Assembly: GCA_021604365.1 (NCBI GenBank)
Contig: BQIZ01000018.1
Coordinates: 1-36,293 of the forward strand
Reading direction: 5' to 3'
DNA: 36,293 nucleotides
Origin: Nitrospirales bacterium
Lineage (GTDB): Bacteria; Nitrospirota; Nitrospiria; Nitrospirales; UBA8639
Under the pieces are notes generated by a model that was given only the letters and a program-made list of their open reading frames with translations, did no database searches and had not been told where the DNA came from. This document shows, one piece after another, positions 1 through 36,293 of this stretch (the first letter of the stretch is position 1; every line of letters begins with the position of its first letter). The position numbers and the translations under genes are program-made.

Positions 1-2
1 TA

Positions 3-1865
<1,863 letters not shown>

Positions 1866-2052
1866 TCCGGGAACGTTGATCCTTCATCCTCCAATGAATG
1901 AAAGTTCTATCGAATAATCTAAGAGGGTTTTATTACACCAGGAAATAGAATGAGTTGCCCAAAAGGGATAGACCAATCTTTTGGCTGGAAATGAAAAAGG
2001 GAGACCACATTTACTTTTTAACTGCAGGAAAAAGGAAGAAACTGAGAAGGTT

Positions 2053-3330
2053 TCATGAGGATTCTGAAGACACGGTAGACGGTTCGGTGGGAGGGGTTTC
2101 CGGAATAGGCTCTTCCTTGATGATCTGCACGCTTTTGATTGAGCGTTCATCTGCGTCATGGACCACGAGGAGGCAGCCGTCAGTTTCAACTTTTTCGCCA
2201 ATGGCGGGAATATGTCCTAGCTCTTCCAGGATGAGCCCGCTAATGGTATTTTGCTCTTCTTCATCTAATTCGACTTTAAGAAATTCATTGATACGTCGAA
2301 CTTCAGTCCGGCCATCCACCAAAATTTGATTTTTCCCTGTCCGGCGAATCCATTCTTCGTGAAGATCGCCTTCATCCAGAATTTCTCCTACCACTTCTTC
2401 AAGGAGATCTTCGACGGTAATTAAACCCATCACTCCACCAAATTCATTGACCACAATCGCAATATGCCGTTTTTCTTGTTGGAATTGCCGCAATAAATCA
2501 TCAGCCGTTTTGGTAGAGGGAATGAACAATGCGGGTTTCGCAAATGATTTGAGGGTAAGGTTTGTATGACTTTGAGCCAGTTCCATCAAGGCATGATTCC
2601 GATAGAGAATGGCGGTGATATTATCGGGATTCCCTTCGTAAATGGGGATCCGTGAGTATTTAGCTTTAAATAACTCTTCCCGTGCTTCTCCCAGCGTTTG
2701 ATTACCATCGAGGGCGAACATATATATTCTGGGAGTCATTGCATCTTCAGCCGTCACGTCATTGAAATCAAACACGTTTTTAATCATTCTCACTTCATCC
2801 GTCTCTAAGACTCCCGCTTTCCCTCCCGCATCGAGCATGATCTTCAGTTCTTCTTCCGTAATAAACGGCACGGTCAACCCACGACCCCCGGTTAGTTTTA
2901 ATATAAACGGTTCCAAGAAATAGAGAAAAGGAAAGAATAATTGTTCTAGGAGATAGATGGGGTATGCCAGTAATTGCACGGCCGTTTCTGAATATTTTGC
3001 ACAGAGCGTTTTGGGGACAATTTCGCCGAATAAGAGAACCATAAAGGTTAATAGCCCCGTAGCCACAGCTACAGCCTCAGAACCAAACATGCGGATGGCT
3101 ATCAAGGTTGCCATGGAGGCCGCCATAATATTGACCAAATTATTGCCAATCAGAATTGTCGAGAGAAGGCGTTGTGGATTCGACCGTAATTTCAGGGCAA
3201 GTTTTGCCCCTTTAAGACCTTCATCGGCCAGGGTTTTCAACCGGCTTTCCGTTATTGAAAAAAAAGCGATCTCGGCGCCGGAGAAAAAAGCGGAAAGTCC
3301 TAGACAAATAAGGACGGCGATAAAATCCAT
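2053..3330 (-). CDS. CNNM-domain / CBS-pair / CorC_HlyC membrane protein
   Basis: A 425-residue membrane protein of the HlyC/CorC (CNNM, UPF0053) family, linked to divalent cation (Mg2+/Co2+) efflux or resistance and often labelled hemolysin. The N-terminal DUF21 part (residues 1 to about 180) has several hydrophobic segments and the family-typical stretches FFSGAEIAFFS, LIGNNLVNI and FGEIVPKTL. A CBS pair follows (MTPR at about 200, then the second repeat ending in GGVMGLITVEDLLEEVVGEI). The C-terminal CorC_HlyC domain (VDGRTEVRRINEF, then ILEELGHIPAIGE) comes last. The tail is short and acidic. The start is ATG with a weak ribosome binding site. It stands alone, downstream of rlpA and convergent with ligA. 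The family is certain; the transported ion is inference. Confidence 0.92.
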   Translation of the reverse strand: MDFIAVLICLGLSAFFSGAEIAFFSITESRLKTLADEGLKGAKLALKLRSNPQRLLSTILIGNNLVNIMAASMATLIAIRMFGSEAVAVATGLLTFMVLLFGEIVPKTLCAKYSETAVQLLAYPIYLLEQLFFPFLYFLEPFILKLTGGRGLTVPFITEEELKIMLDAGGKAGVLETDEVRMIKNVFDFNDVTAEDAMTPRIYMFALDGNQTLGEAREELFKAKYSRIPIYEGNPDNITAILYRNHALMELAQSHTNLTLKSFAKPALFIPSTKTADDLLRQFQQEKRHIAIVVNEFGGVMGLITVEDLLEEVVGEILDEGDLHEEWIRRTGKNQILVDGRTEVRRINEFLKVELDEEEQNTISGLILEELGHIPAIGEKVETDGCLLVVHDADERSIKSVQIIKEEPIPETPPTEPSTVSSESS

Positions 3331-3580
3331 AGAGGGATTAACGAGCTCCGACGTGACAAAAATATGTCGTTACAGCTGTATTAGCTGCAAGATCTTGTAG
3401 TCTGGTCTTGGAGGAAGTTGGTATCAGAAGAGTTTGAAAGGGATTCATAATAAGGCCAAAAGTCTCATTGTTGATGAGAGGTTTTGAGCCCTCACTGCTT
3501 ACTTCGGACCAAAGTACCATAGGGCACTGGTTTAAGGCAATTAAGTTTGATGAAATATCAGATTAGCTCTTTTATTTCAG

Positions 3581-4252
3581 TTAGTTACCCTGGGTCAGAA
3601 GAGGGTCGAGATCAAATTGTTTTTCCAGTTCTTCCGCCACGATTTTTGCCTTTTCCTGAGAGGGAAATATCCCAATCTGAACACGGTGCCATTGTCCGGA
3701 TGGAAGATCCACGGTTGTCAATCGTATATTGGGATAGTGGGTGGCCAGTTGTTCCCGCATGGAGGCCGCTTGGGCTAAGGTCGTGAAAGAGCCTGCCTGC
3801 ACCCAATAAATAGCAGGCCCTCCATTCGATATATGGCCGGAGCCTGCGCTTGAATTTTCGAGAATCGTCAACCTGACGGTCTCCGTTCCTTTTCCAATCA
3901 TGGCCAACTCCCGAGCAGCTCCATAGGACAGATCAATAATCCGCCCACGAATAAACGGACCACGATCATTGATGCGAACGGTCACGGATTTCCCGGTTTC
4001 GACACTTTGAACGAGGACCCGTGTTCCAAAGGGAAGCGTACGATGCGCGGCAGTGAGTGCCCACATGTTATAGGGTTCACCATTGGCAGTCGGATTGCCA
4101 TGAAAACTTGGACCATACCAGGAAGCCACTCCCTGTTGAGAAATTCCTGAGGTTATCGGCTCAGTATGGGAATGGCCACCTCCTGCACATCCGGCCATGA
4201 GCATTAAAGCCAGGATAAGACAAATCCTTTTGACTGGAATCCCACTATTCAT
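3581..4252 (-). CDS. rlpA: RlpA-like septal ring lipoprotein (DPBB + SPOR)
   Basis: Lipoprotein of the rare lipoprotein A family; in studied Gram-negatives it cleaves denuded peptidoglycan at the septum. From the chosen ATG at 4252 it has 223 residues: a signal sequence ending in the lipobox LMAGC (Cys22), a double-psi beta-barrel domain (about 40 to 125) with VASWYGPSFHGNPTANGE and the catalytic-region motif VRINDRGPF, then a C-terminal SPOR domain (about 145 to 223, YWVQAGSF) that binds septal glycan. The frame continues 28 codons upstream to 4336, but that extension would spoil the signal peptide and has no ribosome binding site, while GGGGAA precedes 4252. It lies just downstream of the 411-residue unknown gene in the same direction, so they may share a transcript. 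Confidence 0.93.
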   Translation of the reverse strand: MNSGIPVKRICLILALMLMAGCAGGGHSHTEPITSGISQQGVASWYGPSFHGNPTANGEPYNMWALTAAHRTLPFGTRVLVQSVETGKSVTVRINDRGPFIRGRIIDLSYGAARELAMIGKGTETVRLTILENSSAGSGHISNGGPAIYWVQAGSFTTLAQAASMREQLATHYPNIRLTTVDLPSGQWHRVQIGIFPSQEKAKIVAEELEKQFDLDPLLTQGN

Positions 4253-4353
4253 GACCCGTATTCCCCGCCGGAGTGTGAAGCTGAGGTGTTTTTTGAGTTG
4301 GATAATCTTGGGAACCGCATGAGCCCATGGACTCAAGTGCTAGCCATGGATCC

Positions 4354-5589
4354 CTAGGGAGCCTGGTCCAGCGTTCGGCGGTCGACAAAGCGGTAGCTCT
4401 GTCGATTGAACACCGGGTATACGGAAAATATCGGTGTTCCAAAGGGTACAACCGCACTGTCAATGCCTGGGCTTAGTTGAAGATGAAGATTCACGAAATT
4501 AAAACTCAAGCCTTCTTGCCAAGGTTGAGATAAATTGTGAACATATGACTCAACTTTATCGGAAGCGTACGTCCTGGTCATGAGACCCGCTCCCCCTTGT
4601 AATCCATAATCAGGTAAATCCGGTGCACCTTGAAGGAGAAGCGAAACCATTGAGGCATCAAACCATACTTTGATGTTACAACTGACCTGAATAAATGGCC
4701 CCAAACTCCCGGTGTGTTCTAGCACGGTCATGGGATAGACCAATTCTGGTGGGAGAGAAGGGTCGGTTTGGGAGGCTTGAATGATAAACTCTGGGTCCTT
4801 GATACCCGATACAGAGAAAAAGATAAGATTCGGATCGTGGAGGTCCACGTCCAGTACTTGGCCGTCATGGTAACTGCATAATTTGCCCATCTCATACCGT
4901 AAAGGAAATGAATATCCGATTTTTCCATAGAAAATTCGAATCCCTGCTTCCAACGGATCTTCCGGGCTTCGACTAATTTTTAAATCAAATGGTAACACAA
5001 TATGAAAAGCATTAGTCCGGGCATTGATAAATGGAGCGCAGGCACCGGGAAATTCTTTATGGATCGCAGGATTGTCCGGTTCAAACTTTTTCGCCGTTCC
5101 ACCAAAATGCTGGGCAGTTTTTGCCTCTTTGGTTAAGCGGTATTTTTCCTGATAATAGGCTGAGGCGCGTTTTTGTGCCGTTTCAAGAAAATATTCAGGG
5201 ATATCGGTTTCGACGACTAAGCTTTGTCGATCTGAGGATTGTGACCGAGCCACCTTCATCGCTTCGTTGTATCGATGAAGATCACTCTGCGTCTTTCTGA
5301 TCAAATGCTCAAGGTCACGGCCTAATTCAGGATCGTTATAGCGTGTGTGGGGTAGAAGTTGGTAGGCTTTTTGCAGCAGTTCTAACTTCATTGTGTAACG
5401 TTTTGGCTCAGCAGAAAAGACCGTCGCTATGGCCATCAACAAATTAAACTGTTCTTCAGGAATGAGGGCTAATTTGGTCAGGTCGTTCTCTCTTACAAAT
5501 GCCAAACCTAACGGACCAAAGGCCTCCTCCTGACGTAGATGGAGGGTAAGAAGATAGTTGAGATAGGCGCGAGCATCTTCTTGTGTCAT
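4354..5589 (-). CDS. Hypothetical protein, 411 aa, no recognised domain
   Basis: I do not recognise this protein. It has no signal peptide and no membrane span, so it is probably cytoplasmic. The first 200 residues look mostly helical and charged, with leucine-rich stretches and a basic Tyr/Lys region. The second half (about 200 to 411) looks beta-rich with many Pro, Gly and aromatic residues, including repeated short hydrophobic strands. The start is ATG at 5589, preceded by AAGGA at good spacing. A possible promoter lies at 5616-5644. RlpA follows in the same direction after about 100 nt. The length, clean start and absence of a competing frame support a real gene; function is unknown. Confidence 0.85.
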   Translation of the reverse strand: MTQEDARAYLNYLLTLHLRQEEAFGPLGLAFVRENDLTKLALIPEEQFNLLMAIATVFSAEPKRYTMKLELLQKAYQLLPHTRYNDPELGRDLEHLIRKTQSDLHRYNEAMKVARSQSSDRQSLVVETDIPEYFLETAQKRASAYYQEKYRLTKEAKTAQHFGGTAKKFEPDNPAIHKEFPGACAPFINARTNAFHIVLPFDLKISRSPEDPLEAGIRIFYGKIGYSFPLRYEMGKLCSYHDGQVLDVDLHDPNLIFFSVSGIKDPEFIIQASQTDPSLPPELVYPMTVLEHTGSLGPFIQVSCNIKVWFDASMVSLLLQGAPDLPDYGLQGGAGLMTRTYASDKVESYVHNLSQPWQEGLSFNFVNLHLQLSPGIDSAVVPFGTPIFSVYPVFNRQSYRFVDRRTLDQAP

Positions 5590-5615
5590 AGTGAATCCTT
5601 ATTTTACGGGACGGC

Positions 5616-5644
5616 ATTTTAAGGTAAGTTTGTCATTGGAGCAA
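5616..5644 (-). promoter_or_regulatory. Possible sigma-70 promoter for the 411-aa gene
   Basis: On the minus strand, TTGCTC (5644-5639), a 17-nt spacer, then TAAAAT (5621-5616). The -10 box matches 5 of 6 consensus bases and the -35 box only 3 of 6. It would give a leader of about 20 nt before the ATG at 5589. Weak but well placed. Confidence 0.3.
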
Positions 5645-5758
5645 GGTATCGTGTGAAGTTTAATCCAATTTGAGGAATCCCCTCTTATTTTGAAGACAAT
5701 GAGAAGCTTCAAGTTTGAGCTAACGAGAAAACAGCGTGTTTGAAAGAAAGGATTCAAT

Positions 5759-6175
5759 ATGCAACAAGCCTTTTTGCAAAAACCCAAAGGTGCCGTCTTT
5801 ATACTGGGATGGATTATCGCCTGTCTATTCCTGGGAACAGGCGTAACATTGGTTTCGGCGGAAGTTTCAGCGGTCAAGAAACCAGGACCGGTCACAGCTG
5901 GAGGAGAGGATTTTTCCACTGAGAATCTGAATAAGCAAATTACTGATTTAGAAACACAAATACAGAAGCTCCGCGATCAAAGCATTGAGCTACAGGAAAA
6001 AACTCGAGCCAAACTTCAAGCCCAACTCGATAATTTCAAAAAGCAACAAGATACCCTTATTCCTCGTATTGAGCAACTCCGTGACAATAGTGAAACAGCT
6101 TGGCAGGACATCAAGGAAAACATTCAAAAGGCCATTGAAGATCTCAAACTTTCCGTCGACTCCATGAAAAAGTAG
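5759..6175 (+). CDS. Exported coiled-coil protein, hypothetical, 138 aa
   Basis: A small protein with an N-terminal hydrophobic segment (about residues 13 to 34, ending near VSAEVSA, a plausible signal-peptidase I site) and a charged helical rest. From about 50 to 138 the heptad pattern and richness in Gln, Lys, Glu and Leu predict a long coiled coil (LNKQITDLETQIQKLRDQ and following). It is probably periplasmic, either free or anchored by an uncleaved signal. The start is ATG at 5759 with AAAGG just upstream. It is divergent from the 411-residue gene and precedes mutS2 by 163 nt. It may act as a periplasmic scaffold or chaperone-like protein, but nothing in the sequence shows a specific role. 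Confidence 0.8.
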   Translation: MQQAFLQKPKGAVFILGWIIACLFLGTGVTLVSAEVSAVKKPGPVTAGGEDFSTENLNKQITDLETQIQKLRDQSIELQEKTRAKLQAQLDNFKKQQDTLIPRIEQLRDNSETAWQDIKENIQKAIEDLKLSVDSMKK

Positions 6176-6338
6176 AGATGTGCCGTGCTCTCAGTTTATC
6201 TCCACTTTGGCAGTACATTACTTGCCAGGGACCTTTCGCTTTTATATCCTTCCTTTACATCCTTCTTGTTCTCTTTTTTTGGCCTCCGGCAAATTTGAAA
6301 ATGGCATCAATCGGAATGTCTTTTTACCCTGATCCCCT

Positions 6339-8765
6339 ATGAGAATATCCCCCATGGTCCAACACACGGAACAGGTCTTGGAATGGCCTCGTTTAGTTGA
6401 TTGTCTTGCCAAGGAAGCCTCCTCCTCGTTAGGTGAGGCCCGCTGTCATACCCTGGCCTTTGCATCTGACCTTCATTCTGCAGTTATTCAACAACAAGAA
6501 ACCTCAGAAATGGTTCACATTCTCCAGGGCCCCCATCCCCTGCCTTCTTTGGCGTTCCCCGACATCCGGAATGTGTTGGCGCGGGCTCAAAAAAAAGGAA
6601 TTCTGGAGGGGCCGGAACTGCGAGATATTAGTTTGGTCTTAGGCCTTGGGCATACAATCAAAGAATACTTGCAAATTCATGGCTCCACGTTCCCGAAGAT
6701 CAGAACTCGATCCTTGAACCTTCAAGATCTGATATGGGTCAAGCAAACAATTGATTCATGTATTGATCTTAATGGCCAGCTGCGAGAATCCGCGAGTCCT
6801 GAACTCTATCGATTGGTACGAAAAAGTCAGGGTCTTCGTCAAACGATTCGGAGACGATTGGAAGCGATATTAGCTTCTCAAGAATATGAGAATCTTCTTC
6901 AAGGACAGTACTTTGCTGAACGTGAGAATCGATATGTGATTCCGATAAAAGCTGAACGACAACAGGCGATCGATGGAATTGTTCACGATATTTCCGGTAG
7001 TGGAGCCACGGTGTTTGTTGAGCCCCGCCATTTGGTCGAATTGAATAATTCCATTAAATTTATTGACTTGCAGGTGGCTCAGGAAGAACGGCATCTACTG
7101 AAAGATTTGTCCAGCCGTGTGGCCGACCATGTCTCGGCCATTCATGGAAATTTGTCCTGCTTGGCCGATCTTGATTGCCTCATGGCCAAAGCACGGTTAA
7201 GCATCAAAACGCATGGCTCTCCCATTCTTCTTAACCAAGAACATTGCATTGACTTGCAACAGGCCAGACATCCACTCCTGGCGTTGACCAAGGAACAGAT
7301 TATACCCAACTCCATTCGGATTGAAGGCGAGACCAAGGTTCTCATTATTTCTGGACCGAATGCGGGTGGGAAAACGGTGTCATTGAAACTGGTAGGATTG
7401 TTCGCGATGATGGTGAAAGTCGGGCTTCACCCAACTTGTGGCCCAGACTCTAAGATGGGACTTTTTGGGCAGGTGTATGCGGATATTGGAGATTCCCAGG
7501 ATCTCAGAAACGATGTATCCAGCTTTTCCGGGCATATTCTCAATATGATCGCATTATTGAAAAATGTGGGATCGTCTGGGGAACCAACGAGCCGGGATGC
7601 GCTTGTACTTCTGGATGAAGTGGGCAGCTCGACTGATCCTATTGAGGGCGCCGCATTGGCCGAAGCACTTTTAACCCGTCTTTGCGAATTAGGATGTACG
7701 ATTGTCGCGACCACTCATTATCCCACCTTGAAAACCCTTCCCTTTCGAAATCCTCATATTCGGAATGCCAGCCAGGAATTTGATATGGTTACTCTCGCTC
7801 CGACATACCGGCTCATAGACGGAATTCCCGGAGGGTCTTCCGCCTTGGATATTGCGGAACGTTTAGGGATGGATTCGACGATTATTCAGTCTGCCAAATC
7901 TTTAATCCAAGGGCAGGATTTCGATCTTGATGCCATCTTCCGAACTCTACAGAGCACGCACACTCGATTGGAACGTGAATGTGAGCAGGCTCAGTATCTT
8001 CGTCAGGAAGCGCAACGCTTGCTTGAGGAGGCGCAAGTGACTCGCAACCAATTGAAGGCGCAAGAACAGGAAGATCGCCAACGATATCGAAGGCAATGGC
8101 AACAAGAATTTTCCAAAGCACAACGGCATCTGAATCAAATCGTGAGCGACCTAAAAAAGGACAAAACTCTTTCAAAGGTGAAGTCTATTCAGCAAACCAT
8201 AGGCACACTGAATCAGGAAATACTTTCTCACCTCCCAAATAATCCATGGGAATCATCTGAGCCACTGCATGAAGGGGACTTGGTAGAGATTAATGCGCTG
8301 GGGACGATAGGGATCTTGCAGGAAAGTCCTGAGGGGAAAAGACAGGTATCCATTCGTGTGGGCACGCGGACAATTAAAACTGCTCCTTCTTCCATACGTC
8401 GAGCGACATCCCCTTCCGGCAATAATTCCCTGTCCGGTCAACAACCGTTGAGTGGAAAGCGGTCTCTCTCCACAATTTCCACTGAGCTGGGTTCCCCAAT
8501 CTCCAGCCAGGGAATAGGGCTCTATCAACAGAAATTAGTTATTCGTGGGTTCCGTTTTGACGATGCGATGGAGATGACGCTTGCGGCCTTAGACCATGCC
8601 GTGGTCACCCAAGCCAAATATCTTAAGGTCATTCATGGTCAGGGTTCTGGTGCACTCAAAACAGGAATTAGAACTCTTTGTCAATCCTCTCCCTATATCC
8701 AAAGCTTTCGAGCGGGTGATGCATCCGAGGGAGGAGATGGCGTGACGGTGATCGAATTACGATAA
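6339..8765 (+). CDS. mutS2: Endonuclease MutS2 (MutS family ATPase with Smr domain)
   Basis: MutS2 is a homologue of mismatch-repair MutS that lacks the mismatch-recognition domain. It is known for limiting homologous recombination and, in Bacillus, for splitting collided ribosomes. This one has 808 residues, close to the usual 780 to 800. The Walker A motif GPNAGGKT is at 339-346, the Walker B Asp-Glu (LLDEVGSS) at 426-427, and an SGSGATVFVEP stretch lies earlier in the core. A long charged coiled coil covers about 530 to 620. The C-terminal Smr nuclease domain runs from about 731 to the end with the HGQGSGALK motif. The start is the ATG at 6339; a second in-frame ATG five codons on is an alternative. 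Its last 9 bases overlap the end of convergent queG. Confidence 0.96.
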   Translation: MRISPMVQHTEQVLEWPRLVDCLAKEASSSLGEARCHTLAFASDLHSAVIQQQETSEMVHILQGPHPLPSLAFPDIRNVLARAQKKGILEGPELRDISLVLGLGHTIKEYLQIHGSTFPKIRTRSLNLQDLIWVKQTIDSCIDLNGQLRESASPELYRLVRKSQGLRQTIRRRLEAILASQEYENLLQGQYFAERENRYVIPIKAERQQAIDGIVHDISGSGATVFVEPRHLVELNNSIKFIDLQVAQEERHLLKDLSSRVADHVSAIHGNLSCLADLDCLMAKARLSIKTHGSPILLNQEHCIDLQQARHPLLALTKEQIIPNSIRIEGETKVLIISGPNAGGKTVSLKLVGLFAMMVKVGLHPTCGPDSKMGLFGQVYADIGDSQDLRNDVSSFSGHILNMIALLKNVGSSGEPTSRDALVLLDEVGSSTDPIEGAALAEALLTRLCELGCTIVATTHYPTLKTLPFRNPHIRNASQEFDMVTLAPTYRLIDGIPGGSSALDIAERLGMDSTIIQSAKSLIQGQDFDLDAIFRTLQSTHTRLERECEQAQYLRQEAQRLLEEAQVTRNQLKAQEQEDRQRYRRQWQQEFSKAQRHLNQIVSDLKKDKTLSKVKSIQQTIGTLNQEILSHLPNNPWESSEPLHEGDLVEINALGTIGILQESPEGKRQVSIRVGTRTIKTAPSSIRRATSPSGNNSLSGQQPLSGKRSLSTISTELGSPISSQGIGLYQQKLVIRGFRFDDAMEMTLAALDHAVVTQAKYLKVIHGQGSGALKTGIRTLCQSSPYIQSFRAGDASEGGDGVTVIELR

Positions 8766-9785
8766 AGGAGTCCGTGGAGTGTGATTCTCGAGTCCAATCT
8801 GTACATTACGAATAAATCCCTCGTGCTTGGGTCGGCGCAAAGGACTACCTTTTGTTAGCGAATGAAATTCATCTTTTGTCAGATTGGCCAATGAAGGTAA
8901 TTGCGGATGTAATGTCCAGGGAAATGGTTGAAATCCTGGCTCAGTGGTGGAATTTGCATTCACGTTAAACGGACAAATGTCCAAACAATCATCACAACCA
9001 AAAATTTTATTGCCTATTTTTTTTCTCAGCTCGGCTGGCAGATCGTCCACACTACCACGGTATTCAATCGTCAAATACGAGATGCATCGTTCCGCATCAA
9101 GGAGATAGGGTTCTACGATTGCTCCAGTGGGGCAAGCCTGGATACAGAGCGAGCAGGTTCCACATAAATCCATCGCAGGTTCATCACAATCCAATGGCAG
9201 GGTCGTTAGAATTTCTCCGAGCAACAGCCAGGATCCAAAATCGGTGGAAACAACATTGGTATGTTTGCCGATCCAGCCAATGCCGGCCTCTTGTGCCCAT
9301 GCTTTTTCCATGATGGGACCTGTATCCACATAACTTTTCGTCTGGATATCCGGTACGTGTGAGTGAAGGAATTTCTCCAATTGTGTCAATCTGTCCTTCA
9401 TGAACCCGTGATAGTCTTTTCCCCAAGCATATCGAGCAATGCGTCCAGAAAGCTTTGACTCATCTGGAGTATGATCGGTGTAATAATTCATTCCGACCAC
9501 TACCAGTGATTGGCAACCTGGAAGCACTTCTCCTGGGTTGGATCGGCGTTTCGGGTCCCTGGCTATCCATTCCATAGTTCCATGAAATCGCAAGTCAAGC
9601 CATTTTTTTAGGCGTCCCCATAACCGCAAAGTAATCGATTCTTCCGCAAGGGGAATCGTACTTTGAGCCGGAGGGCATGGCATACTTGAAAGAGGCATTG
9701 GAATGCGAGCAATTCCTACCGCATCAAAACCTAAGCGGCAGGCCTCTTCTTTGATTTGATTCGCCAGAATTGACCGAGGAGTCAT
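8757..9785 (-). CDS. queG: Epoxyqueuosine reductase QueG
   Basis: Catalyses the last step of queuosine synthesis, reducing epoxyqueuosine to queuosine in the tRNA anticodon, using cobalamin and two [4Fe-4S] clusters. At 342 residues it is of normal size. Cluster ligands are visible: Cys208, Cys211, Cys214 and Cys218 in CGTCSLCIQACPTGAI, then Cys234, Cys264, Cys267 and Cys271 (CDDCLDICPFN). The probable catalytic Asp is in YVDTGPIMEKAWA (about 154). The N-terminal cobalamin region has RRSNPGEVLPG and GMNYY. It has an unusual Pro/Ser-rich insert at about 31 to 60. It lies 33 nt downstream of the cysteine-rich secreted protein gene and overlaps the mutS2 end by 9 nt tail to tail. Confidence 0.96.
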   Translation of the reverse strand: MTPRSILANQIKEEACRLGFDAVGIARIPMPLSSMPCPPAQSTIPLAEESITLRLWGRLKKWLDLRFHGTMEWIARDPKRRSNPGEVLPGCQSLVVVGMNYYTDHTPDESKLSGRIARYAWGKDYHGFMKDRLTQLEKFLHSHVPDIQTKSYVDTGPIMEKAWAQEAGIGWIGKHTNVVSTDFGSWLLLGEILTTLPLDCDEPAMDLCGTCSLCIQACPTGAIVEPYLLDAERCISYLTIEYRGSVDDLPAELRKKIGNKIFGCDDCLDICPFNVNANSTTEPGFQPFPWTLHPQLPSLANLTKDEFHSLTKGSPLRRPKHEGFIRNVQIGLENHTPRTPLS

Positions 9786-9818
9786 GGATACTCCTCCTTC
9801 TCAAGCAAAAAACGAGAT

Positions 9819-10268
9819 TTATTTCTGTCCAGGGGTTCCCGGATTAGCAGGAGGAACATTGTTTACGCAATTAAACATCACCATAAATCTTCCTGTACAT
9901 TGCTCAGTTGTGCAAGCTTGACATGATCCGACAATGGACGTTTTCCAGTCAGTTTGCTTCTCGTTAAATTTACAAGAAGTCCCCCCTCCCTGGGAAATAT
10001 CAACCCAGGGTTCGGGATACCCGGGAAACTGGGCAACCGCACAGGCATTGGGAATTGGAACCCGGCATTCAGCCTTTGTCTCACCTTTCACCATGCCAAT
10101 GGTACAATTTGCTTCCGTCCGCGACCGGGAACCAGCTGCTTCCCCCTTATTAATAATCCCCAACAAGCCGTTCCCAGTAATGAGAAAAACCATAATTGCC
10201 CACATCCATAGATGAATGGTTTTTTGTTGGGCAAATCTTACTTTGATTGTACTTAAAAATGAATTCAT
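9819..10268 (-). CDS. Small cysteine-rich exported protein, hypothetical
   Basis: About 149 residues from ATG 10268. A hydrophobic segment (about 20 to 40, HLWMWAIMVFLITG) acts as a signal peptide or anchor. The mature part holds eight cysteines (one each in ANCTIG, AECRV, NACAV, TSCKF, EQCTG and FNCVN, and two in GSCQAC), an even number that suggests disulfides in the periplasm. The tail is Pro/Gly-rich. The frame runs up to 10358, but the promoter-like sequence at 10344-10374 would start transcription inside that extension, so 10268 is preferred. It is followed by queG in the same direction. No known family is recognised. Confidence 0.75.
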   Translation of the reverse strand: MNSFLSTIKVRFAQQKTIHLWMWAIMVFLITGNGLLGIINKGEAAGSRSRTEANCTIGMVKGETKAECRVPIPNACAVAQFPGYPEPWVDISQGGGTSCKFNEKQTDWKTSIVGSCQACTTEQCTGRFMVMFNCVNNVPPANPGTPGQK

Positions 10269-10343
10269 AGCGACCTGTAGCCGGGTAAAAGGGTAAGGCA
10301 AGCTGCACGAATACGACTGGGAAGTTCTGCAAAGATGGATTTC

Positions 10344-10374
10344 TTTATACCACATCACCCAAACAACCTGTCAA
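10344..10374 (-). promoter_or_regulatory. Probable promoter for the cysteine-rich protein gene and queG
   Basis: The minus strand has a perfect TTGACA (10374-10369), a 19-nt spacer and TATAAA (10349-10344) preceded by TG in the extended -10 position. The long spacer is the weak point. Transcription would start near 10337, giving a leader of about 70 nt before ATG 10268. Confidence 0.5.
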
Positions 10375-10466
10375 AAAGCTATCTCCTTATGCAGACTAAT
10401 TCTGGGGATTGCAAAATTGTATGATGAGGTCTGAACGAGGAAGGAATAAAGGTTCAGAAGTAGAAA

Positions 10467-10499
10467 AGCCCCCTGGAAGATTCAATCCTCCAGAGGGCT
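10467..10499 (-). terminator. Rho-independent-like terminator after groL
   Basis: Inverted repeat with an 11-bp stem (AGCCCCCTGGA at 10467-10477 against TCCAGAGGGCT at 10489-10499) holding one C/A mismatch, and a loop centred on ATTCAAT. Read on the minus strand the stem is followed by TTTTCTA. It lies 25 nt past the groL stop codon, the expected place. The T run is short, so it may be moderately efficient. Confidence 0.7.
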
Positions 10500-10523
10500 G
10501 TTACTATATCTGAAAGCAGGGTT

Positions 10524-12200
<1,677 letters not shown>

Positions 12201-12257
12201 TCATTTTTGTGGTGTGGAATACAACTCAAAAAACTGGGTTTGAACGTGACGGCGGCG

Positions 12258-12575
12258 TTAATTTTCAAATACGCCCAAAATATCTTCCTCTTTTAAGATT
12301 AAACAATCATCATTCTCAACCTTGATTTTGGTTCCGGAATACTTGTCAAACAACACTTGATCGCCAACCTTCACATTTTCAACGTCAGGGCCTGCGGCTT
12401 CGATAGTGCCTCTTTGGGGTTTCTCACGAGCCGAGTCCGGTACGTAAATTCCCCCTGCGGTCCGTTCCAATTCTTCAGTGTAGGCCACGAACACTCGATC
12501 TCCTAAAGGACGGAATCCCTTCGCACTGCTTCCCTCTTTTGATTCCTTCTTTTCCTTCTCTTTTGTGGCTGCCAT
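12258..12575 (-). CDS. groS: Co-chaperonin GroES (10 kDa)
   Basis: Heptameric lid for GroEL. Starting at ATG 12575 it has 105 residues against the usual 94 to 97. The core begins at about 20 (FRPLGDRVFV) and includes the mobile loop (ELERTAGGIYVPDSAREKPQRG), the GDQVLFDKYSG stretch and the C-terminal LILKEEDILGVFEN. The frame continues 20 codons upstream to 12635, but a strong AAGGAGG lies 5 nt before 12575, which decides the start. The extra N terminus (about 18 residues, mostly Lys, Glu and Ser) is odd for GroES. An RpoH-type promoter candidate lies 120 nt upstream. Confidence 0.98.
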   Translation of the reverse strand: MAATKEKEKKESKEGSSAKGFRPLGDRVFVAYTEELERTAGGIYVPDSAREKPQRGTIEAAGPDVENVKVGDQVLFDKYSGTKIKVENDDCLILKEEDILGVFEN

Positions 12576-12693
12576 GTCTGCCTCCTTTTTTGTTTGTTGC
12601 CCATTGAATGGAAAAATGGTGAGAACTGTAATCAACTATTGGGATTACGCACACCTGCCTGAATTTTCTTTAGATGCGGCATCTTGAAAGGAG

Positions 12694-12721
12694 AGATAAG
12701 TCCGCTTGATTTGAAGTCAAG
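12694..12721 (-). promoter_or_regulatory. Candidate RpoH (sigma-32 type) promoter for groS-groL
   Basis: The minus strand reads CTTGAC (12721-12716) and CTTATCT (12700-12694), with 17 nt between CTTG and CTTATCT. This agrees with the heat-shock consensus described for alphaproteobacterial RpoH, CTTG-N17-CYTATNT. It is less like the E. coli -10 box, which is C-rich. The -35 half overlaps an inverted repeat (CTTGA at 12705-12709 with TCAAG at 12717-12721). Transcription would start near 12687, giving a leader of about 110 nt. No CIRCE element was found. Confidence 0.55.
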
Positions 12722-12835
12722 AGGGAAAGGCAAGATTTTCAGCATGGAAGAGTGCAGGACATGCTATCTTTAGGGAAAGCATACACTCAAAATCTGGTTG
12801 CAAACGGATTTACATACGTATATAAGCTTACAACG

Positions 12836-13876
12836 CTATTTCCTGAGATGTTCAAAATCCTGAATGTCTTTTTTCATAAGTTCTCGCAACTTCTTAATTA
12901 TTTTGGCCTCAAGTTGACGAGTCCGCTCTTTGGTAATCATATATTTTCTACCCAGGTCTTCTAAGGTCACAGGGGATTCCGAAAGGAGTCGGTTGCGAAG
13001 TATGTCCTCCTCTCGCTCCGAAAGGGTTTTTGCAAATTCTGCCAACTTTTTTCGGAAGAGGAGTCGCAGCTGTGAGTCACCCAACTGATCGTCAATGGGA
13101 GTTTGAGTAGAGGGAAGGAGGTCATGAAACGTGCCTTCCCCCTCAGCGGTCATTGGCTGGTCCAAGGAAAGTTCCCAACTTCCCAGGCGTTGATCCATTT
13201 CCACAACATCTCGTTCACGCACATTAAGGCGGTCAGCCAGTAACTTAGGGTCGGGGACATAGCCTTGTCGTTCCAATTTGGCCTTTTCACGACGAAGATT
13301 ATAGAAAAGGCGTCGTTGTTCCTGGGTCGTGCCTATTTTGACAAGACGAAAATTATTGAGAAGGTATCGCAGTACAAAGGCTCGAACCCACCAGGCGGCA
13401 TAGGCATAAAAGCGAACATTTTTGGTAGGATCGAATTTCTTCATGGCCTGCAGAAGCCCGACATTCCCTTCCTGGATTAGATCCATTTGATCAATTCCGG
13501 CAAGACCATATTCTGAGGCAATCGACACACACACACGTAGGTTAGCTAAAATTAATTTCACTGCAGATTCTCGTGTCCCTATTGTCTGATATTCATGAAA
13601 GAGTTGAAGCTCTTCCTCTTTCGAAAGAAATGGGTACCGGCGGACTTCGGCCAAATATCGACTGAGCGTGGTGGTCGGAATGAGTGCGGTTGAGACCGAA
13701 CCCCAGGTCCCCTTATTCTCGGATGGTTCCTCATTTTCCGGTTGGTTCTCCTGTTCCCCGGCTCCATCGAGGAGTATTTCTTCATGAACCTCTTTGTTCG
13801 GCAGCTTGGAAGGGGAGTCTTTCTCTGCAACGTCGATCACATCGGAAGTCTGCTTTTTTGATGATTTCTGTTTCAT
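12836..13876 (-). CDS. rpoH: RNA polymerase sigma factor, RpoH (sigma-32) type
   Basis: Directs RNA polymerase to heat-shock promoters. Of 346 residues, the conserved part (about 70 to 340) resembles sigma-32: LSRYLAEVRRYPFLSKEEE, region 2 core DLIQEGNVGLLQAMKKFDP (132-150), the tryptophan-rich AAWWVRAFVLRYL of region 2.4, and the RpoH-box-like QRRLFYNLR (187-195), which sets RpoH apart from RpoD and RpoS. Region 4.2 carries VTLEDLGRKYMITKERTRQLE. An unusual acidic, Ser/Pro/Gln-rich leader of about 60 residues precedes it; E. coli sigma-32 is 284 residues. It lies directly upstream of groS in the same direction. It could have been named a group 3 or RpoD-like factor by similarity alone. Confidence 0.88.
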   Translation of the reverse strand: MKQKSSKKQTSDVIDVAEKDSPSKLPNKEVHEEILLDGAGEQENQPENEEPSENKGTWGSVSTALIPTTTLSRYLAEVRRYPFLSKEEELQLFHEYQTIGTRESAVKLILANLRVCVSIASEYGLAGIDQMDLIQEGNVGLLQAMKKFDPTKNVRFYAYAAWWVRAFVLRYLLNNFRLVKIGTTQEQRRLFYNLRREKAKLERQGYVPDPKLLADRLNVRERDVVEMDQRLGSWELSLDQPMTAEGEGTFHDLLPSTQTPIDDQLGDSQLRLLFRKKLAEFAKTLSEREEDILRNRLLSESPVTLEDLGRKYMITKERTRQLEAKIIKKLRELMKKDIQDFEHLRK

Positions 13877-13924
13877 GCTTTGGCCTACTGATCAAGAAGG
13901 CGAGATTCGCTACATTCTCTTGTT

Positions 13925-13953
13925 ATTGTAATGAATTTTTCTTGGATCACCAA
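13925..13953 (-). promoter_or_regulatory. Possible housekeeping promoter for rpoH
   Basis: Minus strand TTGGTG (13953-13948), 17-nt spacer, TACAAT (13930-13925). The -10 box has 5 of 6 consensus bases, the -35 box 3 of 6. The start would be near 13918, about 40 nt before the ATG. This would allow the sigma gene to be made by the vegetative polymerase. Confidence 0.4.
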
Positions 13954-14022
13954 ACACATTCGTGAAATTTTCTAATTTCAAGGTAATAACCGGGTTTCCA
14001 GAAGTTTCACTTCAGAAAAATA

Positions 14023-14052
14023 TTGGCAATGTCAGGTAAAACTTTTTATAGT
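14023..14052 (+). promoter_or_regulatory. Probable sigma-70 promoter for the NarK-like gene and downstream genes
   Basis: TTGGCA (14023-14028), 18-nt spacer, TATAGT (14047-14052); each box has 5 of 6 consensus bases. The transcription start would be about 14059, shortly before ATG 14078. It diverges from the rpoH promoter candidate in the same 201-nt gap. Confidence 0.55.
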
Positions 14053-14077
14053 TGGGTCATGGCTGCAGGCTTGAAAA

Positions 14078-15340
14078 ATGAAAAAAGAAAGGCCTTTCCA
14101 TGCTCTTGAAAAAATCATGGTGAAAGACGTTTTCCGCTCACTCCGTTCCGGGCATTGGCCAACCCTCCTTGGTGCGTGGCTCCACTTTGAAGTAAGTTTT
14201 ATGGTGTGGCTCCTTATTGGGGCCATGGGCATCGCCATATCTGAGGAATTTTCTCTCTCGGCCTCTCAAAAAGGCTTATTAGTGGGCATCCCATTGCTAG
14301 GCGGCGCACTATTTCGAATAATTGTCGGGCCGCTAGGAGACTGGTTAGGGGCCAAAGTTGTGGGATTGTGCATTCTGGGCTTGGAAGGTCTCGGGCTGCT
14401 GCTGGGATGGCTTGGAGGAACCACCTTCGAGTCTATGCTGGGAATTGGCCTTTTTATAGGATTTGCCGGGGCCAGCTTTGCGATTGCTCTTCCTCTGGCC
14501 AGCCAAGCCTATCCCTCAGCCCATCAAGGATTGGCCATGGGAGTCGCAGGAATTGGAAATAGCGGCGTGCTATTGGCTGCGTTTATGGCCCCGCGCCTTG
14601 CGGAAGAATTTGGCTGGCATCAGGTTTTCGGGATTATGCTGCTACCTGTTATAGGGGCGGCTATCCTCTTTTTCTGTTTGGTTCAATCTGCTCCGGTAAG
14701 GAATGAAACCGATTCTTCAACAAAAAACAGCATTAGTGTACTTTTGCGAAAAGGACTTCAGGATCCAGTCATGTACTGGTTGTGTTTTTTATATGGGGTG
14801 ACGTTCGGAGGGTTTGTAGGGCTTTCGAGCTATCTCCCGATTTTTTTTCATGATCAGTTCCAGGTGGACATGGTAAGGGCTGGAACATTGACCGCCTTTT
14901 GCGCGTTAACGGGAAGTGGTGCCCGCCCTCTGGGAGGATTTCTTGCTGATCGGTTTGGGGGGTTAACTTTATTGCAAGGGCTCTTTCTTATAATAACCGC
15001 ACTATGCCTTGCCTCCGTAAATCTTGATCATTTTGTCTTGACCTATATCATTATTCTCCTAATGATGTTTTGTTTAGGATTTGGCAATGGAGCCATTTTT
15101 CAGGTGGTTTTCAATCGATTTGAATCCATAATGGGGACGGCTTCCGGCTTTATTGGTGCGGCAGGAGGTCTTGGAGGGTTCCTCTTACCATCTGGGTTTG
15201 GATGGTTAAATGAAATAACCGGAACCTTCTCTTCGGGATTTTTCGCCCTGGCCCTGGTTTCAGGATTAGCAGGTATTAGTGTTATGATAGTCCAACGTTC
15301 GATCTGGTTAGGCAAACCCAAATTCATTCCAGACATTTAA
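14078..15340 (+). CDS. MFS transporter, nitrate/nitrite porter (NarK/NasA) type
   Basis: A 420-residue, 12-span major facilitator protein of the inner membrane. Features of the nitrate/nitrite porter family are visible: Arg80 in GGALFRIIVGPLGDWLGAK, the first signature GVAGIGNSG (about 155 to 163), a second Arg at about 283 in GARPLGGFLADRFGG, and the second signature-like IGAAGGLGGFLLP. In E. coli NarK the equivalent arginines bind the anion. It probably moves nitrate and/or nitrite; direction and substrate are inference, and other small anions cannot be excluded. The ATG at 14078 lacks a strong ribosome binding site; ATG 14117 is a possible alternative. ribBA follows after 41 nt, likely on the same transcript. 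Confidence 0.85.
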   Translation: MKKERPFHALEKIMVKDVFRSLRSGHWPTLLGAWLHFEVSFMVWLLIGAMGIAISEEFSLSASQKGLLVGIPLLGGALFRIIVGPLGDWLGAKVVGLCILGLEGLGLLLGWLGGTTFESMLGIGLFIGFAGASFAIALPLASQAYPSAHQGLAMGVAGIGNSGVLLAAFMAPRLAEEFGWHQVFGIMLLPVIGAAILFFCLVQSAPVRNETDSSTKNSISVLLRKGLQDPVMYWLCFLYGVTFGGFVGLSSYLPIFFHDQFQVDMVRAGTLTAFCALTGSGARPLGGFLADRFGGLTLLQGLFLIITALCLASVNLDHFVLTYIIILLMMFCLGFGNGAIFQVVFNRFESIMGTASGFIGAAGGLGGFLLPSGFGWLNEITGTFSSGFFALALVSGLAGISVMIVQRSIWLGKPKFIPDI

Positions 15341-15381
15341 CAAGCTGAAGTTGAAACGTTTGACCGTCAAGTGAGTCACCA

Positions 15382-16611
15382 ATGAAAAAAGAAACAGCCC
15401 CAATAGAGAAGCCTGAATTTCACACAATTGCTGAAACCTTAGAGGATATCCAAGCTGGTAAATGCATCATACTTGTCGACGATGAGGATCGGGAAAATGA
15501 GGGCGACCTGGTTATGGCTGCTGAAAAAGTCACGCCTGAACATATTAATTTTATGGCAAAATACGGCCGAGGGTTAATTTGTCTGGCCCTCACCCCAGAA
15601 CGAGTTGAGGAGTTGAAGCTTCCCCCCCAGGCGAATGAAAATACCGCACCTTTCGGCACGGCTTTTACCGTATCAATTGATGCCGCCAAAAATATTACCA
15701 CCGGAATCTCTGCTGCTGATCGAGCCACCACCATTCAGTTGGCCGTTGACCCAACAGCCAAGCCAAGCGACTTTGCAAGGCCTGGGCACATTTTTCCATT
15801 AAAAGCCCATAAAGGTGGAGTATTACGCCGTGCCGGACAAACCGAAGGGTCTGTTGATCTTGCCCGCCTGGCTGGACTGTATCCGGCAGCAGTCATCTGT
15901 GAAATTATGAATGATGACGGCACGATGGCCCGGGTTCCTCACTTAATGAAATTTGCAAAGCTCCATGGCCTGAAAATCATCACAGTGAAAGATTTGATTC
16001 AATATCGGTTACATCGGGAGACGTTTGTAAAGCAGGTCGCCACAGCAAATCTCCCTACAAGCTTTGGTCATTTTCAGTCGGTGGTTTTTGAAAACGAACT
16101 TGATACCGGAACTCACATTGCCCTCGTGAAAGGGGAGATCGATAACCTTCCAACGTTGGTGCGAGTCCATTCGGGCTGCCTGACAGCCGATGTCTTTGGA
16201 TCTTTGCGATGTGATTGCCGCGAACAACTGCATCGGGCAATGGAAATAATTGAACGGGAAGGCAAAGGGGTTCTGCTGTATTTAAATCAGGAGGGGCGGG
16301 GAATCGGACTCACCAATAAAATTCGGGCCTACCACCTTCAGGACCAGGGTAGTGATACAGTGGAAGCCAATTTGCAACTGGGGTTTAAAGCTGATTTGCG
16401 GGATTATGGAATTGGCGCCCAAATTTTAGTAAATTTAGGTCTCAAAAAAATCAGACTCATCACCAATAATCCAAGGAAAATTGTGGGGATCGAGGGTTAT
16501 GGATTGGAAGTCGTCGAACGCGTGTCCATTGAGATTGTGCCCCAGGAGTCAAATGTGCATTACTTACGCACGAAAAAAGCCAAATTAGGTCACCTCTTGA
16601 ATAATGTGTAA
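15382..16611 (+). CDS. ribBA: Bifunctional 3,4-DHBP synthase / GTP cyclohydrolase II
   Basis: Starts both branches of riboflavin synthesis: ribulose 5-phosphate to dihydroxybutanone phosphate, and GTP to a diaminopyrimidine. At 409 residues both domains are present. The RibB half (about 1 to 207) has the acidic metal site [41 protein letters not shown] and the [12 protein letters not shown] stretch. The RibA half has the zinc-binding pattern in [20 protein letters not shown], then [17 protein letters not shown] and the C-terminal [17 protein letters not shown]. It sits between the NarK-like gene and ribH. No FMN riboswitch was seen in the 41 nt upstream, so control may come from the promoter ahead of the transporter. 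Confidence 0.98.
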
Positions 16612-16710
16612 TGGGGACTTGCGGTTCCCACTGGCAAGTGGTACACACTGATCGCCTCTCTCTTACTTTTAGTAATGAGGGTTAAGTCTTAAGGGAATTA
16701 CTTAGCTAGC

Positions 16711-17223
16711 ATGGTGAATCAGGAGCGTCGGGGAAATGAGGTAGATTGTCAGGTAGCAATCGTGGTCAGTACGTTTAACGAGGTCGTGACCAGCCGCTTA
16801 TTGGCTGCAGCTGAATCCACCTTAACCGAGTTAGGAACCCCGCCAGACCACAGGCAGGTCATTCGAGTTCCTGGGGCATTTGAGATTCCATTAATTGCAA
16901 AGACACTGGCCCAATCCCATCGATTTGATGCTGTTATCTGTTTAGGAGCAGTGATTCGCGGGGAAACGCCACACTTCGAATATATTTGTGCAGAGACAAG
17001 TCGCGGGATCGGCCAGGCATCCCTGGATACTGGAATTCCTATTATTTTCGGAGTACTGACTACGGATACCGTTGATCAGGCAATGGATCGTTCCGGTCAA
17101 CCTGAACGGAATAAAGGGGCGGATGCAGCCCGCACGGCTTTGGAAATGGCCGTTTTAATGAAGCGGTTGAGTAAGACCAGCATCCGCCAGTCTGGCTTTT
17201 TAAGAGAATCCACAACATCATGA
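16711..17223 (+). CDS. ribH: 6,7-dimethyl-8-ribityllumazine synthase
   Basis: Condenses the two products of the RibBA branches into lumazine, the penultimate step of riboflavin synthesis, usually as a 60-mer or pentamer shell. It has 170 residues. The motifs are clear: VSTFNEVVTSRLL near the N terminus, VPGAFEIPLIAKTLA, CLGAVIRGETPHFEYIC with the catalytic His, and PIIFGVLTTDTVDQA followed by RSGQPERNKGADAA. The C-terminal tail of about 15 residues is unconserved. The start is ATG 16711; AAGGGA lies somewhat far upstream. Its stop codon overlaps the nusB start (ATGA), which implies coupled translation. Confidence 0.97.
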   Translation: MVNQERRGNEVDCQVAIVVSTFNEVVTSRLLAAAESTLTELGTPPDHRQVIRVPGAFEIPLIAKTLAQSHRFDAVICLGAVIRGETPHFEYICAETSRGIGQASLDTGIPIIFGVLTTDTVDQAMDRSGQPERNKGADAARTALEMAVLMKRLSKTSIRQSGFLRESTTS

Positions 17224-17747
17224 CCATGACTGTCCCATCAGGTACACCACCAGCTAATCAGGCACAGAGTCGGCCATCCAGGCGTTTGGCCCGGCAGCTT
17301 GCATTGCAAATGCTTTTCCAATACGAATTTCAAGATCAAAACCCATCATGGCAAGAAAAGTTTTGGGCAAGTCAATCGGCATCACCGGAAGTCCAAACAT
17401 TTACTTCGAATCTCTTTCGTGGGGTCATTACGAATCAGACTGAAATTGATGAAATTATTCGTGATTTTGCCATCGACTGGTCCTTGCAACGTATGCCGGT
17501 TGTGGATCGGAATATTTTGAGATGTTCCATTTACGAATTGTTATGGGAGCCTGATATTCCGGCCATGGTGACCATCAATGAAGCGGTTGAATTGGCCAAA
17601 CTATTTGCGGATGATGAGGCCAGACGATTCGTCAATGGGCTTTTAGACCATGTTCTCCGTGCTGAACCAAAGCTTGCCATCAAGCGAGGCCAAATTCAAC
17701 AGAAAACCCCGGCGCCGGAATTCTCTGATCCATCACCTACCTCCTAA
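17220..17747 (+). CDS. nusB: Transcription antitermination protein NusB
   Basis: Binds the boxA RNA with NusE (ribosomal protein S10) to prevent premature termination, mainly in rRNA operons. It has 175 residues, longer than E. coli NusB (139) through a basic, Ser/Pro-rich N-terminal leader of about 20 residues and a Pro-rich C-terminal tail. The core has RRLARQLALQMLFQYEF, the long helical middle with VDRNILRCSIYELLWEPDIPAMVTINEAVELAKLF and FVNGLLDHVLR. It begins inside the ribH stop codon (4-nt overlap). A ribH-nusB pairing is common in many bacteria. Confidence 0.96.
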   Translation: MTMTVPSGTPPANQAQSRPSRRLARQLALQMLFQYEFQDQNPSWQEKFWASQSASPEVQTFTSNLFRGVITNQTEIDEIIRDFAIDWSLQRMPVVDRNILRCSIYELLWEPDIPAMVTINEAVELAKLFADDEARRFVNGLLDHVLRAEPKLAIKRGQIQQKTPAPEFSDPSPTS

Positions 17748-17759
17748 TTGTCCTACCTC

Positions 17760-19130
17760 ATGATTGACCGCTACACGTTACCCCGTATGGGGGCCGTTTG
17801 GACCCAGACTCACAAATATGAGTTGTGGTTGGAGGTCGAACTTGCCGTGTGTGAAGCCATGGAAAAAATGAGACAGATTCCTCCTGGCGTGGCAGCCCGC
17901 ATTCGAAAAAAGGTCAAGGTGAATCCTTTACGAATCGCGGCTATCGAACAAGTCACAAAACATGATGTTATTGCCTTCCTGGAATCCGTGGCGGAGCAGG
18001 CAGGGAATGACGGACGGTTTTTGCATGTTGGGCTCACCTCTTCGGATATCGTCGATACGTCTCTTTCGTTGCAATTAGTGGAAGCTGCCCAATTGATTCG
18101 TGAGGATGTCAAAGCCTTGCTTGGTGCCTTGCGGGATTTAGCTTTTGCGCATCAGGATACCCTGATGGTGGGGCGTTCACATGGTATCCATGGAGAGCCT
18201 ATTTCCTTTGCATGGAAGGTCGCCATTTGGTATCAGGAGTTTCAACGGCAGCAAATCCGCTTAGAGGCGGCATTCGGGGACATTGCTGTCGGCAAGCTTT
18301 CTGGGGCCATGGGCACATTTGCCCATCTTTCTCCCTCAATCGAAAAAACGGTTTGTCAGCGGTTAGGGTTAAACCCGGCGCCTATTTCAAATCAGGTCCT
18401 TCAGCGGGACCGGCACGCGGCCTTCCTTTCGGTCTTGGCGCTGATGGCAGCGAGTATTGAAAAAATTGCCACTGAAATTCGTCATTTGCAAAGAACCGAA
18501 GTCCTGGAAGCCGAAGAATTCTTTGAGCCTGGCCAAAAAGGCTCTTCCGCCATGCCCCATAAACGGAATCCGATCAGCTCGGAAAATTTATGTGGTCTTG
18601 CCAGAGTAGTTCGCAGCAACAGTCTGGCTGCCATGGAAAATGTTGCCTTGTGGCATGAACGGGACATTAGCCATTCATCTGCTGAGCGGATTATTCTTCC
18701 GGATAGCACGATTTTGATCAATTATATGCTGGTTCGGTTAACGAACATGTTATCCAAACTGGTGGTTTATCCTGAACGGATGATGGCCACTCTGAATCAA
18801 ACCGGTGGACTGATCTATTCGCAACGCGTGTTACTGGCGCTGTTAGATAAAGGTGCGATCAGAAAAAACGCCTATGAGCATGTGCAGCACCAGGCAATGG
18901 CTGCCTGGAAAGGGTCAGGAAGTTTTCAATCTCTTATAGAGGGGGATCCCTTTATTGCCAAACACTTGAGTGCAAAAGAGATTGCGACCTGCTTCAATCC
19001 CAGAGCCTATTTGCGAAACCAGCAACAGATTTTCAGAAGGGTGTTTGGAAGGCATCCCCAAGGCCAGCGATCAACGCCACCCCGAGCCACTCATCCAAGA
19101 AAACCCTCCAAAAAGAGGAAAACAGAATGA
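17760..19130 (+). CDS. purB: Adenylosuccinate lyase
   Basis: Catalyses two beta-eliminations in purine synthesis: SAICAR to AICAR plus fumarate, and adenylosuccinate to AMP. From ATG 17760 it has 456 residues and starts like the family (MIDRYTLPRMGAVW). A TTG four codons earlier at 17748 is in frame but adds nothing family-like. The catalytic signature SSAMPHKRNPISSENL and the substrate-binding VGRSHGIHGEP and TSSDIVDTSLSLQL stretches are present. The usual end (RRVFG) is followed by a basic Lys/Arg/Pro tail of about 27 residues, which is unusual. It starts 12 nt after nusB, and its stop overlaps purC by 4 nt. Confidence 0.97.
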   Translation: MIDRYTLPRMGAVWTQTHKYELWLEVELAVCEAMEKMRQIPPGVAARIRKKVKVNPLRIAAIEQVTKHDVIAFLESVAEQAGNDGRFLHVGLTSSDIVDTSLSLQLVEAAQLIREDVKALLGALRDLAFAHQDTLMVGRSHGIHGEPISFAWKVAIWYQEFQRQQIRLEAAFGDIAVGKLSGAMGTFAHLSPSIEKTVCQRLGLNPAPISNQVLQRDRHAAFLSVLALMAASIEKIATEIRHLQRTEVLEAEEFFEPGQKGSSAMPHKRNPISSENLCGLARVVRSNSLAAMENVALWHERDISHSSAERIILPDSTILINYMLVRLTNMLSKLVVYPERMMATLNQTGGLIYSQRVLLALLDKGAIRKNAYEHVQHQAMAAWKGSGSFQSLIEGDPFIAKHLSAKEIATCFNPRAYLRNQQQIFRRVFGRHPQGQRSTPPRATHPRKPSKKRKTE

Positions 19131-19831
19131 CTAAGGGAGATATGTTTTACGAAGGAAAAGCCAAAAAAATTTTCCTGACCGAAAAATTAGACGAAGTCAT
19201 TCACTACTTCAAGGATGATGCGACCGCCTTCAACGCTGAAAAACGGGGGACGATTCTGGAAAAAGGGGTGGTGAACAATAAAATCTCCGCCACGCTTTTT
19301 CAATACCTTGCTGAAGCGGGTACTCCCAGCCATTTCATCCAGCAACTCAATGATCGAGAAATGTTAACGCGACGAGTGGAAATTATTCCAGTTGAAGTTG
19401 TGGTGCGTAATCGAGCCACCGGCAGCATTGTCAAACGCCTGCGGTTAGAAGAAGGATTTATTATTGATCCCCCATTAGTCGAATTCTTCTATAAAGACGA
19501 TTCGCTGGGCGACCCTCTGATATCCGAGGACCATATTCGCCTGCTTAAATTGGCCACACCCCCGCAAGTTGAAGAACTCCGACAGCAGGCCCTCAAGATC
19601 AACGAAGTGTTAAAACCCTTTTTCCAGAAAAGGGGTATGATGCTGGTGGATTTTAAGTTGGAATTTGGATTGTGGAACGGTCAGATTATTTTGGCAGATG
19701 AAATTTCCCCGGACACGTGCCGTTTTTGGGATATCCAAACGGGAGAACGCATGGATAAAGATCGTTTCCGAAAAGATCTGGGACGGATTGAGGAAACCTA
19801 TCAAGAAGTTCTCAAGCGAGTTTGCGGATAA
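19127..19831 (+). CDS. purC: SAICAR synthetase
   Basis: Joins aspartate to CAIR with ATP to make SAICAR, the purine step just before PurB. At 234 residues it is typical. The N-terminal FYEGKAKKIF, the DATAFN stretch, KISATLFQYL, VEVVVRNRATGSIVKR and the metal/ATP-site DEISPDTCRFWD are all recognisable. The start ATGA overlaps the purB stop, so the two are probably coupled. purS follows after about 114 nt. Confidence 0.98.
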   Translation: MTKGDMFYEGKAKKIFLTEKLDEVIHYFKDDATAFNAEKRGTILEKGVVNNKISATLFQYLAEAGTPSHFIQQLNDREMLTRRVEIIPVEVVVRNRATGSIVKRLRLEEGFIIDPPLVEFFYKDDSLGDPLISEDHIRLLKLATPPQVEELRQQALKINEVLKPFFQKRGMMLVDFKLEFGLWNGQIILADEISPDTCRFWDIQTGERMDKDRFRKDLGRIEETYQEVLKRVCG

Positions 19832-19945
19832 TGGGCGTTTTTCGAGCAATACGATCGTTCTTTGGCAAAGGCCATCTTGGCAATAACCCCGATTGTGACG
19901 TTAAGCCTTTATTCACCCAATGCGTGTCGAGTCTTCGGTGAAATT

Positions 19946-20191
19946 ATGAAAGCCAAAATTTACATTACGCTCAAAAACGGAATCCTGGATCCTCAAGGTC
20001 GCGCCATTCAGCAATCGCTTCAAACACTTGGTTTTGACACGGTTGGAGAGGTCCGCATAGGGAAATTCATCGAGGTGAATCTTTGCGAAACAGACAGGAC
20101 ATCTGCAGAAAATAGTATAAAAGGGATGTGCGAAAAACTCCTTGCCAATACCGTCATTGAGGAATATCAATACGAGATCATTGAGGCATAA
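19946..20191 (+). CDS. purS: FGAM synthase subunit PurS
   Basis: Small subunit that bridges PurQ and small PurL in the three-part formylglycinamidine synthase. It has 81 residues, the normal size. The sequence KAKIYITLKNGILDPQGRAIQQSL and the C-terminal IEEYQYEIIE match the family well. The frame is open up to 19862, but the extra residues are not family-like, so ATG 19946 is chosen. It is followed by purQ after about 95 nt. Confidence 0.95.
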   Translation: MKAKIYITLKNGILDPQGRAIQQSLQTLGFDTVGEVRIGKFIEVNLCETDRTSAENSIKGMCEKLLANTVIEEYQYEIIEA

Positions 20192-20286
20192 CTGATGGTC
20201 TCCCGGTTGTCTCTCTTGATTGAATTCAATTTTTTCCCTGCTAAAATCCCTTGTCTCAGTAGTAATGGCAGTGGGGGGAGAGCAAT

Positions 20287-21000
20287 TTGAACATCGGTAT
20301 CATTGTTTTTCCCGGCTCCAATTGTGATCGTGATTGTGGATATGTCCTTTCGAAGATCATGAAACAAACTGCCCATTTTATTTGGCATCAAGAGCGATCC
20401 CTCCAAGGGATGGATGCCATTATCCTGCCAGGAGGCTTTTCTTATGGGGACTATTTGCGCACAGGTGCCATAGCCCGATTCTCTCCCATCATGGATGCGG
20501 TCGTTGATTTTGCTGGGCGGGGAGGAATGGTCTTGGGCATATGCAATGGATTTCAAATGCTTTTAGAGCTTGGAATATTACCCGGTGCCATGTTGCGTAA
20601 CCGGAATCTTTCCTTTATTTGTGAAGACCGCTATATACGGGTAGAAAACGCGAATACTCCATTTACCAATCACTGTGAACCGGGACAGATTCTGAAGCTG
20701 CCGATTGCCCATGCTGAAGGAAATTATTATTCGAACCCTGTGACGTTGTCCGCATTGCAGGCTAATGCGCAAATTGTTTTTCGATATTGTGATCGTGAAG
20801 GCAAAGTCACTTCTCAAGCCAATCCCAATGGATCGCTGGATAGCATTGCGGGAATTCGTAATGCGGCCGGCAACGTACTTGGTCTGATGCCTCATCCGGA
20901 ACGAGGCGCAGAACACCTTCTCAATAACGAGGATGGGTTGTATATTTTTCGATCAATGATTTCAGCATTGGAAAAACATAAAACACCTCAAACTGTATAA
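20287..21000 (+). CDS. purQ: FGAM synthase glutaminase subunit PurQ
   Basis: Class I glutamine amidotransferase that supplies ammonia to PurL. It has 237 residues and begins with TTG at 20287 ([15 protein letters not shown]), preceded by a good GGGGAG site, which supports the rare start codon. The nucleophile Cys is in [18 protein letters not shown], and the catalytic His/Glu pair is in MPHPERGAE near the C terminus. It lies between purS and a DUF433 gene, with purL 490 nt further on, an unusual interruption. Confidence 0.97.
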
Positions 21001-21049
21001 ATTACATGAAACTAATCAGTCAGTGCTTTCCTTGTCTGTTAAGACCACC

Positions 21050-21280
21050 ATGGAAGTTTTTCCCGGAATTACGATGACCTCAGACATTTGTCACGGGAAA
21101 CCATGTGTGGCAGGTACCGCCGTTGACGTGGCCACCATCGTCGGAACCCTTGGCATTGGAAAATCATTCGATGATGTTCAAGAAGCGTTGAATCTGACAT
21201 ATGAACAGGTCCTCACGGCATTGCGATATGCTTCGTATGTCACGGACCATTTACCTCTTCGCCTTCCTTCTGGGCATTAA
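21050..21280 (+). CDS. DUF433 domain protein (antitoxin-like)
   Basis: Small protein (76 residues from ATG 21050; a GTG at 21023 would add nine). It shows the DUF433 pattern: PGITMTSDICHGKPCVAGTAVDVATIV, then a small helical stretch (GKSFDDVQEALNLTYEQVLTAL) and RYASYV. DUF433 members are often antitoxins with a helix-turn-helix-like fold and usually precede a DUF5615 PIN-like toxin. No such partner follows here; the next gene is purL after 209 nt. It may be a solitary regulator or a leftover of a toxin-antitoxin pair. The family match is good; function here is unknown. Confidence 0.8.
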   Translation: MEVFPGITMTSDICHGKPCVAGTAVDVATIVGTLGIGKSFDDVQEALNLTYEQVLTALRYASYVTDHLPLRLPSGH

Positions 21281-21489
21281 CCCACAGGACAGTCTGATTG
21301 TGTTTATGCTAAATTACCTTTCATCAAAATAACGGCTTTCCTAGCTTTCCCATTTACATATCTGTAAGCGTTGAGGAAATGAACCTCATAGGTTTGTTTC
21401 TAAATTTGTAGTATCATATTTGGTTTTTGACCTTTTTCATCCGCTGTTTACCTATTGAGAAAAGCACACATCAGGATAATTGACTTGTT

Positions 21490-23763
21490 ATGACACAGGA
21501 CTCAAAGGCCTCGCCGAACATACCTCTTACCTCAAAAATTATTGAAAAGCATGGTCTGTCCGAGGATGAGTATCAGCAAATCCTCAAGCACCTGGGTCGT
21601 GAGCCGAATCTCACTGAGTTGGGCATCTTTTCTGTAATGTGGAGTGAACACTGCAGTTATAAGAGTTCACGCATTCATTTGAAACGATTTCCGACCGAGG
21701 GAGAGCGTGTGGTTCAAGGGCCTGGGGAAAACGCTGGCGCCGTGGATATTGGAAAGGGACTTGCGGCAGTCTTCAAGATGGAATCCCACAATCATCCGTC
21801 ATATATTGAACCGTTTCAAGGGGCGGCCACCGGTGTCGGGGGGATTCTACGCGATATCTTTACCATGGGAGCACGCCCGATTGCATTATTGAATTCCCTG
21901 CGATTCGGTGAATTGGATCTTCCCAAAAATCAGCATATCCTCAAAGGAGTCGTTTCCGGGATTTCTTCCTATGGGAACTGCATGGGGGTGCCCACGGTAG
22001 GTGGGGAAATTACATTTAACGATATTTATTCAAAAAATCCACTGGTGAATGTCTTTTGTCTGGGCATCGTAAAAAAAGATCGTCTCCTGCGGGGCTTAGC
22101 CAAAGGTGCCGGAAATCAAGTGCTATACATTGGGGCCAAAACAGGACGGGACGGGATTCATGGCGCCACCATGGCCTCTGACAGTTTTGATGATACCTCA
22201 GAAAAAAAACGTCCGAATGTACAAGTTGGAGATCCATTTCTAGAAAAACTATTACTTGAAGCGTGCCTTGAATTTTTGGAACAGGACCTGTTGGTCGGGA
22301 TTCAAGACATGGGGGCCGCTGGGCTCACCAGTTCGTCCTGCGAAATGGCCTCCCGCGCCGGAACCGGTATTGACATGGACTTAGTTAAAGTCCCTCGCCG
22401 TGAACCGCACATGACTCCCTATGAGATTCTGTTATCGGAATCTCAGGAGAGGATGTTGCTGGTGGCTCAACCTGGCAAGGAAGAGGCAGTTCTTGCCATC
22501 TGCCGGAAATGGGGTATTGATGCCGCAGTGGTCGGACGGGTGACGGATGATGGATTTCTTCGAATCAGAGAAGGCCATGAGATTGTGGCTGAAATACCCG
22601 CTCATGCCCTCGCCGAGGAAGGTCCACGCTATGAACGTCCTGCCGCCCCACCTCAGTATCAAGAATTTTTGCAGTCCTTAAATATTGACACTCTTCCTGA
22701 CGTTAAAAACCCTGCTGAGGTATTGCTGAAACTCTTAGCTTCACCAACCATCGCGAGCAAACGTTGGGTGTTTCGGCAATATGATCATATGGTAGGAACC
22801 AATACCGTGGTTTGCCCCGGATCCGATTCCGCCGTAGTTCGCATTAAAGGGACCTCCAAAGCCTTGGCCATGACGACGGACGGCAATAGTCGCTTTTGTC
22901 TGCTGAATCCCTATTTGGGAGGAGGATTAGCGGTTGCTGAAGCCGCGCGGAACTTGGTCTGTGCGGGCGCCCAACCGATCGGGGTCACCGACTGTCTGAA
23001 TTTCGGCAACCCTGAGCGTTCTGACATCATGTGGCAATTTATAATGGCCGTCGAAGGGATCGCCGACGCCTGTCGAACATTCGAAATTCCTGTCGTGAGC
23101 GGGAACGTCAGTTTTTATAACGAAACGAATGGGCTCTCTATTTATCCCACCCCGATTGTAGGAATGGTCGGACTCATTGAGCGTCCGGAAAACATTATCA
23201 CTCAATGGTTCAAGCAATCAGGCGATCAGATTCTCTTGCTGGGAGAGACAAAGGAGGACTTGGGCGGGACGGAATACCTCAAGGTTATCCATTCCCGTGA
23301 ACAAGGCAATCCCCCCTGGTTGGATATGGACCGGGAAAAGGCCATCCACTTTTGCCTCCTTTCATTGATACAGGACGGGCTGGTGCAATCAGCTCATGAT
23401 TGCTCGGAAGGTGGATTACTCGTGACCTTAGCCGAATGCTGTCTGACGCATCCTTCCGCCCCATTCGGGGCAACTGTTATACTGACTCAAGATCGTCTGC
23501 GTCTAGACGCCCTGCTTTTTGGAGAAAGTCCTTCACGGGTTGTCATCTCCATAAAACGCGAGAATATTACGCAAGTTAGAGAGTTGGTTAAAGGCTTCGG
23601 AGTTCCGAGCGTAGAATTGGGACAGGTCACTCAGGAAAATTTGGACATCACTGTTCGTGGAAGCAGTAACCAGCCCGTGTCTCAAATAAGCCTGTCCCTT
23701 TCTGAAATGGGAAATGCATGGCACCACAGCCTCGCACGCCAATTAGGAACAGAAACATCGTGA
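21490..23763 (+). CDS. purL: FGAM synthase subunit PurL (small type)
   Basis: ATP-dependent synthetase subunit that converts FGAR to FGAM with PurS and PurQ. At 757 residues it is of the small type without a fused glutaminase, consistent with separate purS and purQ. The N terminus has [16 protein letters not shown], then [37 protein letters not shown], and later the second synthetase half with [18 protein letters not shown] and [10 protein letters not shown]. The C-terminal part carries [10 protein letters not shown]. The start is ATG 21490 with a weak ribosome binding site. purF follows after 76 nt. Confidence 0.98.
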
Positions 23764-23839
23764 TAATAGTTTGGCCCTGGATGTATTCATTGTCGGCCCT
23801 TCTTGCTGATCAAACAAATCTGGCCTATGTGAGGGTCTC

Positions 23840-25291
23840 ATGAGAAAGTTGCCCATGGTGCCGGCCATGCCTTCCTCAGACGGGTTTCATGAAGAATGCG
23901 CTGTCTTCGGGATTGCGGGATCGAAGGAAGCCGCCAATCTGACTTACCTCGGCCTCTATGCCTTACAACACCGAGGGCAGGAGGGCTCTGGAATTGTGTC
24001 TTCGGATGGAGAGCAATTTTTTCAAAAAAAAGGCCTAGGTCTCGTTGCAGATATTTATTCAAAAAAAACGTTACGCGAACTTCCAGGCACGAAAGCGATC
24101 GGCCACAATCGATATTCCACGGCTGGGAGTGGACAGTTGCAAAATGTTCAACCCTTGACTGTCAATTTTGCATTTGGAAATTTGGCGTTAGCCCACAATG
24201 GGAATTTAATTAACGCGGGTGTGCTTCGTGGTGAACTCGAGGCCTATGGCGCTATTTTTCAATCGGATTCCGATAGCGAGGTCATCATCCATTTAATCGC
24301 CCACTCAAAAGGGGATACCATTGTCAACCGGGTGATTGACGCACTAAGTTTGGTTCGAGGAGCCTTTTCTCTGGTGCTATTAACTGATAATCATTTAATT
24401 GCGGCCCGCGATCCGTTTGGTTTTCGCCCGCTCTGTTTGGGGCGTTATAAAGGCAGTTGGGTTGTGGCCTCCGAGACCTGTGCATTCGATCTGATTGATG
24501 CCAAATTTGTCCGTGAAGTTGAGCCAGGAGAAATCGTCGTCATTCACGATTCCGAAATGACCTCATATCATCCTTTTCTGGAGCGGCCGCAAGCCCAATG
24601 TGTATTTGAATACGTCTATTTCGCCCGACCCGATTCGAAAATTTTCGGCCCACATGCCGTGTATTCGGTTCGCAAAGCCTTTGGACGTCAATTGGCCAAG
24701 GAATGTCCAGCGGACGCAGACATGGTCATTCCGGTTCCCGATTCTGGTGTTCCGGCGGCCTTGGGCTATGCTGAAGGGATGGGGTTACCGTTTGAGATCG
24801 GACTGACCAGGAATCACTATGTGGGACGGACCTTCATTGAGCCGGAACAAGCCATTCGCCATTTTGGGGTGAGGCTAAAATTAAATCCGGTTCCCGATGT
24901 CTTAGAAGGAAAACGGGTTGTGGTCGTGGATGACTCCCTAGTTCGAGGCACCACCAGCCGAAAAATTGTCAAAATGCTCCGGCAGGCCGGAGCTCGAGAA
25001 ATTCATCTGCGTATTAGTTCTCCCCCTGTCATTGCCCCGTGTTTTTATGGCATTGATACGCCGACACAAAAAGAACTCATAGGGTCAAATCTCAGCATTG
25101 AAGAAATTCGTCGTTATGTGACGGCCGATAGTTTGGGCTATCTTAGTCTAGATGGCATGTTAGCAATGGCTCCCGGCTTTTCCCAAAATTATTGCAACGC
25201 CTGTTTTACGGATAATTATCCCATCACGTTGACCAAAGCCGAGCAACTGCAACTCGGATTATTCGAACCGGATCAACTCTCTCGCTCCTAA
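23840..25291 (+). CDS. purF: Amidophosphoribosyltransferase (Fe-S type)
   Basis: First committed step of purine synthesis: PRPP and glutamine to phosphoribosylamine. It has 483 residues. The catalytic Cys20 (HEECAVFGI) follows a 19-residue leader that is probably removed to free it, as in Bacillus-type enzymes. The PRPP-binding motif VVVVDDSLVRGTTSRK is present. Four cysteines match the [4Fe-4S] ligands of the B. subtilis enzyme: QCVFEYVYFARPDS, IAPCFYGIDTPT, and the pair in YCNACFTDNYP, so the enzyme is likely oxygen-sensitive. It follows purL and appears to end the run of purine genes. Confidence 0.97.
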   Translation: MRKLPMVPAMPSSDGFHEECAVFGIAGSKEAANLTYLGLYALQHRGQEGSGIVSSDGEQFFQKKGLGLVADIYSKKTLRELPGTKAIGHNRYSTAGSGQLQNVQPLTVNFAFGNLALAHNGNLINAGVLRGELEAYGAIFQSDSDSEVIIHLIAHSKGDTIVNRVIDALSLVRGAFSLVLLTDNHLIAARDPFGFRPLCLGRYKGSWVVASETCAFDLIDAKFVREVEPGEIVVIHDSEMTSYHPFLERPQAQCVFEYVYFARPDSKIFGPHAVYSVRKAFGRQLAKECPADADMVIPVPDSGVPAALGYAEGMGLPFEIGLTRNHYVGRTFIEPEQAIRHFGVRLKLNPVPDVLEGKRVVVVDDSLVRGTTSRKIVKMLRQAGAREIHLRISSPPVIAPCFYGIDTPTQKELIGSNLSIEEIRRYVTADSLGYLSLDGMLAMAPGFSQNYCNACFTDNYPITLTKAEQLQLGLFEPDQLSRS

Positions 25292-25403
25292 ATGTCTTTC
25301 TGTTTTGTTGCCGCCCCAAAAATTCATGTGGTAGGCTTTTATGGATGGGAAGATTGAATCTCTCGTTATTTGCCTTTTGAGGCACCATGAACAGGAGGAA
25401 CCT

Positions 25404-25958
25404 ATGAAAAAAAATTTCCATCAGGTACTGATTGTAGCCATATTAATAGTGGGTACCAGTTTCATCTCACACGCGGGAAGTTTTTTTAAAGTCGGGGAGT
25501 CCGCTCCAAATTTCTCACTCACGGGTCTGGATGGACAAACTCTATCTCTTGACCAGTTTAAGGGGAAGGTCGTGGTTCTAGGACTCTTTCATATTTGCGA
25601 GCCGTGTTTAATCCAAAGCACCAATTTGCAGAGGGTGCATGAGGCCATAAAAGACAAGCCTGTAGCGGTGATCGGAGTCAATTCATCTGGCGACTCCATG
25701 GCCGATGTCAGGGAATTCATACAAGGATTCCCAATGAAGGTGACGTATCCCTATCTCCTAGACCCCGAGAAAAAAACAGACAAACTTTATGGCGGGGGAA
25801 AATTTATTCCCAACGTGTATGTTATTGATCAACATGGCCTCATCCGTTGGCAGCGCGTAGGGAATTTCTTTACCGACGGCACATTAGCCGGACATGAAGC
25901 GATTCTGCAGGAAGTGGAGAAATTATTGGAGGCACCGTCTACTCCCTCGACCATGTAG
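25404..25958 (+). CDS. TlpA-like thioredoxin-fold protein, exported
   Basis: A 184-residue protein with an N-terminal signal or anchor (FHQVLIVAILIVGTSFISHA, residues 5-24) and a peroxiredoxin/TlpA-like fold. It has APNFSLTGLDGQTLSLDQFKGKVVVLGLFH, the redox pair CEPC at 65-68, the cis-Pro region (FIPNVYVIDQHG) and a thiol-peroxidase-like end. Exported proteins of this kind reduce disulfides in the periplasm, for example in cytochrome c maturation. The start ATG 25404 has AGGAGGA upstream; an in-frame start at 25341 would block the signal peptide and was rejected. It stands 112 nt after purF. The reaction partner is unknown. Confidence 0.88.
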   Translation: MKKNFHQVLIVAILIVGTSFISHAGSFFKVGESAPNFSLTGLDGQTLSLDQFKGKVVVLGLFHICEPCLIQSTNLQRVHEAIKDKPVAVIGVNSSGDSMADVREFIQGFPMKVTYPYLLDPEKKTDKLYGGGKFIPNVYVIDQHGLIRWQRVGNFFTDGTLAGHEAILQEVEKLLEAPSTPSTM

Positions 25959-26003
25959 GTTGAGGACTCTTTTTACGCATTCTTGAACTGATGTTAGGGC
26001 ACT

Positions 26004-26243
26004 ATGGACGAATTAGAAGGCGGAAAACAAAAATTTCTTGAGATAGTGAATACTCTGGATGCCTCTGTGGAAGTGGTCATCCCGACCACTCCTTCGCGCA
26101 GTGTTTTGCTCATTTCCCTTACCAAGGGCTCCAATCGTAAATTTATTACAATCCATGAGGATGATATGTTGGACCTTCCAGAAGAATCTGGCGTTCAAAC
26201 CAAAATCACAACTCTTCTTCAAGAAACCCTGGAAACCTTATGA
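26004..26243 (+). CDS. Hypothetical protein, 79 aa, coupled to an MBL-fold protein
   Basis: A short protein with no recognised domain. It looks alpha/beta with a conserved-style hydrophobic strand (VEVVIPTTPSRSVLLISLTKGS) and an acidic tail. Its ATGA stop/start overlaps the next gene by 4 nt, so the two are probably translated together and may form a complex. The start ATG is 26004 with TTAGGG a short way upstream. Confidence 0.7.
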   Translation: MDELEGGKQKFLEIVNTLDASVEVVIPTTPSRSVLLISLTKGSNRKFITIHEDDMLDLPEESGVQTKITTLLQETLETL

Positions 26244-26839
26244 AAACCATTTTACCCAATATTTCTGAATGGTCCTGGTTCTCTGAAGAAAAACAGATTA
26301 ATTTTAACGGACATTTATTAGCCGTGGGAGAACATCGGATATTAGTCGACCCCCCACCCATGAGCGATGGTGATATGGCCATGACGCAGCGGGGAGGAGC
26401 ACCGGATTATATTATATTGACTAATCGGGATCATGAACGGGAAGCGGCCAACTTCAGGAAAACCTTTAAGTGTCAGGTGATGGCTCCGGAATTGGATGCC
26501 AAAGAAATGATGTTGCCCATTGATAAAACCTTCAAAGACGGTGAATTGCTTCCAGGGGGAATTTGGGTTGTTCAACTTTCTGATCAAAAATCTCCAGGGG
26601 AAAGCGCCTTATTCTTGCAGCAAGGCCAGGGGGTGCTCATTGTTGGAGATGGAATCATTGGGGATCCAGCAGGTGCACTACGGCTTTTACCTTCAGAGAA
26701 ATATGACAACATCGTCCTAGCCCGTGAAGGTCTTCGTAGGTTATTAAAATATACGTTTGACAGTCTCCTTGTGGGAGATGGCACTTCCATCCTCACGGGG
26801 GCCAAGCCGGCACTGGAAGACCTCTTGGTAGATAATTGA
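26240..26839 (+). CDS. Metallo-beta-lactamase-fold-like protein, degenerate metal site
   Basis: A 199-residue protein with the pattern of small metallo-beta-lactamase-fold proteins: a leading beta-strand region (ILVDPPPMSDGDM), the region DYIILTNRDHERE that replaces the usual THxHxDH motif, and late VLIVGDGIIGDP and LLVGDGTSIL strands. Only an Asp-His of the metal motif is visible (64-65), and other ligands look absent, so it may not bind two metals as the active family does. It overlaps the preceding 79-residue gene by 4 nt. A function in binding or regulation rather than hydrolysis is inferred. Confidence 0.7.
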   Translation: MKTILPNISEWSWFSEEKQINFNGHLLAVGEHRILVDPPPMSDGDMAMTQRGGAPDYIILTNRDHEREAANFRKTFKCQVMAPELDAKEMMLPIDKTFKDGELLPGGIWVVQLSDQKSPGESALFLQQGQGVLIVGDGIIGDPAGALRLLPSEKYDNIVLAREGLRRLLKYTFDSLLVGDGTSILTGAKPALEDLLVDN

Positions 26840-26906
26840 ATCAATCAATATTATGAGAATGGCATGAAAGTTCTTTTTTCTGTCCTTTGACCCTGAGTAA
26901 CTATGT

Positions 26907-27710
26907 ATGGCCTGGTCTCAATCCGCCAATCTCAATTCTTTAGGCAATCAGCACTTCTCGAAAGGCTTCTATACCGAAGCTTTTCAATATTATGCGCAGG
27001 CCCTGGAGGTTGATCGTCAAAATGGAGACCAACGGTCTTTGGCCACCACACTTGGCAATCTTGGTAATATTTGCGCAGTGAGTGGTCGCCGGGAACAAGC
27101 CAGAGCGTATTATAGTGAGGTGTTAGAACTTCAAAAAATTCTTGGTGATGATCGGGGGATCAGTACGACTTTAGCCAATTTGGGAAACCTTTCCGCCGAT
27201 GCTGGAGAATGGGAACGAGCCCAGGCCTATTATTTAGAGGCCTTGGATTTAATGAATCATTTGTCCGACTATGCCGGAAAGGCGGTATTACTTTCTGATT
27301 TGGGATTAGTCGCGAGGGAAACAGGCAAGGAAGAAGAAGCGCTTGCCTATTATCAGGAATCATTAATCCTTATGCGCCGTGTCGGAAATGAAGCCGGGCA
27401 ATCCGATGTCTTTCGTATGATGGCACGGTTATATTTGAGTCAAAGACGATTTGAGGAAGCGCAATCTTGCACCTTGACCAGTCTGGATGTCGCCAGGCGG
27501 CTGAAGGATGAGCTCCGTATGGGCGGTGCGTGGTATGTTCTTGCCAGTTGCCATGAGGCCCAAGGCCAATGGAGCCAAGCCGCCCAATATTTACAAAAAG
27601 TCGTTAGTATAGACCAAAAATATCAATTACCAAAACTCACCGAAAACACCCAGAGATTACATGCCTTAGAATCTCGTCTGAGCGCCACCACTGGACACAC
27701 GCATGAGTGA
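26907..27710 (+). CDS. TPR repeat protein
   Basis: A 267-residue protein made of tandem tetratricopeptide repeats, about six units from residue 5 to 240. The repeats show the usual pattern (LGNLGNICAVSGRREQARAYY, then LANLGNLSADAGEWERAQAYYLEALDL). No signal peptide is evident, so it is probably cytoplasmic. TPR proteins act as protein-binding scaffolds. Its end overlaps the next gene by 8 nt, so the pair may work together. Partner unknown. Confidence 0.85.
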   Translation: MAWSQSANLNSLGNQHFSKGFYTEAFQYYAQALEVDRQNGDQRSLATTLGNLGNICAVSGRREQARAYYSEVLELQKILGDDRGISTTLANLGNLSADAGEWERAQAYYLEALDLMNHLSDYAGKAVLLSDLGLVARETGKEEEALAYYQESLILMRRVGNEAGQSDVFRMMARLYLSQRRFEEAQSCTLTSLDVARRLKDELRMGGAWYVLASCHEAQGQWSQAAQYLQKVVSIDQKYQLPKLTENTQRLHALESRLSATTGHTHE

Positions 27711-28146
27711 GTCTTTCGACCGTTCAACCCTGTGGCTTCAGGCCAGGACCTATCTTGTGAGGGAATTTCACGGATGGTTGGATATCCATTCGACGGATGC
27801 CCTAACCCTCCCCCTACCAGATGAGGACTGGTTGCTTGAAATCACTGCTGACGGTAAACTTGTGTGTGTGGCAGGCTACGATCTGGATGATATGAAAAGC
27901 ATGCTTTCGGATGGAACGCCCGAAGATTTGGGAACGGACGAACTTGCGAAACAAGCTAAATTTTATTTACAACAAACCGTTTCCAAGCACCGTCCAAAAC
28001 TCCTGCGCCAAGGTTTCAAGGAACGAATTGAGATGAATGAGTCGCATGTGGCCGCACACTATGAACGCCCGGTCGATTTAGGGAAACTGGCCGATCTTCA
28101 TCAGCAAATTAAGACCTGCCTGACCTTGTTTCCGGCTTCACACTAA
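27703..28146 (+). CDS. Hypothetical protein, 147 aa, coupled to TPR protein
   Basis: Begins inside the 3' end of the TPR gene (8-nt overlap). Unrecognised. It has an N-terminal amphipathic stretch, a beta-like middle (DEDWLLEITADGKLVCVAGYDLDDMK), and a C-terminal helical part rich in Lys, Gln and His. No signal peptide or membrane span is seen. The tight overlap suggests coupled translation with the TPR gene; nothing more can be said of its job. Confidence 0.7.
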   Translation: MSESFDRSTLWLQARTYLVREFHGWLDIHSTDALTLPLPDEDWLLEITADGKLVCVAGYDLDDMKSMLSDGTPEDLGTDELAKQAKFYLQQTVSKHRPKLLRQGFKERIEMNESHVAAHYERPVDLGKLADLHQQIKTCLTLFPASH

Positions 28147-28198
28147 CGACCCATCCGCCTTCAAGGTCAAACGACTTACCCACACCAGTCTGATCATC

Positions 28199-29224
28199 GT
28201 GAAACAGCCCTCAACGTTCATCACATCCTTCAAACAATTTAGAGACGCCGCCTATGCCTTCCGATTGCCACGGATTATTTTTTCCGCACTAGAGCTCAAT
28301 CTATTTACCAAGATGGAAAATCGGGATTGGACGATTTCTAAGTTAGCCAAGCATCTAGGTGTGAGCCAACGTGGCCTTGGAATCTTATGCCGGAATCTTG
28401 CCAGTGCAGGATTATTAGTCAAGTCTCAATCGGGATACCATCTTACCCCATTTTCCAAACGCTATCTCCAAGAATCCAGTCCGGACTTTCGAGGAGACTA
28501 TCTGGGACTCATGCAGCGTCAGTGGAGCGAATGGTCCCATCTGACAGAAGTCATACGTGTCGGTCAGCCATGGAACAGCACGGAACCGGAAACCACGGAA
28601 TATCGACGGTCGTTTTCCTGGGCCATGCATCATCGCTCCCTCCAACCGTCCAGAGAGGTCGCACAACAGATTTCTCTAAAAGCGGCTCGTTCCCTTCTCG
28701 ACTTAGGCGGCGGGCCCGGAACTTATGCTTTGGCGTTTTTAGCGCTGAATCCAATCCTTCACGCCACAGTGATGGATCGGCCTGCTGCTCTGGATGTGGC
28801 ACGTATGCTGGCGGAACAGTCTTCCTTGGGAACCCGTTTGACCTGTCAAGCTGGTGATTTTTTAACTGCACGGATTCCCGGCACCTATGATGTTGTCTGG
28901 TATTCCAATGTTCTTCATATTTATTCTCCGGCAGACAACCTGAAAGTTTTTAAAAAAATCAAACGAATCCTCAACCCTGGTGGACGGCTTCTCATCCAAG
29001 ACACATTTTTGCAGGACCAAAAAGAACTTCGGCCTCTTGAAGCAAATCTCTTTGCCGTCTCCATGTTACTTTATACTGAGCAAGGCAACACCTATTCCGT
29101 CCGAGATGTTCGAGAGTGGCTTCAACGAGCTGGACTCACTCGTTCTCGGGTTCTCCATATGAAAGAGGGAACCGGAGATTGGGATGGGCAATTGATTGAA
29201 GGGCGACTTCCGCGCACTGGTTAA
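28199..29224 (+). CDS. Winged-helix SAM-dependent methyltransferase (O-methyltransferase family 2 type)
   Basis: A 341-residue protein starting with GTG at 28199. The N-terminal part (about 15 to 100) looks like the dimerisation/winged-helix region of small-molecule O-methyltransferases (LELNLFTKME, ISKLAKHLGVSQRGLGILCRNL). The Rossmann SAM domain has SLLDLGGGPGTYAL (about 166 to 177), a VVWYSNVLHIYSPADN motif and LNPGGRLLIQDTFL. This family methylates hydroxyl groups of phenolic or polyketide-like compounds, but the substrate here is unknown. It is the last plus-strand gene before the histidine kinase, which is convergent. No ribosome binding site is clear. Confidence 0.85.
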   Translation: MKQPSTFITSFKQFRDAAYAFRLPRIIFSALELNLFTKMENRDWTISKLAKHLGVSQRGLGILCRNLASAGLLVKSQSGYHLTPFSKRYLQESSPDFRGDYLGLMQRQWSEWSHLTEVIRVGQPWNSTEPETTEYRRSFSWAMHHRSLQPSREVAQQISLKAARSLLDLGGGPGTYALAFLALNPILHATVMDRPAALDVARMLAEQSSLGTRLTCQAGDFLTARIPGTYDVVWYSNVLHIYSPADNLKVFKKIKRILNPGGRLLIQDTFLQDQKELRPLEANLFAVSMLLYTEQGNTYSVRDVREWLQRAGLTRSRVLHMKEGTGDWDGQLIEGRLPRTG

Positions 29225-29375
29225 CGTGGATTTATTATTCTTTACCCCGTACTCAACGGTAATAGAGCTTCCTGAATACGCGTCGTGGAGAGATTCCGTC
29301 CCTCACGTGGCTATGCGAGTCAGCCCTCCCCCTATGACTGAATACATTGATCGGACAATTCAGCCGGTGTTTCAA

Positions 29376-31553
29376 TCAATGTTTTCGGTGTTCCGGATTG
29401 GGCAACATACTCTGCGTTGGAGAAACAGATGTCGGTGCTGGTGAGCTTGGGAGGTTCACAAGAAAGGTGGCTCCCCCTCCTCTCAAACTTTGTACCTCAA
29501 TACTTCCACGATGTTCTTGAATAATTTGATGGGCAATGGCCAAACCCAAACCTGTTCCCTCATGTTCCTGACTTAAGTGTTTCGTGGTAAAAAAAGGATC
29601 AAATATATGCTCGATGTCTTCCGGATTAATGCCCTTTCCGGTATCTTGAATATCCACCTGCACCCAATTTTGAGCCAGACCTGAGCCAATCATTCGAGTC
29701 CGCACCGTCAACACGCCACCATCTGGAAGCATGGCTTCCACCGCATTAAACAATAGGTTAAGAAACACCTGCTTTAATTGTTGCCGGTCGGCAAATACCT
29801 TTGGCAACCCATGGGCTAAATCTGTTTCGACAACAATCAATTCGTGAGAAGGACGAATCCTGAGGGTATACAAACAGGATTCCACAATATCATTAAGATC
29901 TTCTTCCTTGAGAAACGGTTCCATCGGTTTGGCATAATCCAAGATCTCCCGTGTGAGCCGTTCAATTCGAAACACATCTTCTTTGACAACCTTACTGAAT
30001 CGTACGAGAAACTGCTCATCATCCTTTCGTTCAGGTGCTAGGTCCACAAACGCTTTGATCGACGTCAGTGGATTTCTTATTTCGTGAGCTAATCCGCCTG
30101 CCATGGTCTCCAGAGAACGAAGCCGATCAGTCCGACGAACTAACGACTGTGAGCGCTTAAGCTCTTCATACAGCAAGGCATTGTCTAACGCCACGGAAGC
30201 TTCCTGGGATAGGGTCGTCAATAAATCCAAATCCTGGGTCGTATACCCGCCGCCACTTTTCGTATTAGGTCCAAACACACAAAAACCTAAAAGCCGTGTT
30301 TTGTTAACCAAGGGCAAACAAACTTCCGTTCCAATGTCCGCGAGCTGCGCGATGACGGCTTCAGAGTCAGAGTTAATGGTAGAGAGTTCCAATTCATTGA
30401 TGACAAAACAGGACGTGCCTTGTCTCCACATCTCTAACAAAGTAGGAGTTTTTTGCAAATAGAGAACAGGAAGATCATTAGTAGATTTTCCAAAGCTGGA
30501 TACCGGTCGATAATCCTGACTGCTGGAACTTCGTAGATATAAGACTCCCCATTGCAATCCTAATGTGGGACAAATGGATTCCACGATGGTTGCCGTCAAA
30601 TCTTTTAATTCCAGAATGGAGACGAGTGATTTGGAAAAATGAACGACCGTTTCATGTCGGTCATATCGTTCTTTGAACAATGATTTCGTGATTAATGTTT
30701 TGGCTTCCCGTTTTAAAGAAGATGCTCCAAGCACCAAGATAAGCAATACGCTTAATTCCACAAAAGAATAGGCGATATTAATTTGCCCAAAGTACAGACT
30801 TTGCCCAAGAAGAAGGATCGGATAAGCAGGGAAAGCTACGAGCGCTAACAATAGGCTCCCCGTAATGCCTCGTTCAACAGCAGTCCCGAGATCCATGAGC
30901 CGGTATCGCAGGAGTGTATAGGCTACGACCGACGTATAGACAGTCAGAAGAATTGTCCCGTTCGGTGGGATCTCAACCCCATACCAAAGAGGAAAGGTCG
31001 TCACCCCCCCTGCATACGCAATGACTGATCCGATGGTGAGAAGGTAAAACCGCGAGCGTTCAGGGCCAGTTCTGCTCCGTGCTCCATGGTAGAGCAACCA
31101 TGTTCCATAAATAGTCGATAGGCCAAACCCCAGGAGATAGAAATGGAAAAAAGGCCCGGGCTTCGGCCAAAAGAGAAAATCACCAACAGGATGAACATCG
31201 GCCACAAAATAGGAGGTGAAATTCGCGAAGAAATAAATCAAACTGGTTCCCCATCCAAGACGGATAATCCATCTGTTCGATTCCACTTCATCCAATAAGG
31301 TTAGGACGTGCCACAGATAGGCTGCGGGAAGAAAGATTGCTCCGACCATCAGCAAGCGAACAAAGAAAAGGGCGAGGTCGTGGGAGGACTCAAGCTGCCA
31401 GGCGCAAAAACCATATCCCCAAATGGCGGCAGCTAAACAATACAGGGCATAGGCTTGATGTTTGGGACTTCGAGGGTTTTTGGCGTAAACAATAAGGCCG
31501 GAGGCCGTGGCGGCGAGACCATTCAGGAGTCCGCTGAAGGCGTAAAAATTCAC
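29376..31553 (-). CDS. Membrane histidine kinase with GAF domain
   Basis: A 725-residue sensor kinase. The first 265 residues hold about seven or more hydrophobic segments (a 7TM-like sensory region), followed by a GAF domain (about 305 to 460, with TDVCLPLVNK-like LGFCVFGP strands), then the HisKA domain with the phospho-accepting His490 in GGLAHEIRNPLTS. The HATPase domain has the N box LLFNAVEAM, G1 DTGKGI, F box FDPFFTTKH and G2 GTGLGLAIAHQI. A short Pro/Ser-rich tail ends it. It starts with GTG at 31553 and has a weak ribosome binding site. No response regulator gene is beside it. It lies downstream of the LuxD-like fusion gene on the same strand with a 245-nt gap. Confidence 0.93.
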   Translation of the reverse strand: MNFYAFSGLLNGLAATASGLIVYAKNPRSPKHQAYALYCLAAAIWGYGFCAWQLESSHDLALFFVRLLMVGAIFLPAAYLWHVLTLLDEVESNRWIIRLGWGTSLIYFFANFTSYFVADVHPVGDFLFWPKPGPFFHFYLLGFGLSTIYGTWLLYHGARSRTGPERSRFYLLTIGSVIAYAGGVTTFPLWYGVEIPPNGTILLTVYTSVVAYTLLRYRLMDLGTAVERGITGSLLLALVAFPAYPILLLGQSLYFGQINIAYSFVELSVLLILVLGASSLKREAKTLITKSLFKERYDRHETVVHFSKSLVSILELKDLTATIVESICPTLGLQWGVLYLRSSSSQDYRPVSSFGKSTNDLPVLYLQKTPTLLEMWRQGTSCFVINELELSTINSDSEAVIAQLADIGTEVCLPLVNKTRLLGFCVFGPNTKSGGGYTTQDLDLLTTLSQEASVALDNALLYEELKRSQSLVRRTDRLRSLETMAGGLAHEIRNPLTSIKAFVDLAPERKDDEQFLVRFSKVVKEDVFRIERLTREILDYAKPMEPFLKEEDLNDIVESCLYTLRIRPSHELIVVETDLAHGLPKVFADRQQLKQVFLNLLFNAVEAMLPDGGVLTVRTRMIGSGLAQNWVQVDIQDTGKGINPEDIEHIFDPFFTTKHLSQEHEGTGLGLAIAHQIIQEHRGSIEVQSLRGGGATFLVNLPSSPAPTSVSPTQSMLPNPEHRKH

Positions 31554-31798
31554 GTCAAAAACAATGAAAGATAATTGTTTAAACTAGGTCATTGGTTATG
31601 TACATCATGTAGAAAGGCTATTGGACAATAAACGCATCCAGAAGTCAAAAGGGTTGGCAATTTGAATTGTCGGAGGGCACCTTCTCTTGTGCCCCAGTGG
31701 ATGAAACTCTCCTTTCCCATTCGTGCTTGAGCAATGTCAGTGATGTGTCGCCTGCGGGATGTGGTATTCCTAAAATATATTTGCAGAAAGGAGAAGTC

Positions 31799-34066
31799 TT
31801 ATGCCACTTGTTTCAGAGTTCCCGGCAGAGGGTTTAGTCTTGGGAATTGTTTTTCATTCCGGATCATTGGTCTTTGCGCTTGACCGCAGACGACTGGTTT
31901 GTCTAATACGATGAGATAGGCTTGTCCTGCAAACGTTGAAAAAATCCCCGCATTTGCACGGCCCAATGTCTTGATGATCCTTTCCCATCGTGTTCGATCA
32001 AAAAAGCAAAATTGCCCTTCCTTTTCGGCCTGTCTGATTTTTCCGTAATTATTCAAGAGATCCCGTGCTTCTTCCCTTTGCTGTGGGAGGGCAGCATTGC
32101 TGACCAGGCTCTGGTAAATCCCGGAAAAATCCCCATTCGGTTTTAAATTGGATATGACCATTCGTCCGCCTGGAGCCAGGACTCGATATAGTTCCCGCAA
32201 AGCCGCACCTGGATCCTGAACATATCCAATCACTAAATTAGAGACAATTCGGTCAAATTGGTTCTCGGGAAAGGGGAGCGGCTGACCTAAATCGACTTGT
32301 GCCCATGTTTTTGTGACGGAAGGTGTTGATGCAATCTTGGTATGTTGACATTCGGTGGTGGCTGCGACCATCGCTTCATTGGCGCGCTTCAATGCGTCAG
32401 GAACGACATCAATTCCCACATACTGAATGGACTCCTCCAGGCACGGGATTCCAGGAGAAGTGGTGGAGGCAAGCCCATTCAACAAGTACAACCCCGCATT
32501 GCCATTTCCACAACCGGCATCCAGAATTTTTTGACCAGGAGAGATGGGGCCTAAGGCATGAAACGCATGGTCGAGGAGTTTCACATAATCCCGGCATTTG
32601 GCAACCGACTGAAAGTGACCCAAGTAATCCTGCCAAAAGCCTGCCCCGACGTCGGTCTCTGCCTGTTGGTGTTGCGCAATTTTTTCTCGTCGGTTTTGAC
32701 GTCCCAATTCTAGTCGATTGGGATTGTGGATCGTCTCAGAAGGGTTCTGTGCGATATGCTCTTGGCACTGTGCGATGAGTTGTCGATAAGTTTCTCGGGC
32801 CATTTTGGGGTTTTCTTGTAGACGATGCAATGCATTAGGCACCACAATCCATTGTTCAAGACGTCGACCCAATGCGTTTCGAAACGCCTGTAGATCATCG
32901 GAGGCCACCCAGGAATCTTTTTCGGCGGAAACCAGTATGACGGGGGAGGTTACCGATGTCGCATCAATCAGGGTGTGTTCAAGAGTGACAAATTGGTTCG
33001 CAATAGCATCCCCCAAAAAATGATTCCCCACATTGAAGCCCAAAAAATTCGCTGAGTCAGGGCACTGCCCATTGCCATAGCCGGCGAAGAGATCCTCCTG
33101 ATGAACCGTGGCTACGGAGCGTTCAACATTGACAATGCCCATGAGCATGATCAAGAGAGATACTGATGGACATTCAACCTCGGCTTTGAGGGCGACTCGT
33201 GAAGCTAAACTTGAGGCCACACCGATTATTGCTGAGTCCGGCCAAGTTGTCCTGACGTAACGGGTCACGGTTTGAAAATCATCCTTCATTGATGAAAGAC
33301 ATATTTGATAGTGCAGCCCATCACTTTCGCCGATATGATTGGTATGGTCATAGCGTACGACATGAAATCCATTGCTGGCAAAGTAATATGCCAAGGCCAA
33401 ATAATCCCGCTTCGTTTCCCCGTATCCCGGGGCAATAACGACGACAGGGCCTTCTGCTGGATTTCCTTCAATTGGTCCGTCATGGAAGGCTCGAATCCTT
33501 TGCCCATTGCTTTTTTCAATGGTGAGACGATTACTGCGCACGCCCTTTTTGGGAGGATGAATGGGCTCGGCCTTAAACTCTTTTTCCTGTTCACGAGGAC
33601 CAAAACCAGAAACTGAATCCGAGCCTTCTGACTTAAGGTGCCCATACACCACGAGTCCCTCTCCTTGATTTGGCAGGAATCTGGTAACCGTCGAAGTTGA
33701 ACAGTGTAAAAGAATGTTTGTTGTTCCTTCCCAGGCGGTGTGACCTGTTTCCACATGGATATCTTTGATCATTCCCTGGACCGTGGTCAGGGAATGGTCC
33801 TGACCCGAAACACGATATTCCCACTCAATGATCTGCGATAGTTCAATTGGAGGAAACCCAGTCAAACGCAATCGTACATTGTGCTCGTCCCATTCAATCA
33901 GGTACCCCTCCCAAGTCCCTCCTAGGCACCGCAAAGAGAAGGGAAGTGGTGAATGTTCACGAACTCCAGAAAAGTCAGCAGGAAATACCTCCACATTGAG
34001 CTGCTTTAACCCAACAAATGGAATCTTTGAAGTCATACCCGCCAACTCTGGTGTTAATGTGCTCAT
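31799..34066 (-). CDS. Fusion: unknown N-terminal domain, LuxD-like acyl hydrolase, SAM methyltransferase
   Basis: A 755-residue three-part protein. Residues 1 to about 170 are beta-rich and unrecognised. From about 180 to 440 it resembles LuxD, the myristoyl-ACP thioesterase of bacterial luminescence: the stretches NGFHVVRYDHTNHIGES and GVASSLASRVAL match the family order, and the triad seems intact as Ser286, Asp384 (AEKDSWV) and His414 (ALHRLQEN). From about 470 on it is a class I SAM methyltransferase (ILDAGCGNGNAG at 514, then FDRIVSNLVIGYVQDP and LAPGGRMVIS). The start is ATG 34066 with a strong GGGAGGG site. No lux-type luciferase or reductase is near. The substrate is unknown; it may release or remodel an acyl group. 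Confidence 0.85.
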   Translation of the reverse strand: MSTLTPELAGMTSKIPFVGLKQLNVEVFPADFSGVREHSPLPFSLRCLGGTWEGYLIEWDEHNVRLRLTGFPPIELSQIIEWEYRVSGQDHSLTTVQGMIKDIHVETGHTAWEGTTNILLHCSTSTVTRFLPNQGEGLVVYGHLKSEGSDSVSGFGPREQEKEFKAEPIHPPKKGVRSNRLTIEKSNGQRIRAFHDGPIEGNPAEGPVVVIAPGYGETKRDYLALAYYFASNGFHVVRYDHTNHIGESDGLHYQICLSSMKDDFQTVTRYVRTTWPDSAIIGVASSLASRVALKAEVECPSVSLLIMLMGIVNVERSVATVHQEDLFAGYGNGQCPDSANFLGFNVGNHFLGDAIANQFVTLEHTLIDATSVTSPVILVSAEKDSWVASDDLQAFRNALGRRLEQWIVVPNALHRLQENPKMARETYRQLIAQCQEHIAQNPSETIHNPNRLELGRQNRREKIAQHQQAETDVGAGFWQDYLGHFQSVAKCRDYVKLLDHAFHALGPISPGQKILDAGCGNGNAGLYLLNGLASTTSPGIPCLEESIQYVGIDVVPDALKRANEAMVAATTECQHTKIASTPSVTKTWAQVDLGQPLPFPENQFDRIVSNLVIGYVQDPGAALRELYRVLAPGGRMVISNLKPNGDFSGIYQSLVSNAALPQQREEARDLLNNYGKIRQAEKEGQFCFFDRTRWERIIKTLGRANAGIFSTFAGQAYLIVLDKPVVCGQAQRPMIRNEKQFPRLNPLPGTLKQVA

Positions 34067-34123
34067 GCGGTCCCTCCCTTAAGTTAAGTATTAATACCTA
34101 TTTTATGACGCAAAGCTTTCCTT

Positions 34124-34139
34124 GGATCTCAAAAGATCC
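34124..34139. repeat. Inverted repeat upstream of the LuxD-like fusion gene
   Basis: GGATCT and AGATCC separated by four bases form a perfect 6-bp inverted repeat about 58 nt before the start codon. It has no T run, so it is not a terminator. It could be an operator or a hairpin in the leader, but there is no independent support. Confidence 0.35.
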
Positions 34140-34471
34140 TCACGTCGGCATCAGCCTGTGATAGAAGAGGGGTGAGAGATGAACCGACTTACATCGTTTC
34201 GGTCATTGATACGGGTGGATGGTCCACCATGGTGTTGGTATCAATTCAACTCTCTTAGATATGACACTAGAGCAACCTGAATGCCAGAATTTTCTGACAA
34301 AAGACAAAGAACCATTTTTAAGAGAAAACCTTTGGACTTTACTAGGAAAATTTTGCCTGAAGGTTTTTTTTCGAAGCCACAGCGCATATTTTCTTGGCTT
34401 TTATCTGTCGATCCACTGACGATAAAATAAAAAGAGCGTTGATCTCCTGACAGCCCACTTCGCTTTTTCCA

Positions 34472-34500
34472 TTGACACTCTTTCCTCTCCTACCTAGAAT
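34472..34500 (+). promoter_or_regulatory. Strong sigma-70 promoter for the EF-G-like gene
   Basis: Perfect TTGACA (34472-34477), 17-nt spacer, TAGAAT (34495-34500, 5 of 6). The transcript would start near 34507, leaving a short leader with GAGAGGAGG at 34512-34520, 5 nt before ATG 34526. Confidence 0.7.
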
Positions 34501-34525
34501 TCAAGAAAATTGAGAGGAGGTTCGC

Positions 34526-36293
34526 ATGCCACACGAATCCGCCCTATCCATCCGCAACGTGGTCATTTCTTCTTACCCTGGGGTAGGAAAGACCACCCTC
34601 TGTGAAGCACTGGCCTTTTCCACTGGAGTCATCCCGACCATGGGAACCATTTCCCAGGGAAACACTATTGGTGATTTTGAACCCGAGGAAGTCCACAGGC
34701 ACCATTCCATCAGTTCGGCTATCTGTCAGTTCGAGTGGCAGGGGACAAAAATCAATATTATTGATACACCGGGAATGAGCGATTATGCCTTTGAGATTCA
34801 ATCCGCCCTCAGAGCGGTGGATGGCGTGGTGCTTGTTGTAGGAGCCAGTACCGGACTTCGGTCCGAAATCGAACGAGTCTGGGATCTTATTCAGGAACAC
34901 GAAATTCCCTGTCTCCTGTTTATTAATGAGCTGGATAAAGAGGGAGCGGACTATCGCTCAATTTTGGCAGAGTGTGAGAAAACATTGGGATTCACTGGAG
35001 TCCCAATCACGATCCCGGTTGGAGAGGGGGCCATGCCGACCGGGGTGATTGATCTCATTTCGAGGAATGTCGTCACTCCGCTTTCCGGCACGACAAAATT
35101 CCAGCAAACCGAGATTTTTGCAGAACATCGACCCATTGCGAATGAATTTCGGCGCCGTGCCATGGAACAGGTGGCGGAAACGAATGATCAATTGGTTGAG
35201 AAATATCTCTCCCAGGGTGAAATATCAGACGAGGATTTGCGTGATGGCCTGACGATCGGAACATTAGAACGGAAGCTTGTCCCGGTGTTGTGCGGATCTG
35301 CTATTCGCAATATTGGAACAACAAGCTTGCTGGCTGCAATACAAAGGTTTCTCCCGTCCCCTTCCGACCGTTCCAGTCTACATCCACAGGTCGGGCAGCA
35401 ACCCCAGACACATGACGAAGGTCAACGAAAATCTGATCCACATGATCCGTTTTCAGCCTTTGTCTTCAAAACCACTATCGATCCCTTTATGGGGCGTCTT
35501 TCATTTGTGCGAGTGCTGTCCGGAACCTTACAGGCAGATTCAGGGTTTTATAATGCCTCCCGGCAGACCAAGGAGAAGGGTGGGCATCTCTTCTTTTCCA
35601 TTGGCAAGAAGCATCACCAGGTTCATCAAGTCTCTGCGGGAGATATTGTGGCAATCGGTAAATTAAAAGACACTCAAACCGGTGACACCATTTGTGATGA
35701 ACGACATTCCATCATATTCCCATGCCTGAAAATATCACGCCCGGTCATGTCTTATGCCTTAGAGGTGAAAAGCAAAAATGAAATTGACAAGGTCAGTTTA
35801 GGTCTTCATAAGTTAGTCGAAGAAGATCCCTCTCTGGAGTTTCTAAGGAATGAAGAGACAAAAGAAATGTTGTTAAGTGGGGTGGGGCAGGGTCACATCG
35901 ATGCCACTTTAGACAAACTGAGGCGCAAGTATGGAGTGGAAGTGGATTTGCATATGCCGAAAGTCCCCTATAAGGAGACGATCCATCGCATGGCTCAGGC
36001 GCAAGGGAAATATAAAAAGCAAACCGGTGGGCATGGACAATATGGAGATTGTTGGCTACAAATTGAACCTCTTCCGCGTGGGACCGGAATTGAATTTCAC
36101 AACAACATTGTTGGTGGTGTCATACCACGGAATTTTATCCCTGCGGTGGAAAAGGGCGTGATCGAAGCACTGCAGCATGGTATTGTTGCCGGGTTTCCCA
36201 TCGTGGATATCCGTGTGGCTGTCTATGACGGATCTCATCATCCCGTCGATTCTTCCGAGATGGCCTTTAAAGTGGCAGGATCAATGGCCCTCA
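34526..36293 (+). CDS. EF-G-like translational GTPase (EF-G-2 type), 3' end outside window
   Basis: Begins ATG 34526 after a strong ribosome binding site and runs open to the window end (589 codons seen; the family is about 650 to 700). The order of domains fits EF-G: GTPase domain (P-loop PGVGKTT with GK at 21-22, DTPG at 80-83), domain II (DPFMGRLSFVRVLSG), domain III (LVEEDPSLEFL), domain IV (KVPYKETI, then QGKYKKQTGGHGQYGD and GGVIPRNF) and the start of domain V. It resembles the EF-G-2 paralogue of Thermus rather than the main FusA. Two GTPase motifs deviate: the P-loop begins with Ser16 instead of Ala or Gly, and the NKxD motif reads NELD (134-137). The role of EF-G-2 proteins is poorly known. 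Confidence 0.9.
   Translation, partial: MPHESALSIRNVVISSYPGVGKTTLCEALAFSTGVIPTMGTISQGNTIGDFEPEEVHRHHSISSAICQFEWQGTKINIIDTPGMSDYAFEIQSALRAVDGVVLVVGASTGLRSEIERVWDLIQEHEIPCLLFINELDKEGADYRSILAECEKTLGFTGVPITIPVGEGAMPTGVIDLISRNVVTPLSGTTKFQQTEIFAEHRPIANEFRRRAMEQVAETNDQLVEKYLSQGEISDEDLRDGLTIGTLERKLVPVLCGSAIRNIGTTSLLAAIQRFLPSPSDRSSLHPQVGQQPQTHDEGQRKSDPHDPFSAFVFKTTIDPFMGRLSFVRVLSGTLQADSGFYNASRQTKEKGGHLFFSIGKKHHQVHQVSAGDIVAIGKLKDTQTGDTICDERHSIIFPCLKISRPVMSYALEVKSKNEIDKVSLGLHKLVEEDPSLEFLRNEETKEMLLSGVGQGHIDATLDKLRRKYGVEVDLHMPKVPYKETIHRMAQAQGKYKKQTGGHGQYGDCWLQIEPLPRGTGIEFHNNIVGGVIPRNFIPAVEKGVIEALQHGIVAGFPIVDIRVAVYDGSHHPVDSSEMAFKVAGSMAL

Follow-up and report, generated by a model that had tools for sequence, protein, structure and literature searches.

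A conserved family of Nitrospirota proteins, in which a LuxD-type hydrolase is fused to a SAM methyltransferase and whose gene is in most cases followed by that of a histidine kinase, suggests that bacteria of this phylum make and sense a fatty-acid-type signal by an enzyme design that has not been described before. Nitrite oxidation in soils, the sea and wastewater is the work of Nitrospira and its relatives. Signalling reported from Nitrospira relies on acyl-homoserine lactones, and it is described as unclear whether nitrification is under the control of this signalling (PMC8553950). If our reading is true, Nitrospirota would possess a second, lineage-specific signalling route besides these lactones; LuxD, best known from luminescence, would acquire a role in signalling; and acyl-release enzymes and ketosynthases would be interchangeable in front of a single type of sensor. 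A literature search found no paper that describes the fusion or its operon.

Two catalytic domains in one polypeptide

The window, by which we mean the whole stretch of 36,293 nucleotides analysed here, carries the fusion gene at 31799..34066 of the minus strand, the strand on which all parts of this gene and its partner located below also lie. From an ATG start it encodes 755 residues that comprise a PilZ-like domain, a LuxD-like hydrolase and a SAM methyltransferase. The original prediction placed the middle domain (residues ~176-440, 32747..33541) close to the LuxD family and joined it to a methyltransferase, and Pfam profiles bear out both domains. Residues 183-428 score 92.9 bits with Acyl_transf_2/LuxD (PF02273; E 2.9e-26), a model whose gathering score is 20.3; the general Hydrolase_4 model reaches no more than 53.2 bits on the same protein, and the closest PDB sequence is 1tht, the myristoyl-ACP thioesterase of Vibrio harveyi. 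The same structure is the top PDB match by fold: a usable AlphaFold2 model of the fusion protein (pLDDT 79.6) retrieves 1tht in Foldseek with an E value of 3e-18 and a TM-score of 0.83 on the target. LuxD is also the best match in NCBIfam (NF052253), at 94.6 bits against an equivalog cut-off of 420, so that the hydrolase is a relative of LuxD and not LuxD itself; the earlier label of 'LuxD-like' therefore holds for the LuxD superfamily and fails for LuxD proper.

In a family profile alignment Ser286, Asp384 and His414 (33209..33211, 32915..32917 and 32825..32827), the predicted nucleophile, acid and base, fall opposite Ser114, Asp211 and His241 of 1tht, the catalytic triad of LuxD, and all three columns are conserved among relatives of the window protein. 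In the AlphaFold2 model Ser286 sits between strand 280-285 and helix 287-298, Asp384 follows strand 376-381 and His414 follows strand 403-409, a predicted placement that is the usual alpha/beta-hydrolase layout as judged by topology and superposition score, not in angstroms. Alignment and modelled topology are in accord with the earlier claim that the triad is intact. Of the two outcomes named beforehand as refuting that prediction, a middle domain placed among general alpha/beta hydrolases without LuxD affinity did not occur, and neither, as far as topology and superposition score can show, did a triad whose residues stay apart. With LuxD of Vibrio the domain shares its fold, its triad positions, a non-GxSxG nucleophile context (A-x-S-L) and the RYD..HxGxSxG segment; it differs in being fused to a methyltransferase and a PilZ-like domain, in having a histidine kinase for a partner, and in standing outside any LuxC/E/A/B operon. 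The absence of a LuxCDE operon had been noted at the outset, and the fusion proved to be the sole PF02273 protein in the genome. Luminescence of the LuxCDE type was rejected on searches for LuxD and LuxC, which gave this single gene and no convincing LuxC: the two PF05893 matches, both outside the window, are borderline (20.9-21.4 bits for a cut-off of 21), and most control genomes match too.

The methyltransferase domain (residues ~500-725, 31892..32569) scores above the gathering thresholds of Methyltransf_11, _23 and _31, with class I models matching residues ~497-702. Its SAM-binding motif DAGCGNG (residues 516-522, 32501..32521) is intact and the acidic D553 follows, so that both the DxGxGxG pattern and the acidic residue after strand 2 are present. 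D516, G518, G520, G522, D553 and Y615 are invariant in every one of the 39 family members whose hydrolase Ser and Asp are intact, which argues that the two active sites are maintained together.

A chance reading frame or an assembly artefact can be dismissed, for the fusion recurs in many independent assemblies, single-contig genomes included. Measured against a 91% identical relative, the window gene has a dN/dS of 0.34 overall and 0.22 in the LuxD domain, and against a 76% identical relative 0.21 overall. The gene is under purifying selection, and the first pair of ratios, together with the many Nitrospirota genomes that carry the same fusion, likewise argues against a frame that is open by chance.

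A degenerate PilZ domain at the N-terminus

The N-terminal domain (residues ~36-147, 33626..33961) had been left without a name in the original prediction; we read it as a degenerate PilZ domain. Pfam PF07238 has no match in the N-terminus of the window protein, but it matches 11 of 37 relatives, and at the same place relatives have PilZ domains that Pfam recognises, singly or in pairs, complete with ERRxxxR and NxSxxG motifs. In hhalign comparisons the window-type N-termini match N-termini from other genera within the family at 95%, and the latter match a canonical PilZ set at 96.5%; the direct comparison of window type with canonical PilZ gives 2%, too weak to count, so the assignment draws on these intermediates and on the fold. 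Since hydrolase and methyltransferase matches headed the Foldseek list of the full model, residues 1-175 were folded alone. They are predicted to form a small beta-barrel, for which the PilZ domains of YcgR (0.99, E 0.05) and BcsA (0.98, E 0.11) have the highest probabilities among the Foldseek matches listed. The likeness to these PilZ effectors is one of N-terminal fold and, in relatives of the window protein, of the RxxxR and D/NxSxxG motifs as well, whereas window-type N-termini lack both c-di-GMP motifs and the window copy lies below Pfam detection. With the motif residues gone, the PilZ domain of the window protein probably no longer binds c-di-GMP.

Spread and architectures of the family

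The fusion is a conserved Nitrospirota family. It was recovered from many genomes of the phylum, 69 of the 296 sampled across Nitrospirota and 133 of 247 in the class. All named full-length relatives belong to Nitrospirota or to Nitrospira MAGs, by which the window's genome falls within or close to the order Nitrospirales, and a GTDB scan with degenerate peptide patterns, which were derived from one sequence, returned full-length matches in Nitrospirota only. Beyond the phylum, 299 Pseudomonadota genomes contained no fusion (their two matches lie in LuxD-sized frames of ~310 residues), no match came from 244 genomes in the phylum to which the Coleofasciculus locus belongs, and plasmids held no fusion and one LuxD-only match; as most phyla, Desulfobacterota and Myxococcota for example, were outside this search, restriction to Nitrospirota is not proven. 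Architectures range from LuxD and methyltransferase alone (549 residues, L108) through PilZ-LuxD-methyltransferase (672 residues in L107), the window type (~755-800) and PilZ-PilZ-LuxD-methyltransferase (~910-1060) to REC-PAS-PilZ-PilZ-LuxD-methyltransferase (~1120-1435), and some genomes contain both an intact and a decayed paralogue.

A histidine kinase as usual partner

Following the fusion gene is that of a sensor histidine kinase of 725 residues (29376..31553), with HisKA_7TM at residues 14-222, GAF at 315-457, HisKA at 481-543 and HATPase_c at 589-703. The next same-strand gene is a histidine kinase similar to this partner in 54 of 66 loci, against a background of one histidine-kinase-like gene among the 426 that lie more than three genes away from fusion genes, and where the remaining flanking genes vary from one family to another, the kinase alone is shared. 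Besides the window, the partner kinases of four distant loci (L107, L108, L113 and L114) carry HisKA_7TM; to our knowledge, no ligand of a HisKA_7TM domain has been described. The partner shares its membrane-GAF-histidine kinase layout with PrsK, the kinase of XrtA/PEP-CTERM systems, but scores 150.2 bits against TIGR02916, for which the cut-off is 300. A second kinase, 36% identical to the partner, is encoded elsewhere in the window's genome (G000:C20, L165:8011-10161), and the acyl enzyme is absent from the 8 kb before it.

In many relatives, from several lineages, the operon continues to a sigma-54 (AtoC/NtrC-like) response regulator and an RR-HD-GYP protein. There is no response regulator in the operon of the window's own lineage, where the nearest RR-HD-GYP relative (40-55% identity) is encoded elsewhere; in one genome, G026, enzyme and kinase are on different contigs. 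Fusion gene and kinase gene are separated in the window by a 245-nt intergenic stretch (31554..31798) in which no terminator-like site was found. Within this gap the block CTTTTGACTTCTG...ATTGTCCAATA, at 31600-31660, is well conserved among five relatives and may act as a promoter of the kinase gene or otherwise regulate it.

Decayed active sites and a possible replacement by a ketosynthase

In the ~1400-residue forms, REC-PAS-PilZ-PilZ-pseudoLuxD-pseudomethyltransferase, both active sites have decayed and the fold, the operon and the kinase have been kept: Ser286 has become Asp in 17 of 18 readable sequences, Asp384 and His414 are lost, and the methyltransferase residues G522, D553, Y615 and K642 are largely gone. 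The kinase partners of these forms are soluble proteins of ~420-450 residues without the membrane (7TM) part. Set against one another, enzyme state and kinase type give 36 cases of intact enzyme with membrane kinase, 19 of lost enzyme with soluble kinase and one of lost enzyme with membrane kinase; the contrast is essentially one evolutionary event, and because the tree holds only one or two independent pairs no significance is claimed for it. As the long forms retain their operon without either active site, the fusion protein can serve without catalysis, and in Nitrospira-type genomes these forms are candidates for a signalling hub built on a pseudoenzyme. The long-form proteins of L050, L053, L054, L055, L058, L059, L122 and others have a histidine-kinase-like middle region. 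Nitrospira-type genomes also have, ahead of the long-form operon and in conserved order, a trio of genes for a PP2C phosphatase, a SnoaL-like protein and a protein without a Pfam match (L122:13828-14577, L122:12825-13706 and L122:11749-12861, respectively).

Other relatives bring further acyl enzymes into the operon. An acyl-CoA dehydrogenase gene lies directly upstream of the fusion in the class-level relative L110, and its cluster is also present in L109 and L112. In three lineages whose hydrolase is dead or deleted, a PilZ-ketoacyl synthase III (KAS III) stands directly before the 7TM kinase. In G046 (L052, L157) the nucleophile Ser is replaced by Asn and the methyltransferase motif is kept, the order of genes being enzyme, PilZ-KAS III, 7TM kinase, sigma-54 response regulator and RR-HD-GYP. 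G186 (L121) is missing the LuxD domain and has an intact methyltransferase motif, with PilZ-KAS III before the kinase. The third, G700 (L144), keeps the methyltransferase motif beside a triad that reads G/G/Y; the kinase next to its enzyme is only a short N-terminal remnant, and a pair of PilZ-KAS III and 7TM kinase is found on another contig (L160). These cases represent three assemblies, and inspection by eye finds the Cys/His/Asn motifs of KAS III intact in L052/L157 and L121. The dehydrogenase, the KAS III swaps and the joint decay of both sites in the long forms point to an acyl product. The fusion of PilZ to beta-ketoacyl-ACP synthase III (L052, L157, L121, L160) is itself unusual.

A proposed acyl signal and its rivals

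Our tentative reading, to which we give slightly less than an even chance, is that a bifunctional acyl enzyme makes a ligand for the adjacent kinase, a fatty-acyl compound that is probably methylated at its carboxyl group. Ser286 of the LuxD-type triad would accept the acyl chain of acyl-ACP or of some other thioester, and the chain would then be released from the Ser286 acyl-enzyme; the adjoining SAM methyltransferase would methylate the released product, most simply at its carboxylate, to give a fatty-acid methyl ester as PhcB does. The 7TM-GAF histidine kinase of the adjoining gene would bind this product as its ligand, and the output in relatives would pass to the sigma-54 response regulator and to the RR-HD-GYP protein as a c-di-GMP phosphodiesterase. 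The N-terminal PilZ-type domain, degenerate here, may be or may once have been a c-di-GMP-responsive regulator of the enzyme. We hold the methyl ester in particular with lower confidence than the acyl ligand, and the 245-nt gap, the lack of an operon response regulator in the window's lineage, the separation of the two genes in G026, the missing PilZ motifs and the long forms that do without either active site all count against the acyl-ligand reading.

Known systems offer precedents for parts of such a scheme. In Ralstonia the methyltransferase PhcB makes 3-hydroxy fatty acid methyl esters, which are sensed by PhcS, a kinase of the same operon (PMC8578825), and the thioesterase activity of RpfF, a crotonase-superfamily enzyme, releases DSF-type acids that are sensed by RpfC, with the HD-GYP protein RpfG as output (PMC4504480). 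As in Rpf- and Phc-type systems, the gene of an acyl or methyl enzyme adjoins here that of a membrane sensor kinase. With Phc (PhcB, PhcS, PhcR and PhcQ) the window shares the order of a SAM methyltransferase gene and then a sensor kinase gene and, if our proposal holds, an acyl methyl ester as product; the proposed likeness is one of function and layout, and the methyltransferase here differs in being fused to a LuxD-type hydrolase and a PilZ domain. What it has in common with Rpf is an acyl-thioester enzyme, a membrane kinase and an RR-HD-GYP protein encoded together (the last in relatives, not beside the window gene), whereas RpfF has a crotonase fold and this system would employ a LuxD alpha/beta hydrolase with a methyltransferase and a HisKA_7TM kinase sensor. 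By analogy, then, the proposed system is like Phc and Rpf in function and unlike either in parts. The conserved histidine kinase and the acyl enzymes in the operons lend support to the original suggestion that this is a novel arrangement for making a lipid or a signal. Architecture, kinase partnership and conserved catalytic residues are observed; substrate, product, ligand sensing and c-di-GMP control we infer. A fuller version would be an undescribed Nitrospirota acyl-signal system in which a thioesterase and O-methyltransferase polypeptide supplies a methylated fatty-acyl ligand to a dedicated 7TM kinase, PilZ-KAS III can refill the hydrolase slot, and c-di-GMP acts through PilZ and the downstream HD-GYP protein; this may be so, though we hold it to be less likely than not.

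One rival is a non-catalytic module in which the LuxD and methyltransferase domains sense the metabolic state by binding acyl-ACP and SAM and relay it to the kinase by contact, catalysis being minor or absent. The ~1400-residue forms, with fold, operon and kinase retained after the loss of both sites, are in its favour. Yet a large and deep set of members, other classes of the phylum among them, strictly preserves the catalytic residues, the methyltransferase motif does not vary among the 39 intact members, and where the long forms lost their catalytic residues the kinase is without its membrane part, all of which makes us consider a non-catalytic module unlikely. The same joint decay would also suit a pair that writes and erases, in which the methyltransferase places a carboxyl methyl ester on a partner, either an acyl carrier or a protein that could be the kinase itself, and the hydrolase cleaves it off again, so that the kinase is adjusted much as receptors are by CheR and CheB. 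Alpha/beta hydrolases do act as carboxyl methylesterases, BioH and PME-1 among them, and a hydrolase and a methyltransferase in one chain beside a kinase fit such a pair; the hydrolase, however, is specifically LuxD-like, that is, an acyl-thioester enzyme, and the three lineages without a hydrolase keep the methyltransferase and have a ketoacyl synthase before the kinase, which synthesis explains better than erasure. We rate this as improbable.

Internal lipid maintenance, with an acyl-ACP thioesterase and methyltransferase working on envelope or storage lipids and the gene merely regulated by the adjacent kinase, seems to us equally improbable. Enzyme genes commonly lie beside their regulators, and acyl-CoA dehydrogenase and KAS III neighbours suit lipid synthesis too, but the polypeptide itself carries PilZ, REC and PAS domains and the operon includes RR-HD-GYP, both of which point to signalling, and no further lipid-pathway gene adjoins the fusion among the annotated neighbours. 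Least probable by far is a bifunctional biotin enzyme like BioH and BioC, capping and cleaving the methyl ester of malonyl- or pimeloyl-ACP. BioH-BioC fusions have the same domain order, and the methyltransferase bears a weak similarity to BioC; its scores of 33.9 and 30.2 bits against TIGR02072 are nonetheless far under the cut-off of 185, the hydrolase is of the LuxD type and no biotin genes were seen adjoining, on which grounds a BioH/BioC identity was rejected.

Divergent neighbours

On the far side of the kinase gene the window holds four divergent neighbours that are conserved in the same bacterial family: an O-methyltransferase (Methyltransf_2, 28199-29224), an unknown protein of 147 residues (27703-28146), a TPR protein (26907-27710) and a metallo-beta-lactamase-like protein (26240-26839).
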